In this document: positions 1-64,000 of the stretch, piece by piece
Layout of the letters: the number at the start of each line of letters is the position of its first letter
Position numbering within the stretch: position 1 is the first letter of the stretch
NCBI GenBank assembly: GCA_024653215.1
Contig: JANLFU010000008.1
Location: 1 to 64,000, forward strand
DNA length: 64,000 bases
Source of the DNA: Candidatus Saccharicenans sp.
GTDB lineage: Bacteria; Acidobacteriota; Aminicenantia; Aminicenantales; Saccharicenantaceae
Direction of reading: 5' to 3'
The notes under the pieces: generated by a model
Told to the model about the DNA's origin: nothing
What the model saw: only the letters and a program-made list of their open reading frames with translations
Database searches by the model: none
Translations under genes and position numbers: made by a program

Positions 1-2315
1 TTAGTTTCCTCTTTCTTGTCTATCTTTTTCTCAAAATCGAAACCGGGATACTTGGGCCGCGGATGGTAGATGGCATCCAGGGTGACCAGGAAGGAATTGG
101 CGATGACCCGCAGGTCCTTGAGGGAAAATCCGCAATCGTCGAGCTGCCCGTCCTGGAGGTGGGCATTAAAAATTTCGGTAATGACCCGCTTGAGGTTCTG
201 CCTGGTGGGAGAACGCAGGCTGCGGGCGGCCGCTTCCACCGAATCGGCCAGCAGAATCAAACCGGCTTCCTTGCTCCTGGGGGTCGGCCCCTGGTAGCGA
301 TAATCCTCGGCCTCGATCTTGTGGAGCTCCGGGTCGTATTTCTCCTTGGCTTTCTGGAAGAAATAACGGACGATGGAGGTCCCGTGGTGCTGGGCAATCA
401 GGTCGGTCAACTGGCGTGGCAGTTTCAATTTTCGGGCCAGGTCAATGCCGTCCTTGACGTGGTTGACGATGACCAGGGTGCTCAGCGAGGGAGTTAGCTC
501 CCGGTGAACATCGAAGGGAGAGGTCTGGTTCTCGCTGAAATATTCAGGTCTCTTAACCTTGCCGATATCATGGTAAAGCCCGCCGGCCTTGACCAGCATG
601 GCGTTGGCATTGATCTTTTCTGCGGCTTTTTCGGCCAGGGTGGCCACGATCAGTGAGTGATGGTAGGTTCCCGGCGCTTCCAGGGCCAGCTGCCGGAAAA
701 TCGGCAGGTCGGAGTTGGTCAGTTCGTGCAGCTTGGTGGCCGTGATGAACCCGAAGATGGTCTCAAAAACTGGAACGAGGACAAAGGCGATGGCGGCGCT
801 GACCAGGCCGCCAAAGATGGCGCTGAAGAGTTCGGTGGCCAGGCCGGTCAGGTCGGAGAAAGTCTGCCTGACCAGGTGAAAGATCAGGACCATGATGACC
901 TGGAAGGGGGCCAGGACCATCAACCCGGTCTTGAGGATCGAGCTGCGGCTGGAAGCCAGATAATACCTGAGGCCGTAGATGGCGGCGATCCCCCCCAACA
1001 AGACAAAGAGCACCAGGAAATAGTCGCCGCTGAGCAGGTACCCGGCCAGCAGGCTGTTTATCACGCAGTAGATGACCGCGATTTCGCTCCTGGTCAGCAG
1101 GGCAAAAATAAAGGTTCCGAACTGGAAGGGGAAGCCGAAGAGCAGGGCCTCTTTATCGACATTGATGACCGATACTGAGGCTCCCAGGGCCTCGGCGATG
1201 AACAGGCTGGACTTGTAGGCCACAAAACCCAGGAATAGGGTCAGCTCCATCATCTGCAGCAGGCGGAGTTGCTTTTCATCCCCGGTGACGTAGACGATGA
1301 AATTCCAGATGAAGAAGAAGATGATGGAATACAGAACCAGCAGCCCGGCAAAATTGATCAACCAGTGCGGCTGGCTGCTTATTTTTTGATTGATTATGGC
1401 AATCTGCCGGATGACCTCGGGAGTGGCTTCGTCTCCCTTCCTGATGATAACCTTTCCTTTTTTGATGGTGTAATAAACCGGCTCCACCTGGTTTCTGGCC
1501 TTGAGGCGGCGGATTTCCGTTTCCGGGGCATCGTAATTGATGGTCGGAGCCAGAAAGGCTGGAGCCAGGGTCTTCAACAGGTTCCTGGTGCGGGCCGGGA
1601 GTTCCAGGGCGTTTATCTCGGAAACCAGCTGGGCCCGGGCTTCCCTCAGCTCCAGGATTTCGGCTGCCTTGAGCAGCTTTTCTTCCTTTCCCCTGACCAC
1701 CAGCAGGCCTTTTTCCGGCTCCCCGTGGCTGAGCAGGCTGCGCGACAGAACAATTTCCTTTGACAGGACCGGGGCCAGGGTTTCGGCCAGCAACTGTTCC
1801 AGTTCCTGCGGGAAGCGCAACCTGGCCAGGTTGTTCAGGGTGGCCTCGTCTATGTCCAGGCCGAGGTTTTCAGACAGGTTCTTCTGCAGGTCTTTCAGGC
1901 CGAGGGCCGGAGTTGAGCTCTGCCAGGCCCGGCCGCTTTCAAAAAACTGCCTGATTTTTTCGCGGGTTACCGCGACTATCTTCTGGTTATAAAAATAGAC
2001 GGGGGGAATGGTGGACTCGGCCTGTTCCCGGCGACGGTCGGTGGCCTGGCTGTCCTCCACAGTTATCTCCAGCGGTGAGATTATGTCCTTGCTGGCTATC
2101 TCTCCGGGCTTGATTGAGGGCAGGGGTCGGGCCGGGAAATAGGAGATGAAAAACGAGATTATGGCCGCGAAAACAATTATGTAAAAGATGGGACTCTGGA
2201 TTATCTTTTTATGCCAGGCAACCTTCTCCTGGGGGCCGGCTTCCTTTTTCTTCCGTGGCGGAAAGATTTCCTCGCTCTTAAATAGCCGGAACTTGCGGAA
2301 CTGGATGGTTTTCAT
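1..2315 (-). CDS. pgpH: PgpH-type 7TM HD-domain c-di-AMP phosphodiesterase (3' end cut by window edge)
   Basis: Membrane phosphodiesterase of the 7TMR-HD family, which hydrolyses cyclic di-AMP in characterised members. Read from an ATG at 2315, the protein has a basic cytoplasmic N-terminus, one membrane span at about residues 45-62, an extracytoplasmic domain to about 315, a multi-span block at about 316-525, and a C-terminal HD domain with the metal motifs YHHS (about 549) and HDIGK (about 581). The frame is still open at base 1; about 771 codons are present, so only a few residues are probably missing. It starts 6 bp after the phoH stop. PhoH-PgpH order, often followed by ybeY, is conserved in many bacteria; ybeY would lie just outside the window. 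The family is certain; c-di-AMP as substrate is inferred from it. Confidence 0.9.
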   Translation of the reverse strand, partial: MKTIQFRKFRLFKSEEIFPPRKKKEAGPQEKVAWHKKIIQSPIFYIIVFAAIISFFISYFPARPLPSIKPGEIASKDIISPLEITVEDSQATDRRREQAESTIPPVYFYNQKIVAVTREKIRQFFESGRAWQSSTPALGLKDLQKNLSENLGLDIDEATLNNLARLRFPQELEQLLAETLAPVLSKEIVLSRSLLSHGEPEKGLLVVRGKEEKLLKAAEILELREARAQLVSEINALELPARTRNLLKTLAPAFLAPTINYDAPETEIRRLKARNQVEPVYYTIKKGKVIIRKGDEATPEVIRQIAIINQKISSQPHWLINFAGLLVLYSIIFFFIWNFIVYVTGDEKQLRLLQMMELTLFLGFVAYKSSLFIAEALGASVSVINVDKEALLFGFPFQFGTFIFALLTRSEIAVIYCVINSLLAGYLLSGDYFLVLFVLLGGIAAIYGLRYYLASSRSSILKTGLMVLAPFQVIMVLIFHLVRQTFSDLTGLATELFSAIFGGLVSAAIAFVLVPVFETIFGFITATKLHELTNSDLPIFRQLALEAPGTYHHSLIVATLAEKAAEKINANAMLVKAGGLYHDIGKVKRPEYFSENQTSPFDVHRELTPSLSTLVIVNHVKDGIDLARKLKLPRQLTDLIAQHHGTSIVRYFFQKAKEKYDPELHKIEAEDYRYQGPTPRSKEAGLILLADSVEAAARSLRSPTRQNLKRVITEIFNAHLQDGQLDDCGFSLKDLRVIANSFLVTLDAIYHPRPKYPGFDFEKKIDKKEET

Positions 2316-2321
2316 CTGGAA

Positions 2322-3266
<945 letters not shown>

Positions 3267-3327
3267 TTTATGGGATGGCTTGACCTCTGTCCATTCTGGA
3301 GTACATATCAGCTCTTCAGGTATCAAA

Positions 3328-3356
3328 ATTAAACCACGTGCGGTTTTTTTTGTCAA
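3328..3356 (-). promoter_or_regulatory. Sigma-70 promoter for phoH-pgpH
   Basis: On the minus strand TTGACA (3356-3351), a 17-bp spacer and TTTAAT (3333-3328) form a near-consensus promoter. Transcription would start near 3321, leaving a leader of about 55 nt before the phoH ATG. Confidence 0.6.
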
Positions 3357-3569
3357 GACAACCCTTTTTTCGGCTTAGGTCTGCCCTGTAAAAGATAAGG
3401 CGACAGGGGGGCCTTTTTATGTCAAGCCCATGTGCCCGGCTCAAGGCAAAGGATAGGTTTCCGGCTAACGGAATGGGCTTATAAGTTTGTCCGGCCAGCC
3501 TCATTACTATACTATCCTGAAACTGGAAAGATGACATTCATCTGGCCAGGGTTGGCCTGGCCTTAAAGG

Positions 3570-3598
3570 TTGAAAAACCGGCGGTTCTGTTATATAAA
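3570..3598 (+). promoter_or_regulatory. Sigma-70 promoter for the RHH-sat cluster
   Basis: TTGAAA at 3570-3575, 17 bp, then TATAAA at 3593-3598. The predicted start near 3605 places the AGGAGG ribosome site (3607-3612) almost at the 5' end, so the leader is very short. Confidence 0.55.
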
Positions 3599-3616
3599 AT
3601 CATCTCAGGAGGAATG

Positions 3617-3832
3617 ATGGAAAAAGAGTTTACCCCGGTCTCCATACCAACCTCTCTCTATAAAAAAATAGAAGAAAAGATCAAGGGAACCGAATTCAGC
3701 TCGGTCTCCAGCTACGTGACCAAGGTGCTCAGGGAAAGCCTTTCGAAGAACGAGGAAAACAAGGAAGTTTTCAGCGCCGAGGAAGAGGAAAAAATTAAGG
3801 AAAGGCTAAAAGCCCTGGGTTACATCGATTGA
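3617..3832 (+). CDS. Small ribbon-helix-helix (CopG/Arc-like) protein
   Basis: A 71-residue protein with the ribbon-helix-helix pattern: a short strand VSIPTSLYKKIEE, then a helix and FSSVSSYVTKVLRE, as in CopG/Arc-type DNA-binding proteins. The tail is highly charged and ends in RLKALGYID, a tail also common at the C-termini of sulfatase-like hydrolases, which I note without explanation. Two adjacent ATGs exist (3614 and 3617); 3617 has the better spacing to AGGAGG. It is the first gene of the cluster with sat and the phosphodiesterase, so it may regulate it. The fold is likely, the role inferred. Confidence 0.7.
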   Translation: MEKEFTPVSIPTSLYKKIEEKIKGTEFSSVSSYVTKVLRESLSKNEENKEVFSAEEEEKIKERLKALGYID

Positions 3833-3875
3833 CGGGCTGAATGGTTCTCTAATCCCCGACCCAAAGGAGTACCCG

Positions 3876-5024
3876 ATGATACCACCGCATGGCGGCCAAC
3901 TGGTAAATCGCCTGGCCGAACCAGGCCGAAAGGCTGAAATCCTGTCCAGGGCGGACGAGCTGGTTTCAATAGTTATCGACCCCGACCTGGTCTCTGACCT
4001 GGAAAACATTGCTACCGGGGTCTATTCACCGCTGACCGGGTTCCTGAACCGGGCTGATTTCCGTAGCGTCCTCAACCAGATGAGGCTATCGAACGACCTG
4101 CCCTGGACCATTCCGATAGTCATCGATGTGGACAGGGAACTTGCCGGCCAAATCAAGCCGTGCCAGCAGGTCCTGCTGAAGACAGAAGAAATGAAGCCGG
4201 TCGGCCTGCTGACGGTTGAAGACAAGTATGAATACGACCGGGAGGAATTCAGCCAGAAGGTCTACGGTACCACCGACCCAAGGCATCCTGGCGTCGGCCG
4301 GGTCCTGGCCATGAAGGAAGTTCTCCTGGGAGGACCCGTGGAATTGCTGGAACTGGAGCCAACTCCCTATGACCGTTACCGGCTGTCCCCGAAGGAAACC
4401 AGGATTCTGTTCAGGGAAAAAGGCTGGAAGACGGTGGTCGGCTTTCAGACCCGCAATACCCCCCACCTCGGCCATGAATACGTGCAGAAGGCGGCCCTGA
4501 CCTTTACCGACGGGTTGTTCATCAACCCGGTCATCGGCCGGAAGAAAAAGGGTGATTTCCGGGACGAGGTGATACTGGCTTCCTACGAGGAACTCATCAA
4601 ACATTATTACCTCAAGGAGCGGGCAGTCATGGCCATCCTGAAGATGGAGATGCGCTATGCCGGGCCGCGGGAAGCCATCCATCATGCCATCATCAGGAAG
4701 AATTTCGGTTGCACCCACATCATCATCGGCCGTGACCATGCCGGGGTAGGGAATTATTACCATCCCTATGCTGCCCAGGAAATCTTTGAGGAGTTTCCGG
4801 ACCTGGGCATAGTACCGCTCTTTTTCAAGTCATTCTTCTTCTGCAAGAAATGCGGTTCCATCGAAAATGAAAAGACCTGTCCCCACGATTCCTCGTCCCA
4901 TATCCAGTTTTCCGGGACGAGAATCCGGGACCTGCTGGTCAAGGGCGAAATTCCGCCGCCGGAACTGATGCGGCCGGAAGTGGCCAGAATCATCCTGTCT
5001 TTTGACAACCCGTTTAATGATTAG
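3876..5024 (+). CDS. sat: ATP sulfurylase (sulfate adenylyltransferase)
   Basis: Makes adenosine 5'-phosphosulfate (APS) from ATP and sulfate in the cytoplasm. The 382-residue, single-polypeptide Sat type is shown by QTRNTPHLGHEY at about residue 191 (the nucleotide-binding QTRN and HxxH motifs), GRDHAG at about 285, and a C-terminal four-ligand zinc site (CKKCG and the following C and H, about 323-337) seen in bacterial and archaeal Sat. The ATG is preceded by AAGGAG. Downstream lie a hydrolase and APS kinase; no APS reductase or dissimilatory sulfite reductase gene is present here, so the likely product of the cluster is PAPS. Confidence 0.95.
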   Translation: MIPPHGGQLVNRLAEPGRKAEILSRADELVSIVIDPDLVSDLENIATGVYSPLTGFLNRADFRSVLNQMRLSNDLPWTIPIVIDVDRELAGQIKPCQQVLLKTEEMKPVGLLTVEDKYEYDREEFSQKVYGTTDPRHPGVGRVLAMKEVLLGGPVELLELEPTPYDRYRLSPKETRILFREKGWKTVVGFQTRNTPHLGHEYVQKAALTFTDGLFINPVIGRKKKGDFRDEVILASYEELIKHYYLKERAVMAILKMEMRYAGPREAIHHAIIRKNFGCTHIIIGRDHAGVGNYYHPYAAQEIFEEFPDLGIVPLFFKSFFFCKKCGSIENEKTCPHDSSSHIQFSGTRIRDLLVKGEIPPPELMRPEVARIILSFDNPFND

Positions 5025-5063
5025 AGCCGGGAGAGACTTCCAACAGAAAGGTGAATTAGCCTC

Positions 5064-6434
5064 ATGAAAAAGCGACTTCTGGTGATAGGTCTTGATTGCG
5101 CCGCCCCGGCCCTGGTTTTCGACCGGGCGGCCGAGCTCCCCAACCTGAAAAAACTCATGGATGCTGGCCTACATGGAAAACTCAGAAGCTGCGACCCGCC
5201 CATCACCATCCCGGCCTGGATGGTCATGGCCACCGGGCAGGACCCCGGGCAGCTCGGGCTCTACGGCTTCAGGCATCGCCGCGGCTATGAATACAACAAG
5301 ATGTGGATTGCCAACTCCACCGCGGTTAAAGAAAAAACTGTCTGGGATTACCTCGGGGAGCAGGGCCGGGAGAGCGTGCTGGTGAGCGTCCCGCCCAGTT
5401 ATCCGCCGAAGCCGGTCCGGGGAAAGCTGATTTCCTGCTTTATCACTCCCTCCAGCGAACAGGCCTATACCTACCCGGCTGAGCTCCGCCAGGAAATTGA
5501 AGAGCGGTTCGGGCCGTTCAGGTTTGATGTCACTTTCAGGACAGAAGACCGGTCCCAGGTGCTGTCAGAAATCTACCAGATGACCGAAAATCATTTCCAG
5601 GTGATAGATTATCTTCTCCAGGATAAAAACTGGTCGCTGTTCTGGTTTGTGGAAATTGGCGTCGACCGGGTCCACCATGCCTTCTGGAAGTTCATGGACC
5701 GGGACCATCATCTCTACGAACCCGGTAATCCCTACGAAACGGTCATCCCCGACTACTACCGTTTCCTGGATGAGAAAATCGGACAGCTACTGGAGAAAGT
5801 TGATGACCGGACGGCGGTGCTGGTGGTCTCCGACCACGGGGCCAAGAGAATGAAGGGGGCCTTCTGCGTCAACGACTGGCTGATTGAACAGGGCGACCTG
5901 GTGGTCACCGAGCCGCCGCAGCGCGGGGAGAGCGTGGACAAACTGAAGATCGACTGGACCAGGACCAGGGCCTGGGGCTGGGGCGGTTATTACGCCAGAA
6001 TTTTCCTCAACGTGGAGGGACGAGAGCCCCAGGGAATAATAAGGCCGGAAGATTATGAAGCGACCAGGGACGAGCTGGCCGAAAGGCTCCGGGCCATTCG
6101 TGGTCCCCGGGGTGAAGAATGGAAAACCGTGGTCATCAAGCCCCAGGAACATTACCCGGAGCTGAACGGAGAATATCCAGACCTGATGGTCTATTTTGAC
6201 GACCTCTACTGGCGCTCGGCCGGGACCCTGGGTTACGGCACCATGTACCTTGAGGAGAACGACACCGGGCCCGATGATGCCGTTCATGATTACGAGGGCA
6301 TATACATACTCTATGACCCGGAGAAAAAAGGCGGCCGGGAACAAGACGCCAACATCCTGGATATAGCCCCGACCATTCTCAGGTTGCTTGAAGGCCCTGA
6401 GGTCCCCGGGCTCAGGGGAAAGGTGATAGAATGA
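5064..6434 (+). CDS. Alkaline-phosphatase-superfamily type I phosphodiesterase/sulfatase-like hydrolase
   Basis: A 456-residue soluble protein of the type I phosphodiesterase/nucleotide pyrophosphatase branch of the alkaline phosphatase superfamily. Visible metal-site elements are VIGLDC near residue 10, the probable nucleophile threonine in the ITIPAW segment (about 47), DRVHHAFW (about 200), VVSDHG (about 256), and a C-terminal HDYEG histidine. No signal peptide is seen, so it acts in the cytoplasm. Its place between sat and cysC suggests a nucleotide or sulfonucleotide substrate, for instance a sulfated or phosphorylated ester, but the substrate cannot be read from sequence. Confidence 0.8.
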   Translation: MKKRLLVIGLDCAAPALVFDRAAELPNLKKLMDAGLHGKLRSCDPPITIPAWMVMATGQDPGQLGLYGFRHRRGYEYNKMWIANSTAVKEKTVWDYLGEQGRESVLVSVPPSYPPKPVRGKLISCFITPSSEQAYTYPAELRQEIEERFGPFRFDVTFRTEDRSQVLSEIYQMTENHFQVIDYLLQDKNWSLFWFVEIGVDRVHHAFWKFMDRDHHLYEPGNPYETVIPDYYRFLDEKIGQLLEKVDDRTAVLVVSDHGAKRMKGAFCVNDWLIEQGDLVVTEPPQRGESVDKLKIDWTRTRAWGWGGYYARIFLNVEGREPQGIIRPEDYEATRDELAERLRAIRGPRGEEWKTVVIKPQEHYPELNGEYPDLMVYFDDLYWRSAGTLGYGTMYLEENDTGPDDAVHDYEGIYILYDPEKKGGREQDANILDIAPTILRLLEGPEVPGLRGKVIE

Positions 6435-6507
6435 TAGCCAGGCCCTAACCGGCCTTAAACCAGGATTCCTGGTGAATTTATAAAAAGTAATAATAAGGAG
6501 TTCATAG

Positions 6508-7059
6508 ATGTGTCAGGAACAGAAAGGATTTACCCTGTGGTTTACCGGGTTGCCCTGCTCCGGAAAATCGGCCGTGGCCGACCGGGTGGCCGAGATTCTT
6601 CGTGCCCATAACCTGAAGGTGGAAAGGCTGGACGGTGACGTGGTCCGCAAGAGCCTGTGCCGCGACCTGGGCTTTTCCAAGAAGGACCGTGATGAAAACA
6701 TCCGCCGGGTGGCCTTCGTGGCCAAGCTGTTGACCAGGAACGGGGTGGCCGTTCTGACTTCATTCATTTCTCCCTACCGCGAGATCAGGGATGAAGCCCG
6801 GAGGGAGATAGGGGAATTTATCGAGGTCTATGTCAAGTGTCCGCTCGAGGTCTGCATGAGCCGGGATGTTAAGGGAATGTACCAGAAAGCCATCCGCGGC
6901 GAGATCAAGGAATTTACCGGCATCTCCGACCCCTACGAGGAGCCGGTCAACCCCGAGCTGGTGCTGGAAACCGACCGGGAGACACTGGACGAGAGTGCCC
7001 GGAAGGTCCTGGATTACCTGAAGAAATCTGGTTATCTTGATGACCATGTCCATCTGTGA
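6508..7059 (+). CDS. cysC: Adenylylsulfate (APS) kinase
   Basis: Phosphorylates APS to PAPS, the sulfate donor for sulfotransferases. At 183 residues it has the usual length. Walker A GLPCSGKS is at 14-21, followed by LDGDVVR, the DENIRR stretch and FISPYREIRDEAR, all typical of APS kinase. A strong AAGGAG lies before the ATG. It follows the hydrolase by 73 bp and precedes the epimerase by 9 bp. Together with sat it gives a complete route from sulfate to PAPS; no sulfotransferase is encoded in the window. Confidence 0.94.
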   Translation: MCQEQKGFTLWFTGLPCSGKSAVADRVAEILRAHNLKVERLDGDVVRKSLCRDLGFSKKDRDENIRRVAFVAKLLTRNGVAVLTSFISPYREIRDEARREIGEFIEVYVKCPLEVCMSRDVKGMYQKAIRGEIKEFTGISDPYEEPVNPELVLETDRETLDESARKVLDYLKKSGYLDDHVHL

Positions 7060-7068
7060 GGCAGCCTG

Positions 7069-8016
7069 ATGCTCAAGTACAGTCGCTACCTGGTGACCGG
7101 CGGAGCCGGTTTTATCGGCTCCCACCTGGTGGAAAGACTGGTCAGCCTGGGCTGCCAGGTCAGGGTGCTGGATGATTTTTCTACTGGCAAAGAGGAAAAT
7201 CTTTCCCACCTGTCCGGCCGGGTGGAAATCATCCGCGGCGACATCAGAGATAGAGAGCTCTGCCAGAAGGCCGCCGAAGGCATGGAAGTGGTCCTGCACC
7301 AGGCTGCCCTGGCCTCGGTGCCCAGGTCGGTTTCAGAACCGCTCCTGGCCCATGAAATCAACCTGACCGGAACCCTGAACCTGCTGCTGGCGGCTGCTCG
7401 AAAAGGCATCCGCAGCTTTGTTTTTGCCTCGTCTTCGGCCGTCTACGGCGACGACCAGACCTTTCCCAAGAAGGAAGGCCTGGAAGGGAAAGCCCTATCG
7501 CCCTACGGCGCCCAGAAATTGGCCTCTGAGAAGTACTGCCAGGTTTTCAGCCAGCTTTACAACTTCAATGCCGTCAGCCTGCGTTACTTCAACGTCTTCG
7601 GGCCCAGGCAGGACCCTGGTTCCCAGTATGCCGCGGTTATTCCGATCTTCATCACCAGGATGCTGCGGGGCCAGCCGCCGATAATCTATGGCGATGGCCA
7701 CCAGAGTCGCGATTTTATCTACGTGGAGAACGTGGTCCAGGCCAATTTGCTGGCCGCCAATGCTACCGATTTCCGCGGCGAGGTCTTTAATATCGGAATG
7801 GCTTCCAGAATTACGGTTAAGGAACTGGCTGCAATTCTGAATTCGTTGCTCGGGGTCAAGATGTCGCCGGTTTATGCCGACCCCCGCCCCGGGGACATCA
7901 TGGAATCATATGCCGATATCAGCCGGGCCGAGCGTCACCTCGGTTTCAGGCCAGAAGTTGATTTTGAAAAGGGATTGAAGCTGACCATAGACTGGTATAA
8001 ATCCAGGATGGGCTGA
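7069..8016 (+). CDS. NAD-dependent sugar-nucleotide epimerase/dehydratase (extended SDR)
   Basis: A 315-residue extended short-chain dehydrogenase/reductase of the GalE/WbpP type. The NAD-binding motif GGAGFIGSH is at 11-19, the serine of SSSAVYG at about 119-125, and the catalytic Tyr-x3-Lys as YGAQK at about 146. It acts on a nucleotide sugar, most likely UDP-linked, by epimerising or dehydrating it. Its start overlaps nothing but sits 9 bp after cysC, so it is cotranscribed. The pairing of PAPS synthesis with sugar-nucleotide chemistry hints at a sulfated surface glycan. The exact sugar is not determinable. Confidence 0.85.
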   Translation: MLKYSRYLVTGGAGFIGSHLVERLVSLGCQVRVLDDFSTGKEENLSHLSGRVEIIRGDIRDRELCQKAAEGMEVVLHQAALASVPRSVSEPLLAHEINLTGTLNLLLAAARKGIRSFVFASSSAVYGDDQTFPKKEGLEGKALSPYGAQKLASEKYCQVFSQLYNFNAVSLRYFNVFGPRQDPGSQYAAVIPIFITRMLRGQPPIIYGDGHQSRDFIYVENVVQANLLAANATDFRGEVFNIGMASRITVKELAAILNSLLGVKMSPVYADPRPGDIMESYADISRAERHLGFRPEVDFEKGLKLTIDWYKSRMG

Positions 8017-8021
8017 GGTTG

Positions 8022-9008
8022 TCAGCAAATCCTTGGCAGGAGTTCCGAGGTCAGGGGTTCCAGGAGCCGCAGGCCACCGCTTGAAGTCCGGAGCAGGGCT
8101 TCGCCCTTCCGCCCGATTTTATCCTGGACTTCTCCGATGATGGCTGCCTCGCGGGAAGCGGCCTGCCTTTTAAGGAAATTCAGGACCCGTTTAGCTTCAG
8201 ATTCTTTAACCACCATGAGGGCCCGGCCCTCGCAGGCCAGGTAAAGCGGGTCAATCCCGAGGATTTCCACCGCTCCTCGAAGGGCCCGGGAAAAAGGGAT
8301 ACTTTCTTCTTCCACCAGCAGGGGATAGCCGACCTTCTCAGCCAGTTCGGATAGCACCGTGGCCAGTCCTCCCCGGGTGATATCCCGCATCCAGAGTACG
8401 CCTTTTTTCCAGAGGGGAAGGAGAAAAAGCAGCGGTCCGCAATCGCTCCTGACCCGCGAAGACAGCCTGAAATTGTTCCTGGCCAGCATGATGGCCAGGC
8501 CATGTTCGCCCACCGGTCCAGTCACCAGTATCTTGTCGCCCGGCCTGACCTTCTCAGGCTCCGGGCATCCAACCAGGTGTCCGACTCCGGCGGTATTGAT
8601 GTAAATCCTGTCAGCCTGGCCGCGGGGGACCACCTTGGTATCGCCGGTGACGATACTCACCCGGTTCCTGGAAGCAGTCTTCCGGATGGAAAGCAGGATT
8701 TTTTCCAGGGTGGCCAGTTCCAGGCCTTCTTCTATGATCAGGGCCAGGGACAGGTATTCGGGCCTGGCACCGGACACCACCAGGTCGTTCACCGTTCCGT
8801 TGACGCACAGCGTCCCGATATCGCCTCCCGGAAAGAAGATCGGGTCGACCGTGTAGGAATCAGTGGTCAGGGCCAGGCCGCCCGGCAGCAGGGCCGAATC
8901 ATGAAGAGCATTAAGATACCGGTTCTTGAATACGGGCAGCAGCTTTTCTTTGATAAATTCCTGCATCAGGCGACCGCCGCTGCCCATTTCCAGGCTGACC
9001 TGTTTCAT
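8022..9008 (-). CDS. hypE: [NiFe]-hydrogenase maturation protein HypE
   Basis: HypE dehydrates a carbamoyl group carried on its C-terminal cysteine to make the cyanide ligand of the [NiFe] active site. The 328-residue protein has the AIR-synthase/PurM fold (GSGGRLMQEFI at the N-terminus, TGDTKVVPRG, and DITRGGLATVL) and ends exactly in PRIC, the essential terminal cysteine. Its ATG overlaps the hypD stop by 4 bp (ATGA), so translation is coupled. It converges on the epimerase gene with a 5-bp gap and no evident terminator between. Confidence 0.96.
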   Translation of the reverse strand: MKQVSLEMGSGGRLMQEFIKEKLLPVFKNRYLNALHDSALLPGGLALTTDSYTVDPIFFPGGDIGTLCVNGTVNDLVVSGARPEYLSLALIIEEGLELATLEKILLSIRKTASRNRVSIVTGDTKVVPRGQADRIYINTAGVGHLVGCPEPEKVRPGDKILVTGPVGEHGLAIMLARNNFRLSSRVRSDCGPLLFLLPLWKKGVLWMRDITRGGLATVLSELAEKVGYPLLVEEESIPFSRALRGAVEILGIDPLYLACEGRALMVVKESEAKRVLNFLKRQAASREAAIIGEVQDKIGRKGEALLRTSSGGLRLLEPLTSELLPRIC

Positions 9009-10144
9009 TGCTTTCTGCCTCCGGATGAATATTTATATTCGATCAGGCAGGCGCCTTCGTAAGACACCATACATGGACCCCGGGGATGTTCGGGATCACA
9101 GGACCGGCCAAAGAGCGGGCAATCCACCGGCTCAATCAGGCCCTTTAACACTTCTCCACACCGGCAGCCCAGCTTGAGAGGCTTGGCCGGTCGGAGCTGC
9201 AGGTTAAATTTCCGGACCGCATCCAGTTCCAGGAAGCGGGGTTTAAGGCGCAGACCGCTTCTCTTGATACGGCCCAGGCCGCGCCAGTCAGCCTCGTAAG
9301 GCTCCAGCATTTCTTCCATCAGGGCCAGGGCCCTGGGGTTACCCTCGGCCTGGACCACCCGGCGGTATTCGTTGGCCACTTCAGGGCGTCCCAGCCGGAT
9401 TTGCCTGGCCACGGACAGAATACCCAGAAGCACATCGGCCGGCTCAAAGCCGGCTATGGCTCCCGGCACCCCGAATTTTTCGGGCACGAAGCGGTAGGCC
9501 TTCTGGCCGATGATGACGCTGACATGCCCCGGGTAGATAAAACCGTCTATGGCCACTTCCCCCGATTCCAGGATGGCCTGGAGGGCCGGGGGAATCAACC
9601 ACAGGGCGGCCAGCAGGGAAAAATTCTTCAGGTTCTCAGCGGCAGCCCTCTTGACGGTGAAGGCGATGGCCGGAATGGTGGTTTCGAACCCGGCTCCAAA
9701 GAAAATGACTTCCTTTTCCGGGTTTTTGACGGCCAGCTCCAGGGCCTCTTCCGGCGAATAGACAATTCTTATTTCCGAGCCCGGCGCGGGAACCGTGGTC
9801 TGGAGAGAACCACGGGCCGTGGGCACCCTGGTCATGTCGCCGAAGGTGCCCACCAGGATGTTCTTCCTGGAGGTGACCAGGTCGATTATGGCTTCGTGGT
9901 AGTAATCGGGAGTTATGCAGACCGGGCAGCCTGGCCCGGAGACCATCGCCACTCCAGCTTCCCGCAGCAGGGGTTTCAAGCCCGAACGGTGCAGGGTCAT
10001 GGTATGGGTGCCGCAGACTTCCATGATTCTCAAGGGACGGCCTATGGTCCCGGTTTCGACGGATATGGCTTTGAGCAGGCTCCTGATGGTTGGACCAGAG
10101 CGCCAGTCAGATAATAATTCCCGGGAAGGTTTTTTGCGGGCCAT
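9005..10144 (-). CDS. hypD: [NiFe]-hydrogenase maturation protein HypD
   Basis: HypD, with HypC, is the scaffold on which the Fe(CN)2CO unit is built. Conserved cysteine motifs are all visible in the 379 residues: EVCGTHT near 41, GPGCPVC near 70, and the C-terminal [4Fe-4S] cysteines in GCRCGEV, DCPLFGRSC and GPCMVSYEGAC (about 325-370). It lies 3 bp downstream of hypC and overlaps hypE by 4 bp. hypA, hypB, hypF and the hydrogenase itself are not in the window. Confidence 0.97.
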   Translation of the reverse strand: MARKKPSRELLSDWRSGPTIRSLLKAISVETGTIGRPLRIMEVCGTHTMTLHRSGLKPLLREAGVAMVSGPGCPVCITPDYYHEAIIDLVTSRKNILVGTFGDMTRVPTARGSLQTTVPAPGSEIRIVYSPEEALELAVKNPEKEVIFFGAGFETTIPAIAFTVKRAAAENLKNFSLLAALWLIPPALQAILESGEVAIDGFIYPGHVSVIIGQKAYRFVPEKFGVPGAIAGFEPADVLLGILSVARQIRLGRPEVANEYRRVVQAEGNPRALALMEEMLEPYEADWRGLGRIKRSGLRLKPRFLELDAVRKFNLQLRPAKPLKLGCRCGEVLKGLIEPVDCPLFGRSCDPEHPRGPCMVSYEGACLIEYKYSSGGRKQ

Positions 10145-10147
10145 GGC

Positions 10148-10378
10148 TCAGTCGGCCGGGCTGATTTTTTCCAGCTCTTTGAAAAGTTTCAGGGTGCGGC
10201 GGGCTTCCTTCTGGTCAAGCCTGGAGATGGCAAAACCGGCATGCACTATTACCCAGTCGCCCACCTTGACCTCGGGGAGGAGGGAGAGGTTGGCCAGTAC
10301 GGTCGTGCCCAGGTAATCAACTTTACCGGTACCATTGCCTTCCAGACTGACCACTTTTCCGGGCACGGCCAGACACAT
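10148..10378 (-). CDS. hypC: [NiFe]-hydrogenase maturation chaperone HypC
   Basis: Small chaperone of 76 residues that binds HypD and the hydrogenase large subunit. It begins MCLAVPGKV; the cysteine directly after the initiator Met is the functional residue of HypC proteins, which fixes the start at 10378 rather than at an upstream in-frame codon. A GGAGG lies 5 bp before this ATG. The barrel sequence GDWVIVHAGFAI is also typical. First gene of hypCDE. Confidence 0.96.
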   Translation of the reverse strand: MCLAVPGKVVSLEGNGTGKVDYLGTTVLANLSLLPEVKVGDWVIVHAGFAISRLDQKEARRTLKLFKELEKISPAD

Positions 10379-10395
10379 CTTTTCCTCCAGCCTGT

Positions 10396-10424
10396 AAGAT
10401 ACCAGAAAGGGCATACTCTGTCCA
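10396..10424 (-). promoter_or_regulatory. Promoter for hypCDE
   Basis: On the minus strand TGGACA (10424-10419), 17 bp and TATCTT (10401-10396). The predicted start near 10389 would leave a leader just long enough to hold the hypC ribosome site. Confidence 0.45.
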
Positions 10425-10443
10425 TGCCCGCCGGGCCGCCTTT

Positions 10444-10472
10444 TTGACAATTCGGCAGGCCCTCCTTATAAT
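10444..10472 (+). promoter_or_regulatory. Perfect consensus sigma-70 promoter for uppS operon
   Basis: TTGACA at 10444-10449, a 17-bp spacer, and TATAAT at 10467-10472 match the sigma-70 consensus in all twelve positions with ideal spacing. The expected start is 10479-10480, which is the A of the uppS ATG, so the mRNA is predicted to be leaderless. Confidence 0.75.
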
Positions 10473-10479
10473 GTTTTTC

Positions 10480-11265
10480 ATGTTTGATACCCTGGAAGGC
10501 TACATCAAGCCCGGAACCGTTGAAGCTGAGCTGGTTAAACAGATAGATTTTTCCCGTCTCCCGGTTCACGTGGCCATAATCATGGATGGAAACGGCCGCT
10601 GGGCCCGCCAGAGAAACCTGCCCAGAACGGAGGGCCATAAAGCCGGGAGCGAATCGGTGAAAGAAGCGGTGGAAGCGGCGGCCCGGCTGGGAATCAAGTA
10701 CCTGACTCTATACGCTTTTTCCCGGGAAAACTGGAAAAGGCCGGAAGACGAGGTCAATACTCTATGGGGTTTGCTCAGGAAATACCTGGCCGAAGAAAGC
10801 CGGGTTCTCGCGGAAAATGACCTGAGGCTCAAAGTAATCGGGGAAAGAAATGGCATTCCCTACCTGGTCAGACGGGAGCTGGCCCGCGTGGAAAGGCAAA
10901 CCAGGAATAACCGCCGGATGACGGTGGTGCTGGCCCTGAATTATGGCGGCCGCCAGGAAATAATCAGGGCCATAAAGAAGATGGTCAGGAGAAAGAGCCG
11001 CCTGGAAGAAATCGATGAGAATCTGTTCTCGAGGTACCTCGACACCGCCGGAATACCCGACCCGGACCTGCTGATCAGGACCAGCGGTGAAATGCGACTG
11101 AGCAATTTTCTTCTCTGGCAGTCGGCCTACACCGAACTGTGGGTGACTCCGGTTCTCTGGCCTGATTTCCGGAAAAAGGACCTGTTACAGGCGGTGGTGG
11201 ATTACCAGAAACGAGAGAGGAGGTTTGGCGGGGTGGAACCGGTTCAGAAGAAAGGCAGGACATAG
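10480..11265 (+). CDS. uppS: Undecaprenyl diphosphate synthase
   Basis: Cis-prenyltransferase that makes the C55 lipid carrier for peptidoglycan and O-antigen. The catalytic IIMDGNGRWA motif is at about 34-43, the GHKAGSESV loop follows, and the C-terminal RTSGEMRLSNFLLWQ and ELWVTPVLWPDF segments are diagnostic. I start it at ATG 10480 (261 residues). An in-frame ATG at 10471 overlaps the -10 box, and a TTG at 10444 is the -35 box, so neither can be in the transcript. No Shine-Dalgarno sequence precedes 10480. First gene of uppS-cdsA-dxr-rseP-ispG-larE. Confidence 0.95.
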   Translation: MFDTLEGYIKPGTVEAELVKQIDFSRLPVHVAIIMDGNGRWARQRNLPRTEGHKAGSESVKEAVEAAARLGIKYLTLYAFSRENWKRPEDEVNTLWGLLRKYLAEESRVLAENDLRLKVIGERNGIPYLVRRELARVERQTRNNRRMTVVLALNYGGRQEIIRAIKKMVRRKSRLEEIDENLFSRYLDTAGIPDPDLLIRTSGEMRLSNFLLWQSAYTELWVTPVLWPDFRKKDLLQAVVDYQKRERRFGGVEPVQKKGRT

Positions 11266-11266
11266 C

Positions 11267-12076
11267 ATGGGACTCTGGCAGAGAACCAAGACGGCCATCA
11301 TCATACTCGGGGTTTTATTTGTCGTAATTCAGTTCGCGCCACCCTGGGTTTTTTTCCTGGCCCTGCAGCTGACCATCATCGGTGGCCTGCTGGAATTTTA
11401 CAGCCTGAGCAACAGGCGTAAGTTTTATCCGAAGAAACTTTTGGGCTGCCTGTTTGCCCTGATCATCGGGGCCACCTTTTATTTTGACAGTTTTCCTTTC
11501 CTGCTGGGCTTCACGGTCATGACCCTGATCACCTTTGTGTATTATGTGATAGATACCAATACCCTGGAGAAGCTGGCCCTGTTTCCCGGTTCCTTCAGCC
11601 TGACCCTGGCCGGCCTGGTCTACGTCAGCCTGACCATGAATTTTCTCTACTGGGTCAGGCGTGACTTCGGCGTGCTCTGGCTTTATCTTCTGTTTACAGT
11701 CATTTCACTGGGAGATACCGGGGCCTTCCTGCTGGGCAAGACTTTTGGACGGAGAAAGATGACTCCCATTGCCAGCCCCAACAAGACCTGGGAAGGAGCC
11801 CTGGGTGGCCTGCTCTGGGCGGCAGGCGGTGGCTGGCTGGCCAGGACCGTCCTTCTGCCCCGGTTTCCGCTGCTGGAGATCATCGTTTTGAGCGTCGTGG
11901 TTCATGCCGCAGCCCAGGTGGCCGACCCCCTGGAGTCCTTATTCAAACGGGCCGCCGGAGTCAAGGATTCTTCCAACCTGGTTCCGGGGCACGGTGGAAT
12001 CCTGGACAGGATAGATAGCTTTACCCTGGCTGCTCCCGTCTTTTATTATTTGATGAAACTGCTGATCATGAAATAA
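11267..12076 (+). CDS. cdsA: Phosphatidate cytidylyltransferase (CDP-diglyceride synthase)
   Basis: Integral membrane enzyme that converts phosphatidic acid and CTP to CDP-diacylglycerol. The 269-residue protein has about eight hydrophobic spans, the PNKTWEGALGG motif, and the complete family signature near the C-terminus (SLFKRAAGVKDSSN... PGHGGILDRID, spanning about 232-257). The ATG at 11267 is one base after the uppS stop; the reading frame extends further upstream only through uppS coding sequence. Confidence 0.95.
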   Translation: MGLWQRTKTAIIILGVLFVVIQFAPPWVFFLALQLTIIGGLLEFYSLSNRRKFYPKKLLGCLFALIIGATFYFDSFPFLLGFTVMTLITFVYYVIDTNTLEKLALFPGSFSLTLAGLVYVSLTMNFLYWVRRDFGVLWLYLLFTVISLGDTGAFLLGKTFGRRKMTPIASPNKTWEGALGGLLWAAGGGWLARTVLLPRFPLLEIIVLSVVVHAAAQVADPLESLFKRAAGVKDSSNLVPGHGGILDRIDSFTLAAPVFYYLMKLLIMK

Positions 12077-12093
12077 ACCGAAACCTGGACCTA

Positions 12094-13275
12094 ATGAAAA
12101 AAAGTAAAAAACGCCTGGTCATTCTCGGCAGCACCGGTTCCATCGGACAGAGCACCCTGGATGTGGTCCGGCGCTTCAGGGACAGGTACGGGGTGGTCGG
12201 GCTGGCTGCCGGACGAAACTCAGGGCTGCTGGCCAGGCAGGTAGAAGAGTTTCAACCTGAAGTCGTGGCCGTAGAAAGTGAGAAGCAGGCCGGGGAACTC
12301 AGAAGAAAGCTGGGACGTTCCAGGGTGAGGATTCTTTGCGGAGAGGCCGGCTACGAAGAAATTGCTTCTGTGGCCAAGGCAGATATGGTGGTTTCGGCCA
12401 TCACCGGAATAGCCGGGCTGAAACCAACCCTGGCTGCCCTCCAGAAGGGAAAGGACCTGGCCCTGGCCAACAAGGAATCCATGGTGGTGGCCGGGGCCCT
12501 GATCAGGAAAATCGCCGCCCGCACCGGCAGCCGGATCATTCCGGTCGACAGCGAGCATTCCGGTGTCTTCCAGTGCCTTCGTGGCCGGGACAAGAAATTT
12601 ATCAAGAAGGTCTACCTGACCGCCTCGGGCGGGCCCTTTCTGTGGGTGCCGCTCGAGGAACTGTCCACCAAGACCCTGGCCGAGGCCCTGAAACACCCCC
12701 GCTGGAAGATGGGCCGGAAGGTGACCATCGATTCCGCCACCATGATGAACAAGGGGCTGGAACTTATTGAAGCCCGGTGGTTGTTCAACCTCCGGTCGGA
12801 GCAGCTCGGGGTGCTGGTCCACCCCCAGAGCATCGTCCATGCCCTGGTCGAATTCCTGGACGGTTCGGTCCTGGCCCAGTTGAGCCAAACGGATATGAGA
12901 ATCCCTATCCAGTATGCCCTGAGCTATCCGGAACGGCTGGAATCTCCGCTGCCCACCCTGGACCTGGCCGAAGTCAGATCCCTGGAATTTTTTCCGGTGG
13001 ATGAACAGAGGTTTCCGCTGTTCGGGCTGGCCCGCAAGGCCCTGGCCGCCGGCCTGAGCTTCCCGGTGGTGCTGAACGCGGCCAACGAGGTGGCTGTCCA
13101 GGCTTTTCTGGAAGAAAGGATTTCTTTCGGCCAGATCTTTGAGATAGTAAACTATTGTCTCAATCACCACCGGCCCCGGGCTCTGGCTGAACTGGATGAT
13201 ATCCTGGCTGTTGACCGGGAGAGCAGGGAACAGGCCCAGCTATACCTAAAAAAGATGAAAGGGAATATAACATGA
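12094..13275 (+). CDS. dxr: 1-deoxy-D-xylulose 5-phosphate reductoisomerase
   Basis: Second step of the MEP isoprenoid pathway: DXP to MEP with NADPH. NADPH-binding GSTGSIGQSTLDVV is at about 8-21. The metal/substrate region DSEHSGVFQCLRG near 152, the flexible loop with HPRWKMGRKVTIDSATMMNKGLELIEA (about 205-230) and the late NAANEVAVQAFL segment are canonical. Length 393 fits. It overlaps rseP by 4 bp (ATGA). Confidence 0.97.
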   Translation: MKKSKKRLVILGSTGSIGQSTLDVVRRFRDRYGVVGLAAGRNSGLLARQVEEFQPEVVAVESEKQAGELRRKLGRSRVRILCGEAGYEEIASVAKADMVVSAITGIAGLKPTLAALQKGKDLALANKESMVVAGALIRKIAARTGSRIIPVDSEHSGVFQCLRGRDKKFIKKVYLTASGGPFLWVPLEELSTKTLAEALKHPRWKMGRKVTIDSATMMNKGLELIEARWLFNLRSEQLGVLVHPQSIVHALVEFLDGSVLAQLSQTDMRIPIQYALSYPERLESPLPTLDLAEVRSLEFFPVDEQRFPLFGLARKALAAGLSFPVVLNAANEVAVQAFLEERISFGQIFEIVNYCLNHHRPRALAELDDILAVDRESREQAQLYLKKMKGNIT

Positions 13276-14600
13276 CCATACTGGGCACCATAGTGGCTTT
13301 TTTGATTGTTTTTGGAATCCTGGTATTCGTCCATGAGTTCGGTCACTTTTTCATGGCCAAGCTGGTGGGCGTCAAGGTGGAAGTCTTCTCCTTCGGTTAT
13401 GGCAAAAGGCTCTTCGGCGTCAAGAAGGGAGATACTGATTACCGGGTCAGCCTGATTCCCATGGGGGGCTATGTCAAGCTGCTGGGAGAGGGTATGTTTG
13501 AGAAGGACCGGCCCATTTCTCCCGATGATTTCATGGCCAAGAACCGCTTTGAGAGATTTCTCATCCTGGTCATGGGTTCGGTCATGAACATCCTGCTGGC
13601 CATAGTCCTGGTGTCCATCCTCAACATGGTCGGGGTAACCGTTCCCGAGTACCAGGAGCAGGCTCCGGTGATCGGCTGGGTTGACCCGGGTTCCCCGGCT
13701 GAGAGAGCCGGCCTGCTGGTTGGAGACGAAATCCTGGAAATCAACGGCCGGGCGGTGAAGACCTGGAGCGATGTGGAAATTGCTGTCGGCTCCAAGCCAG
13801 AAAAAGATATCCTGGTAACCATCAGAAGGGCAGGGGAGAGGCTGCAGGTTCCTCTGAAGACGGACAAGATCACCAGGTACGAGATGGGATATGCCGGGTT
13901 CCGGGCCCATATCCTGACCCAGATCATGATGGTCAACCCCGGCTCGCCGGCGGAAAAAGCCGGGCTGCAGCCGGGTGATGTGATCCTGGCGGTAAACGGC
14001 GAGCCGGTCTTTTTCTACAATTTTGTTAAGAGAATCGAAGAAAGCCCGGAAAAGCCCCTGGTGCTGACAGTGGAAAGACAGGGCCAGAAGCTCGACCTGA
14101 CAGTCGTTCCAAGGAAGGAAGGGAACGTGGGCAAAATCGGAGTTCTGCAGGGAGCCAAGTCGGTCACCCGCAAATATCCCTTTTTTGCCGCCCTGGGCCA
14201 GAGCCTCAGGGAAAATGCCCGCAATACCTTCCTGGTCTTCAACTTCCTGAAAGACCTGTTTACAGGGCAGGCTTCGACCCGACAGCTGGGCGGGCCGATT
14301 GAAATTGCCAGCCTGTCCCACGCGGCCATGAAGATGGGCCTGCTGGCCATGATGAGCTGGATTGCCATCATCAGCCTGCAGCTGGGCATTCTTAACCTGT
14401 TGCCCATTCCGGTATTTGACGGAGGACAGATTTTTGTCCTGATGATCGAGGGACTGATCAGAAGGGACCTCAGCCCGAAGATGCGTGAAATCTGGATGCA
14501 GATTGGCTTCGTTATTTTCGTCTTCATAATCGTCTTTGTCATCCTGAACGATATTGTCAAAAGATTACCCAGCGGCTGGAAGAGCCTGGTTCCATTCTAA
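13272..14600 (+). CDS. rseP: Site-2 protease RseP (M50 zinc metalloprotease)
   Basis: Intramembrane zinc protease that in model bacteria cleaves anti-sigma factors and signal-peptide remnants. The HEFGH zinc motif is at residues 21-25 in the first membrane span. Two PDZ domains follow (cores GSPAERAGLLVGDEIL near 140 and GSPAEKAGLQPGDVIL near 222), and the LDG-type motif NLLPIPVFDGGQ closes the active site near 376. At 442 residues it is full length. It lies in the usual place after dxr. Confidence 0.96.
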   Translation: MTILGTIVAFLIVFGILVFVHEFGHFFMAKLVGVKVEVFSFGYGKRLFGVKKGDTDYRVSLIPMGGYVKLLGEGMFEKDRPISPDDFMAKNRFERFLILVMGSVMNILLAIVLVSILNMVGVTVPEYQEQAPVIGWVDPGSPAERAGLLVGDEILEINGRAVKTWSDVEIAVGSKPEKDILVTIRRAGERLQVPLKTDKITRYEMGYAGFRAHILTQIMMVNPGSPAEKAGLQPGDVILAVNGEPVFFYNFVKRIEESPEKPLVLTVERQGQKLDLTVVPRKEGNVGKIGVLQGAKSVTRKYPFFAALGQSLRENARNTFLVFNFLKDLFTGQASTRQLGGPIEIASLSHAAMKMGLLAMMSWIAIISLQLGILNLLPIPVFDGGQIFVLMIEGLIRRDLSPKMREIWMQIGFVIFVFIIVFVILNDIVKRLPSGWKSLVPF

Positions 14601-14611
14601 TTGGAAAACCC

Positions 14612-15739
14612 ATGAGCAAGAGTCCTGAACTTTACCCGAGGCGCCGGACCAGGGCCATCAGGGTCGGGTCGGTGGTAATCGGGGGCGGAGCGCCGATCGT
14701 GGTTCAGTCCATGACCAAGACCAGGACGGCCGATGTCCGGGCCACGGTGGCCCAGATTAAAAGGCTGGAGCGAGCTGGCTGCCGGCTGGTCAGGGTGGCT
14801 GTTCCCGGGAAGGATGACGCCCTGGCCATCAGGGAAATAAAAAAGAGAATATCAATTCCGCTCATTGCCGATATCCATTTCAACCCCCGGCTGGCCATCC
14901 TGGCCCTGGAGGCCGGGGCCGATGGGTTGAGAATCAACCCGGGCACCATCGGTTCCAGGGAAAAATTAAAAGAGGTGGTTCGCCTGGCAGCCGAACGGAA
15001 GGCGGCCATCCGGGTTGGAGTAAATTCCGGTTCCCTGGAAAAAGACCTGCTGGCCAGGTACGGACAGGTAACGGCCGAGGCCCTGGTGGAAAGTGCCCTG
15101 GGCCAGGTCAGGCAGCTTGAAGACCTGGGCTTCCATGAAATAAAGATTTCGCTCAAGGCCTCGGATATTCACCGGACGGTGGAAGCTTACCGGCTCCTGG
15201 CCGACCGGGTTGATTACCCGTTTCATGCCGGTATTACCGAGGCAGGTACCCTGCTTCGTGGGAGCATCAAGTCGGCGGCCGGGCTGGCCCTGCTCCTCAG
15301 CCAGGGTTTGGCTGATACCATCCGAGTCTCGCTGACCGCGCCGCCCGAAAGGGAAGTTGAGGTGGCCTATGAAATACTTAGAAGCCTGGGCCTGGAAAGC
15401 CGGGGAATAAATTTTATATCCTGCCCGGGCTGCGGGCGAACCGAAGTCGACCTGCGAAAAATCGCGACCGAAGTTGAGAAGAAGCTGGCAGGGATAACCG
15501 CCGGGCTGACCGTAGCTGTCATGGGTTGCCCGGTCAACGGTCCGGGTGAAGCCAGGGAAGCTGATATTGGAGTGGCCTGCGGCCGGGAGGCCGGGGTAAT
15601 CTTCAAGCGCGGCCGGGTGTTTAAGAGGGTACCTGAGCCGGAGATCGTGGCCGCCCTGGTCCGGGAAGTTGAGGCCATGGCCAGGGAGCTGGAGAAAATG
15701 GGTTCTGAAGTTACGGAAGACAGAAGGAGTAGCAGGTAG
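14612..15739 (+). CDS. ispG: 4-hydroxy-3-methylbut-2-enyl diphosphate synthase
   Basis: [4Fe-4S] enzyme of the MEP pathway that converts MEcPP to HMBPP. The TIM-barrel half has VQSMTKTRTADV at about 31-42 and LIADIHFNPRLA near 87. The C-terminal Fe-S half carries CPGCGRTEVD near 271 and MGCPVNGPGEA near 308, giving the three ligand cysteines. Length 375 is the bacterial norm without the plant/chlamydial insert. It follows rseP by 11 bp. Confidence 0.96.
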   Translation: MSKSPELYPRRRTRAIRVGSVVIGGGAPIVVQSMTKTRTADVRATVAQIKRLERAGCRLVRVAVPGKDDALAIREIKKRISIPLIADIHFNPRLAILALEAGADGLRINPGTIGSREKLKEVVRLAAERKAAIRVGVNSGSLEKDLLARYGQVTAEALVESALGQVRQLEDLGFHEIKISLKASDIHRTVEAYRLLADRVDYPFHAGITEAGTLLRGSIKSAAGLALLLSQGLADTIRVSLTAPPEREVEVAYEILRSLGLESRGINFISCPGCGRTEVDLRKIATEVEKKLAGITAGLTVAVMGCPVNGPGEAREADIGVACGREAGVIFKRGRVFKRVPEPEIVAALVREVEAMARELEKMGSEVTEDRRSSR

Positions 15740-16600
15740 TTGAGGCGAACGGAAGAAAAAAAACGTGGCTTGAATAAGAACCTGGATACAAAAAAGGCTC
15801 TGGCCAAGTATCAGCGCCTGGTTGAAATATTGAAATCATTTGACGGCCTGCTGGTGGCTTTTTCCGGGGGAGTGGATAGCAGTCTGCTGCTAAAGGCGGC
15901 GGCCGATTCCGGGGTCAAGGTCCTGGCCGTCACCGTGGATTCACCCATCTACCACCGCCAGGAGATAAATAACGCCCTGAAGATAGCCAGAAAACTCGGG
16001 GTTCCTTTCCGCCTGGTTAAGTCGGACGATTACCTCAGGGAGGATTTTAAGAAAAACGACCTCCTGCGCTGTTACCACTGCAAGCTGGCCATTTTTTCAA
16101 GGCTCAAGGAAATTGCCAGGAAAGAAGGACTGTCCGCGGTGGTCGAGGGATCCAACCTGGATGATGAGCGCGATTACCGTCCGGGCAGGAGGGCCCTGGC
16201 CGAGCTGGGCATCCGTTCTCCCCTTAAAGAAGCCGGGCTGGGCAAGTCGGAAATCCGGTTTCTGGCTAAGTCCTTTGGCCTGCCTAACTGGGACCAGCCG
16301 GCCAATGCCTGCCTGGCCACCAGGATACCTTATGGCCAGCCGGTGGAACTAAAATGGCTGGAAAGAATTGCCGCCGGAGAAAACTTTCTGAGGAAAATGG
16401 GCTTTTCCCAGGTCCGGCTGCGCCACCATGGTGAGCTGGCCAGGATTGAGGTCTGGCCGGAGGAGCTGTCCCTGGTCATCAGTCAACCCAACCGGGAGAA
16501 GATAGTACGCCGGTTGAAGCAGCTTGGCTGGAAATATGTAGCTTTCGACCTGGAAGGTTATCGCACCGGGAGCCTGAACCCGGGCGGTTTGAAAACCTAA
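15740..16600 (+). CDS. larE: LarE-like ATP-dependent sacrificial sulfur transferase
   Basis: PP-loop protein of the LarE family, which installs sulfur on the nickel-pincer nucleotide precursor in lactate racemase maturation. The ATP pyrophosphatase motif AFSGGVDSS is near residue 41, VEGSNLDDERDYRPG near 135, and the conserved NACLATRIPYG cysteine near 191. A second pair, RCYHCK near 110, with that cysteine could ligate a [4Fe-4S] cluster, as in LarE proteins that are catalytic rather than sacrificial. It begins with TTG immediately after the ispG stop, with AAGGAG inside ispG. No larA, larB or larC is in the window, so the substrate is uncertain. Confidence 0.82.
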   Translation: MRRTEEKKRGLNKNLDTKKALAKYQRLVEILKSFDGLLVAFSGGVDSSLLLKAAADSGVKVLAVTVDSPIYHRQEINNALKIARKLGVPFRLVKSDDYLREDFKKNDLLRCYHCKLAIFSRLKEIARKEGLSAVVEGSNLDDERDYRPGRRALAELGIRSPLKEAGLGKSEIRFLAKSFGLPNWDQPANACLATRIPYGQPVELKWLERIAAGENFLRKMGFSQVRLRHHGELARIEVWPEELSLVISQPNREKIVRRLKQLGWKYVAFDLEGYRTGSLNPGGLKT

Positions 16601-16612
16601 AATTTACCAAAC

Positions 16613-17587
16613 TCAGGCCTTGTCTGCCGGCTCCACCAGGTTGGCCGGCCTTTCTCCTCTCAATCCCCGGAGCAGGTTCTCGACCGCCATGAAACACATC
16701 TTCCGCCTGGTTTCCCGGGTGGCGCTGCCGATATGGGGCAGCAGGACCACGTTATCCAGACTCAGCAGTTCCGGCTCTATGGCCGGTTCATTTTCATAGA
16801 CATCGAGGCCGGCTCCCCAGAGCTGTCCCGTCTTCAGGGCTTCAACCAGCGCTTTTTCATCGACTATGGGGCCACGGGCCACGTTGACCAGGACGGCTGT
16901 ATTCTTCATCAATTTGAGCCGCTCGGCAGAAATGAGGTGGTGCGATTCCGGAGTCAGTGAAGCATGGATGGAGATAATGTCGGCCTCCCTGAGCAGGTCA
17001 TCCAGTGATCGAAATTCCACTCCCAGCTCTTTTTCCAGGGAGGCTTCCAGCCGTTTGGGGTCGTGGTAAATTATCCGCAGGTTGAAGGCCCTGGCCCTTC
17101 TGGCCACGGCCCGCCCTATGCGTCCGAAACCTATCAGGCCCAGGGTCTTGCCCGAAAGTTCCAGGCCCAGGAACAGGTCAATCTTCCAGCCGCGGAACCT
17201 GCCTTCCCGGCAGAAACGGTCGGCCTCGACCAGGCGCCTGGTGGTGGCCAGAATCAGGCCCAGGGTCAGGTCAGCCGTGGCCTCGGTCAGAACGTCCGGG
17301 GTATTGGTGACCAGCAGGCCCCGGCTCCAGGCATACTTGAGGTCGATGTTATTAACCCCGACAGCACAATTGGAAATGATTTTCAGGTTCGGGGCCCGGT
17401 CCATAACCTCGCGGTCAATGGTGTCAGTCAGGAAACAGAGCAGTCCCTGCTTGTCCGCTATCCTGGCCAGGAGCTCTTTTCGGGGAAGGATCATCTCTTC
17501 CGTGGCCAGCTCCAGGTCCACCTGGCTGGCCAGGTAATCCATGGCTTCGGGAAGCAGCGGGTGAGTTAACAGTACTCTTGGTTTCAT
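16613..17587 (-). CDS. D-isomer-specific 2-hydroxyacid dehydrogenase (glyoxylate/hydroxypyruvate reductase-like)
   Basis: NAD(P)-dependent reductase of 324 residues. The Rossmann motif GFGRIGRAVARR is near 150, and the three catalytic residues are in place: Arg in NVARGPIVDE, Glu in YENEP, and His in LPHIGSATRETR near the C-terminus. It resembles the GyaR/GhrB-type glyoxylate-hydroxypyruvate reductases more than D-lactate or phosphoglycerate dehydrogenases. I start at ATG 17587, which has GGGAG upstream and a 13-bp gap from the previous stop; an earlier in-frame codon would overlap that gene. Confidence 0.88.
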   Translation of the reverse strand: MKPRVLLTHPLLPEAMDYLASQVDLELATEEMILPRKELLARIADKQGLLCFLTDTIDREVMDRAPNLKIISNCAVGVNNIDLKYAWSRGLLVTNTPDVLTEATADLTLGLILATTRRLVEADRFCREGRFRGWKIDLFLGLELSGKTLGLIGFGRIGRAVARRARAFNLRIIYHDPKRLEASLEKELGVEFRSLDDLLREADIISIHASLTPESHHLISAERLKLMKNTAVLVNVARGPIVDEKALVEALKTGQLWGAGLDVYENEPAIEPELLSLDNVVLLPHIGSATRETRRKMCFMAVENLLRGLRGERPANLVEPADKA

Positions 17588-17600
17588 GCCGGAGCTCCCT

Positions 17601-18308
17601 TCAGGAGTCAAATATTAAAGGATAAAAATACTTAGCCGTGGCCGCCATAACTTCCGGGCCGTGGCTGCCGTTTTTCCAGCGTCCACTGAATAGCTCGTCA
17701 GATACGATAAACAGGCCGGCTGCTCTCAGACGGTAAAAAGCGGCGAACGACAGGACGGCCGAGATTTCCATGTCCACGGCCATGATTTTTTTACGCTGCA
17801 AACTTTTCATCCAGCTGGCCGTTTCCCGGTAGGGGGCGTCGGTGGAGACGATGGCTCCTTCGGTCCAGGTGAGGTTACTCTCAGATAGAAACAGCCTAAG
17901 TTCCTTAAGTGCCCCTGGCGAGGGAAAATAAAAGCCGTTGCTGGCCCGGGAGTAATGGCGGGAGGTCCCTTCCCGGCTCAGGGCTTTAACCGGGAGGAAG
18001 GCCTGACCGATCACCAGCTCTGGAGAAAGAGAACCGCAATAGCTCAGCAGCAGGATTTCTCTTAGGCCGAGCTGCCTTGTCTTTTCCAGGGCCATGATAC
18101 CGGCCGGGGCACCCAGGCCACCCAGCAGCACGGCCGCCTGGCCCAGGTAGAAAAGTCGGCCTGGACCGACAGTTAAACTGGCCGAGGAAGACCGGGATAA
18201 ACGGCCTGGAAGCTCGCTGCCAGGAAAGAACGGAAAATAAATCAATCGGCCTTCGGGCAGGGGCGGACCCGATAATTCCGGCCTGGTAATGGAAGGCTCT
18301 TTTCTCAT
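17601..18308 (-). CDS. Nucleoside phosphorylase-like protein
   Basis: A 235-residue member of the purine/uridine phosphorylase (PNP_UDP_1) fold. Recognisable parts are the GLGAPAGIMALEKTR glycine-rich stretch near 66, LLLSYCGSLS near 86, the VSTDAPYRE segment and the ribose-binding AVDMEISAVLSFA motif (Met-Glu) near 176. The N-terminus lacks the usual phosphate-binding GDP-x-R signature and is degenerate, so phosphorolysis is not assured; it could be a nucleosidase or a salvage enzyme for an unusual nucleoside. It is cotranscribed with the hydroxyacid dehydrogenase. Confidence 0.72.
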   Translation of the reverse strand: MRKEPSITRPELSGPPLPEGRLIYFPFFPGSELPGRLSRSSSASLTVGPGRLFYLGQAAVLLGGLGAPAGIMALEKTRQLGLREILLLSYCGSLSPELVIGQAFLPVKALSREGTSRHYSRASNGFYFPSPGALKELRLFLSESNLTWTEGAIVSTDAPYRETASWMKSLQRKKIMAVDMEISAVLSFAAFYRLRAAGLFIVSDELFSGRWKNGSHGPEVMAATAKYFYPLIFDS

Positions 18309-18370
18309 TTTTCTCTCTGAAATTACCAGAAAAATGACGTGGAGGCAATTCCCGGTTGAAGGCCTTTGGT

Positions 18371-18399
18371 TTTACAAAGGTTCAGAGCTGGATTAAAAT
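18371..18399 (+). promoter_or_regulatory. Promoter for parB-like/SPL-like pair
   Basis: TTTACA at 18371-18376, 17 bp, TAAAAT at 18394-18399. The predicted start near 18406 leaves a very short leader with AAAGGA before the ATG at 18417. Confidence 0.5.
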
Positions 18400-18416
18400 T
18401 CTGGGAAAAGGACGTT

Positions 18417-19382
18417 ATGGTTTTTCGAATCGTAAAGCTCAGCGACCTCAACCTGGAAGACAGGCGATTCCGTTTCACCCTGAATTCGGCCGATTCCCGG
18501 CTGCTGCGCTCCATCAGGGCAGTTGGGGTGCTGCAACCGGTGATCGTCACGGCCCGGCAGGACCGTCAGGTGCTGGTTGACGGCTGGAGGCGGATTGAGG
18601 CCGCCCGATCCTGCGGACTGGAAGAGCTTCCGGCGCTGGAAATAGCAGAAAAGATTGGCGACCCGGCCGTCTTCCTGGTGGCTTTTTTTGAAAATTATGG
18701 TCAGCGGCCATTCAGCCTGGCCGAGAAATCTCTGGCCATAAGGAAATTTTATGACTTCCGGCTGAGGGCGAATGAGATCATCGAGCGGATCCTGCCTCTC
18801 CTGGAACTGCCCCCAGAGCGCCGGATGCTGGAACTTATGCTGGAGGTCTCTGTCCTGGAAGAAAGGTTTCTTCAGGTAATCCACCGCCGGGATTGGAAGC
18901 CTGTTACCGCCGAACAGTTGCTGAGTTTTCCCCCGGAAGAAAGAGCCTGGCTCTTATCGTTGATTGAAAAATTAACTCACAACCAGCAGCGCGAGGTGAT
19001 AGAAAGTTTCTATTCACTCAAAAGAAAGACCGGGAAAAGCCTGGAAGACCTGGTCAGAAAGGAAAAACTGGCCGGCCCGACAGAGCGCCTTTTAAAAGGA
19101 GAAATTTCGGCTGCTGACCGCCTGCTGGCCGCCCTGAGGGAGGAAAAATCTCCGCTGTTATCTGGGTTGCGCCAGGCAATTGAGGCCGAGGTCAGGAATC
19201 TCGGGCTCCCGGAAAAGGTCCGGCTTGATTACGACCGCAACCTGGAAAAACCAGTGTTGCGAATCGGCCTTGAGGCCGGGGAGGTCACAGAACTGAAAGA
19301 AGCTCTGCAGTCTTTATCAGCGAGCCTGGAAAACCCGGAGTGGAGGCGGTTATTCCAGCTTCTGCATTATGAAGGGGAGTGA
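18417..19382 (+). CDS. ParB-like N-terminal domain protein
   Basis: A 321-residue protein with the ParB/Srx nuclease fold at its N-terminus: RFTLNSADSRLLRSIRAVG, then the QPVIVTARQDRQVLVDGWRR core (about 35-60) and the EN-x-QRPFSLAEKSLAIRKF box (about 88-105). The rest is helical and charged and includes repeated LPPE/FPPE motifs. I do not see a clear ParB helix-turn-helix or a CTP-binding signature comparable with chromosomal ParB, and no ParA neighbour exists, so partitioning is unlikely. Its last codon overlaps the start of the radical-SAM gene, indicating a coupled pair. Confidence 0.72.
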   Translation: MVFRIVKLSDLNLEDRRFRFTLNSADSRLLRSIRAVGVLQPVIVTARQDRQVLVDGWRRIEAARSCGLEELPALEIAEKIGDPAVFLVAFFENYGQRPFSLAEKSLAIRKFYDFRLRANEIIERILPLLELPPERRMLELMLEVSVLEERFLQVIHRRDWKPVTAEQLLSFPPEERAWLLSLIEKLTHNQQREVIESFYSLKRKTGKSLEDLVRKEKLAGPTERLLKGEISAADRLLAALREEKSPLLSGLRQAIEAEVRNLGLPEKVRLDYDRNLEKPVLRIGLEAGEVTELKEALQSLSASLENPEWRRLFQLLHYEGE

Positions 19383-20470
19383 TGGCTGGACTCCGGATTA
19401 AAAAGGTCTGGGTGGACCGCAGGGTTGAAACGAACGGACTGACCCGACAGCTGCTGGACAGGCTGGCTGGCCAGCCGGTAGAAATAGTGGACAGCGTCGA
19501 AGCCGTCAGGCGGTTCATCCGGCTGCACCCCGACCCGGTGGGGGAGGGCAAGCAACATCTATTCATTACCTCCCAGCCATCCTTCATCCGTCCCTGTCCC
19601 TGCACCCCCGGCTGCCTGGGCTGCGGCTACTGGACGATAGACCTGGACCTTAACTGTCCCTTTGATTGCAGTTACTGCATACTTCAGGATTATCTTAACC
19701 TCCAGCCTTTGACGGTGGCCGTTAACCGGGATGAGCTGTGTTCGGAACTGGAAGTATTTTTCAGGCAAAAGCCATCCGGGATAATCAGAATAGGAACCGG
19801 GGAACTGGCCGATTCCCTGGCCCTGGACCAGCTGACCGGGAATTCTGTTTTCCTGATGGAGATATTCAGGGATCGGCCAGGATGCTGGCTGGAACTTAAG
19901 AGCAAGGCCGGCCTGCCGCCAGCCCTGTTGCAGGTCCGCCCGGCCGATAACCTGGTCCTGGCCTGGTCGCTCAACCCGCAGGTAGTAATCGACTCAGAAG
20001 AAAAAGGGACGGCCGGGCTGGAAGAAAGGTTGGCGGCCGCGGCCTGGGCTGTTACCCATGGCTACCGGGTGGGCTTCCATTTTGACCCCATCCTCCATTA
20101 CCCGGGCTGGCGCCTGGATTATGAGAGAGTGGTGGAATCAATTTTCCGGCTGGTTCCGGTTGAGGCCATAGCCTGGGTCAGCCTGGGCAGCCTGCGCTTC
20201 CCCCCGGGCCTGCTACCCCTGGCCAGGAGGCGTTTTCCACAGAGCCGGATCTATGAGCATGAGTTCACCAGGTCGGCGGAAGGGAAATACAGGTACCCGC
20301 GGCCGCTGCGGCAGTGGTTGTACAACCAGCTGGCCGACATGTTTGCCGGATTCGGGGCAGAAGACCGGCTTTACCTGTGCATGGAAACGGTTGAAGTCTG
20401 GCAGGAGTTTTCAGCGAAAATAAAAAGGGGAAGGCGAAATTTCACCTTCCCCTTTCCCTGGCAATGCTAA
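19382..20470 (+). CDS. SPL-family (spore-photoproduct-lyase-like) radical SAM protein
   Basis: Radical-SAM protein of 362 residues. The cluster motif CPFDCSYC (Cx3Cx2C) is near 91-98, preceded by a cysteine-rich CPCTPGCLGCGYWTID stretch near 74, and followed by SPL-type features such as RIGTGELADSLALDQLT and HFDPILHYPGW. True spore photoproduct lyase has a hydrogen-donating cysteine in the region where this protein reads GTGELADS, so the donor is absent and a DNA-repair role cannot be assumed. The ATG overlaps the stop of the ParB-like gene (TGATG). Substrate unknown. Confidence 0.75.
   Translation: MAGLRIKKVWVDRRVETNGLTRQLLDRLAGQPVEIVDSVEAVRRFIRLHPDPVGEGKQHLFITSQPSFIRPCPCTPGCLGCGYWTIDLDLNCPFDCSYCILQDYLNLQPLTVAVNRDELCSELEVFFRQKPSGIIRIGTGELADSLALDQLTGNSVFLMEIFRDRPGCWLELKSKAGLPPALLQVRPADNLVLAWSLNPQVVIDSEEKGTAGLEERLAAAAWAVTHGYRVGFHFDPILHYPGWRLDYERVVESIFRLVPVEAIAWVSLGSLRFPPGLLPLARRRFPQSRIYEHEFTRSAEGKYRYPRPLRQWLYNQLADMFAGFGAEDRLYLCMETVEVWQEFSAKIKRGRRNFTFPFPWQC
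20424..20455 (-). terminator. Rho-independent terminator of tonB-exbB-exbD, inside the SPL-like gene
   Basis: A near-perfect hairpin: GGGGAAGG-c-GAAA pairs with TTTC-a-CCTTCCCC, extended by AAA/TTT. Read on the minus strand it ends in CCCC followed by TTTTTATTTT, a good U-tract, 31 nt after the exbD stop. It lies entirely within the last codons of the converging plus-strand gene. Confidence 0.75.
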
Positions 20471-20485
20471 GGAAGTTACGGGGTC

Positions 20486-20911
20486 TTATTCACCCTCAGT
20501 CGCTTTCCTCTCTGTGATTATTCCGACGAGTTCAATCCCGGCTTCGCGGATCATGTCGATGACATCGATCATTTTGCCAAATTCCAGGTTGGCATCAGCT
20601 CTGATGTAGAGTTTCTTCTCAGCGGCCTGCAGGAAGGCTTCTTCCAGGGCCATGGTCAATCCTTCCAGGGTCACTCTCTGTTCTTTCAGGAAAAGCGTCC
20701 CGTCGGCTTTAATCGACAGGACCACATCGGGATTATCTGGCATCTGGGTGGTATTCAGAGCCGAAGGCAGCTGGACATCAACTCCCTTCTGAACCAGCGG
20801 GGTGACCACCATGAAGATGATCAGAAGGACCAGGAGAACGTCACAAAGAGGAACAACATTGGGTTCAGATTTTACGGTTTCTTTTTCACCCATTGATACT
20901 GTGAAACCCAT
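20486..20911 (-). CDS. exbD: ExbD/TolR biopolymer transport protein
   Basis: A 141-residue inner-membrane protein with one N-terminal span (VPLCDVLLVLLIIFMVVTPL, about 20-39). The span holds the conserved Asp that carries protons in ExbD/TolR (here in PLCDVLLVL), followed by a periplasmic domain. With ExbB it uses proton flow to energise TonB. Last gene of the operon; a terminator hairpin follows within 31 nt. Confidence 0.93.
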   Translation of the reverse strand: MGFTVSMGEKETVKSEPNVVPLCDVLLVLLIIFMVVTPLVQKGVDVQLPSALNTTQMPDNPDVVLSIKADGTLFLKEQRVTLEGLTMALEEAFLQAAEKKLYIRADANLEFGKMIDVIDMIREAGIELVGIITERKATEGE

Positions 20912-20948
20912 TGTTTTCCTCTCTCAGTAAATTTCCAGCATCCGGGTC

Positions 20949-21623
20949 TTACTTGCCGGAGGTGCGGATAAAATAGTCAACAATCTGAGAGGTGGTGTTT
21001 TCCATCTCAGTATTGTAGACCTCGATCTTGGTGTTCAGAGAGTTGAAGGTCCAGAGGGCGATAACGGCCACGGCGATACCGAAAGCTGTGGTGACCAGAG
21101 CTTCGGCGATACCGGCAGCCACCGCTCCGATTCCACCGGAACCGGTCATGGCCATTCCGCGGAAAGCGTTGATGATTCCGAAAATGGTTCCGAACAGTCC
21201 GATGAAGGGAGAGGAGGTGGCGATGGTCGCCATGACGCTCAAGCCTCTCTTCAGCTCCTGAGTGAAGAGGGAACGGGCTCTCTCGCAGCCTCTCTGGGCG
21301 GATTCAATCTGTTCTTCCACGGTCAGGTTGGAATCCTTGGCGCCCAGGAATTCTTCGATACCGGCAGCGGTAACTCTGGCCAGATGGCTGACTTTATTTT
21401 CCTTCTTGGAAGCCAGAGCCATTGCTTCTTTGAGCTGTCCGTTCTTCATCAGTTCAGCCAGCTTGGGGGCCACGGCCAGAGATTTTTTCCTGGCCCGGGC
21501 GAAAACCAGCTGACGTTCGATGAACAGATAGATGGTGATAACCGACAGGAGAATCAGGATGATGGCAACTGTTTTTGCCACAACTCCCATGGCCTGCCAC
21601 ATTTCAATCAAACCGAATTGCAT
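20949..21623 (-). CDS. exbB: ExbB/TolQ/MotA-family proton channel protein
   Basis: 224 residues with three membrane spans: about 15-35, 115-140 (TIATSSPFIGLFGTIFGII) and 155-190 (IAEALVTTAFGIAVAVIALW). The conserved GLFGTIFG and EALVTTAFGIAVA segments of the proton channel are intact. AAGGAGG precedes the ATG. It sits between tonB and exbD, 45 bp after the former. Confidence 0.93.
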   Translation of the reverse strand: MQFGLIEMWQAMGVVAKTVAIILILLSVITIYLFIERQLVFARARKKSLAVAPKLAELMKNGQLKEAMALASKKENKVSHLARVTAAGIEEFLGAKDSNLTVEEQIESAQRGCERARSLFTQELKRGLSVMATIATSSPFIGLFGTIFGIINAFRGMAMTGSGGIGAVAAGIAEALVTTAFGIAVAVIALWTFNSLNTKIEVYNTEMENTTSQIVDYFIRTSGK

Positions 21624-21668
21624 GACTAAAACCTCCTTTTAAATATCGAAAGCCATTGTTAGCTTTTC

Positions 21669-22439
21669 TTACTTTAACTTAAAGGTCACCGTAACGGTGA
21701 AGATAACCCCGCGGGGACGGCCGTTGATGATCATCGGCTCGTACACCCACTGTTTGACCGCGTCGATAGCAGCCTGGTCGAGCAGGGGAACGGACCTCAG
21801 GACCTTAACCGACTGAACCCGGCCGTAGATATCGGTTATGGCTTCCAGGATGACAATACCCTCAACCCGAGCCTGGCGGGCGATTTCGGGGTAAACCGGG
21901 TCGACTTTGTGGATGAGCTTGGGAGGCTTGATTTCGCCTATGGCTCTGACCGGTTCCTCGACTTCACCCACGACGCCGCCCAGGACTCCTCCGACCACGC
22001 CACCCAGGACGCCGCCGATGACTCCGCCTTCAACTCCACCTTCGACTCCGCCTTCAACACCAATGTCAGACACCGCTTCCTGAGCTATCTGGTCTGGAAT
22101 GTCAACCGGGGCTACCAGCCGGCCCGGTTCGACCGAAGTGGTGGCCTGAACAGCCTTGATGGTTCTGGTAGAGGTGGCTTTTCTCTTGGCTGGCGGTGGC
22201 GGTGGCGGTGGCGGTGGCGGCGGGGGCGCCAGGAAGGCGCTGTAAACTTCAACCTTCGGGAGCTGATCGGTGGACAGGAGAGGAATAACGATTACCGCGG
22301 CAACAAAGACAGCGTGGAGGATGAGAGCGATGGGCAGGGCTAAGGCTTTTCTCTTAATCCCCGACTCGGCCTTAAAAAAGGAATCTTTGAAGAGGTTTGG
22401 TATCTCTTCTCCCTGTTTAGGCCTTTTTGCTTCTGGCAT
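21669..22439 (-). CDS. tonB: TonB energy transducer with poly-Pro and Val-Gly-Gly repeats
   Basis: 256 residues. A cytoplasmic tail precedes a membrane anchor at about 32-55. A run of 12 prolines follows, then a spacer made of GGV-x repeats (about 125-155), and a C-terminal TonB domain with PVYPEIARQARVEG and YGRVQSVKVLRSVPLLDQAAIDAVKQW. It transmits proton-motive energy to outer-membrane receptors. I use ATG 22439, which has GAGG at ideal spacing; a GTG four codons upstream is possible. The Gly-rich spacer replaces the Pro-Lys/Pro-Glu rod of classical TonB. First gene of its operon. Confidence 0.9.
   Translation of the reverse strand: MPEAKRPKQGEEIPNLFKDSFFKAESGIKRKALALPIALILHAVFVAAVIVIPLLSTDQLPKVEVYSAFLAPPPPPPPPPPPPAKRKATSTRTIKAVQATTSVEPGRLVAPVDIPDQIAQEAVSDIGVEGGVEGGVEGGVIGGVLGGVVGGVLGGVVGEVEEPVRAIGEIKPPKLIHKVDPVYPEIARQARVEGIVILEAITDIYGRVQSVKVLRSVPLLDQAAIDAVKQWVYEPMIINGRPRGVIFTVTVTFKLK
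21960..22065 (-). repeat. 12-bp tandem repeats encoding GGV-x in tonB
   Basis: On the minus strand, imperfect 12-base units of the form GGC-GGA-GTC-GAA encode VEGG/VIGG/VLGG/VVGG about eight times. Third positions vary, so it is an old repeat kept for protein reasons rather than a fresh expansion. Confidence 0.7.
22191..22229 (-). repeat. Hexamer repeat encoding poly-proline in tonB
   Basis: On the plus strand GGCGGT is repeated several times and then becomes GGCGGGGGC. It encodes 12 consecutive prolines on the minus strand. Slippage by one unit would change the tract by two residues without a frameshift. Confidence 0.7.
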
Positions 22440-22473
22440 GTTAAACCTCACGCTATGGAATAGGTTAGATTAA

Positions 22474-22502
22474 AGTATAAATTAAATTCCTCGATTTTAC
22501 AA
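22474..22502 (-). promoter_or_regulatory. Promoter for tonB-exbB-exbD
   Basis: On the minus strand TTGTAA (22502-22497), 17 bp, TATACT (22479-22474). The expected start is near 22467, about 28 nt before the tonB ATG. Confidence 0.55.
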
Positions 22503-22513
22503 GTAAAATTTAA

Positions 22514-23677
22514 TTATTTATGCAATTTTTTCTTCTTGAAATACTGGTTCCAGAACAGGACCACGGGGCAGGAAAGGAAGATGGTGGAATAGACGCCTTC
22601 GATGGTCCCGATGAGCATCAGGAAGGCAAAGTCATTGATGACCTGGCCCCCGAAAATGTAAAGGGAAAGAACCGTCAGGAAAACCGTTCCGGAAGTGATC
22701 AATGTTCGCGAGAGATTCAGGTTGAGGGAGAGGTTCATGATGTTTTCCAGTTTCTCTTTCCTCATGGTCCTCTGGAGCTCCCGGATTCGGTCGAAGATAA
22801 CAATGGTGTCGTTGATGGAAAAACCGACTATGGTCAAAAGCCCGGCTATGATCGGCAGGTTGATTTCTCTTGGAGTGAAGGAATAGATGCTCATGGTGAT
22901 CAGAACATCCTGGGCCAGGGTGAAAATGGCCGCCGCGCCGTATTCAACTCCCTTGAATCTGAAGGCAATGTAGACCAGCATGCCGATCAGCGACCAGATG
23001 ATGGCCTGGGTGGCCTTCTTTCTCAAGTCTTTGCCGACCTGGGGGCCGACCGTTTCCCGGCTGAGGACCGTCATCTTGCCTAGGAAAGTCCTGTTCTGGA
23101 GGAGGCTGGTCACCTGGCCGGGCAGATTGAGTGGCTCACGGCTCAGCTCATCCCAGCTGGCTATGATTCCATTTTCAGTTCGATAATCAACTATCTTGTT
23201 GGCCAGGTTCTCGGCCTCGTCCGGGGCCACGCTCCTCAACAGGTTGGTCAGGCTGGTCCGGTCAATGTTGTTCAGGTCCAGCAGGCCCTGGGCCAGTTTT
23301 TGCCTGTCCTCTTCTCCCTGCAGGGACTGGATTACCCGGTCGGCCAGGATCTGGTGGCTTTCGATTTCCTGGTCCTGGGTGGTGGTCCTTTTTTCCATGG
23401 TCCGGATCTGGAATTCCCTGCTTTCTTTTCCGGCTTCCTGGATGATGCTGTCGCCCAGCCCGACTTCAGACAGAAGTTTTCTGACTTCGGACACAGAAAC
23501 AGGTTCTTTAAACATAACCCTGATCAGGGTACCTTCTCCGAAGTCGACGCCCAGCTTGAGTCCCTTTCCGGCCAGGATGTTGATCAGGCCAGCCACCACG
23601 ATGATCAGGGTCACGGCCAGGGCAATCCACTTGTATTTTAAGAACGGAATGTTGGGGGTTTTTTTGAAGATTTGCAT
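22514..23677 (-). CDS. secF: Protein translocase subunit SecF (with extra periplasmic segment)
   Basis: RND-type membrane protein that assists Sec export using the proton gradient. The LGVDFGEGTLIRV motif is near 42, the membrane core with SLIGMLVYIAFRFKGVEYG follows near 220, and the IVGFSINDTIVIFDRIRE motif near 275 is diagnostic. At 387 residues it is about 75 longer than usual; the extra part lies at about 110-190 in the first periplasmic domain and looks like a helix-hairpin-helix. It starts one base after the secD stop. Confidence 0.93.
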   Translation of the reverse strand: MQIFKKTPNIPFLKYKWIALAVTLIIVVAGLINILAGKGLKLGVDFGEGTLIRVMFKEPVSVSEVRKLLSEVGLGDSIIQEAGKESREFQIRTMEKRTTTQDQEIESHQILADRVIQSLQGEEDRQKLAQGLLDLNNIDRTSLTNLLRSVAPDEAENLANKIVDYRTENGIIASWDELSREPLNLPGQVTSLLQNRTFLGKMTVLSRETVGPQVGKDLRKKATQAIIWSLIGMLVYIAFRFKGVEYGAAAIFTLAQDVLITMSIYSFTPREINLPIIAGLLTIVGFSINDTIVIFDRIRELQRTMRKEKLENIMNLSLNLNLSRTLITSGTVFLTVLSLYIFGGQVINDFAFLMLIGTIEGVYSTIFLSCPVVLFWNQYFKKKKLHK

Positions 23678-23678
23678 T

Positions 23679-25214
23679 TTAGATACTCAACCTCTTGGCG
23701 TTAGTTGGTACAAAAGCATCAAAAATAAACCTGGAAACGAAGACCGCGGTGAACAGGTTGGCCACCAGGCTGCAGATCAGCGTTACCGCGTAACCTTTTA
23801 TGGGGCCCGTCCCGAACTGGAAAAGAAAGACAGCCGAAATGATGGTGGTCAGGTTGGAGTCGAAAATGGCCGAAAAGGCCCGGGAAAAACCGGTGGCGAT
23901 GGAGCTGGTAATATTCTTCCCGACAGCTATTTCTTCCTTGATTCTCTCAAAGATAAGGACGTTGGCGTCCACGGCCATGCCGATGCCCAGGATGATGCCG
24001 GCGATGCCGGGCAGGGTCAGCGTGGCCTTGAAGTAGCCCATGGCCCCGAAGATTATGATTTCATTCAGGATAAGGGCGGTGATGGCATTCAGGCCGGAGA
24101 GCCGGTAGTAGAAAATCATGAAGACCATGACTGCGAAAATGGCCACCAGTCCGGCCATCAAGCCCTGTCTGACCGAGTCTGAGCCCAGGGATGGACCCAC
24201 GGTTCTTTCTTCCAGGTACTTGATACCGGCCGGAAGCGCTCCGGCCTTGAGGATGACCACCAGGTCATCGGCTTCTTCGGGAGTGAACCTTCCCTGGATG
24301 ATACCGGAATCGGAAATCCTGGCTTCTATGACCGGCGCGGATTGCAGGCGACCATCCAGGATGATGGCCAGCTGCTTGCCGATATTGGCTCCTGTGACCT
24401 GTTCAAATCTCTTGGCCCCGTCCGGGTTCAGGGTGAAATGCACGGCCGGGTTATTCCATTCGTCAACTCCCCGCCTGACGGTCCTGAGGTCCTTGCCGGT
24501 TACCGTGGCCACCTTGCTGACCAGGTAATAGCCCTGGGTCCCACGCTTGGGGTCGGACTTGACCACCTCGGCATCTTCCGGCACCGTACCCCCGAAGTCC
24601 CGGAGCAGGGTTTCCTCGTCCGGGGCCGGTCCGGCCTTGACCAGCTTGAATTCCAGGACAGCGGTCACCTTGATCAGGTTCTTGACGCGGTCTGGATCTT
24701 CAATGCCCGGCAGTTCCACCACTATTCGGTCAGAACCCTGCCTCTGGATGACCGGCTCGGCCACGCCAAACTGGTCAATTCTGTTCCGGATGGTCTCCAG
24801 GGTCTGGGTCACGGCCAGGTCCCTGAGATACTGGGCGGCCACCATCTTCAGGTTAAAAGTCAACCGGTCGCCGCTGAAGGAATAATCCCAGTCCCGGGTA
24901 TACTGGTCGATGAGGTCCCTGGCTTTTCCTTCCTGGTCAACCGGTATGCCCTTGAAATAAAAACGGCCGGGCTTTTCCTTGTTGGCCTCCAGGTAGGTTA
25001 TGTTGTTTTTCTTGAAGACTTCCTCGAACCTTGACAGCTGCTGGTCAGTTTCAACGTTGACCGCATCTTCGGTTAAGACCTGGAGAACCAGGTGGGTCCC
25101 ACCCTTGAGGTCCAGGCCCAGCTTGATCTTGTCTTTTGGAGGATAGACCAGAAAGACGCAAAGCCCGATAACCACGACGATGATAGCCAGTTTCCATTGA
25201 AGGTTCTTTTTCAT
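23679..25214 (-). CDS. secD: Protein translocase subunit SecD
   Basis: 511 residues. An N-terminal span at about 9-24 leads to KLGLDLKGGTHLVLQV near 32, a P1 base and head region, and then the RND membrane block with GIAGIILGIGMAVDANVLIFERIKEE near 412. This last DAN-x-LIFERIKE motif contains the Asp needed for proton coupling. It forms the SecDF complex with the next gene. Preceded by yajC in the usual arrangement. Confidence 0.96.
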   Translation of the reverse strand: MKKNLQWKLAIIVVVIGLCVFLVYPPKDKIKLGLDLKGGTHLVLQVLTEDAVNVETDQQLSRFEEVFKKNNITYLEANKEKPGRFYFKGIPVDQEGKARDLIDQYTRDWDYSFSGDRLTFNLKMVAAQYLRDLAVTQTLETIRNRIDQFGVAEPVIQRQGSDRIVVELPGIEDPDRVKNLIKVTAVLEFKLVKAGPAPDEETLLRDFGGTVPEDAEVVKSDPKRGTQGYYLVSKVATVTGKDLRTVRRGVDEWNNPAVHFTLNPDGAKRFEQVTGANIGKQLAIILDGRLQSAPVIEARISDSGIIQGRFTPEEADDLVVILKAGALPAGIKYLEERTVGPSLGSDSVRQGLMAGLVAIFAVMVFMIFYYRLSGLNAITALILNEIIIFGAMGYFKATLTLPGIAGIILGIGMAVDANVLIFERIKEEIAVGKNITSSIATGFSRAFSAIFDSNLTTIISAVFLFQFGTGPIKGYAVTLICSLVANLFTAVFVSRFIFDAFVPTNAKRLSI

Positions 25215-25250
25215 CTTGACCTATCTCTCTGCTGGATTTGTTACGAAAAA

Positions 25251-25598
25251 TCAGGTGGTTTCCTTGGTCTCGGTTTTTTCCTTGTCGGTTAGAATGATGG
25301 CCACGGCGCTCTTGAGGATGTCAACCTTGACGTTGGCCGCGATCTTGAGCTCGATCCGGTCCGGGTGGACGTCCATGACCGTGCCGAAGATCCCGCCGCT
25401 GGTGATGATGCGGTCGCCCGGCTTCAGGTTGGCCACCATCTGCTGGTGCTGTTTCTGTTTTTTCCTCTGGGGCATGATGATCAGGAGGTAGAAAATGACA
25501 AAGACCAGGATGAAGGGCAGAAGCCCCACCAGCATGTTGCCCTGGCCGGCGGGAGCGGATTGCTGCCCGGAAACGCTGAATAAGGTTAAAAAACTCAT
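25251..25598 (-). CDS. yajC: Preprotein translocase subunit YajC
   Basis: 115-residue bitopic membrane protein of the SecDF-YajC complex. The single span is at about 22-42 (GLLPFILVFVIFYLLIIMPQ), followed by the family's QRKKQKQHQQM and LKPGDRIITSGGIFGTV stretches. A highly charged tail ends in TEKTKETT-like residues. It lies between tgt and secD. Confidence 0.94.
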   Translation of the reverse strand: MSFLTLFSVSGQQSAPAGQGNMLVGLLPFILVFVIFYLLIIMPQRKKQKQHQQMVANLKPGDRIITSGGIFGTVMDVHPDRIELKIAANVKVDILKSAVAIILTDKEKTETKETT

Positions 25599-25607
25599 TT
25601 TTGTATC

Positions 25608-27799
<2,192 letters not shown>

Positions 27800-27805
27800 G
27801 TTTTA

Positions 27806-27834
27806 AGTAAAAACCTTATCCGGCGGTCTGTCAA
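27806..27834 (-). promoter_or_regulatory. Promoter for ychF-like-tgt-yajC-secD-secF, leaderless
   Basis: On the minus strand TTGACA (27834-27829), 17 bp, TTTACT (27811-27806). Only six bases separate the -10 box from the ATG at 27799, so the transcript is predicted to begin at or next to the start codon. Confidence 0.6.
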
Positions 27835-27925
27835 GCCGATTAGAAGCGGATATTCCTTTATATTATATAAGCCTTAATCGTCTTCGCTCCCTTACCTGGG
27901 GTCCGACCGGGGGAATCGTTGCCGG

Positions 27926-27954
27926 TTGAACAGCAGCCGGATTTAGAGTATATT
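27926..27954 (+). promoter_or_regulatory. Promoter for lepB
   Basis: TTGAAC at 27926-27931, 17 bp, TATATT at 27949-27954. Start near 27961. It excludes translation from the upstream in-frame TTG at 27919 and supports the ATG at 27979. Confidence 0.6.
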
Positions 27955-27978
27955 AACAGAAAATTGAGGAAGAATGCG

Positions 27979-28728
27979 ATGGTAATGCTTGGTAAGAAGT
28001 TCGACCGCGAAGTGGAAGAAATCAAGGAACAGGAAAAAAAGCCAAAGAGAGAGAAAAGCCTGTTCCGCGAGTATTTCGAACTGATCGCCGAAACGGCCGT
28101 TTTCGTGTTCTTCGTCATGACCTATGTGGTCCAGGCCTTCCAGATTCCCACCGGCTCGATGGAACCCACCCTGCTCGTGGGCGATTTTCTCCTGGTCAAC
28201 AAGTTTGTCTATGCCCGGCCCCAGGGAGCCCTGGAAGCTTTCATCCTTCCCTCCAAGAAGCTGGAACGCCAGGACATCGTGGTCTTCAAATGGCCCAGAG
28301 ACCTGAGCAAGGATTTTGTCAAGCGGGTCATTGCCCTGGAGGGGGAGAAGGTCGAGATCAAAGACAAGGAAGTTTTCATCAACGACCGGCCGCTGGAAGA
28401 GCGGTACAAGGTCCATAATGATTCCCAGATATTTCAGAAGGGTAATTTTTACCAGTATGACGATGTCATCCGGGATAATTACGGACCGGTGGTGGTTCCC
28501 CCCGGCCATGTCTTTGTCATGGGCGATAACCGTGATAATAGCCTGGACAGCCGCTACTGGAGCTTCCTGCCAACTTCCTACATCAAGGGCCGCCCCTGGC
28601 TGATCTATTTTTCCTACGAAGCGGAAAAAGACGCTTATCAGAAAAACGGGGTTAAGGACCGGGTCAGGAAATTCTTCCGCTTCATCTTCAAGACCCGCTG
28701 GAAACGGATGCTCAAGGTTATCTTCTGA
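27979..28728 (+). CDS. lepB: Signal peptidase I
   Basis: 249-residue membrane peptidase that removes signal peptides from exported proteins. After a charged N-terminus, one span lies at about 38-52. The catalytic Ser is in IPTGSMEPTLLVGD near 60 and the general-base Lys in KDFVKRVIALEGE near 116. Box E reads GDNRDNSLDSRYWSF near 182. The ATG at 27979 has GAGGA upstream and lies 18 nt into the predicted transcript. The C-terminal tail is unusually basic. Confidence 0.95.
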   Translation: MVMLGKKFDREVEEIKEQEKKPKREKSLFREYFELIAETAVFVFFVMTYVVQAFQIPTGSMEPTLLVGDFLLVNKFVYARPQGALEAFILPSKKLERQDIVVFKWPRDLSKDFVKRVIALEGEKVEIKDKEVFINDRPLEERYKVHNDSQIFQKGNFYQYDDVIRDNYGPVVVPPGHVFVMGDNRDNSLDSRYWSFLPTSYIKGRPWLIYFSYEAEKDAYQKNGVKDRVRKFFRFIFKTRWKRMLKVIF

Positions 28729-28752
28729 GCGCGATTGCCAACCGGAAAAATA

Positions 28753-28781
28753 TTGACCCCTCCCGGCTTCTGCAATAAGAT
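28753..28781 (+). promoter_or_regulatory. Promoter upstream of the SAM hydrolase gene
   Basis: TTGACC at 28753-28758, 17 bp, TAAGAT at 28776-28781. Start near 28788, about 19 nt before the ATG at 28807. Confidence 0.5.
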
Positions 28782-28806
28782 TATTCCGACCGGAACTTGA
28801 AAGCGA

Positions 28807-29604
28807 ATGGGCAAGAGCTTTATCGCGCTGCTGACCGATTTTGGCACCCGGGATTATTTTGTCGCCTCTCTTAAGGGGGTGATACTCGCTATAAACCCGG
28901 ATTGCACCATCGTCGATATCTGCCATGAAGTCCCCGAATACGACCTGAAAGCGGCAGCCTTCATCCTCTGGGCCTGCTACCGGTTCTTTCCGGGCGGGAC
29001 TATTTTCCTGACCGTGGTCGACCCGGGAGTGGGCAGCGAACGCCGCCTCCTGCTGGCCAGAAGCCAGCGCTATTCCTTTATCGCCCCCGATAACGGGGTC
29101 CTGTCGCTGGTCTTCAGGCAGGAGAATCCTGAAATACTTGAACTCAGAGACCGGCAACATTTTCTGGCCGAACGGAGATCAAGCTTCGAGGGCCGGGACA
29201 AGATGGCCCCGGTGGCCGCCTGGCTGAGCCTGGGGGTGCCCGCTTCCGAGCTGGGCCAGCCGGTCAGAAATCCCCTGAGGCTGGAACTACCAGAGCCACA
29301 TCTGGGAAACCGGGAGATCCAGGGACAGATCCTTTACCGCGACCGGTTCGGGAACCTGATCACCAATCTCAGCCAGGAATTAATAGCCCAGTTTCTGACC
29401 AAAAACCATGGAGCCAACCTGCTACTCCTGGCCGGGAAAAAGAAAATATCGGAAATGGCCGCTGCCTACTCGTCCTCCGGTTCGGACCGTCCGTTTTTCA
29501 TCATCAACAGTCTGGGGCTTCTGGAAATTGCGCTCTACAAAAAGCCCGCGGCCGAGATGCTGGGCCTGGAGCCGGGTGACCCGGTAATTCTGAAAGCGGA
29601 GTAA
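28807..29604 (+). CDS. SAM hydroxide adenosyltransferase (DUF62 / SAM-dependent chlorinase-fluorinase superfamily)
   Basis: 265 residues. Members hydrolyse S-adenosylmethionine to adenosine and methionine. The N-terminal LLTDFGTRDYFVASLKG (8-24), the VVDPGVGSERR stretch with the conserved Asp and Arg (about 73-83), APDNGVLS, and the C-terminal YRDRFGNLITN and FIINSLGLLEIAL elements are diagnostic. The His of the usual Phe-His-Gly-Arg-Asp motif is Glu here (FEGRDKMAPVAAW, about 139). That His belongs to the water-activating triad in characterised homologues. Next gene is recD2, 28 bp downstream. Confidence 0.88.
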   Translation: MGKSFIALLTDFGTRDYFVASLKGVILAINPDCTIVDICHEVPEYDLKAAAFILWACYRFFPGGTIFLTVVDPGVGSERRLLLARSQRYSFIAPDNGVLSLVFRQENPEILELRDRQHFLAERRSSFEGRDKMAPVAAWLSLGVPASELGQPVRNPLRLELPEPHLGNREIQGQILYRDRFGNLITNLSQELIAQFLTKNHGANLLLLAGKKKISEMAAAYSSSGSDRPFFIINSLGLLEIALYKKPAAEMLGLEPGDPVILKAE

Positions 29605-29632
29605 GATTTCAGGGCGGAGTGTCTTATAACTC

Positions 29633-31816
29633 ATGGAATGCCTGGAAGGAACGGTAGAACAGATAATCTTCTATAACCCGGAGAACGGTTATACAGTTTT
29701 CAGGATAAAGACCGAAAGCGAAGAGATCACAGTGGTCGGCAACTTCCCGCCGCTTTCGCCCGGTGAGTGCTTGAAGCTGACCGGCCGCCGAGAAAAGAAT
29801 TCCCGTTTTGGGCTTCAGTTCCAGATGGAGTCGTTCAGCCTGACCCTGCCCTCCTCGGTCCGGGGGGTGGAAAGGTTTCTGGCTTCCGGTTTGATCAGGG
29901 GGGTCGGTCCGGTCCTGGCCCAGAGGATTGTCAAGAAATTCGGAGAGCGGACGGTCGATATCTTAAACGAGACGCCGGAAAAATTAAAACAGGTGGAAGG
30001 GATTGGAGAAAAGAAATTCTCCGAAATACTAAAATCCTGGGAAGAACACAAGGAAATTCGGGACCTGATCATCTTCCTCCAGGCCCATAACATCTCGACC
30101 ACTCTGGCTTACAAGATTTACCGCACCTACGGCCAGGCCGCGTTTGAGGTCTTGCGCCGCAACCCCTACCAGCTTTGCCTGGACATCTGGGGTGTGGGCT
30201 TCAAGACCGCTGACCAGATCGCCCTCAAGCTTGGTCTGCCCGCTGATTCTCCCGAAAGGGTCAAGGCCTTCATTCTCTACCTCCTGGAGAAAGACAACGA
30301 GCAGGGACATGTTTTCTCGGACGAAGCTGAAATAAAAGAGAAGTGCTGCCAGGAGCTGGAGGTTGAACCGCAGAGAGTGGACCAGGCCCTGAATGACCTG
30401 CTGGATGGCGGGTCACTGATCAGGGAGATTGTCGATGGCCAGGGGGCCCTGTACCTGCCATTTTTCTTCCAGGCCCAGGAAGAGGTGGCCCGAATTGTTT
30501 CCAGGATGGCTGCCCAGCCGGCGGCCGCTCCGGACTTTGACCCTGAAGCCCGAATAGCCGAGGTCGAGAATAAAAGCGGGTTGAAATTCTCCGGCCAGCA
30601 GAAAAAAGCCATCGTCAGCAGCCTGCAGAAAAAGATCATCATAATCACCGGCGGGCCCGGGACCGGTAAGACCACCATCGTCCGGGCCATGGTCGAGATT
30701 TTCGAGAGCTGGCAGAAAAAGATTCTTCTGGCGGCTCCAACCGGGCGGGCGGCCAAGCGCCTGGCCGAGACCACCGGCCGGGAAGCCAAGACCATCCACC
30801 GGCTGCTGGAGTTCCAGCCCAAGGAAGGCCGGTTCAAGAGAGGACCGAATCATCCACTGCGGGGCGAGGCGCTCATCGTGGATGAAGTCTCTATGATTGA
30901 CCTGCCTCTGATGTATCACCTGCTGCGGGCCGTCCCCCCAGAGATGCGGTTGATACTGGTGGGGGATAAAGACCAGTTGCCGCCGGTCGGGCCGGGCAAT
31001 TTGCTCCGGGATTTGATCGATTCCGGGCAGGTGGAAGTCATCCGGCTGGATGAGATCTTCCGCCAGGCCGGGGAAAGCCTGATCGTGGTCAATGCCCACC
31101 GGGTTAACCAGGGGCAGTCTCTTGTCTATCCACGGCGCAACGACCCGGAATCCGATTTCTATTTCTTTCACCAGGAAGACGAGGAGAAAGTTTTCAAGCT
31201 GATCCTGAAACTTTGCCAGCACAACATTCCCAGGAGGCTTAACCTCAGTCCTCTCTCCACCCAGATTCAGGTCATCACCCCGATGTACCGGGGCCTGGCC
31301 GGGGTGGACAACCTCAACCTGGAGCTGCAGAAAGTCCTCAATCCGGGAACGGCCGGGCTGAAGGTCGGCCAGAAGGAATTTCGGGTCCGGGACAAGGTCA
31401 TGCAGATCCGGAACGATTATGACAAGGAAGTTTTTAACGGTGACCTGGGAACCGTGGTCCAGGTGGACCCGGAACGGTTCGGCCTGCTGGTAGATTTTGA
31501 TGGCCGGCTGATTTTTTACGAGAAGGACGAGCTGGCCGACCTGGTGCTGGCCTATGCTATTTCTGTCCACAAGGCCCAGGGCAACGAGTACCAGGCCGTG
31601 GTCATGCCCCTGCTGACCCAGCACTACATAATGCTGCAGAGAAACCTGTTTTACACGGCTTTGACCAGGGCCCGCAAGTTGAGCGTCATTATAGGTTCCT
31701 ACCGGGCCCTGCACATCGCCATCAAGAACGACAAGCCGGTTCAGAGAAACTGTCGGCTGAAGGAAAAGATCCTGGAAATCGCCGGCGGCCTAGAACCAAC
31801 TTTCCGGTTGTTTTAA
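29633..31816 (+). CDS. recD2: RecD2-type ATP-dependent DNA helicase
   Basis: 727-residue 5'-3' superfamily 1B helicase of the RecD2/YrrC type found in bacteria without RecBCD dependence. An N-terminal OB-like domain begins [20 protein letters not shown]. Helix-hairpin-helix repeats occupy about 85-210. The helicase core has Walker [11 protein letters not shown] near 338, [10 protein letters not shown] near 415, [14 protein letters not shown] near 440 and the C-terminal [12 protein letters not shown] motif near 643. It follows the SAM hydrolase gene. Confidence 0.95.
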
Positions 31817-31835
31817 TTTTCTTGTGGTTTATAAT
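31808..31835 (+). promoter_or_regulatory. Promoter for rubredoxin
   Basis: TTGTTT at 31808-31813, 16 bp, TATAAT at 31830-31835, just after the recD2 stop. Start near 31842, giving a 24-nt leader with AAAGGAGG. Confidence 0.5.
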
Positions 31836-31865
31836 AAGGAATCATTGAAAGGAGGCCAGACCATC

Positions 31866-32027
31866 ATGGAAAAATGGGAATGCACTGCCTGCGGCTATAT
31901 CTATGACCCGGAACTCGGAGACCCGGACAACAATATCCCGCCCGGCACGCCCTTCGAGTCTCTACCCGATGATTGGGTCTGCCCGCAATGCGGGGTGGGC
32001 AAAGAATTTTTTCAGAAAATGAGCTGA
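31866..32027 (+). CDS. Rubredoxin
   Basis: 53-residue iron-sulfur electron carrier with the two Cys-x2-Cys-Gly knuckles: [10 protein letters not shown] at 6-15 and [11 protein letters not shown] at 39-49, plus the conserved [19 protein letters not shown] centre. The start is the ATG at 31866, with a strong AAAGGAGG. It precedes a flavoprotein of the NADH:rubredoxin oxidoreductase type, its likely electron source; rubrerythrin at 49.6 kb is a likely acceptor. Confidence 0.97.
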
Positions 32028-32063
32028 AGCCCGGAAGGCTGAGGCCCGGCTGGAAGCTATCAG

Positions 32064-33281
32064 ATGAGAGTGGTCATACTGGGTAACGGCCTGAGCGGGA
32101 CCATCTGCGGGAAGACAATCAGGGAGCTGGATTCGGCCGCCGAAATAATCATCGTCGGAGAAGAAAAGCATCCTTATTATCCCCGGCCCAACCTGATCGA
32201 TTTCCTGGCCGGGCTGATTCCCCTGGAAAAAGTCTTTGCTTTTACCGAGGGCTGGGCCGAGAGGCAGAAACTGCAGGTCAGGCTTGGACTAAAAGCGGTC
32301 AGCCTCGACCCGGAAAAACCGGCTGTGAAATTTGAGGACGGAAGCAGCCTCGAGGCTGACCGGCTGGTGCTGGCCACCGGAGCCTGTCCCTTCGTCCCAC
32401 CCCTTCCGGGCGCTGACCGGGAAGGAGTTTTTACCATCAGGACTCTGGACGATGTCCTGGAATTGCTGGATTTTATCCGCTCCGGGCCAGAAATCGTTAT
32501 CCTCGGTGGGGGACTACTCGGCCTGGAAATAGCCCGGGCTTTGAATCTCAGGGGACTGAAGCAGATCACCGTGGTTGAAGTCTTCAGTCGCCTGCTTCCG
32601 AGGCAGCTGGACGAAACTGGAGCCGGCCTGCTGCGGTTGCACCTGGCAGGCCTCGGCATCAATCTCATTACCGGCCGGGAAGCGGTCGAGATTCTCGGCG
32701 ACGGCCGGGTGAGCGGAATCCGTTTTAAGGATGGGGAGGTCATTTCAGCCGGAGCGGTCATCATCGCTTCCGGGGTCAGGCCCAGGCTGGACCTGGCCCG
32801 GGAGGCCGGCCTGGATTGCGGGCGCGGCCTGCTGGTTGATGATTACTTAAGAACCAGTTGCGACCGGGTCTATGCCGCCGGCGACGTGACCGAGCACCGG
32901 GGAAAAGTCTATGGCCTTATTCCGGCAGCTTTTGACCAGGCCCGGGCCCTGGCCTACAACCTCTGCGGCCAGGCCAAGAAATACGAGGGCACCATCCCGG
33001 CCAGCACCCTCAAGGTCATGGGTATCTACCTGACCTCCATCGGGCTGGTTAACCCGGAGACTGATGGCTATGAAATTCTGACCAGTTATAAACCCGAGGC
33101 CGGTCTGTACAAGAAGCTGGTGCTGAAGGAAGATTCGGTGGTTGGGGCCATCTGGTTCGGCACCAAGAAGGGAACCCAGGAAGTCAGCCGGTTGATCCAG
33201 TCGGGCAGGAAAATCGGGGAATACAAGAACGAGATCCTGGAAGAGGAATTTGATTTTTCCCGGATTTTTCGGGATTCGTGA
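32064..33281 (+). CDS. FAD/NAD(P)-dependent oxidoreductase, NADH:rubredoxin reductase-like
   Basis: 405-residue flavoprotein of the pyridine-nucleotide disulfide oxidoreductase class without a redox disulfide. The FAD site is at the N-terminus (VVILGNGLSGT), the LVLATGACP motif near 110, the NAD(H) site IVILGGGLLGLEIARAL near 146, and the second FAD motif VYAAGDVTEH near 270. The C-terminal domain resembles that of NADH:rubredoxin oxidoreductase and nitrite-reductase flavoprotein domains. Position 36 bp after rubredoxin supports that role. Confidence 0.87.
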   Translation: MRVVILGNGLSGTICGKTIRELDSAAEIIIVGEEKHPYYPRPNLIDFLAGLIPLEKVFAFTEGWAERQKLQVRLGLKAVSLDPEKPAVKFEDGSSLEADRLVLATGACPFVPPLPGADREGVFTIRTLDDVLELLDFIRSGPEIVILGGGLLGLEIARALNLRGLKQITVVEVFSRLLPRQLDETGAGLLRLHLAGLGINLITGREAVEILGDGRVSGIRFKDGEVISAGAVIIASGVRPRLDLAREAGLDCGRGLLVDDYLRTSCDRVYAAGDVTEHRGKVYGLIPAAFDQARALAYNLCGQAKKYEGTIPASTLKVMGIYLTSIGLVNPETDGYEILTSYKPEAGLYKKLVLKEDSVVGAIWFGTKKGTQEVSRLIQSGRKIGEYKNEILEEEFDFSRIFRDS

Positions 33282-33330
33282 ATAAATAATAAATAAAGAA
33301 GTACGATAACCGGATGAACAGGAGTGAATC

Positions 33331-34344
33331 ATGTCCAGGCGGAAAGTTGTAGCTCTGCTGGCTTGTTTTTTCTGGCTGTCAGCCAGCCTGGCCGCCCAGG
33401 TTAAGGCCGGCGGCTATTTTTCTTTTGAGTACCTGAAAAGTCAGCCGGAAGGTCTCTATTCAAAGGGAACCTTTGCCAATTTCAACGGCGGGCTGGCCGT
33501 CTCGGGAGTCATTTATGGCAGCCTCAGTTTCCTGGCCGAGGGCCGGCTGGCCTCCCATGAGAATTTCCAGTTAGCCCAGGCCTATATCAACTTCCAGGGT
33601 AGCCAGCTGATCAGTTTGAAGGCGGGCCTGTTTGAGATTCCCTTTGGCCGTTTTAACCGCTCGGCCCGGCCCCACGAAAATCCTACGGTTTTCAGGCCCC
33701 TGGTCTTCCACTTTTTTCCATACCGCTGGAATGACCTGGGAATCTGCCTGCAGGGCAATTATGCCATTTTTTATTACTCAGCCTACATAATAAACGGTCT
33801 ATCGGCCGACAGCCAGGGCTACCTGGAAACAAAGTTCACCGACCCAAATAAGGATAAAGCCATGGGCGGCCGCCTGGGCCTGCGTTTCGGGGAAGGGATT
33901 GAGCTCGGAGGGTCGATTTACAACGGAAAGTACGACCCCGACGGAACCAAGGACGTGCAGTTCCGCGGCCTGGACCTGCTCTGGCTGACCCCGGAGTGGG
34001 AAGTGAGAGGCGAGTTTATCCAGGCGGCCTATGACCATCCCACCCTGAACCAGAAGATTAATTTTGAAGGCTATTACCTCACGGTCAGCATGCTGTTCAA
34101 GAGTTTTCGCCTCTATTATAGTTTCCAGAAATCGGACCTGCCCCGAAACCTGGTTGACGACCACCAGGCTCCTCCGCTTAACATCTTTCTCGAGTCCATG
34201 GTCAAGAAAACCAGGTCGGCCGTTGGTTTGAAATGGGATGCGGCTTCTAACTTTTACGCCAAGCTGGAATACGACTGGAATAAAGAAAAAGATGTGAAGC
34301 TGAAGGATAACGTGCTTCTGGTTCAGGTCGGCCTGGCCTTCTGA
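33331..34344 (+). CDS. Outer-membrane porin-like beta-barrel protein
   Basis: 337 residues with a signal peptide (hydrophobic core VVALLACFFWLSASLAA, cleavage near 26) and then alternating strands rich in Gly and aromatic residues. The protein ends in LLVQVGLAF with a C-terminal Phe, the usual barrel-assembly signal. It resembles phosphate-selective or general porin families (NFNGGLAVSGVIYG, LKAGLFEIPFGRFN) but I cannot assign a substrate. AGGAG precedes the ATG. Confidence 0.78.
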   Translation: MSRRKVVALLACFFWLSASLAAQVKAGGYFSFEYLKSQPEGLYSKGTFANFNGGLAVSGVIYGSLSFLAEGRLASHENFQLAQAYINFQGSQLISLKAGLFEIPFGRFNRSARPHENPTVFRPLVFHFFPYRWNDLGICLQGNYAIFYYSAYIINGLSADSQGYLETKFTDPNKDKAMGGRLGLRFGEGIELGGSIYNGKYDPDGTKDVQFRGLDLLWLTPEWEVRGEFIQAAYDHPTLNQKINFEGYYLTVSMLFKSFRLYYSFQKSDLPRNLVDDHQAPPLNIFLESMVKKTRSAVGLKWDAASNFYAKLEYDWNKEKDVKLKDNVLLVQVGLAF

Positions 34345-34432
34345 AGGCTTTATGATCATTAGGAAATCTGGTAGAATAGCGCGGGTTTTTCGGCGGTCTT
34401 AATTTTGAGTATTAATTATTGAGGATAGAGAC

Positions 34433-35755
34433 ATGGCCAATCTTCTGGTTCTCGGGACCCAGTGGGGTGATGAAGGCAAGGGCAAGATAGTCGATTTTCT
34501 GGCCCCGGCTTTTGAAATCATCGCCCGCTACCAGGGCGGACACAATGCCGGCCACACTGTTTATCTTCGCGGTAAAAAGATTGTCCTGCATCTGATTCCC
34601 TCCGGAATACTTCACCCGGATAAAGTCTGCGTCATCGGAAACGGTCTGGTGGTCAGCCCGCAGGCTTTCTTTAGAGAAATTGATGACCTGAAAGCTCTGG
34701 GGGTGGAGGTCAGGCCCGAGCGGCTGCTGGTCAGCCGGGCAGCCCAGGTCATCATGCCCTATCATCCGCTGCTTGAAAAAATCGCCGAGCAAAGCCGCGG
34801 CGAGAAAATGATCGGCACCACCTGCCGGGGCATTGGTCCCTGCTACGAGGACAAGGCAGCCCGCTGGGGAATAAGGGTGGCCGACCTGCTGGAGCCTGCG
34901 GTCCTGAAGGAAAAAATCGAGGACAGCCTGGCCCTGAAGAACAGGATTTTTGAAGCCTTTGGCTATCCTCCTCTGGCGGTGGGGCCAATTCTTGATGAAT
35001 ATAAAGCCCTGGGTGAAAAGCTGGCGCCTTATGTGGTCGATGTTTCGGCTTATCTGGCCGGGCAAATCAGGGCCGGAAAATCGGTGCTGTTTGAAGGGGC
35101 CCAGGGGACACTTCTGGACCTCGACCACGGGACCTATCCCTTTGTCACTTCTTCCAGTTGCACCGCCGGCGGAGTCTGCACCGGGCTGGGTTTGAGCCCG
35201 AAGGAAGTTAGCGCCGTTCTGGGTATTACCAAAGCTTACACCACCAGGGTTGGCAGCGGACCGTTTCCAACCGAGCTCAAGGATGAAACCGGGGCCCGCA
35301 TTGCCCGCAAGGGTGACGAGTTCGGGGCCACCACCGGCCGCCCCAGAAGGTGCGGCTGGTTTGATGCCGTGGCCGTTCGTTATGCCTGCCGGCTCAACGG
35401 GGTGGACCTGATTGCCCTGACCAAGCCCGATGTCCTGGAGGAGCTGACTGAAATCAGGGCCTGCCACGCCTACCGTTACAAGGGATCGATCATGAAGGAC
35501 TTCCCTTCAGAACCCTGGATTCTGGAAAAAGTTGAACCTGAATACCGCACCTTCCCGGTCTGGGACAGGTCCATTCACCGGGCCCGTGATTTTTCCGCGC
35601 TTCCGGCCGGATTCATGGACTACCTGAAATGGCTGGAAGACACCCTGGAAACCCGGGTTGGGTTAATTTCCACCGGCGTTGACCGGGAGGATATCATCTG
35701 CCGCCGCGATGAATTCAAGAAGATTCTGGGAGAAAAGGCCCGGGTTCTGGGCTGA
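34433..35755 (+). CDS. purA: Adenylosuccinate synthetase
   Basis: Converts IMP, aspartate and GTP to adenylosuccinate in AMP synthesis. GTQWGDEGKGKIVDFLA at 7-23 is the GTP-binding signature, QGGHNAGHTVYL near 34 holds the catalytic His, and GTTCRGIGPCYEDKAAR near 126 is canonical. The TTGRPRRCGWFDAVAVRYA region near 302 and the C-terminal TKPDVL base-recognition motif are intact. Length 440. Its start has a GAGG and it is followed by alr after 20 bp. Confidence 0.97.
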   Translation: MANLLVLGTQWGDEGKGKIVDFLAPAFEIIARYQGGHNAGHTVYLRGKKIVLHLIPSGILHPDKVCVIGNGLVVSPQAFFREIDDLKALGVEVRPERLLVSRAAQVIMPYHPLLEKIAEQSRGEKMIGTTCRGIGPCYEDKAARWGIRVADLLEPAVLKEKIEDSLALKNRIFEAFGYPPLAVGPILDEYKALGEKLAPYVVDVSAYLAGQIRAGKSVLFEGAQGTLLDLDHGTYPFVTSSSCTAGGVCTGLGLSPKEVSAVLGITKAYTTRVGSGPFPTELKDETGARIARKGDEFGATTGRPRRCGWFDAVAVRYACRLNGVDLIALTKPDVLEELTEIRACHAYRYKGSIMKDFPSEPWILEKVEPEYRTFPVWDRSIHRARDFSALPAGFMDYLKWLEDTLETRVGLISTGVDREDIICRRDEFKKILGEKARVLG

Positions 35756-35775
35756 AGTTTCAGGAGAAAGACACC

Positions 35776-36933
35776 GTGGTCAGAGCCAAAACCGAGAAAT
35801 TCCCGGTTCAGTGGGTAGAAATAAATCGCCAGGCCTTTTTTCATAATGTCCAGGAGTTCAAGAACAGGCTGGGACAGGCCGGGTTGCTGGCTGTGGTCAA
35901 GGCCAATGCCTACGGTCACGGCCTGCTGGAAATTGCCGGGCTGGCCGCCGAGTGCGGAATCGATTGGTTTGGAGTGCACAGCCTGGAAGAGGGCCTGTGC
36001 CTGCGCCAGAAGGGTTTCAAACAAAAGATTCTCATTCTGGGTTACCTGCCTCTTTCCGGTGCGGAGGAAGCGGTCCGGGCTGAACTCAGATCGACGGTTT
36101 ATAACCTGGAAACACTGAAGGCGCTGGCCGCCGCGGCCAGGAAAGAGAACAAACCGGCCCTGGTTCACCTCAAAATTGAGACCGGAACCAACCGCCAGGG
36201 AATCGCCCTCAATAAGCTGGGTGGCTTTCTGAGCCTTATCAAAAAAAACCCGGAGCTGGTGCTGGAAGGCGTTTCTTCCCATTTCGCCAATATCGAGGAT
36301 ACCACCGATGATTACTATCCCCGCTACCAGCTCGAGAACTTCAAGCAGGCCGTAGAATTCCTGGAGAGTAACGGCTTCAAGGTTCCAATAAGGCACATGT
36401 CCTGCTCGGCCGCGGCCATCCTTTTTCCTGAAACTTATTTCAACCTGGCCCGGGTGGGCATCGGTCTTTACGGTCTCTGGCCGTCTAAGGAGACCCTGGT
36501 CTCCTGTCGTCTTCGTGGCCAGTCGCCACTGAAGTTAAAACCGGTGCTGAGCTGGAAGGCCAGGGTGGCCCAGATCAAGACCGTTCCCCGCGGTGCCTAC
36601 ATCGGCTACGGCTGCACCTACCGGACAACCAGGCCCACCAGGCTGGCCATCATTCCGGTCGGCTATTACGACGGCTACGACCGCGGGCTCTCCAACTCGG
36701 CCTACGTCCTGGTAAAAGGGAAGAGGGCTCAGGTCAGGGGCCGGGTCTGCATGGATTTTATCATGGTCGATATTACCGATATTCCCGGGGTCAGGCTAGA
36801 AGACCCGGTGACCCTCATCGGGGCCGAGGGCAGGGAGAAAATAACCGCCGACCAGCTGGCCTCCCTGGCCGGAACCATCAATTATGAAATGGTGACCAGG
36901 ATCAATCCCCTGATTCCCAGATTTATCGTTTGA
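35776..36933 (+). CDS. alr: Alanine racemase
   Basis: PLP enzyme that makes D-alanine for peptidoglycan. The PLP lysine is in LAVVKANAYGHG near 41. Other landmarks are VHLKIETGTNRQG, SHFANIED, and the GYGCTYRTTRPTRLAIIPVGYYDGY region (about 277-301) carrying the catalytic tyrosine, and VCMDFIMVDIT with the substrate-binding Met. Length 385. The start is GTG at 35776 with AGGAG ten bases upstream. No ATG nearby fits. Confidence 0.96.
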   Translation: MVRAKTEKFPVQWVEINRQAFFHNVQEFKNRLGQAGLLAVVKANAYGHGLLEIAGLAAECGIDWFGVHSLEEGLCLRQKGFKQKILILGYLPLSGAEEAVRAELRSTVYNLETLKALAAAARKENKPALVHLKIETGTNRQGIALNKLGGFLSLIKKNPELVLEGVSSHFANIEDTTDDYYPRYQLENFKQAVEFLESNGFKVPIRHMSCSAAAILFPETYFNLARVGIGLYGLWPSKETLVSCRLRGQSPLKLKPVLSWKARVAQIKTVPRGAYIGYGCTYRTTRPTRLAIIPVGYYDGYDRGLSNSAYVLVKGKRAQVRGRVCMDFIMVDITDIPGVRLEDPVTLIGAEGREKITADQLASLAGTINYEMVTRINPLIPRFIV

Positions 36934-37133
36934 GCCCGCAATAAAAGAAATCAAGTTTCACCAGTCATGCAAAGTTGGTCCTATCAGTTCACGCTGCCAC
37001 TGTTTCTAACTTCTGAATGATTATATGCCGGGGAAAACGCAGGCCAATCGGATAAATGACGGATGATTTAAGATCTGGCGCAGTATAGGGTGATATTCAG
37101 AGTTTAAGCCCATGATACCAGAAATCATTTAGG

Positions 37134-37163
37134 TTGAATCAGCGGACAAACTCCACTTATAAT
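37134..37163 (+). promoter_or_regulatory. Promoter for the TamB-Omp85 fusion gene, probably leaderless
   Basis: TTGAAT at 37134-37139, 18 bp, TATAAT at 37158-37163. Seven bases separate the -10 box from the second of two adjacent ATGs (37171), the same geometry as at uppS, and no Shine-Dalgarno sequence is present. Confidence 0.55.
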
Positions 37164-37170
37164 TCAGATG

Positions 37171-40100
37171 ATGGAAAAAGAAAGTAACGGGCAAAAAAGA
37201 AAAAAGGGCAAATTATTAAGAATAGTTTCCTGGACGCTGTTTGGTCTGGTACTGCTTCTGGTCCTGGTCGGCCTGCTGCTTCAGACCCCCTGGGGCGGAA
37301 AACTGGTCTTGAAAAAAGCCGGGGACCTTATCCAATCAAAAACAGGCCTGACCCTGCAGGCCGATCGCTTGAGGCTGAATATTTTCAGGCTAAAAGCAAC
37401 CATCTCCGGGGTGAAATTAACCGGGTCTGAAAAGAGCCAGCTTCCGGTGGAATCGATTTCCTGCGACCGGCTCACTTTTCAGAGCGGCTGGTCGACCATT
37501 ACCGGCGGTGAACTGCGGATAAAAAACCTGGAATTAATAAAGCCGGTCATCAAACTAAAATCGCCGGCCGCCGGACCGGAAACCGGGGAACCCATCCCGG
37601 CACCTGAGTCAGAAGCAGGCAGGTCTTCCGGCTTTTCTTTTCGCATCGATAATTTCCGTCTGGAGCAGGGAGCCTTTTCTTTCGAAGAACCGGCCACCCC
37701 GTTATCGCTGAGTCTGAACGGGCTCGTGGCTTCCGTCCGGTTCGATGACACGAGCAATTTCCATCAGGCTTCTATAACCGGTCAGTCCGGTTCTCTCTCT
37801 CTGGGGAGGGGGATAGCTAAAATCACCGGGCTGGAGGTCAGGACCACTCTCAACCAGGAAAAAATTAAGCTGGAAAAGCTTTTCCTGTCCACTGAGCAGA
37901 CGGCGCTGGATATCTCCGGGACCTTAGAAAATTATCTTGAGACTCCGCGGCTAAACCTGAAAACCGCAGGCCACCTTGGCCTATCGGAACTGACTTCGCT
38001 TCTGGAGCCGGGCGATAGATATGCTGGCGACCTGAACTGGGACCTGGCCATCACCGGAACCACGGCCCGGCCTGAAGTTTCCGGAAAGGTGGCAGGTGGT
38101 GGGCTCAAACTTTATGGTCTGACCCCGGTCGACCTGGCCCTCAATATTGTCCCGGCCGGAGAAGCTGCTCACCTGGTGAAGGCTGAGTTCGGATACCATG
38201 GCGGAAAGATCTTCCTGGAAGGCAAAGTGCCGCCCGGGGTTGCAGGAGATTTACAGGCTTCTGTGAACCTGCAGCAGCTTGACCTCCGGCTGCTTCAGGC
38301 TTTTCTGCCTGATTTCCCGGTGGAACTGGCCTCGGAGATAAGTGGCCGATTGGAATTACGGGCCCGGCAATTATCAGCCGAGGCCATCGAAGGCCAGGCC
38401 GAACTGAAGCTGAAGCCTTATTTCCCGGCAGAGACATCAACAGGGCGACCGGCAGTTACGGTTTCCGGGGACCTGAATCTTAATTATGCTGCCGGGTTGC
38501 TTAACGTCAACAAGCTAAATCTTAATCTGCTGAGTTCCCAGCTGGAGCTTCGCGGCAAACTCGAACAACTGGAAACTATATCAGGCCAGTTGCGCTGGAA
38601 ACTGGATGACCTGAAATCAGTCATTCAAGCCATACAATCCAGTGGCCTGCCTGGAATTGCTACCGGACTGGAACAGCAGCTATCAGCCCTGGACAGCCTC
38701 AACGGTTCTGTTCTTCTGAACCTGCAACTCTCTGGAAAGCTCAACAGGCCGCAATTCAACCTGGTTCTGAACGGTGAGAACCTTGGGTTCCGCCAGATCG
38801 GACTGCCCGTCCTTGAAATTAAAGCTGATGGCAGCCTTCAGAATATTAACCTGGGCCGGTTTCTGGCCCGGTTTGATCGCGGTCAGATAGAGGCCACCGG
38901 CTCTCTCCGGCAACTGACTGCTACCCGGGAAATGGGTTTCAAGCTCGGCGGCCAGCTGGAAATATCAGACCTGGATATAACCCAGTTTTCCGGATTGGTG
39001 AATGAAGAGAGCAGACAGTACCTGAACGGCCTGTTGTCCGGGAAGGTGATACTGGCCGGCACCACCGCCCGGCCCGGAGCCAATTTTCAGGTTGCGGTTA
39101 CCGGAACCGAGGTTGGTAACATACATCTGGAAAAGCTGGAAGTTTCGGGCGATTACAGCCCTGAGGGACTGAAACTTCAGAAAATTGACCTCCGGCTCGG
39201 AGAGGATGGTCAGCTTCAGGGTCAGCTAAGTTTCAACCCGCGCTCTGGAGAAATCGGGGCCGAGCTGACCGGAAATAAGTTAAGAGCTGGTCTGTTCCAG
39301 GCCTGGCTGCCGGCTCTTAACGCCGGACTGTTGGACCTGCGCCTCGCGGCCAGTGGCTCCTGGAAAAGCCCGGTGGCTGACCTGAAAATAACGGGCCAGG
39401 GTTTCATGGTCGACCGGGTCTGGTTTCCATACTTTGAACTGAAGGCAACTTCCGACGGTCGGCTGGCCCGGGCTACCTTTAGCGTCCCCAGGTTTAACCT
39501 GAACCTGGAAAGCGAGCTGGAGTTAAAAGAGCCCTACCTTCTTTCCGGGTTGATACTTGTGAAGGACCTGCCGCTATCATCGCTGGCCGGGCTGCTGCCG
39601 GAAGTCGAGGAGACCAGCCCCCTGGTGGCCCTGAGTGCCACCACCAGGTTTTCCGTGCCCCTAAACAGGCCGGAAAAACTGGAAGCCGATTTTAAGTTTG
39701 AAAATTTTGACTTTGCCGGACTGGCCGTCTTGATGCCTTCCCTTCAAAGCCTTAAACCCGGCGGCCGGGCTGACGGCCGGGTTGAGCTCAAGGGTTTTGC
39801 CCCGGACCTGGAAGGCATGGAGCTCAGGCTGGAGATACCATCCCTCAACCTGCAACTGGGCGGCAACGAAATTAGGAACGAAGGCCCCTTGACCGTACAG
39901 CTCAGGGAAAGGAAGCTACTGGTTAGCAGCTTCATCCTGAACTCGGGGCGGTCAAGATTCAGCCTGGGGGGAGGAGCAGAACTTAAAGACCCGAAGAATC
40001 CGGTCCTGGACTTTTCTCTGAACGGAGACCTTGACCTGTCTGATTTCGGGGCCTGGTTGTCCGGGATGCAGGTAGGAGGGAAATTGCAACTTCAGGCGGC

Positions 40101-43100
40101 GGTCAGGGGAGACCTGGAGGAGCCCTTGATCGAAGGTTCCGGGTCGATGAACGAGGTTTTCCTGAGAATGCAGGACCTGCCGCTAATCCTCAGCAACACC
40201 ACGGCTCGGTTCAGGGTTGATAACTCCCAGCTGGTCCTGGACAGATTGGAGGGTCAGGCCAATTCTGGCAGCTTTTCAGGCACGGGCCGGGCCCTGTTCG
40301 GCCAGAATTTTTCCCTGACCGCGGCCAGGCTTGATTTTAACCTTCGCGATTTTGATTTCAATTATCCGCAGGGATTTAATAGCCTGTCCGGAGCCAGCCT
40401 GGTCCTGAGCAAGGACAAAAGGGGCTGGGCACTATCAGGTGATCTTTCCATTCTGAATGCCAGCTATCGCCAGGATTTTTACCCGAGCACCCAGGGACTG
40501 AGAATGGCCTTGAGCAAGGTTTCTCCCGTGGGAACGGAGTACCCGGCTTTTCTCTATGACCTGCCGCTCGATATCAATATCAGGACTGTCGAGAACATCA
40601 TCGTCAAGAATAATCTGGCCGACCTGGAACTCAAGGCCAACCTGAACCTCAAGGGTACCATTCCCGCCCCCATTCTTTCCGGCCGGGCTGAAAACGCCTA
40701 CAGTGGAGAGCTGGTTATCGGCGAGCGAAAGTACACCGTGGAAAGGCTGCGGGTCGACTTTCTCGGCCGGGAAAATCTCGAGCCCAACCTGGATATCTTT
40801 CTCAAGAGCACGGTCTATGACGGGGAAGAAGAGGTTGAAGTCAGCCTGGTGATGTCGGGCACCCCTTCGGACCTTAAATTTTCGCTGACCTCGGTTCCCT
40901 CCAGGTCGCAGGAAGACCTGGCCTCGCTGCTGCTGACGGGAAAAAGCCTGCGCGAGGTTCAGGGCTCAGCCCTGAATACCATCAGCAGCCAGCTGGTTCA
41001 GCATTTTTCCAGCCCGCTGGCCTCGCCCGTGACCAGGACTCTAAAAAAATGGCTGAAGGCAGAGGATGTGATTCTGGAACCACTCAACATCGCCACCCTG
41101 CAGGACCCCGGGGCCCGGTTGACCATAAGGAAAAGAATGACCCGGGACTTTGCGGTCACTTACTCTATCGACCTGACCAACAGCCAGTACCAAACCTGGA
41201 TTCTGGACTACCGCATAAAAAGGAATTTTTCGACCCGGGGATTCCGACGTGACGACGGGGTGGTTGGCCTGAACCTCAGGCACAGGATTAATTTCGGACA
41301 GATGGCTGAAACCGGGAGCCAGGAAAGGATCATAAAGAAAAAGCTGGCTGGAATTGAAATAAGAGGAGAGCCTGTTTTTACAGAAAAAGAAGTGAGCCGG
41401 GCCCTGAAGCTCAAGCCTGGACGCAACTACCGGACAGCTGCTTTCAGGCAGGCCCGGAATCGCCTGGAGGCTTTCTATCGGAAAAGGGGCTACTTGAATG
41501 CCAGGATAGAAGACGAGCTGGTGGAATCCGGTCAAGACAGCCTGGCCTTACAGCTGAACATTAAGGCCGGACAGCCAATCAGCTTTAAATTTACCGGAGA
41601 CAAGATCCCGGCCAGGGCCCGCAAAAAAGCCCTGAACTCCTGGGTGGGACGATTGCCAGAAGAGGCCAACATATACCAGCTTAAAGCCGTCCTGCTTAAC
41701 GAGCTCAACCGGCGTGGCTATTACCAGGCTGAGGTTGAACTGGTCAAAAAGCCCGAGCCAGGACAGACCATCTATGAAATTTCAACCAGGCTGAACGGGA
41801 AATGGAAAATCGGGAGCTTCCGTCTGACTGGAGACCCGGTTTTCAAGGAGCCCGTGATCAAAGCCATAGTTTCCGACTATTTTGGAGCCAAAGCCCGTGG
41901 TCTCTGGAACCTCATCTACGACCGCAGGATAGCCCTGGAGCTCATTGAATATTACTACCAGGAAAACGGCTACCTGAGCCCGAAAATAGAACCCCCGGTC
42001 ATTGAGGCCAACACCGCAAAACGGTTGCTCGACCTGACCCTGAAGATTGAGGCCGGACCCAAAAGCCAGGTCAATTCTCTGGAAGTGAAGGGAAACACCA
42101 GGTTCCAGACAGCCGAGCTTGAGGCTATCCTCAATCTTAAACCCGGCCAGACCTTCAGCTGGCCTGCCCTGAACGAGGACCGGACGGTGCTGCTAAACCG
42201 CTACCGCAGCGCCGGCTTCAAGGATGCCAGGGTGGAGATAGAAGCCCGACCGGTAGAGGGGGGAGCTGATTATGATGTCAGGATAAATATTGAAGAAGGT
42301 CCGGTTTATACCATCTCCAGCGTTGATATTGAGGGAGCCAGGCGCAGCAAAGCCTCCTTCGTTATGAAGGAAAGTGGCCTCAAGCCCGGGGAACCGGTCA
42401 GCCTGGAACGTCTGGCCCAGGCTCAGAAAAATCTTTATGACGCAGCTACCTTCCAGGCAGTCAACGTTTCCTCAGAATCGGAAAATACCCCGGAACATCA
42501 GGAAAAAGTCCTGGTCCAGGTCCGGGAAATGCCCTGGCTCAGCCTGACCTACGGTCTTCAGTACAACACCGATACCAAATTTGAAGGATTTGCCCAGCTT
42601 GATTTCAACAACCTCTTCGGTCGAGGCTGGAACAGCCTGCTCTACTTCAGGGCCAACCAGAGGCAGCAGGATGCTCGGGCTACGCTGAGGATACCCTACA
42701 TTTTCTCCCGCAAGATGGAATCGCTTCTTTCTGTCTACTATCGCAAGGACATCAGAGACCTGTTCATAACCGAGGAGGTGGGGGCCAGCTTCCAGCAAAA
42801 GATAATGATCGTCAGGGGTTTTGACCTGAGCTGGGTTTACCGTTTGAGCCGGATTCATGATTATGAAAAAGAACCATCCTGGCCATTTCCCTATGATGTC
42901 CGGATGACCAGCTCCGAGCTTTCGCTGTTGCTCAGCCGGGATACCAGGGATGACCGCTTCGACCCAAAACACGGAACACTTCTGACCAGCAGCTTGAGCT
43001 ATGCTCCACGCTACCTCGGTTCCGACCTCAATTATGTTCGTTCTTTTACCCAGTTTACCATGTACAAGTCACTGCTGCCGGGGGTGGTCTGGGCCTCCTG

Positions 43101-43503
43101 CTACCGGTTGGGTCTGGCCAGTGCTTTCGGCGAGGTCCTGATACCCAGCAAGCGCTTTTTTGCCGGCGGCGGCACCAGCATCCGGGGCTTCAAGCTCGAT
43201 GCTGTCGGCCCGATCGATATCTGGACCGGACTGCCGGAAGGCGGAGAAGCCATGCTGGTTACCAACCAGGAATTAAGATTCCCGATTTATAAAATTTTCA
43301 GGGGAGTGGTCTTCCTGGATGCCGGTAACGTCTATTCCAGGCTGTCCGATTTCAACCCCGGACGCCTGAGAACAGGTGCAGGTTTAGGTCTGAGAATAGA
43401 TAGCCCGCTCGGTCTGGTCAGAATTGATTACGGGTTCAACTTGAAGCCACGTTTCGATGAACCCAGGAGCACTCTTTTTATCAGTATCGGCCAGGCTTTT
43501 TAA
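37171..43503 (+). CDS. TamB-Omp85 (TamA/BamA-like) single-chain fusion
   Basis: About 2110 residues. A basic N-terminus and a membrane span (about 17-38) anchor it in the inner membrane. Up to about 1385 it has the long beta-rich, repetitive architecture of TamB/AsmA-like proteins, ending with the TamB C-terminal domain (TSVPSRSQEDLASLLLTG near 1245, DPGARLTIRKRMTRDF near 1313). Five POTRA-like repeats follow (starting near 1394, 1471, 1548, 1635 and 1716). An Omp85 barrel begins near 1790, with the GGGTSIRGF loop-6 motif near 2001 and a C-terminal Phe. TamB and TamA normally are separate proteins that link the two membranes. Here one chain would span the periplasm. ATG 37168 is also possible as start. 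Likely role: outer-membrane biogenesis or lipid transport. Confidence 0.9.
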   Translation: MEKESNGQKRKKGKLLRIVSWTLFGLVLLLVLVGLLLQTPWGGKLVLKKAGDLIQSKTGLTLQADRLRLNIFRLKATISGVKLTGSEKSQLPVESISCDRLTFQSGWSTITGGELRIKNLELIKPVIKLKSPAAGPETGEPIPAPESEAGRSSGFSFRIDNFRLEQGAFSFEEPATPLSLSLNGLVASVRFDDTSNFHQASITGQSGSLSLGRGIAKITGLEVRTTLNQEKIKLEKLFLSTEQTALDISGTLENYLETPRLNLKTAGHLGLSELTSLLEPGDRYAGDLNWDLAITGTTARPEVSGKVAGGGLKLYGLTPVDLALNIVPAGEAAHLVKAEFGYHGGKIFLEGKVPPGVAGDLQASVNLQQLDLRLLQAFLPDFPVELASEISGRLELRARQLSAEAIEGQAELKLKPYFPAETSTGRPAVTVSGDLNLNYAAGLLNVNKLNLNLLSSQLELRGKLEQLETISGQLRWKLDDLKSVIQAIQSSGLPGIATGLEQQLSALDSLNGSVLLNLQLSGKLNRPQFNLVLNGENLGFRQIGLPVLEIKADGSLQNINLGRFLARFDRGQIEATGSLRQLTATREMGFKLGGQLEISDLDITQFSGLVNEESRQYLNGLLSGKVILAGTTARPGANFQVAVTGTEVGNIHLEKLEVSGDYSPEGLKLQKIDLRLGEDGQLQGQLSFNPRSGEIGAELTGNKLRAGLFQAWLPALNAGLLDLRLAASGSWKSPVADLKITGQGFMVDRVWFPYFELKATSDGRLARATFSVPRFNLNLESELELKEPYLLSGLILVKDLPLSSLAGLLPEVEETSPLVALSATTRFSVPLNRPEKLEADFKFENFDFAGLAVLMPSLQSLKPGGRADGRVELKGFAPDLEGMELRLEIPSLNLQLGGNEIRNEGPLTVQLRERKLLVSSFILNSGRSRFSLGGGAELKDPKNPVLDFSLNGDLDLSDFGAWLSGMQVGGKLQLQAAVRGDLEEPLIEGSGSMNEVFLRMQDLPLILSNTTARFRVDNSQLVLDRLEGQANSGSFSGTGRALFGQNFSLTAARLDFNLRDFDFNYPQGFNSLSGASLVLSKDKRGWALSGDLSILNASYRQDFYPSTQGLRMALSKVSPVGTEYPAFLYDLPLDINIRTVENIIVKNNLADLELKANLNLKGTIPAPILSGRAENAYSGELVIGERKYTVERLRVDFLGRENLEPNLDIFLKSTVYDGEEEVEVSLVMSGTPSDLKFSLTSVPSRSQEDLASLLLTGKSLREVQGSALNTISSQLVQHFSSPLASPVTRTLKKWLKAEDVILEPLNIATLQDPGARLTIRKRMTRDFAVTYSIDLTNSQYQTWILDYRIKRNFSTRGFRRDDGVVGLNLRHRINFGQMAETGSQERIIKKKLAGIEIRGEPVFTEKEVSRALKLKPGRNYRTAAFRQARNRLEAFYRKRGYLNARIEDELVESGQDSLALQLNIKAGQPISFKFTGDKIPARARKKALNSWVGRLPEEANIYQLKAVLLNELNRRGYYQAEVELVKKPEPGQTIYEISTRLNGKWKIGSFRLTGDPVFKEPVIKAIVSDYFGAKARGLWNLIYDRRIALELIEYYYQENGYLSPKIEPPVIEANTAKRLLDLTLKIEAGPKSQVNSLEVKGNTRFQTAELEAILNLKPGQTFSWPALNEDRTVLLNRYRSAGFKDARVEIEARPVEGGADYDVRINIEEGPVYTISSVDIEGARRSKASFVMKESGLKPGEPVSLERLAQAQKNLYDAATFQAVNVSSESENTPEHQEKVLVQVREMPWLSLTYGLQYNTDTKFEGFAQLDFNNLFGRGWNSLLYFRANQRQQDARATLRIPYIFSRKMESLLSVYYRKDIRDLFITEEVGASFQQKIMIVRGFDLSWVYRLSRIHDYEKEPSWPFPYDVRMTSSELSLLLSRDTRDDRFDPKHGTLLTSSLSYAPRYLGSDLNYVRSFTQFTMYKSLLPGVVWASCYRLGLASAFGEVLIPSKRFFAGGGTSIRGFKLDAVGPIDIWTGLPEGGEAMLVTNQELRFPIYKIFRGVVFLDAGNVYSRLSDFNPGRLRTGAGLGLRIDSPLGLVRIDYGFNLKPRFDEPRSTLFISIGQAF

Positions 43504-43510
43504 GTGGCCC

Positions 43511-44152
43511 TTAAATTCTGCTCAGCAGGGCCTTGACCTGGGCTGCTTCTGGAGCTTCCGGAGCCAGGTATAAGAATTTCTGGAAGTGGGTTATGGTCAG
43601 GTCCTTGCGCCCTTTCTGGTAATAAGCCAGCCCGATATTATAGTGGGCATAGGCGTGGTTGCCCTTTAACTGCAGGCATTTCTGCAGGTCGGCGATGGCC
43701 AGGTCCAGTTTCTTCTGGTAGCCCCGGAGCAGGCCCCGGTGGTAGTAAGCCTCGGCGCAATTGGGATCTTTCTGGACGGCGGTGTTGAGCTGCGTTTCGG
43801 CGCTGGTATAGTTGGCCTTGGCGATGTCGTACTGGGCCTTGCCGATGTAACCGTAAGGAGAATTAGGAGCAGACTGAAGGATCTTGTTGAACTGGGAGAG
43901 GGCTGCCTCCGGATTCTTCTCCTTGATCAGGGCCGACCCGAGGTAATAGTAGAGGTCGTTATTAACAAAATTTTCGGCCACCAGCTGGTCAAAAATGGCT
44001 TTGGCTTCGGCCGTCTTGCCAGCCTCAAAATAAGCTATACCTGTCTGGAGCCGTTCCTGCTGGGTCTGGGCCGGCAGGGACTGGTTCAGGCCAAGGAACA
44101 GGGCTGACAGCAGGGCCAGCGTCAGCCAGAGCCGGTTGGTTCTATTTTTCAT
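43511..44152 (-). CDS. Secreted TPR-repeat protein
   Basis: 213 residues with a signal peptide (LWLTLALLSALFLGL, cleavage after LPAQ near 29) and at least five tetratricopeptide repeats (for example GIAYFEAGKTAEAKAIFDQL, YYYLGSALIKEKNPEAALSQF, YYHRGLLRGYQKKLDLAIADL, HYNIGLAYYQKGRKDLTITHF). TPRs bind partner proteins; it is presumably periplasmic. It converges on the TamB-Omp85 gene, leaving 7 bp between stops. Start at ATG 44152 with AAGGAGG; longer in-frame extension lacks a signal sequence arrangement. Confidence 0.85.
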   Translation of the reverse strand: MKNRTNRLWLTLALLSALFLGLNQSLPAQTQQERLQTGIAYFEAGKTAEAKAIFDQLVAENFVNNDLYYYLGSALIKEKNPEAALSQFNKILQSAPNSPYGYIGKAQYDIAKANYTSAETQLNTAVQKDPNCAEAYYHRGLLRGYQKKLDLAIADLQKCLQLKGNHAYAHYNIGLAYYQKGRKDLTITHFQKFLYLAPEAPEAAQVKALLSRI

Positions 44153-44170
44153 TGCGTCCTCCTTCAAATC

Positions 44171-44200
44171 TTTATACCACAAGATAAGGGGGTAAGACAA
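44171..44200 (-). promoter_or_regulatory. Promoter for the TPR gene
   Basis: On the minus strand TTGTCT (44200-44195), 18 bp, TATAAA (44176-44171), immediately before the AAGGAGG leader. Confidence 0.45.
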
Positions 44201-44221
44201 ATTTTCCCGGGATCATGATTT

Positions 44222-44251
44222 TTGACAAACAGGGCTGGAAGTGCTTAAAAT
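44222..44251 (+). promoter_or_regulatory. Promoter for the lysine-rich desulforedoxin-like gene
   Basis: TTGACA at 44222-44227, 18 bp, TAAAAT at 44246-44251. Start near 44258, about 52 nt before ATG 44310. Confidence 0.5.
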
Positions 44252-44309
44252 TATTCTGGCCCGTAGCAGGGCGAAGGGAAATGTTTCAAAGGTATTAAAG
44301 GAGGGCAGG

Positions 44310-44549
44310 ATGGTAAAAAAGAAAAAAGCAAAACCGGCACCCAGGAAGCCGGTGAAGAAGGTGGTAAAGAAAAAGGCGGTCAAAAAGGTCGTCAAAAAAG
44401 AAGCGGCTCCGGCGCCTCGACCGGTGACGGCCCTGGAATGCCGGGTTTGCGGTTACCGGCTGATTATTGACCGCAAGTGTGGCTGTGCCGAAGAGCATGT
44501 CATGGTCTGTTGCGGCCAGCCCATGGAGAAAGTTGAGACGACGGTCTGA
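44310..44549 (+). CDS. Lysine-rich N-terminus fused to a desulforedoxin-like metal-binding domain
   Basis: 79 residues. The first 40 are almost all Lys, Ala, Pro and Val (repeats of VKKVVKKKAVKK type), like histone-H1-like tails. The C-terminal half, CRVCGYRLIIDRKCGCAEE followed by VCCGQPME, has the Cys-x2-Cys and Cys-Cys pattern of desulforedoxin and the desulfoferrodoxin N-terminus, which binds one Fe or Zn. A further CGC pair is extra. AAGGAGG precedes ATG 44310. The tail predicts nucleic-acid binding. No known family fits both halves. Confidence 0.7.
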   Translation: MVKKKKAKPAPRKPVKKVVKKKAVKKVVKKEAAPAPRPVTALECRVCGYRLIIDRKCGCAEEHVMVCCGQPMEKVETTV

Positions 44550-44647
44550 CTTCTGACTGGATAACGGCTGAGTTAAAGCCAGAATTCTTGATTGATTGTT
44601 GCATGGAGAGGAGAGCTATTTTTTTATATTGAGGTCTTGTTGATCGG

Positions 44648-45538
44648 ATGACGGTAACTTTTGCTCAGAAAAAAAGGCTGGCCTATTACGAGGGGTATAT
44701 TTCCATTTTTATCAACCTGGTCCTCTTCCTGCTCAAGTTCCTGGTCGGGCGAAAGGTCAATTCGGTGGCCATGATGGCCGATGCCTGGCATACTCTGTCC
44801 GATTGCCTGACTTCCATCATAGTAGTCGTCGGCTTCTGGATGGCTTCCCGGCCAGCCGATAGCCGTCATGCTTTTGGGCATGGCCGCTCGGAATCGATAG
44901 CTTCCATCATTATCGGAACTCTTCTGGCCGTGGTCGGTTTTAGCTTTTTATATGAATCGGTAGTCAAGATCATCCAGCGCCAGGGCATGGGCTTCAGTGA
45001 GCTGGCGGTGATCGTCTTTGCGGTGTCGGCGGTCATGAAGGAAGGGCTGGCCCAGTTTGCCTTCTGGACGGCCAGGAAAACCGGGGCCGGGTCCCTTCGG
45101 GCCGATGCCTGGCACCATCGCAGTGACGCCGTGGCCTCGGTGCTGATCGTAGCCGGAGTTCTTTTCAGCCAGAGGTTGTGGTGGCTGGACGGCGTTCTGG
45201 GTATCGGGGTTTCACTGTTAATTCTTCATGCCAGCTATGACATCATCAGGAGCTCGGCCAGTTACCTGATGGGGGAAGCCCCGTCCGACGAAAAGGTGGA
45301 CCGGGTTCACTCCCGGGTCAGGAAAGAGTTTCCGCAACTTGATGGCATTCATCATGTCCACGTCCACCAGTACGGCGACCATCATGAAGTAACCGCCCAC
45401 CTGACCGTCCCGGGCACCATGTCGGTGGACGAGGCCCATAACATTGCCAGCCGGATTGAAGAAATCGTGGAGCAGGAATTTAACGGGGATGCTACCGTCC
45501 ATGTCGAGCCAGAAAAATCAGAAAAAGACGAAGACTGA
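44648..45538 (+). CDS. Cation diffusion facilitator (CDF) family transporter
   Basis: 296-residue metal/proton antiporter, six spans in the first 210 residues. The two metal-site motifs are visible: ADAWHTLSD near 45 in the second span and ADAWHHRSDAVAS near 153 in the fifth. RHAFGHGRSE in the loop and a C-terminal cytoplasmic domain rich in His (HHVHVHQYGDHH near 240) are typical. Zn or Fe or Mn are possible substrates. The beta-lactamase-fold gene overlaps its 3' end by 38 bp. Confidence 0.92.
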   Translation: MTVTFAQKKRLAYYEGYISIFINLVLFLLKFLVGRKVNSVAMMADAWHTLSDCLTSIIVVVGFWMASRPADSRHAFGHGRSESIASIIIGTLLAVVGFSFLYESVVKIIQRQGMGFSELAVIVFAVSAVMKEGLAQFAFWTARKTGAGSLRADAWHHRSDAVASVLIVAGVLFSQRLWWLDGVLGIGVSLLILHASYDIIRSSASYLMGEAPSDEKVDRVHSRVRKEFPQLDGIHHVHVHQYGDHHEVTAHLTVPGTMSVDEAHNIASRIEEIVEQEFNGDATVHVEPEKSEKDED

Positions 45539-46334
45539 AAAGGCTGGGAGCTCTGTCAATTATTTCAAGTTCCTGGGTACGGCCGGGGCCAGGTTCGTCA
45601 TGGCCAGGCAGCTCCGGGCTTCGGGGGGAATTTACCTGGAGTTGCTCGGGCAGAGAATAGCCCTCGACCCGGGACCAGGGGCCCTGGTCCGGATGACCCA
45701 CAGCCGGCCGCCAATCGACCCGGCAGGGCTTGAGGCTGTTATTCTCAGTCATAAGCACATTGACCATTCCAACGATGTCAACATCCTGCTTGATGCCATG
45801 ACCGCCGGGGGACTGAAGAAAAGGGGAGTGCTGCTGGCCCCAGAAGAATGCCTGGACGGACCAGACGCCGTCATTTTGAGGTACCTGAGGGATTACCTTG
45901 ACCGGATAGAAATTCTGCGGCCGGAAAAAGCCTATCGGCTCGGGCCGCTTACCGTCAGGACGACCTGTCGCCACGAGCACGAAGCCGAGACCTACGGACT
46001 GAAATTCTATTTGCCCGGGCTGGTGCTGGGCTTTATGGTTGATACCAAGTATTTTCCCGGGCTGCTTCCGAGTTACCGGGATGTTGATCTTCTGGTTATG
46101 AATGTACTTAGAGCCAGGGCAGCCGAGGGCGATTACATCAAGCACCTGACCGTGGCCGAAGCCACTGAGATTGTGAAAGAGCTTAAACCCCGCCGGGTTT
46201 ATCTCACCCATCTTGGTATGACCATGCTCCAGGCCGACCCCAGGAAGGTGGCCGAGAAAATGACGGCTGAGACCGGGGTGGAAGTGCTGGCGGCCTACGA
46301 CGGCCTGAGCGTGGCCCTCGATTCGCTGTCTTGA
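45501..46334 (+). CDS. Metallo-beta-lactamase-fold hydrolase
   Basis: 277 residues with the metal-binding HxHxDH motif as SHKHIDHSND near 88, later His residues in the CRHEHEAETYG segment near 155 and TDTKYFP region, and HLG near 237, which together form a two-metal centre. It resembles phosphodiesterase-type members (for example cyclic-phosphate or phnP-like enzymes) in its LDPGPGALVRM opening. Its ATG lies inside the CDF gene, so translation is probably coupled. Substrate unknown. Confidence 0.78.
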   Translation: MSSQKNQKKTKTEKAGSSVNYFKFLGTAGARFVMARQLRASGGIYLELLGQRIALDPGPGALVRMTHSRPPIDPAGLEAVILSHKHIDHSNDVNILLDAMTAGGLKKRGVLLAPEECLDGPDAVILRYLRDYLDRIEILRPEKAYRLGPLTVRTTCRHEHEAETYGLKFYLPGLVLGFMVDTKYFPGLLPSYRDVDLLVMNVLRARAAEGDYIKHLTVAEATEIVKELKPRRVYLTHLGMTMLQADPRKVAEKMTAETGVEVLAAYDGLSVALDSLS

Positions 46335-46404
46335 GAGTCCAGTCGCAATCGGAGAGCCCATTTCCGGGTTGGAAGCCGGTGGAATGGGCAGTCCGGAAGG
46401 GTAA

Positions 46405-46433
46405 AAAAATCCTACTAAAATTGTAGGATTTTT
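46405..46433 (+). terminator. Rho-independent terminator after the beta-lactamase-fold gene
   Basis: AAAAATCCTAC pairs with GTAGGATTTTT around a 7-nt loop. It has runs of T after the plus-strand arm and of A before it, so it can work in both directions. It separates the CDF-hydrolase unit from the Fe-S operon. Confidence 0.8.
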
Positions 46434-46434
46434 C

Positions 46435-46463
46435 TTGAAATCCCCCTGCGAAAAGATTAAAAT
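46435..46463 (+). promoter_or_regulatory. Promoter for the Fe-S operon
   Basis: TTGAAA at 46435-46440, 17 bp, TAAAAT at 46458-46463; start near 46470. The -35 box begins immediately after the preceding terminator. Confidence 0.55.
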
Positions 46464-46469
46464 GAACTT

Positions 46470-46489
46470 GTAAGTCGAAACTGGCTTAC
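46470..46489 (+). promoter_or_regulatory. Inverted repeat at the Fe-S operon start, candidate operator
   Basis: GTAAGtC and GgCTTAC flank six bases, placed exactly at the predicted transcription start. A repressor bound here would block initiation. An IscR/Rrf2-type regulator is one guess; no regulator gene is adjacent. Confidence 0.4.
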
Positions 46490-46516
46490 GGTAGTTAAGT
46501 TCTCAGGAGAAATTTG

Positions 46517-46735
46517 ATGAAAGAAAAAGTGGAAGAAGTTCTTAACCGGATAAGGCCGGCGCTACAGGCCGACGGCGGCGACGTGGAACTGGTGGACGTG
46601 GTCGACGGCGTGGTCTCGGTCAGGTTGAAGGGAGCCTGCGGTGGCTGTCCCATGTCCCAGATGACTCTGAAGATGGGAATTGAGCGCCTGCTGAAAAAGG
46701 AAATCCCGGAAATCAAGAGCGTCATTTCTGTCTGA
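46517..46735 (+). CDS. NifU-like C-terminal domain scaffold protein
   Basis: 72 residues: the whole protein is one NifU C-terminal/Nfu domain, with [17 protein letters not shown] near 12 and the cluster-binding Cys-x2-Cys in [14 protein letters not shown] near 38. Such proteins carry [4Fe-4S] clusters to apo-proteins. AGGAG precedes ATG 46517. First gene of the operon with the NifS-like and IscU-like proteins. Confidence 0.92.
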
Positions 46736-46763
46736 AGTTTTCCTTTCGAAGAAGGAGGGGTCC

Positions 46764-47954
46764 GTGAACGGCTTTTATGCCGATAAACAGGCGGCGGCTG
46801 CGGTCAGGCCGGAAGTCCTGGAAGCCATGTTGCCCTTTTTCACGGAAAATTTTGGCAACCCCCAGAGCCTCCATTCGGTCGGGCAGAAGGCGGCCCGGGC
46901 CCTGCAGACCGCCAGGGAGCAGCTGGCCCGGCTATTAAACTGCCAGCCGGAAGAAATAATTTTCGTTTCCTCAGGGTCGGAGGCAAATAACTTAGCCGTC
47001 AAGGGATTGGCCCTGGCCAACCAGGCCCGAGGAAAGCAGATAGTCGTTTCGGCCATCGAACATGTTTCTGTGTTAAAGGCGGCCAGGTTCCTGGAAAAGC
47101 TGGGCTTTAAGACCGTGCAGGTTCCGGTTGATAGCTACGGGCTGGTTGACGTGGGTAAAGTGGCCGAAGCCATCACCCCGGACACGGTCCTGGTCTCGGT
47201 GATGATGGCCAACAACGAGGTGGGCACTATAGAGCCGGTAGCTGAAATCGCCAGTCTCTGCCGGTCAAAGGGTATTCTTTTTCATAGCGATGCCGTGGCT
47301 GTCGTTGGTAATATACAGGTTGATGTCAGGGCCATCGGGCTCGATGCCCTGAGCCTGGCGGCCGACCAGTTCGGCGGTCCAAAGGGAGCGGCGGCTCTGT
47401 TCTTAAAAAAGGGAACAAAAATTACACCCCTCATAGACGGTGGGGTCCAGGAAAGTAACCGCCGGGCCGGAACAGAAAATGTCCCGGCCATAGTCGGCCT
47501 GGGCCGGGCGGCCGAGCTGGCCATGATGGAAATGGATAAAAAGGGACAGCGGCTGGCCCGACTCAGGGACAGGCTGATCAGTGGGGTGCTCACCAGGCTG
47601 GATGAAGTTATCCTCACCGGCCATCCCGAAAGAAGGCTCCCGCATCATGCCAGTTTCTGTGTTAAGTTTGTCGAGGGAGAGGCCATGCTGCTGGGCCTGG
47701 ACCTGGAAGGCATCCAGGTGGCCAGCGGGTCGGCCTGTACCTCAAAATCTCTGAGAACCTCGCACGTTCTGACCGCCATGGGCCTGGACCCGGCCGTGGC
47801 CCAGGGCAGCCTGGTGCTGACCCTTCTGGATGGAACCCGGGAGGAGCAGGTGGATTATTTCCTGGAAAAATTTCCTCCGGTGGTCAGGCGGCTCCGGGAA
47901 ATGTCCCCGCTTTACACCAGGTTTCTTGAGGAGAAAAAAGATGTACACCGATAA
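46764..47954 (+). CDS. NifS/IscS-family protein lacking the PLP lysine (probable pseudo-desulfurase)
   Basis: 396 residues, clearly homologous over the full length to cysteine desulfurases. Kept: EHVSVLK His near 97, MANNEVG, HSDA Asp, and the sulfur-accepting Cys325 in SGSACTS. Lost: the PLP Schiff-base Lys (position 202; family SAHKF is AADQF here), the adjacent His, the PLP-contacting Gln (DAVQ is DAVA) and the substrate-binding Arg (SIRFSLG is SLVLTLL). The N-terminal YLDNNATT is FYADKQAA. The gene is intact, starts at GTG with GGAGG, and overlaps the IscU-like gene by 14 bp. I infer a non-PLP role, such as a scaffold or sulfur relay. Confidence 0.85.
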   Translation: MNGFYADKQAAAAVRPEVLEAMLPFFTENFGNPQSLHSVGQKAARALQTAREQLARLLNCQPEEIIFVSSGSEANNLAVKGLALANQARGKQIVVSAIEHVSVLKAARFLEKLGFKTVQVPVDSYGLVDVGKVAEAITPDTVLVSVMMANNEVGTIEPVAEIASLCRSKGILFHSDAVAVVGNIQVDVRAIGLDALSLAADQFGGPKGAAALFLKKGTKITPLIDGGVQESNRRAGTENVPAIVGLGRAAELAMMEMDKKGQRLARLRDRLISGVLTRLDEVILTGHPERRLPHHASFCVKFVEGEAMLLGLDLEGIQVASGSACTSKSLRTSHVLTAMGLDPAVAQGSLVLTLLDGTREEQVDYFLEKFPPVVRRLREMSPLYTRFLEEKKDVHR

Positions 47955-48513
47955 AGTCATGGAACATTTCATGCATCCCCGCAATGTCGGGACCATTCCC
48001 GATGCCGACGGTGTCGGTGAGGTGGGCAACCCGGTCTGCGGCGACATGATGACCTTTTACATAAAAGTCAAGGACGGCCGGCTGGAAGACGTCAAGTTCC
48101 AGACCTTCGGCTGCGGCGCGGCCATCGCCGTCAGCAGCCTGGTCAGCGAGATGGCCAAGGGCAAGACTCTGGACGAGGCCATGAAGATAACCAACCAGCA
48201 GGTGGCCGAGGAGCTGGGCGGACTGCCCCCGCACAAGATGCACTGTTCCAACCTGGGCGCGGATGCCCTGCACAAGGCCATAGAGAACTACCTTGAAAAA
48301 CAGAACCGCCAGAGGCCTGAAGGCGGCGGGGAAGAAAAAAAATCCCAGGACAAGGAAGCGCATTTTCATTGTCCCTTCTGCGATTACACCCTGCCGGAGA
48401 ATGCCCAGCTTTGTGGACATTGCCAGATAAGACTCATCAGGTGCGAGCACTGCGGCGAGTACAATCGGGAAAAGGACGAAACCTGCCGCCATTGCGGGGC
48501 GGGGTTGGTTTGA
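47941..48513 (+). CDS. IscU/NifU-N scaffold fused to C-terminal zinc ribbons
   Basis: 190 residues. An IscU domain (1-120) has all three ligand cysteines: GNPVCGD near 37, FGCGAAIAVSS near 61 and HCSNLG near 103. After a charged linker, residues 140-190 carry paired Cys-x2-Cys motifs (CPFCDY, CGHC, CEHCGEYN, CRHCG), predicted to bind two zinc ions. Fe-S clusters are built on the first domain. Its ATG lies inside the NifS-like gene. The zinc ribbon may recruit a partner or the NifS-like protein. Confidence 0.9.
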   Translation: MYTDKVMEHFMHPRNVGTIPDADGVGEVGNPVCGDMMTFYIKVKDGRLEDVKFQTFGCGAAIAVSSLVSEMAKGKTLDEAMKITNQQVAEELGGLPPHKMHCSNLGADALHKAIENYLEKQNRQRPEGGGEEKKSQDKEAHFHCPFCDYTLPENAQLCGHCQIRLIRCEHCGEYNREKDETCRHCGAGLV

Positions 48514-48572
48514 GGACTATCAATAGCAAACTTGAATGATATGCGGATAGCTGACTGGAATAAAAAAGGTCG

Positions 48573-49484
48573 ATGATGAAAAAGAACAAGCTGGTCGAAG
48601 AAATCAACAGGCTCAAGAGAGAAAAGCGGGCGGTAATCCTGGCCCATAATTACCAGCCGGAGGAAGTCCAGGACCTGGCCGATTTTGTTGGCGATTCCCT
48701 GGAACTCAGCCGGAAGGCGGCCGAAGTCGAGGCAGACATAATCGTCTTCTGCGGGGTCCATTTCATGGCCGAGACGGCCAAGATATTGGCTCCGAAGAAG
48801 AAAGTTCTGCTGCCCGACCTCCGGGCTCGGTGCCCTATGGCCGACATGGTCACCGGAGATGACCTGCGCTGGATGAAAGGGCAGCATCCCGGGAAAAAGG
48901 TTGTGGCCTACGTCAACACCACGGCCGAGGTAAAGGCCGAAACCGACGTTTGCTGCACCTCGGCCAATGCGGTGAAGGTGGTCAGCAGCCTGCCGGAAGA
49001 AGAAATCATTTTCGTTCCCGACCGCAACCTGGGTTATTATGTCAGCCAGAAGACCGGAAAGAAACTCCACGTCTGGGACGGTTACTGCCCGATCCATGAA
49101 GATATCAGGCCGAAGCATATTGAGAAAATGAAGAAAAAGCATCCGGGGGCTGAAGTCTGGACCCACCCCGAGTGCCGGCCCGATGTGCTGTCGCTGGCCG
49201 ATCGGATTCTCTCCACCGGGCAGATGATTAAGGAAGCGCCTAAGTCCGGTGCCCTCGAAATAATCGTGGCCACCGAGGTTGGTATCCTCCACCGCCTGAG
49301 AAAAGAAAATCCAGATAAGCGGTTCTACCCGGCCCGGGAGAAAGCCGTCTGCAAGAATATGAAGAGGATCAACCTCCGGAAAGTTTATAAAGCCCTGCTC
49401 CTGGAGCGGCCGGAAGTCATAGTTGAAGCCGGCATTGCCGATAGGGCCAGGGAAGCCATCAACCAGATGGTGCGTTTTGTCTGA
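48573..49484 (+). CDS. nadA: Quinolinate synthase A
   Basis: [4Fe-4S] enzyme that makes quinolinate from iminoaspartate and DHAP in NAD synthesis. Ligand cysteines are visible in FCGVHFMAE near 60, VCCTSANA near 128 and HPECRPD near 203. AHNYQPEEVQDLADFVGDS near 25 is the family signature. Length 303 fits. Adjacent ATGs at 48573 and 48576 are both possible starts. nadB and nadC are not nearby; the gene sits next to Fe-S assembly genes, a sensible place for an Fe-S enzyme. Confidence 0.97.
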   Translation: MMKKNKLVEEINRLKREKRAVILAHNYQPEEVQDLADFVGDSLELSRKAAEVEADIIVFCGVHFMAETAKILAPKKKVLLPDLRARCPMADMVTGDDLRWMKGQHPGKKVVAYVNTTAEVKAETDVCCTSANAVKVVSSLPEEEIIFVPDRNLGYYVSQKTGKKLHVWDGYCPIHEDIRPKHIEKMKKKHPGAEVWTHPECRPDVLSLADRILSTGQMIKEAPKSGALEIIVATEVGILHRLRKENPDKRFYPAREKAVCKNMKRINLRKVYKALLLERPEVIVEAGIADRAREAINQMVRFV

Positions 49485-49551
49485 TTATTAAATAAGAAAT
49501 CAGCGGGAACCGACTGTTTCCTGAATAAATATTGTAATCAAAGGAGGCTTG

Positions 49552-50055
49552 ATGAAAAAAATTACCGAATCGACGGTCAAGGAAGCCCTGGCCGGGGAAA
49601 GCCAGGCCCATCTCAGGTACAAATATTACGCCGAGAAAGCCAGGCAGGAAAACCTGCCCAATATTGCCCGGCTGTTTGAAGCCGCTTCTTTTTCAGAAAG
49701 GATTCATGCCATTAACCACCTGAACGTCCTGGAAGGGGAAGGGAAGACGGCTGATAACCTGGCCAAGGCCCATGACGGCGAAAATTTTGAGATCGAAGAG
49801 ATGTACCCGGCTTACATTGCCGTGGCCAGAGAGCAGGATGAAAAGAAGGCGGCTACCTATCATCAATTTGCCCTGGCCGCTGAAAAAGTTCATGCCTCCC
49901 TCTATGCCCGGGCCAAACAGGCAGTCAGCCAGGGTCGGGACCTGGAACTGCCCGCGATTCACATCTGCTCGGTCTGCGGCTTCACCATGGAGGGCGAGGC
50001 CCCGGAGCGTTGCCCGGTGTGCGGTGCTCCCAGAAATAAGTTCGTCGATTTTTAA
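49552..50055 (+). CDS. Rubrerythrin
   Basis: 167-residue non-haem iron peroxidase that reduces hydrogen peroxide in anaerobes. The N-terminal ferritin-like di-iron domain has AGESQAHLRYKYYAEKA near 14-30 and FSERIHAINHL near 46. The C-terminal rubredoxin-like site is CSVCGFTMEGEAPERCPVCG at about 139-158. ATG 49552 follows AAAGGAGG. The preceding TTG is less likely. Electrons can come from the rubredoxin pair at 31.9 kb. Confidence 0.96.
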   Translation: MKKITESTVKEALAGESQAHLRYKYYAEKARQENLPNIARLFEAASFSERIHAINHLNVLEGEGKTADNLAKAHDGENFEIEEMYPAYIAVAREQDEKKAATYHQFALAAEKVHASLYARAKQAVSQGRDLELPAIHICSVCGFTMEGEAPERCPVCGAPRNKFVDF

Positions 50056-50640
50056 GACCCCGGGCAAGAATAAGCGCCGTACAGTTGAAATAAGATTGCC
50101 AGGCGTTGGCCTGCTCTTTGTTTGAAGCCATCCCTGCCGCAGGCTGAGAATCTATGGGTGTTAGATAATCCATCTCGCCGGCGTATTTTATTGATTTGCC
50201 TTAGAGTTAATTGTAGCTTCTAGATTCTCTAAAGGCCTGTCTGGTTTAAGGCTTCAAACATTCCCTCTGTCTTTGATAGGTTCAACTTGGGCTGCTCCTT
50301 GTTCGTTATTCATGATTGAATTCAAGAGAATTTGTATCTACCAGCTGTACGGGAAGTTGGTCAGCCAGCCTTAAATTCTGGTTTATAAGTTCTGCCCCGG
50401 GATAAAAAAGGAAAAAGACCGTTGGTGAGATTGTCTGCATAATAAGGGATCGGGATCAGAACATCTGCTAGCGAGCTCTCGTTGTTACGACGGAGTTGAA
50501 ATTACAAAAAATATTTTTCTTTTTTCTATTAACTGACCACTGATTCGGGCGGATATTTAAACCCCGGTATCCCGGCCTGTTTTTCTTGGTATGGATATAA
50601 AAAGCTGATAAAATATAACTAAAGAGAGGAAGGAGGAGTT
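50056..50640. other. 585-base gene-free stretch between rubrerythrin and the protease operon
   Basis: No open frame here has a ribosome site or family resemblance, on either strand. The base composition is more even than in genes, and I see no tRNA or repeat. The last part holds the promoter for the next operon. The rest is unexplained and could be degenerate coding sequence. Confidence 0.5.
50586..50614 (+). promoter_or_regulatory. Promoter for the protease-nth-amrS-archease-rtcB operon
   Basis: TTGGTA at 50586-50591, 17 bp, TAAAAT at 50609-50614, then AAGGAGG before ATG 50641. Confidence 0.5.
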
Positions 50641-51756
50641 ATGAGACATTCCTGGAAGGTGGCCCGCATTTCTGGAATTGACATCAAGATTGATTCCAGC
50701 TGGATCGTGATTTTCCTGCTGTTTACTTTTTCCCTTTCGGCTTTCTATTTTCCCCAGTCTTTTCAGCTGGCCAACCGGGCCTATTACTGGCTGCTGGGCA
50801 TTTTGACCAGCCTGCTGGTTTTCGCCTCGGTCCTCTTTCATGAACTGGCTCACTCCCTGACCGCCAAGAGACAGGGGGAAGAGGTTGAGGACATCACCCT
50901 GTTCATCCTGGGTGGCGTGGCCCGGATAACTGATGAGCCCGGGACCCCGCAGAAGGAATTTTCCATGGCTCTTATCGGTCCGGTTTCCAGCTTCTTCCTG
51001 GCCCTCCTGTTTGTTCTGGTCTCTCATCTCTTGGCTCCATATTCCAGGCCCTTCCAGGTGGCGGCTGCTTATCTGGCGTATGTAAACGCCATAGTGGGCG
51101 GATTCAACCTGTTGCCCGGCTTTCCCATGGACGGCGGCCGGGTGCTGCGGGCCATCGTCTGGAAAGCCACCGGCAACTTGAAAAAGGCCACCAGGGTGGC
51201 TTCCCTGAGCGGCCAGGCCATGGCCTTCCTGCTGATTTTTTTCGGTATTCTCCAGTTTTTCCGGGGCAACCTGGGCGGACTGTGGCTGGTTTTAATCGGC
51301 TGGTTCCTGCATAACGCCTCTGTCCAGGGCTACAGCCAGGTCCTGCTGAAATCTTCGCTGGAAGGACTGAAAGCCACCGACCTGATGAGCCGGGATTTCC
51401 AGGAGGTCAGGCCCGACCTTCCGGTCGAGACCCTGGTCCAGGATTATGTCCTCCGGCACCGGGAGCGGAATTTTCTGGTTACCGAGGGCGAGCACCTGGT
51501 GGGCATAGTCTGCCTGGAGGACGTAAAGAAGTTTCCGCGGGAACGCTGGCCAGAGTTGCGGGTAAGGGATATCATGACCCCGGCCGAGAAAATTGTCTAT
51601 GTCACTCCCGGAACCAGCGGCGACCAGATTCTCCAGCGCCTGGCCACGGCCAATGTTAACCAGGTGCCGGTGCTGGAGGAAGGCCGGGTGGTGGGGATAG
51701 TCTGCCGTAACAATCTGCTCCAGGTCTTGCAGCTCAGGACAGAGCTGGGAATCTGA
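50641..51756 (+). CDS. Site-2-type M50 metalloprotease with CBS domains
   Basis: 371 residues. A SpoIVFB-like membrane protease core with FHELAH at 66-71 in the second hydrophobic span and NLLPGFPMDGGR near 159. Two CBS domains follow (about 245-370), which commonly sense adenine nucleotides. Intramembrane cleavage of an unknown substrate is expected. A strong AGGAGG precedes ATG. It leads an operon whose other genes concern DNA repair and RNA ligation, but no direct link to the protease is known. Confidence 0.88.
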   Translation: MRHSWKVARISGIDIKIDSSWIVIFLLFTFSLSAFYFPQSFQLANRAYYWLLGILTSLLVFASVLFHELAHSLTAKRQGEEVEDITLFILGGVARITDEPGTPQKEFSMALIGPVSSFFLALLFVLVSHLLAPYSRPFQVAAAYLAYVNAIVGGFNLLPGFPMDGGRVLRAIVWKATGNLKKATRVASLSGQAMAFLLIFFGILQFFRGNLGGLWLVLIGWFLHNASVQGYSQVLLKSSLEGLKATDLMSRDFQEVRPDLPVETLVQDYVLRHRERNFLVTEGEHLVGIVCLEDVKKFPRERWPELRVRDIMTPAEKIVYVTPGTSGDQILQRLATANVNQVPVLEEGRVVGIVCRNNLLQVLQLRTELGI

Positions 51757-51771
51757 ACCGGGGAGGAAGGC

Positions 51772-52521
51772 ATGGTAGAAGTAAAAAAGAAGACGGATAG
51801 AAAAGACCGGAAGCTGGCCACGAAGCGGCCATCATCAACAGGGGCGGCCCTCGGCGATTTAGAAGACAGGAAAAAAAGAATCAAGGATATAATTAAAATC
51901 CTGAGGAAAGAATATCCCCAGCCCAGGACGGCCCTGAATTACCGCACCCCACTGGAGCTTCTGGTGGCCACCATCCTGGCCGCCCAGTGCACCGACGAGC
52001 GGGTGAACAAGGTCACGCCGGGTCTTTTCCAGAAATACCCGACCGTGGAGGCCCTGGCCCGGGCCCGGCAGGAAGAGCTGGAAAACGACATCAGGTCAAC
52101 CGGCTTTTTCCGGAACAAGGCTAGGAGCATCATCGGCCTGGCCAATAAGCTGGTGTCCGAGTATGGAGGCCTGGTGCCCGACACCATGGAGGAACTTATC
52201 AAGCTGCCCGGAGTGGCCCGCAAGACGGCCAACATCGTCCTGTCCTCGGCCTTAAGAAAGGCAGAGGGCATCGCCGTCGATACCCATGTCCGCAGACTAT
52301 CGGAGCGCCTGGGCCTCAGCCGCCAGTCTGACCCGGAAAAGATAGAGCGCGACCTGATGGAAATTGTTCCCCGGGAAGACTGGCTGGACTTTAATTTTCT
52401 GCTGGTTGACCACGGGCGGAAGGTCTGCCAGGCCCGAAAGCCCCTCTGCCCTCAGTGTGCCATCAAGCATCTCTGCCCATCTTTTGAAAAGTTTTCCAGG
52501 CTATCTTCGGGGAGAAAGTAA
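51772..52521 (+). CDS. nth: Endonuclease III (DNA glycosylase/AP lyase)
   Basis: 249 residues. The helix-hairpin-helix with catalytic Lys is LPGVARKTANIVL near 144, the catalytic Asp is in VDTHVRR near 168, and the [4Fe-4S] ligands are CQARKPLCPQCAIKHLC near 219-235. An N-terminal lysine-rich extension of about 40 residues is longer than in the E. coli enzyme. Removes oxidised pyrimidines. Its stop is adjacent to the next start. Confidence 0.96.
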   Translation: MVEVKKKTDRKDRKLATKRPSSTGAALGDLEDRKKRIKDIIKILRKEYPQPRTALNYRTPLELLVATILAAQCTDERVNKVTPGLFQKYPTVEALARARQEELENDIRSTGFFRNKARSIIGLANKLVSEYGGLVPDTMEELIKLPGVARKTANIVLSSALRKAEGIAVDTHVRRLSERLGLSRQSDPEKIERDLMEIVPREDWLDFNFLLVDHGRKVCQARKPLCPQCAIKHLCPSFEKFSRLSSGRK

Positions 52522-53562
52522 ATGCCACCGCGAGAAGCTATGCTCTATATCCGGCAGGAGGGCAACAGGGTGGCCTGCCGGCTCTGTGCCCACCGCTGCC
52601 TGCTGGGCGAGGGCCAGTTCGGCCTGTGTGGCGTCAGGCAGAACCTGGATGGTGTTCTTTATAGCCATGTGTACGAAGAGGCCATAGCCGCTCACATCGA
52701 CCCCATAGAAAAAAAGCCCCTTTACCATTTCCTGCCGGGGAGCAGGTCACTTTCCATTGCCACCATCGGCTGCAATTTCCGCTGTCCCTTCTGCCAGAAC
52801 TGGGAGATATCGCAGACCAGGCTGTCCGACGGGAAAAGCGGAATCCAGAGCCGCCACCTGCCGGTCAAGGAGGTGGTGCGGCAGGCCCTGCTCAGTGACT
52901 GTGAGAGCATTTCCTACACCTACACCGAACCGACCATATTTTTTGAGTACGCCTATGAAACTGCCCGCCTGGCTAAAGAATCGGGCCTCAAAAATAATTT
53001 TGTTACCAACGGTTACATGACCGCGGAGGCCCTGGAAGAAATCAAGCCCTACCTGGATGCGGCCAACGTTGACCTGAAATTTTTCCGGGATGAGAGTTAC
53101 CAGAAGATGTGCAAGGCCAGGCTGCAGCCAGTCCTGGACAGCATCCAGAAGATGCGGGATCTCGGTATCTGGGTTGAGGTGACGACGCTGGTTATACCAG
53201 AACTCAACGATTCGGAAGAGGAGCTGCGGGGCATCGCCAGGTTTCTGGCCGGGGTCGACCGTGACATCCCCTGGCACCTGAGCAGGTTCCACCCGGATTA
53301 TAAGTACCTGAAATCTGTGAATACCCCGCTGGCCACCCTGAAGAGGGCCCGGGAGATAGGGCAGGCCGAGGGTTTGCGCTACGTCTATCTTGGCAACGTC
53401 TGGGGAGAAGGCGAGGATACCCACTGTCCGCAGTGCGGGACGGCCGTCATCCGACGGGAGGGTCTCTGGGTGAAGTCCAATCTTTTAGAGGACGGCCATT
53501 GCCCGAAGTGCGGGCAGACGATAGCCGGAATCTTTACCCGGAGCCTGCCTTTCCGGTTCTGA
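52522..53562 (+). CDS. amrS: AmrS-like radical SAM protein
   Basis: 346 residues of the AmmeMemoRadiSam-system radical SAM type. The N-terminus has RVACRLCAHRCLLGEGQFGLCGVR near 14, with a typical extra cysteine set. The radical-SAM motif CNFRCPFC is at about 84-91, followed by YTYTEPTIFFEYAYE and the C-terminal zinc-ribbon-like CPQCG and CPKCG pairs. AMMECR1 and Memo partners are not in the window. The family's substrate is not known to me. It starts directly after nth. Confidence 0.85.
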   Translation: MPPREAMLYIRQEGNRVACRLCAHRCLLGEGQFGLCGVRQNLDGVLYSHVYEEAIAAHIDPIEKKPLYHFLPGSRSLSIATIGCNFRCPFCQNWEISQTRLSDGKSGIQSRHLPVKEVVRQALLSDCESISYTYTEPTIFFEYAYETARLAKESGLKNNFVTNGYMTAEALEEIKPYLDAANVDLKFFRDESYQKMCKARLQPVLDSIQKMRDLGIWVEVTTLVIPELNDSEEELRGIARFLAGVDRDIPWHLSRFHPDYKYLKSVNTPLATLKRAREIGQAEGLRYVYLGNVWGEGEDTHCPQCGTAVIRREGLWVKSNLLEDGHCPKCGQTIAGIFTRSLPFRF

Positions 53563-53595
53563 GACTTCTGCTAAAATAATAACCGGGAATCTGGC

Positions 53596-54036
53596 ATGGA
53601 AAAGAAGTATGAAATCCTGGAACACATGGCCGACGGCAAGTTCCGGGCCTACGGCCGCAACCTGGGAGAATGCCTGGGGAATGCCGCCCTGGCCATGGTT
53701 TCCCTGATGTGGGAGCCGGAAAGAATCAAGCCTGAAATCAGGGAAACGATCAAGCTGGAAGCGACCAGCCCGGAACAACTGACCGTTAAATTTTTAACGG
53801 AATTGATTTACTTGCTGGAAGTAAAATCATTCCTGCTCGGACGGGTGAATGAGATCAGGGTCGAAGAGGCCTCAAAAAATGGAAATAAGACATACCGCCT
53901 GGAGGCGGAAGTTTCCGGGGACAGGATATCGCCGGAATATGAAATTTACGGCCAGGTCAAGGCCGTTACCTATAATGAAATGAAAATCGAGAAAAGCCGC
54001 GACGGCCAGGTTCTCCAGGTGGTCGTCGACATGTGA
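53596..54036 (+). CDS. Archease, RtcB activator
   Basis: 146 residues. Archease speeds RtcB turnover by helping GMP transfer. The fold's EHMADGKFRAYGRNL opening near 9 and the C-terminal AVTYNEMKIEKS region near 124 are the conserved segments, with the metal-binding Asp in the former. rtcB starts 8 bp after its stop, the usual arrangement. Confidence 0.93.
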   Translation: MEKKYEILEHMADGKFRAYGRNLGECLGNAALAMVSLMWEPERIKPEIRETIKLEATSPEQLTVKFLTELIYLLEVKSFLLGRVNEIRVEEASKNGNKTYRLEAEVSGDRISPEYEIYGQVKAVTYNEMKIEKSRDGQVLQVVVDM

Positions 54037-54044
54037 GGTGAGCC

Positions 54045-55466
54045 ATGGACCTGGTAAGAATCAATGAATTTGTCTGGGAAATTCCCAAGTCGGGAGAAAT
54101 GAAGGTCCCGGCCAGGATTTACGCCTCGGAAAAGTTAATCGAACTGGCCAGGCGCGACCAGACCCTGCAGCAGGCCCGAAACGTGGCCTGCCTGCCGGGA
54201 ATTCAGCGGATGTCCTACGTCATGCCTGATGCTCACCAGGGTTATGGTTTTCCTATTGGCGGAGTGGCTGCTTTTGACCTGGATGAAGGCATCATTTCGC
54301 CCGGCGGAGTTGGCTATGACATAAACTGCGGGGTCAGGTTGCTGCGGACTGATTATAAGGAGAGCGATATCACGGCCAAGAGGAAGGAACTGCTGGCTGA
54401 AATCTTTAAGGAAGTTCCGGCCGGAGTGGGGAAGGGTGGTATTACCAAGCTGAGCCGCAACGTGTTAAAGGAAATTCTGGTCAGGGGCGCGGAGTGGGCG
54501 GTGGAACAGGGTTATGGCACGGCTGAGGACTTGGACCGGACCGAAGAGCGCGGCCGGATGAAGGATGCTTCCTGGGAGTTTATTTCAGATAGGGCGATGG
54601 AGAGGGGAATCCCACAGCTGGGAACGCTGGGAGCCGGCAACCATTTCCTGGAAATTCAGAAGGTGGATGAAATTTACGATGAGGAAGTGGCCAGGGCTTT
54701 TGGCATCCAGGAGAAGGGCCAGGTGCTGGTTATGATCCACTGCGGCAGCCGTGGCCTGGGCCACCAGATTGCCACAGATTACATCGAGCTGATGGAGAAT
54801 AAGTTCGGGTTCAAGGGGTTGCCCGACCGGGAATTGATTAACGCCCCGTTCAAGTCTGAGCTCGGCCAGCGCTATTATAAATCGATGTGCGCGGCGGTTA
54901 ATTACGCTTTCGCCAATCGCCAGATGATTGCCCACTGGGTCAGGGACGTTTTTGCGAAAGTGATGGGCTCGGCCAAAGGAATGCGGCAGATATATGACGT
55001 CTGCCATAACGTGGCCAAGGTGGAAAAGCACACGGTCAACGGAAAAGAGAAGTTGCTGTGCGTCCACAGAAAGGGTGCCACCAGGAGCTTTGGCCCGGGA
55101 CGTGCGGAGATTCCGGAAGTTTGCCGTCAGGTGGGCCAGCCGGTGCTCATTCCGGGTAGCATGGGCACGGCTTCTTATGTGCTGGTGGGTACAAAGGAGG
55201 CTGAAGAGATGAGCTTTAGCTCGACGGCCCATGGCGCAGGCCGGGTGATGAGCCGGAATGAAGCTTTGCGCAGGTTTCGGGGAGAGCAGATCAGAGACGA
55301 GCTGGCCAGGAAAGACGTTGAGCTCAAGGCCACCAGCTGGAAGGGAGTGGCCGAAGAAGCTTCTGCTGCCTACAAGGACGTGGATGAAGTAGTGCGGGTG
55401 TCCCACGAAACAAGGCTGGGCAAATTAGTGGCCCGTCTTGTCCCCATCGGCGTCATGAAGGGCTGA
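54045..55466 (+). CDS. rtcB: tRNA-splicing/RNA repair ligase RtcB
   Basis: 473-residue GTP-dependent ligase that joins 2',3'-cyclic phosphate or 3'-phosphate ends to 5'-OH RNA. The metal and GMP-binding motifs are clear: MPDAHQGYGFPIGGVAAFD near 60, GGVGYDINCGVRLLRT near 86, GTLGAGNHFLEIQ near 195, HCGSRGLGHQ near 231 and the GMP-accepting His in STAHGAGRVMSR near 395. Bacterial RtcB often serves RNA repair. Operon partner of archease. Confidence 0.97.
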   Translation: MDLVRINEFVWEIPKSGEMKVPARIYASEKLIELARRDQTLQQARNVACLPGIQRMSYVMPDAHQGYGFPIGGVAAFDLDEGIISPGGVGYDINCGVRLLRTDYKESDITAKRKELLAEIFKEVPAGVGKGGITKLSRNVLKEILVRGAEWAVEQGYGTAEDLDRTEERGRMKDASWEFISDRAMERGIPQLGTLGAGNHFLEIQKVDEIYDEEVARAFGIQEKGQVLVMIHCGSRGLGHQIATDYIELMENKFGFKGLPDRELINAPFKSELGQRYYKSMCAAVNYAFANRQMIAHWVRDVFAKVMGSAKGMRQIYDVCHNVAKVEKHTVNGKEKLLCVHRKGATRSFGPGRAEIPEVCRQVGQPVLIPGSMGTASYVLVGTKEAEEMSFSSTAHGAGRVMSRNEALRRFRGEQIRDELARKDVELKATSWKGVAEEASAAYKDVDEVVRVSHETRLGKLVARLVPIGVMKG

Positions 55467-55941
55467 ATACCGGGCAGACAATAATTATTATTCACCAATG
55501 GCCTTGGCTGGACCGCTAATAAGCTGAGCCGTTGGGGTTTGACAACGCTTTCTTGTATACCGTTGCTAGACAAAACGCGGTTATTGCCTTCTTAGATGTC
55601 CTCAAAAAATTGTTTTATTGATAATAACCATTCCGGCAAGTCAGATAGTCATAAACTTGGCCACCTTCCCCTGTTCGTCAGCTTGGCAGCTGGGCCTTTG
55701 GGTATCACAACCTATCTCACCGTCATAATCTGCGGGTATGATTTTTCTTGACTTATAGAACACTTACTTATATGATGCTAAGCACGATATCAGGAAGGTT
55801 GCTTAATTTATAGGCTGATCCCACCTGTTAAATTTAGCAGTTTATCCCGGCAAAAGGATATTCCTGGTTGATAAAGAATTGGTAATGGGCTGGATAAAAT
55901 CTGGCTTATCCAGGCCAATAAAAATTTTCACAGGAGGAATC
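55467..55941. other. 475-base gene-free stretch before the PorT-like gene
   Basis: Nothing here resembles a gene on either strand. The right part contains a strong promoter and a 160-nt leader for the next gene. A short inverted CAACG/CGTTG repeat lies near 55562. The rest is unexplained. Confidence 0.5.
55748..55776 (+). promoter_or_regulatory. Promoter with a long leader for the PorT-like gene
   Basis: TTGACT at 55748-55753, 17 bp, TATGAT at 55771-55776; start near 55783. The untranslated leader would be about 160 nt. Confidence 0.5.
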
Positions 55942-56595
55942 ATGAGAAACAAGACAAAAAGGTTGGGTGTGTTTGTGGTCAGCCTGTTGCTGGTCGGCCT
56001 GCTGGTATCCCCGGGATTTTCAGCGGTCAAGTTCGGGGTTAAAGCCGGGTTAGCCCTGGCCAACTGGTCCAGCAGTGAGACCCTTTTTGAAGGTTATCCA
56101 CTTAAGAATAAGGCGGGCTTCGTGTTTGGGGCTTTTTCCAACATTGGACTGGCCAAGAACTTCAGCTTGCAGCCCGAAGTCCTTTATATCCAGAAGGGTT
56201 CCAAGATCAATGTCTCGGAAGGCGAAGTCACAGGTACCGTAAAATTCAACACAGACTATCTCGAAATTCCACTTTTGTTAATGTACAGCTTCCAGAAGGA
56301 AGACTCAACGTTGATTCCTTCCATTTTCGCTGGCCCGTTTATTGGATTCAACGCGTCAGCTAAACAAAAAGTCGAAGTGACGGGTGAAGAATACTCTTAC
56401 GATATCAAAGACGAAATAAAAGACGTAGAATTTGGCGTTACCTTTGGCCTGGGATTGGCCAAGAAAATGTCCAAGCTAACGCTCCATTCAGATATTCGTT
56501 ATGACCTGGGCTTATCGAACATTGCCGATGGTGCCGAAGAAGGGTTTTATATCAAGAACAGGACCTGGCTGTTCATGCTCGGAGTTGGTTTCTAA
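55942..56595 (+). CDS. PorT/OmpW-like outer-membrane beta-barrel protein
   Basis: 217 residues. Signal peptide (LGVFVVSLLLVGLLVSPGFSA, cleavage near 29), then an eight-strand-like barrel with KFGVKAGLALANWSS, YLEIPLLLMY and GVTFGLGLAKKMSKLTLHSDIRYDLGLSN, and a C-terminal Phe after LGVG. This is the outer-membrane barrel family seen for PorT-like proteins. Start at ATG 55942 with GGAGGAATC upstream; a longer in-frame start lies before the signal peptide and is unlikely. Terminator follows. Confidence 0.82.
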   Translation: MRNKTKRLGVFVVSLLLVGLLVSPGFSAVKFGVKAGLALANWSSSETLFEGYPLKNKAGFVFGAFSNIGLAKNFSLQPEVLYIQKGSKINVSEGEVTGTVKFNTDYLEIPLLLMYSFQKEDSTLIPSIFAGPFIGFNASAKQKVEVTGEEYSYDIKDEIKDVEFGVTFGLGLAKKMSKLTLHSDIRYDLGLSNIADGAEEGFYIKNRTWLFMLGVGF

Positions 56596-56627
56596 GCAGT
56601 CTGAAACCAACAGACGACAGATAAGAC

Positions 56628-56655
56628 GGGGGACACGCAAGTGTCCCCCCTTTTT
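56628..56655 (+). terminator. Rho-independent terminator of the PorT-like gene
   Basis: A 9-bp perfect stem GGGGGACAC/GTGTCCCCC with a GCAA loop and then C and TTTTT, 32 nt after the stop. Very strong. Confidence 0.9.
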
Positions 56656-56757
56656 ATTTACTGGCATTCTTATCAGAAAAGCAGTCCCAGAAAACCGGTG
56701 GCCGAATACCAAACAGGCTACCAGGTTGATTTTATTTATTCTCTGTAATCGATATTT

Positions 56758-59091
56758 TTAATTCTTGAGCATGATTTCTACGTCTCGGCGGCGGGAGGCG
56801 GGGGTGACTTTTAGCTTCATAACCCTTCCCTGGCGGACCTGGCCTTCAACCACAGTCTTATATGGTGCATGCAGCTTGAAGTTCACGTCCCAATCCTTCG
56901 GCCAGGCCGGAAGGAGGTAAATTTTCCTGCCGTCCACCTGCATCAGCATGGCCTGGGTAGCCTTCAACAGAACGCCGCCATGATCCTGGTCAGGTATCCA
57001 GTCGTAATTCGGCCCCCAGAAGGCCGGGAAGCGCGATTCCTGGTGCCAGTTCCTGGCCCGGCCGACCACGTATTCACGGGCCTGTTCGGTCAGGCCCAGG
57101 TAGGCCATGAAAATATCTTCCTGCCGCCAGCCGAAATTGCCGCGGTCTTCCCGGCGGTTTAGGGCCTCGATGGCCAGCTCAAGCCCGGGACGGCAGATGG
57201 CCACCCGACGATAGGGGAAAACCGCATACAGTTCCGGGTTTTCGATGTTATGTTTATCGGCGAACCGCTCAGCCGCGGCCAGCATCCGCACCCCATCCAC
57301 CTCGCGGGTTGGAAGCTCCGGCATCTTGTCATGCATCCGTTGCCATAAAGCTTTCTCTTCCGCGCTCACTTTATCTCCGGCCAGTTCCAGAAGTCGCTCG
57401 GTGACCGCCAGAATGCCGGCTACCTCCGGCATTGGGTTGCGGCAGTCCCACCAGGTCTCGAGTGCCTGGGCCGGCTCCATTATGATTTTTCCGCGCTCAT
57501 CAACGCCGTAATGCTTATCGTAGAAGGTGAGGATTTCATGGGCCAGCGGCAGCACCCGTTCTTTGAGCAGCTTCTCATCAAGGGTGTGCTCATAATGGTC
57601 AAGCAGCATGTAAAGCAGCTCAATTCCACCCTGCCATTCCCAGCGGTGCCAGCGGCTTTCATTTTCCACCACCGTCCTTTTTTCGCGCGGCGTCCAGCCA
57701 TAAGATTCATTGAAGGCAGCGCCCCAGAAATACACGCACTCGTTGAAGTATGCTCCGTCATGGCCGAAGTAATGTCTGGTCCGGTACCTGGCCATTTCCA
57801 GGACATCGCCGCAGTACATGCGATATAAAGGCTCCAGCAGATCAAAGTCACCCGAGGTGCACATGCTGATGTAGGGTAGGCGAGTGTTCTGCCACCAGTA
57901 GCCAGGTCCCCAGCGCCGGTAATCGGCGTCGCCCGGGCTTCCCGGGTTAGGCACCGTGAAAATTGAACCGTTAAACTTTATTGGATATTGACCGCGGCCG
58001 CCGCAGGCATTGATGAACCGCTGCAGCACATAAGCGCGGGTCAGAATGTAAGCGTCATCACCAGGGCTCTTGGAGTGGATATCAATCCAGCTCCGGTTCC
58101 AGAACTGCTGCCACCAGGTGCGGTGGGCCTGAAGCCTGGTCTTATAGGGGATTTTTTCCGTGGCTTCGATGGTTTGTTCAACTGCTTTCAGCCAGTCTTC
58201 AGGAGAACTTGAATGTTTGGTCAGGACATAGATGCTGAATAAATGAGAGTTGCTTTCAGGCGAGCGCAGGTTCAGGTCATCAATTTTTTGAGCCCTGCTT
58301 GCTCTGATAACAGCCCCAAATGTCCTGTGAAGTATGGGATCTTCCTGCTTGAATCCTTGCATATCCTGAAGCTCGGCGCAGAGTGCCGGGCCCACTGATT
58401 TTTTGTTGTGGTGGTACCAGCCTACGCTGTCAGGAAGACCGGTAATAACTGTATCGGGTTCAACCACCGTTGGGAAGTGCTTGTTGCCCGGCACATAGTG
58501 GTCAAAATGCACATCGCTGACTTCAATACTCGGCAGTTCGTAAGGCTCGGTGCGCCAGAGTTCGATTTTAGCTGTGGCCCTGACCGGCTTCCTGCTGTCT
58601 GCGGCCACGTGAATTACCGGATGGTTGGCGTCAACCCAGACCTGCAGTTTAACCTGGTTTTCTCCCTGCCCGCACAGGATTTCAATCGTTCCTTCAGCCA
58701 GGCGCAATGTTTGCCTGAAGTATTTATCCTCGCTCAGGGGATTGGGTTCTAAATGAATCCGGACCCTCCCAACCTTTAGCAGCCTGCTATTGTCATCCCA
58801 GGAATCGGTCTTGCCGATATAAAAAAGTAAATCGCCGCTTTCTTCAACCCAGACATTGAGGCCAATATCGCCATTTCCGCAGGGCATGGTGCCCCAGGTG
58901 TCCTTGCTCGGCGAGTCCCAGACCACATTGTATTTTTCCAGCCCGGCTACAGGGTCGTAGGTCTCTCTTGAACATGAAGAAGTAATAAATACTATCAATA
59001 TCAGGAGAAGGAAAAATCTTAGAAGCAGGCCATAAGTTGATATTGATCGATTTAATATCCTGCCGAGAAGCTTTTTTATAAGACTGTTCAT
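56758..59091 (-). CDS. DUF5703-domain lipoprotein, glycoside-hydrolase-like
   Basis: 777 residues. A hydrophobic signal (LLRFFLLLILIVFITSSCS) ends in a lipobox-like Cys near 38. Residues about 50-300 match the DUF5703 pattern (VVWDSPSKDTWGTMPCGNGDIGLNVW, FYIGKTDSWDDNSRLLKVGRVRI). The rest is helix-rich like the (alpha/alpha)6 barrel of GH95-type enzymes (WWQNTRLPYISMC, ETWWDCRNPMPEVAGIL). Polysaccharide or fucoside hydrolysis is plausible but not proven. Start at ATG 59091; a longer TTG start at 59139 lacks support. Confidence 0.72.
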   Translation of the reverse strand: MNSLIKKLLGRILNRSISTYGLLLRFFLLLILIVFITSSCSRETYDPVAGLEKYNVVWDSPSKDTWGTMPCGNGDIGLNVWVEESGDLLFYIGKTDSWDDNSRLLKVGRVRIHLEPNPLSEDKYFRQTLRLAEGTIEILCGQGENQVKLQVWVDANHPVIHVAADSRKPVRATAKIELWRTEPYELPSIEVSDVHFDHYVPGNKHFPTVVEPDTVITGLPDSVGWYHHNKKSVGPALCAELQDMQGFKQEDPILHRTFGAVIRASRAQKIDDLNLRSPESNSHLFSIYVLTKHSSSPEDWLKAVEQTIEATEKIPYKTRLQAHRTWWQQFWNRSWIDIHSKSPGDDAYILTRAYVLQRFINACGGRGQYPIKFNGSIFTVPNPGSPGDADYRRWGPGYWWQNTRLPYISMCTSGDFDLLEPLYRMYCGDVLEMARYRTRHYFGHDGAYFNECVYFWGAAFNESYGWTPREKRTVVENESRWHRWEWQGGIELLYMLLDHYEHTLDEKLLKERVLPLAHEILTFYDKHYGVDERGKIIMEPAQALETWWDCRNPMPEVAGILAVTERLLELAGDKVSAEEKALWQRMHDKMPELPTREVDGVRMLAAAERFADKHNIENPELYAVFPYRRVAICRPGLELAIEALNRREDRGNFGWRQEDIFMAYLGLTEQAREYVVGRARNWHQESRFPAFWGPNYDWIPDQDHGGVLLKATQAMLMQVDGRKIYLLPAWPKDWDVNFKLHAPYKTVVEGQVRQGRVMKLKVTPASRRRDVEIMLKN

Positions 59092-59225
59092 GCTTTTATC
59101 CCCGCATTCGTTTTTACAATAACCGCACCTGATTATCAACCTTGATCAGAGCCCCAGGGATTTGGCGAATAGAAAAATCCTTTTCTGGACTAGACAAGGC
59201 TCGGAAAAATATTTTAAAAAAACGC

Positions 59226-59254
59226 TTGACAAAAAGTAACTCATAGGTTACATT
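59226..59254 (+). promoter_or_regulatory. Promoter for the membrane-protein/HTH pair
   Basis: TTGACA at 59226-59231, 17 bp, TACATT at 59249-59254. Start near 59261. Inverted repeats overlap it. Confidence 0.6.
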
Positions 59255-59286
59255 ATGTATAGCGTAAGTAATATAATGATACTTAC
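59236..59286 (+). promoter_or_regulatory. Candidate operators GTAAC-type, overlapping the promoter
   Basis: GTAAC-N6-GTTAC (59236-59251) lies between the -35 and -10 boxes, and GTAAGT-N11-ACTTAC (59264-59286) lies in the start region. Repeated GTAA half-sites around the promoter suggest binding by a small repressor, likely the HTH protein encoded 500 bp downstream. Confidence 0.5.
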
Positions 59287-59310
59287 CTGTAATACTCTAA
59301 GGAGAAAAAA

Positions 59311-59760
59311 ATGAACGATATCATTGAACGAATCGACCGGAAGCGGAGAAAAATTCTGGGAACCTATGTAATCGGGGCTATCGTTTTCTTTGGTGCCTGG
59401 ATTGTCAGGTTTATCCTGAAAGAGACAGGCATCTTGACTGATCCCCTGGATTATGCCATTGCTGTGCCCTTCGCCATTGGGCTGATTATCCTGCTCTATT
59501 CTTTCGGCGCTCTGATCAGGGTAAACAAGGAAATCAAAACGAACCCTGCTCTCCAGGAAACCTTGAATGACGAACGGCTTCAGCTAAACACCCTGCTGGC
59601 CTTCAAGTATGGGTTCTTTGCCATGCTGGCTGGATTGGCCTTTTTTGCTGTTTTCAACCTTTTCTTCCCGATTAAGGATACCAGATCGGTATTCTTCGGT
59701 CTGTTGATGGTTGGAGCCTTTTCTTACAACCTCAAATTCTACCGCCTGGAAAAGGATTGA
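59311..59760 (+). CDS. Four-span membrane protein of unknown function
   Basis: 149 residues with about four hydrophobic spans (about 18-36, 48-70, 100-117 and 124-141) and charged loops. Of the type often encoded upstream of small XRE repressors. AAGGAG precedes the ATG. Two bases separate its stop from the next start, so the two are coupled. Function unknown. Confidence 0.75.
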   Translation: MNDIIERIDRKRRKILGTYVIGAIVFFGAWIVRFILKETGILTDPLDYAIAVPFAIGLIILLYSFGALIRVNKEIKTNPALQETLNDERLQLNTLLAFKYGFFAMLAGLAFFAVFNLFFPIKDTRSVFFGLLMVGAFSYNLKFYRLEKD

Positions 59761-59762
59761 GC

Positions 59763-59972
59763 ATGCCCAGGGAAACACTTCGCAATACCCTGAAGGTCCA
59801 CCGGGCCCGCATGGATTGGACACAGGAAGAGCTGGCCAGGCGGGTCGGGGTGACCCGCAAGACCATCAACACCATCGAAAACGGGATTTTTGTACCGTCC
59901 ACGGTGCTGGCCCTGAAGCTGGCCCGGGTCTTCGGCGTCCGCGTAGAAGACCTCTTCCAGCTGGCTGAGTAG
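59763..59972 (+). CDS. Small XRE-family HTH transcriptional regulator
   Basis: 69 residues that form one Cro/cI-type helix-turn-helix domain: LKVHRARMDWTQEELARRVGVTRKTINTIENG, then VPSTVLALKLARVFGVRVEDLFQ. No effector domain. It probably binds the GTAAC repeats at the promoter of its own operon (autoregulation, inferred). Confidence 0.9.
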   Translation: MPRETLRNTLKVHRARMDWTQEELARRVGVTRKTINTIENGIFVPSTVLALKLARVFGVRVEDLFQLAE

Positions 59973-60327
59973 TACAGTTGCCTAGAAAGCCATATTAATT
60001 AATAACTTTTCCTATTATTAATTCTAAAAAGCGACACTATAAATATAGATTTATTTATTCATCGCCCAGTATTAAAGTAAATCCCAATTCTTTAGCAGCA
60101 AATTAAATTGGAAACCATAGAGTCGACACAGTAAATTAGCCAAGAGAACATAGCGTTATTAGATTATTTTTAGCATACTAAGACTGATGTCTTCACTATA
60201 AGAATATTGACCGCGAAGAATAACTAATTTACGATGTTTTTGCAGGAGGATAAAATATTTAGCAAAATGTTTTTGAGAGCTTCATATGAATTACCACTTT
60301 TTCCTTTCAAAAGGAGGATGAAGCAGC
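59973..60327. other. 355-base AT-rich gene-free stretch
   Basis: Base composition falls sharply here. A perfect 9-bp inverted repeat AATTAATAA/TTATTAATT with a 9-nt spacer lies near 60000, just after the HTH gene, weak as a terminator because it is all A-T. No gene seen. AAAGGAGG for the next gene lies at its end. Confidence 0.5.
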
Positions 60328-61533
60328 ATGGGATTCTTTATATTTTTATTACTAGCATTTGCGTTACTAATTTTGATAATTAGCAAAAATCGATCTAGGA
60401 AAATCAAAGAGTCCAGTCAACATAAGATTACTATTCAGGCAGATTTTGATAACAATATTATTTCCAAGCAACCTGACACAGGGGATTTATTATTAAAAGA
60501 GGATGGAGCTTTGATTATTAATCCTAAAAGTACTTTCCCCCTCACAATTTATGGTGGGAGTAAGCAAAAGGTAATTGAATTGAAGCAGCTTTTAGAAAAG
60601 GCATATACTTCATCAATATATGAGATAACGCAAAAGATTGCTGAGTTAATTGCCCGTTCAAACCTTAGATGCAAAGAGATAGATGATTATATTAAAAAGT
60701 ATAAGCCTTTGTATTATAAGAAATTAGAACAGTTAAAACAAGAATCTGTTGAATGGGGGACCCTTTCAGATATAGACAAGGACGATTTATTAGTTAGTTT
60801 CCGTCAAAGCGCGATAGATTCTTTGGATGTTAGGCCACCATGTAACCTTGAATATTTATTTGAATATGAACCTGAAGATTTTACTATCGATGATTTATTG
60901 ATTGAAAGATATGGATTTGAACTTATTAAATTCTACTTATCTCATGCTAGTAATCTCGATAAGGTCTTCACCATACCCGCAGATCATTATCGCCGGAAAT
61001 ATTTCGAACAAATGGTCGAAAAAGGATTAGCTATTCGGGGGCTAGATATTCCAGTAAATCTAATAGTAAACACTCTGACTATAAAAGAAATGAATGAAAT
61101 TGTGGCAGATTTACAAATAAAACCATTCACGAGGAAAAACAAGGGTGTTGAATTTTTGCTTGGCTTACCTGACATAATTGAACGTTTAAGAAAAAAAGTT
61201 GCGTTCCGAGAACTATTCAAATTATGTGCCTTGCCAACTGAATTCTCTAAGTTAAATCTTGAGGCTATATCAAGATCATGGAACTATATTAATGAAGTAT
61301 CAATGCTATTAGCGACGACTTATATAAACGGCGGATATGCACATAGAGATTTTATTGAAAAAAAAGAATATCTTGATTTAGTTGAAAGTTGGGAAATATT
61401 GACGGTTGGTGACGATGCCTGTCCCTATTGTAAGAGGCTAGCTTCAAAAAAATATGCAAAGAACGATTATCCCAGGGTTCCTTTACATATTGGATGCAGA
61501 TGTACGGTATCATGGAAATCAAAAGGTGATTAA
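60328..61533 (+). CDS. Orphan membrane-anchored protein with phage-minor-head-like C-terminal Cys/His motif
   Basis: 401 residues, codons far more AT-rich than the left part of the window. One N-terminal span (FFIFLLLAFALLILIIS, 3-19), a long soluble body of unknown fold (about 50-330), a possible SAP-like stretch near 250, and a C-terminal motif: CPYCKRL, then PLHIGCRCTVSW. The Cys-x2-Cys ... His-x2-Cys-Arg-Cys pattern matches the C-terminus of phage minor head (SPP1 gp7/Mu F-like) proteins, which is a metal-site-like motif. No other phage genes are near. Function unknown; probably acquired. Confidence 0.72.
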   Translation: MGFFIFLLLAFALLILIISKNRSRKIKESSQHKITIQADFDNNIISKQPDTGDLLLKEDGALIINPKSTFPLTIYGGSKQKVIELKQLLEKAYTSSIYEITQKIAELIARSNLRCKEIDDYIKKYKPLYYKKLEQLKQESVEWGTLSDIDKDDLLVSFRQSAIDSLDVRPPCNLEYLFEYEPEDFTIDDLLIERYGFELIKFYLSHASNLDKVFTIPADHYRRKYFEQMVEKGLAIRGLDIPVNLIVNTLTIKEMNEIVADLQIKPFTRKNKGVEFLLGLPDIIERLRKKVAFRELFKLCALPTEFSKLNLEAISRSWNYINEVSMLLATTYINGGYAHRDFIEKKEYLDLVESWEILTVGDDACPYCKRLASKKYAKNDYPRVPLHIGCRCTVSWKSKGD

Positions 61534-61883
61534 TTAATAAGGCGATAATCAGGCTAACATTGGACATCTTTAATAAATAATTGATATTTTGTTGTAGCTA
61601 AACGCGATGTAATAAACCGTTTTCTAAGAAACTCCAAGTTTAAAATGAAGCTTCTAATTACGAATGATCAAACAGATCATTCGGCGTCTATTGGGAAACT
61701 AGCTAACCCAATATATATTATATGAAATTGCAGTCCATTCATGAAAAGAGAGTTTTTGGGTGAACATTTTTTCTAAAGTAGGTTCTGGAGTCGCCGCTGA
61801 AATAAATGATCCATCTGGAGTTTTGGGCTATCTAATTATTATTTAATGAAAACTATAGTTACTTCGCCTGCATGTGACTAAAA
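61534..61883. other. 350-base AT-rich gene-free stretch with a perfect inverted repeat
   Basis: No gene seen. CGAATGATC-AAACA-GATCATTCG, at 61661-61683, is a 9-bp perfect stem. It has no T-run, so a simple terminator is doubtful. The rest is unexplained AT-rich DNA. Confidence 0.45.
61661..61683. repeat. Perfect 9-bp inverted repeat
   Basis: CGAATGATC and its exact complement GATCATTCG flank AAACA. Without a T-run, it looks more like a protein-binding site or small structural element than a terminator. Confidence 0.5.
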
Positions 61884-62546
61884 TTACTTCTTGAAATTTT
61901 TTTGGAGTTTATCAACTGGCAGAGTGTTAATCACGTCCTGTTTGGTGAGCCAGGCCCGGCGGGCGATACCCACCCCGAAGCGCATCATCTGGAAGCCGTG
62001 GGCATAGTGGGTGTCAGTGCCGATGGCGATGAGAATGCCCTTCTCCTTGGCTTTCTTCAGGTTAAATTCATCAAGGTCCAGTCGGTCGTAGTAGGCGTTC
62101 AATTCCAGGATTTTCTCATATTGGGCAGCGGCCTCTATGACTTTGTCTATATCCACATCGTAACCTTCACGACCCGAGATCAGCCGGCCGGTGGGATGGC
62201 CAATGATGTTGACCAGAGGATGTTTTAGGGCCGAGATGATTCTCTCTGTCACATTTTTCTTAAACCCGGAGTGAATGGAAGCCACCACCAGGTCGAGCTT
62301 TTTCAGCAGGCTGTCGGGAAAATCAATCGAGCCGTCGGCCAGGATGTCCACCTCGGTTCCTTTCAGCAACCGGAAGCCTTTTAGCCTGGCGTTTATCTTA
62401 TCAATTTCTTTGATCTGTTCAGCCAGCCGGTCAGGGCTTAAGCCGCGGGCGTATTTAGCTGCCTGGGAATGGTCGCAGACCGCAAGGTAGCTATAACCGA
62501 GTTTCTTCCCGCTCTCGTTTTTATAATATCCCTCAGGAATAATCAA
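61884..62546 (-). pseudogene. 5'-truncated PolX-type PHP domain remnant
   Basis: 220 residues match only the C-terminal PHP domain of bacterial DNA polymerase X: YSYLAVCDHSQ, GLSPDRLAEQIKEID, LKGTEVDILADGSIDFPDSLL, IGHPTGRL, and WLTKQDVINTLP. The polymerase domain and the first PHP metal motif (DLHxHT) are absent, and the upstream DNA gives a stop in frame soon before. It therefore lacks key metal ligands and looks like a decayed remnant. It is GC-richer than its surroundings, in agreement with a core-genome origin. Confidence 0.7.
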
Positions 62547-63062
62547 TCTGTGTCTGTTTTTTTGAAGAGGTTGTTAACTCCTGAGAGAGCATTTTGCTTG
62601 ATGTACAAAGGGCTATCCTTGGAGATTTGAGTCTGGCGGTGCGATCCTCTATCTTCCTGGATTTAATTGGTAAGCTCTAGCTTAACCTACACAAAGTTGA
62701 ATGAAATTTAATTCTCGTAAGACATACAGCCTTCGGCTACCTCTCAAGGCGTTAACATTAATTAAGCCATCTGGGCATATTCTTAGACATTCACATCATC
62801 CTGTCATGCATGGTACTATTCTTCCAATTATATTAGACGAGAAATATCAATTCTTACCATCGCATCTGGATATTGAGTTGGTGCGTTATCCCTAGCCTTT
62901 TTTGATTAGATTAAAGATCTATGATGAAAGAAAAAAGCTTGACAAAAGTTTTTTTTTTTTACAATAAAAACATACAAAAGGCATAAAGGAGATATAGCTA
63001 ATTTATCTGACGCGAATACTATTTGAAAAAGCTTTTATAGCTTAACAATAAAGGAGGGTAAA
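62547..63062. other. 516-base AT-rich gene-free stretch
   Basis: A 64-codon frame at 62701-62895 (plus) lacks a ribosome site and a family match, so I do not call it. The right part holds a promoter-like pair for the secreted peptide. TAAGCT-ct-AGCTTA is a small inverted repeat near 62670. Nothing else is seen. Confidence 0.5.
62939..62965 (+). promoter_or_regulatory. Possible promoter for the cysteine-rich peptide
   Basis: TTGACA at 62939-62944 and TACAAT at 62960-62965, but only 15 bp apart and with an 11-T run in the spacer. The leader would be about 90 nt. Confidence 0.4.
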
Positions 63063-63263
63063 ATGAAAAAAGTATTGTTAGCCTTCTTTATGGTGCTTGT
63101 CTTGTTAGCTGCGATAGTTGATTTTTCACCTGCCAGTGTTCCCCCTTGCGATCAGTATTTGGAGTGGTGTGTATTCACGTATTGCCGCCAGTATTATAAT
63201 CCGGATCAATACTTGCAATGTGTAAATAAATGTGCCGAAAATTATGTCTTGAATTGCCTATGA
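63063..63263 (+). CDS. Small secreted cysteine-rich peptide
   Basis: 66 residues. A signal peptide (KKVLLAFFMVLVLLAAIV, likely cleavage after FSPAS) leaves about 40 residues with six cysteines spaced Cx6Cx4Cx11Cx3Cx7C, rich in Tyr and Gln. An AAAGGAGG ribosome site is at ideal distance. Three disulfides could form outside the cytoplasm. I know no family with this spacing. It is followed by a secreted beta-propeller protein, so the two probably act together. Function unknown; could be a structural peptide or a bacteriocin-like product. Confidence 0.75.
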   Translation: MKKVLLAFFMVLVLLAAIVDFSPASVPPCDQYLEWCVFTYCRQYYNPDQYLQCVNKCAENYVLNCL

Positions 63264-63347
63264 GTGTTGATCTAAGGTTATTGTTGTCAAGAATCAAATA
63301 GTATACGAAAGAAGAGATTTTTTATAAATAAAATAAGGGGTGTTGGT

Positions 63348-64000
63348 ATGGACAAAAAACTACTATGCCTGATAATCATTTTAGCTATTTTCCCTTTCTC
63401 TGGCTATGCTGATTTAAAAAAAGTTATTTCCATAGGGTCTGATGATATAAATTATCGCTTCTTTGGTGTGGCGGGGGCTGTTTTAGATGATCAAGGAAAT
63501 GTGTATATTTGTGATTCTAAAGGGAGTTTTTTGAGGAAATATGATCCAAATGGAATGTTTATCAAAGAAATAGGTAGATATGGCCAGGGCCCGGGAGAAT
63601 TCAGCAATACGATATCCGGTCTTTATTTTAGTGATGGTTTGTTCGTTCTTGATACGGGGAACAACAGGATAGTTGAACTTGACCAAGAACTCAATATAAA
63701 GAGATATATAAAGCTCAGTAGGCTGGCCTTATCAATAATGGGATTTGGCAATAATCTTTATATGATTTCAAGGATACCGGATCGGTTTTCTTTCGAAGTT
63801 GAAATTCGTGATAGAGAAGGGAATTACATAAAGTCTTTTTTCGACCGGCGGCCTGTTTTTATAGAGAGGATAGAACAATCAAAGATTGGTCAGGCTATTT
63901 CCCTAATTTACTCGTCAATAGCGGCGACAGTTGAAAGAAAAACGGGAGAGGTGGCAATTACTTTCCAATGGCCCGGAGAAACTATCGAAATATTTATGTT
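63348..64000 (+). CDS. Secreted six-bladed beta-propeller (NHL-like) protein, 3' end cut by window edge
   Basis: The frame is open from the ATG at 63348 to the edge (217 codons). A signal peptide (LLCLIIILAIFPFSGYA) is followed by propeller-type blades: GAVLDDQGNVYICDSKGSFLRKYDPNGMF, GRYGQGPGEFSNTISGL and FVLDTGNNRIVELDQEL. The GQGPGEF motif is typical of the six-bladed BF3886-like family. Likely periplasmic or surface. Codons are AT-rich, unlike the core of the window. Function unknown. Confidence 0.8.
   Translation, partial: MDKKLLCLIIILAIFPFSGYADLKKVISIGSDDINYRFFGVAGAVLDDQGNVYICDSKGSFLRKYDPNGMFIKEIGRYGQGPGEFSNTISGLYFSDGLFVLDTGNNRIVELDQELNIKRYIKLSRLALSIMGFGNNLYMISRIPDRFSFEVEIRDREGNYIKSFFDRRPVFIERIEQSKIGQAISLIYSSIAATVERKTGEVAITFQWPGETIEIFM

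Follow-up and report, generated by a model that had tools for sequence, protein, structure and literature searches.

A tamB-omp85 fusion gene in Candidatus Saccharicenans and its relatives, a possible single-chain translocation and assembly module

The fusion gene and the domains of its product

The window analysed was a stretch of 64,000 nucleotides from Candidatus Saccharicenans sp. (assembly GCA_024653215.1, contig JANLFU010000008.1). The gene occupied positions 37171..43503 on the forward strand and encoded 2110 aa. A further in-frame ATG stood directly before it at 37168, so the product was 2111 or 2110 aa long, and internal stops were absent up to 43503. This agreed with an earlier note on this DNA, which had described a frame of 2111 codons. 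A frame break near 41340 had been named there as a refuting result, and none was found in the window. From the N- to the C-terminus, the product comprised a hydrophobic anchor, a stretch of AsmA/TamB-type beta repeats that runs for about 1,300 residues and closes with the TamB domain, a 15-residue linker, POTRA domains and an Omp85 barrel. The Pfam profile search suggested in the note was performed with the fusion protein. PF04357, PF07244 and PF01103 all scored above their curated cut-offs, as did the AsmA-like family DUF748 (residues 1-238, 69.8 bits).

An N-terminal membrane anchor had been claimed, and the AlphaFold2 model placed a helix at residues 10-37 (37198..37281, + strand) with a best 19-residue hydropathy of 2.70. 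No A-x-A cleavage site was seen there by eye, and the helix was read as an uncleaved signal anchor. The signal-anchor criterion for TamB was met by hydropathy and model only. Among the 30 fused ORFs whose N-terminus was not truncated, 26 had an anchor-like hydrophobic segment. The anchor-bearing piece was a separate ORF upstream at L072 and L073, and L086 and L091 had no anchor with the start codon assigned in this analysis.

The AsmA/TamB-type beta-repeat region covered residues 60-1130 (37348..40560, + strand) and was defined by the DUF748 match, the model and an alternation test. About 60 strands were predicted in the AlphaFold2 model of the N-terminal part (mean pLDDT 79.8, pTM 0.49). The alternation of hydrophobic residues in the strands of the TamB part gave z = 7.7 against shuffles, with strong alternation in only 35 of 67 strands. 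The model and the alternation test indicated a stack of beta strands, one face of which is hydrophobic, and so fulfilled this criterion for TamB. The Pfam TamB domain matched residues 1026-1372 (40246..41286, + strand) with 108.1 bits against a curated cut-off of 22.4, and positions 3-380 of the 381 in the profile were covered. The proposal of TamB/AsmA-like repeats ending in a TamB C-terminal domain thus held, with DUF748, PF04357 and the modelled repeats in its support. The NCBIfam TamB equivalog NF047952 was not met (67.6 bits, cut-off 825), and the separate TamB of the same genome failed with it even at E 0.001. Unlike a stand-alone TamB, the fusion did not end at the TamB domain, and 735 residues followed residue 1375. 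Foldseek with the TamB part returned apoB at ranks 1-3 and 5, LPD-3 (9cap) at rank 4 and TamAB (9xdc_B) at rank 22 (E 0.029), with LptD also among the matches. The TM-scores of these matches were low (0.12-0.24), and no TamB chain was among the 57 PDB sequence matches. The likeness to bridge-like lipid transfer proteins was weak fold similarity only, and lipid carriage was inferred.

Five POTRA domains were predicted at residues ~1391-1465, 1470-1540, 1546-1627, 1633-1708 and 1714-1786 (41341..42528, + strand). The number given in the note was borne out by the model, which showed five successive beta-alpha-alpha-beta-beta units. PF07244 scored 134.2 bits; it matched five stretches when E values up to 1 were allowed and three at E up to 0.001. 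PF01103 placed the Omp85 beta-barrel at residues 1814-2110 (42610..43500, + strand) with 156 bits and covered the profile fully (1-325 of 325). Its GGGTSIRGF motif (residues 1999-2007; 43165..43191, + strand) and the C-terminal Phe were both present in the translation, as the note had stated. At the sequence level, POTRAs and barrel met the criterion for Omp85 superfamily membership. The TamA model NF047950 was not met (110.1 bits, cut-off 625), and the three-POTRA criterion of TamA was not met by the five in the model; TamA has three according to the accessible part of PMC4104836. BamA shares the five POTRAs and the barrel, but the fusion fell just under the cut-off of the BamA model TIGR03303 (291.2 bits, cut-off 297.15). 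The genome's own BamA scored 485.2 with it. This model alone could not tell BamA from the separate partner P0003, because P0003 also scored 344.7. Foldseek with the remainder after the TamB part placed BamA first and TamA from rank 47.

The junction of the two halves

The last TamB strand was modelled at residues 1365-1375 (41263..41295, + strand). It would be at or beside the C-terminus of a separate TamB, and it aligned across the fused relatives though internal. The linker followed at residues 1376-1390 (41296..41340, + strand) with low pLDDT. The AlphaFold2 model covering the junction, POTRAs and barrel gave pLDDT 73.0 and pTM 0.62. The structure prediction advised in the note was only partly successful: strand, linker and POTRAs were modelled, but pLDDT was about 40 at the joint and their placement was unresolved. 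Because of these moderate scores, the relative placement of the domains remained unknown. Separate, long-armed TamB-adjacent Omp85s begin with a signal peptide and roughly two POTRAs that the Omp85 half lacked, and the linker stands in their place. No signal-peptide-like segment was found at the junction of 34 fusions (top 15-residue hydropathy 1.59), in favour of a single chain.

A rival reading is a polyprotein, in which one chain would be exported by one signal anchor and then cut in the linker to give an ordinary TamB and Omp85 pair. The linker sequences of 34 fusions were variable, mostly polar and poorly predicted, which would suit a cut. The last TamB strand was still recognisable at the joint, as if needed as a terminus, and the Omp85 half had no signal peptide of its own. 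However, the linker length was narrow (median 17, range 10-33), and no conserved cleavage motif was seen in these linkers by eye. We consider the polyprotein improbable, while cleavage at the linker was not excluded.

Distribution and origin of the fusion

Separate adjacent genes in the phylum are also ordered tamB-omp85, and at L094 and L099 one in-frame stop codon parts the two. An assembly or frameshift artefact joining two neighbours had therefore to be weighed. A long open frame was rejected as proof of fusion, as 2 of 20 long frames (these two loci) were two in-frame ORFs. However, the same joint lay in one ORF at 33 of 40 loci from other genomes, which were mostly picked for long frames, and at 22/22 loci of a second genome collection. 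The second set came partly from the same contigs. Its scan used peptide patterns from close relatives and told little about other phyla. Eight antisense ORFs were excluded from the counts of fused loci. Identity to the window protein ranged from 20% (whole length) to 96% (residues 1000-2110), and fused and separate forms were strongly clustered on trees. TamB, POTRA and Omp85 matches occurred together in all 22 fusions scanned, the window included. The fused relatives refuted an artefact for the family, and for the window it is barely conceivable. The sequences confirmed that the fusion gene is real, and the central claim of the note, that TamB and an Omp85 protein are translated as a single chain with an anchor at its N-terminus and a barrel at its C-terminus, was supported by the window sequence and 33 confirmed relatives.

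The survey of relatives proposed in the note gave the same junction. In relatives with the same neighbours, alr upstream and downstream a TPR gene in convergent orientation, a single ORF held both TamB-C and Omp85, and no two-gene arrangement was found in that place. One locus with these neighbours (L117, coverage 2.95) had a frame break within the TamB half. Of the 19 genomes from the same genus, 16 had a TamB frame of at least 1949 aa. The exceptions were G023, a contig-cut fusion corresponding to the fused L113; G024, with a frame of 1011 aa; and G028 (74% complete), with no second TamB match. A tblastn search for the fusion on plasmids with the window protein matched 28 records, but in no case did the match extend over 80% of the query.

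The note had proposed looking in related genomes for a missing separate tamA. In this genome a separate pair was not missing: a separate tamB and Omp85 gene, 4 bp apart, were found on contig C33. The separate Omp85 homologue had a POTRA region of 587 aa, about seven domains by length, and a canonical BamA was also encoded. The fusion is therefore an extra TAM here, and it may have another job, the separate pair being kept. Outside its own order, a fusion was confirmed in 18 genomes, and in 12 of them PF04357 matched nothing else; 8 of the 12 were at least 92% complete. These counts started from a loose first search, and misses are possible. G209 (98% complete) had two Omp85 matches, the fusion and an 887-aa frame falling in the BamA clade.

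In an Omp85 tree with BamA-like rows, for which no root was inferred, 28 fused and 15 separate TamB-adjacent Omp85s formed one group (100/98), and 15 BamA-like proteins formed a 100/100 clade without any fusion. By this sequence evidence, the Omp85 half was akin to Omp85s encoded beside TamB and met the criterion for a TAM. An origin from BamA, hinted at by the five POTRAs, was ruled out by this tree with its 15 BamA-like rows. Six other TamB-adjacent Omp85s formed a third lobe; their Omp85 gene comes first, and their POTRA region is ~280 aa where uncut. L066, L074, L077, L078, L079, L100, L127, L128 and L145 were left out of this tree, and an earlier tree omitted barrel matches at or under 60 bits.

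When the TamB and Omp85 halves were placed in separate trees, the fusions fell into three groups that were the same in both. The two trees disagreed on which separate sequence lies closest to the f20 fusions (L144 in one half-tree, L142 in the TamB tree). A single clade of all fusions was rejected (AU p = 0.000136). A clade of the two larger groups was not (AU p = 0.455), a hypothesis picked after the tree was seen. L010, L074, L100, L127, L128 and L145 were left out of one half-tree and the AU test, and L074, L075, L076, L100, L127 and L128 out of the TamB tree. The sequence trees showed either two or more origins of the fusion or its loss followed by regain. They did not exclude that the separate pairs stem from fission of an ancestral fusion, but the signal peptide and the longer POTRA region of the separate partner made this less likely.

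A proposed single-chain TAM

We propose that the fusion is a single-chain translocation and assembly module (TAM) bridging both membranes, with a probability of about two in three and no protein-level data. The N-terminal helix would hold the chain in the inner membrane as an uncleaved signal anchor, and the beta strands of the TamB part would stack into a long groove, hydrophobic on one face, that spans the periplasm. This groove would pass phospholipids and perhaps outer-membrane protein segments. Some 15 residues would tie the C-terminal TamB domain to POTRA1 of an Omp85 of the TamB-adjacent type found in this phylum, and the covalent tie would fix the TamB:Omp85 stoichiometry at 1:1. The note had found insertion at both ends not obvious. 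We infer that it is less odd than it seems, because the anchor would be synthesised first and the barrel last, and a canonical BamA is present; BAM would insert the barrel into the outer membrane. Membrane topology, an intact chain after export, lipid transport and BAM-dependent insertion were inferred only.

According to the available part of PMC12800296, E. coli TamAB is a complex that crosses the envelope and transports phospholipids through the cavity of TamB, whose last strand pairs with strand 1 of the TamA barrel. In the fusion, this strand is tied to POTRA1, the domain of the five-POTRA arm most distant from the barrel, and the 15-residue tie reaches, by our estimate, at most about 55 A. 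An E. coli-like pairing in cis would therefore need the arm to fold back. These considerations suggested a stronger statement, that a covalent TAM, anchored in the inner membrane with a barrel in the outer membrane and the sole TAM in many Acidobacteriota, must engage its barrel differently from E. coli TamAB because the TamB end is tied to POTRA1. We regard this statement as evenly balanced. Engagement might occur with the arm folded back, by POTRA augmentation or by pairing with a neighbouring copy. A rival reading is action in trans: the tied TamB end would be unable to reach the seam of its own barrel, and its last strand would instead add to a POTRA or insert into the barrel of an adjacent copy, so that dimers or a lattice form in place of a 1:1 bridge. 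The short linker, set against the E. coli pairing, and the alignment of that strand across fusions though no longer terminal would be consistent with this. However, the geometry is an estimate with no multimer prediction behind it, and we consider action in trans more doubtful still than the polyprotein.

The proposed single-chain TAM shares with TamA-TamB of Proteobacteria a TamB domain, a groove, an inner-membrane anchor and an Omp85 partner with POTRAs. It differs in being one ORF, post-translational processing aside, where TamA-TamB is two proteins, and in having five POTRAs instead of the three of TamA (PMC4104836, as far as accessible). In the available text of Heinz et al. 2015 (PMC4494059), Acidobacteria have a second BamA and TamB as separate proteins; some of these second BamAs carry seven POTRAs, about the number that the length of the separate homologue here suggests, and the words fusion and fused are absent from that text. 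TamL-TamB of Bacteroidota and BamA-TamB of Borreliella have other Omp85 partners for TamB and are separate proteins, judging from titles and abstracts. No description of a TamB-Omp85 fusion was found in a literature search. In chloroplasts, the TamB-like Tic236 reaches the Omp85 protein Toc75 across the envelope, again as separate proteins. To combine an uncleaved anchor in the inner membrane with a barrel in the outer membrane on one chain would be unusual.

The fusion raises the question of whether BAM can fold a barrel while the other end of the chain stays fixed in the inner membrane. For cryo-EM and lipid-transfer assays, the fusion is a one-chain construct supplied by nature, and sister genus g4, with a fused-length frame in 0/13 genomes, is a natural absence for comparison. 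A natural covalent TamB-Omp85 contact with a 1:1 stoichiometry bears directly on the debate over whether TAM forms a stable conduit across the envelope.

The fusion frame and its neighbours

The earlier note had read a TamB and an Omp85 protein in one polypeptide. This reading held, since the frame at 37171-43503 on the forward strand was translated into 2110 aa without an internal stop, and all domains scored above the Pfam cut-offs. A second ATG stood at 37168, just ahead of its start. The profile search proposed for TamB, POTRA and Omp85 matched all three, with DUF748 (AsmA-like) at residues 1-238, TamB at 1026-1372 and Omp85 at 1814-2110. The five POTRAs claimed before were also recovered. 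Pfam gave five stretches at E ≤ 1 and three at E ≤ 0.001, and the AlphaFold2 model of residues 1000-2110 (22 sequences, pLDDT 73.0, pTM 0.62) placed five units at 1391-1786, followed by the barrel. The last TamB strand of this model was 1365-1375, after which came a poorly predicted stretch. The N-terminal half, modeled as residues 1-1150 (15 sequences, pLDDT 79.8, pTM 0.49), was predicted as a helix at 10-37 followed by about 60 strands. Hydrophobic/polar alternation in the TamB strands exceeded that of shuffles (z = 7.7; equalled by none of 1000), and a difference above 2 was found in only 35 of the 67 strands.

The fusion gene stood alone. An alanine racemase gene (alr) ended at 36933. On the other side, 7 bases past the fusion stop, a TPR-repeat gene lay in convergent orientation at 43511-44200 on the reverse strand; judged by eye, its start resembled a signal peptide. 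The order alr, fusion, TPR was conserved in close relatives where the contig spanned both sides (L105-L112, L114-L118, L120 and L122). Several more distantly related loci also had a TPR homologue close to the fusion (L067, 37% identity; L121, 47%; L123, 41%; L124, 60%), and none was found there in L070, L125 and L126. The TPR protein may be a functional partner of the fusion.

Distribution of fused and separate genes

The genome of the window (2.6 Mb, 36 contigs, 91.76% complete) had two matches to PF04357 and six to PF01103, the fusion being one of each. It carried both the fusion and a separate tamB/Omp85 pair. The latter, on contig C33 (L009, 4793-10910), encoded a TamB of 1131 aa and, 4 bp apart, an Omp85 of 905 aa, whose start resembled a signal peptide and whose POTRA region spanned about 587 aa. 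Canonical BamA was a 773-aa protein on contig C11 (TIGR03303, 485.2 bits against a cut-off of 297.15).

The same junction, for which a survey of related genomes had been suggested, was found in 33 fused ORFs among 40 loci, with the window not counted. Because the loci were chosen for long frames, this is not an estimate of prevalence. The first 20 came from searches of the family and order, most picked for long frames and some as contrasts. The TamB C-terminal domain, POTRA and barrel shared one ORF in 15 of them; three were separate pairs (L081-L083) and two were truncated where their contigs ended (L075, L076). The family comprised 34 genomes in four genera, and a TamB frame of at least 1949 aa was present in 16 of the 19 genomes of the window's own genus. 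No fused-length frame was found in the 13 genomes of the sister genus g4 (G003-G015), in each of which the single TamB match lay in a frame of 357-1426 aa. In the sole g4 locus examined (L082, genome G007), the TamB ORF, 1417 aa as called, overlapped a separate Omp85 ORF by 26 bases. Frames of at least 1700 aa occurred in 24 of 94 genomes of the order.

TamB was matched in 349 of 396 genomes of the phylum, with 24 frames of at least 2000 aa among the matches listed; 20 of these made up the second set. Eighteen were fusions. The other two, from family f38 (L094, 3156-10283; L099, 3148-10236), had tamB and the Omp85 gene as two ORFs in the same frame, separated by a single stop (TAA and TAG, respectively), an arrangement that could picture how a fusion arises or decays. 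The fusion was the sole PF04357 match in 12 of the 18 second-set genomes having one (G141, G164, G184, G192, G209, G218, G235, G284, G327, G341, G351 and G364), and the other six had two or three matches. G209, which is 98% complete, had two Omp85 matches, the fusion and an 887-aa frame (L148) placed in the BamA clade of the tree.

All 22 fusions scanned with Pfam, the window among them, contained TamB, POTRA and Omp85. Patterns taken from close relatives, run against one genome per species, gave 22 loci, several of them, judged by length, contigs of the 40-locus set, and TamB-C and barrel lay in the same ORF in all 22. Nineteen were labelled Candidatus Saccharicenans, Aminicenantes or Acidobacteria/Acidobacteriota, and three carried no group name. 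L105 (Candidatus Saccharicenans) was 96% identical to the window protein over residues 1000-2110, from which the window was inferred to belong with them. At L117 (7010-13325; contig coverage 2.95), the fusion was broken where the reading frame changed within its TamB part. Further Omp85 matches in long frames, possibly second fusions, were seen in G279 (C116, 86687-87679; 2309 aa), G357 (C22, 2085-2969; 1940 aa) and G332 (C2, 106411-107346; 2242 aa).

No paper about a TamB-Omp85 fusion was found among the partial texts searched, with subscription papers and preprints outside the scope. In the available text of PMC4494059, on the evolution of the translocation and assembly module (TAM), second BamA copies in Acidobacteria are described and the words fusion and fused are absent. 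That of PMC4104836 mentions TamB once and DUF490 never, and the portions available of PMC13067283 and PMC11014939 held no passage on such a fusion. The text of PMC11361582 (TamB and BamA POTRAs in Borreliella), which gave 21 matches to the word fusion, is excluded from this negative result.

The joint between TamB and the POTRAs

From the TamB end to the barrel, 32 fusions measured 396-478 aa (median 436.5), similar to the 442 aa of this genome's BamA. The corresponding span was 587 aa in the separate partner of the same genome and 555-647 aa in nine further TamB-first partners whose N-terminus was usable. L135 (790) and L144 (835) had doubtful starts, and the values of cut rows are meaningless. 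The fused modules of the window and of six of the seven relatives compared aligned to this separate partner from residue 164-184 on; in L089 the match began at 292. Judged from the alignments that start at 164-184, the fused module is without the partner's signal peptide and about its first two POTRAs. The last TamB strand was followed by POTRA1 after 10-33 residues (median 17; 34 sequences, where both family f20 values of 10 rest on gappy alignment), and no signal-peptide-like segment lay between them in any of the 34. Of the 30 fused ORFs whose start was not cut off, 26 had a hydrophobic N-terminal segment. In two exceptions (L072, 3163-9582; L073, 688-6859), the anchor piece was a separate ORF upstream of a fused ORF of 1732 or 1726 aa, respectively; in L086 and L091 the ORF as called had no such segment.

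In the E. coli TamAB cryo-EM structure, as far as the available text of PMC12800296 describes it, the last TamB strand (1251-1259) pairs with strand 1 of the TamA barrel, four TamB strands lie within the barrel, POTRA1-3 are contacted, and phospholipid transport in the TamB cavity is proposed. The parts corresponding to those in this complex were retained in the fusion. Synthesis from N to C would bring the anchor into the inner membrane first; periplasmic folding of the TamB groove would follow, and the barrel, which ends in Phe, would reach BAM only at the end. The sequence of steps is inferred, without expression data. The linker to POTRA1 was 15 residues, at most about 55 Å by an estimate made without model coordinates. 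The five-POTRA arm of BamA is about 110 Å. Because such an arm is longer, the 15-residue tie is a real structural puzzle. The POTRA arm might fold back, or the TamB end might engage a POTRA or a neighbouring barrel; either this or a cut in the linker could be the way out.

Trees and origins

In the Omp85 tree with BamA rows, 15 BamA-like proteins formed one clade (100/100), and 28 fused and 15 separate TamB-neighbouring Omp85s formed another group (100/98). A third lobe, which served as the outgroup, held six TamB-neighbouring Omp85s encoded ahead of tamB. Where uncut, their POTRA regions were about 280 aa long, closer to TamA. The Omp85 gene also came first in three of the 15 separate members (L137, L141 and L146).

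The Omp85 genes of L130-L133 lay upstream of tamB and encoded short POTRA regions, of about 280 aa. These short regions mean that the phylum has more than one kind of TAM.

The Omp85-module tree (53 rows) and the TamB-domain tree (56 rows) gave the same three fusion groups, of 21, 9 and 2 rows. The largest contained the window and every row of its own class in both trees, and the smallest (family f20) was placed within separate forms in both. A single clade of the two larger groups was not rejected by the AU test (p = 0.455). One clade of all fusions was rejected (p = 0.000136), and the fusion therefore had at least two origins, or one followed by fission and re-fusion.
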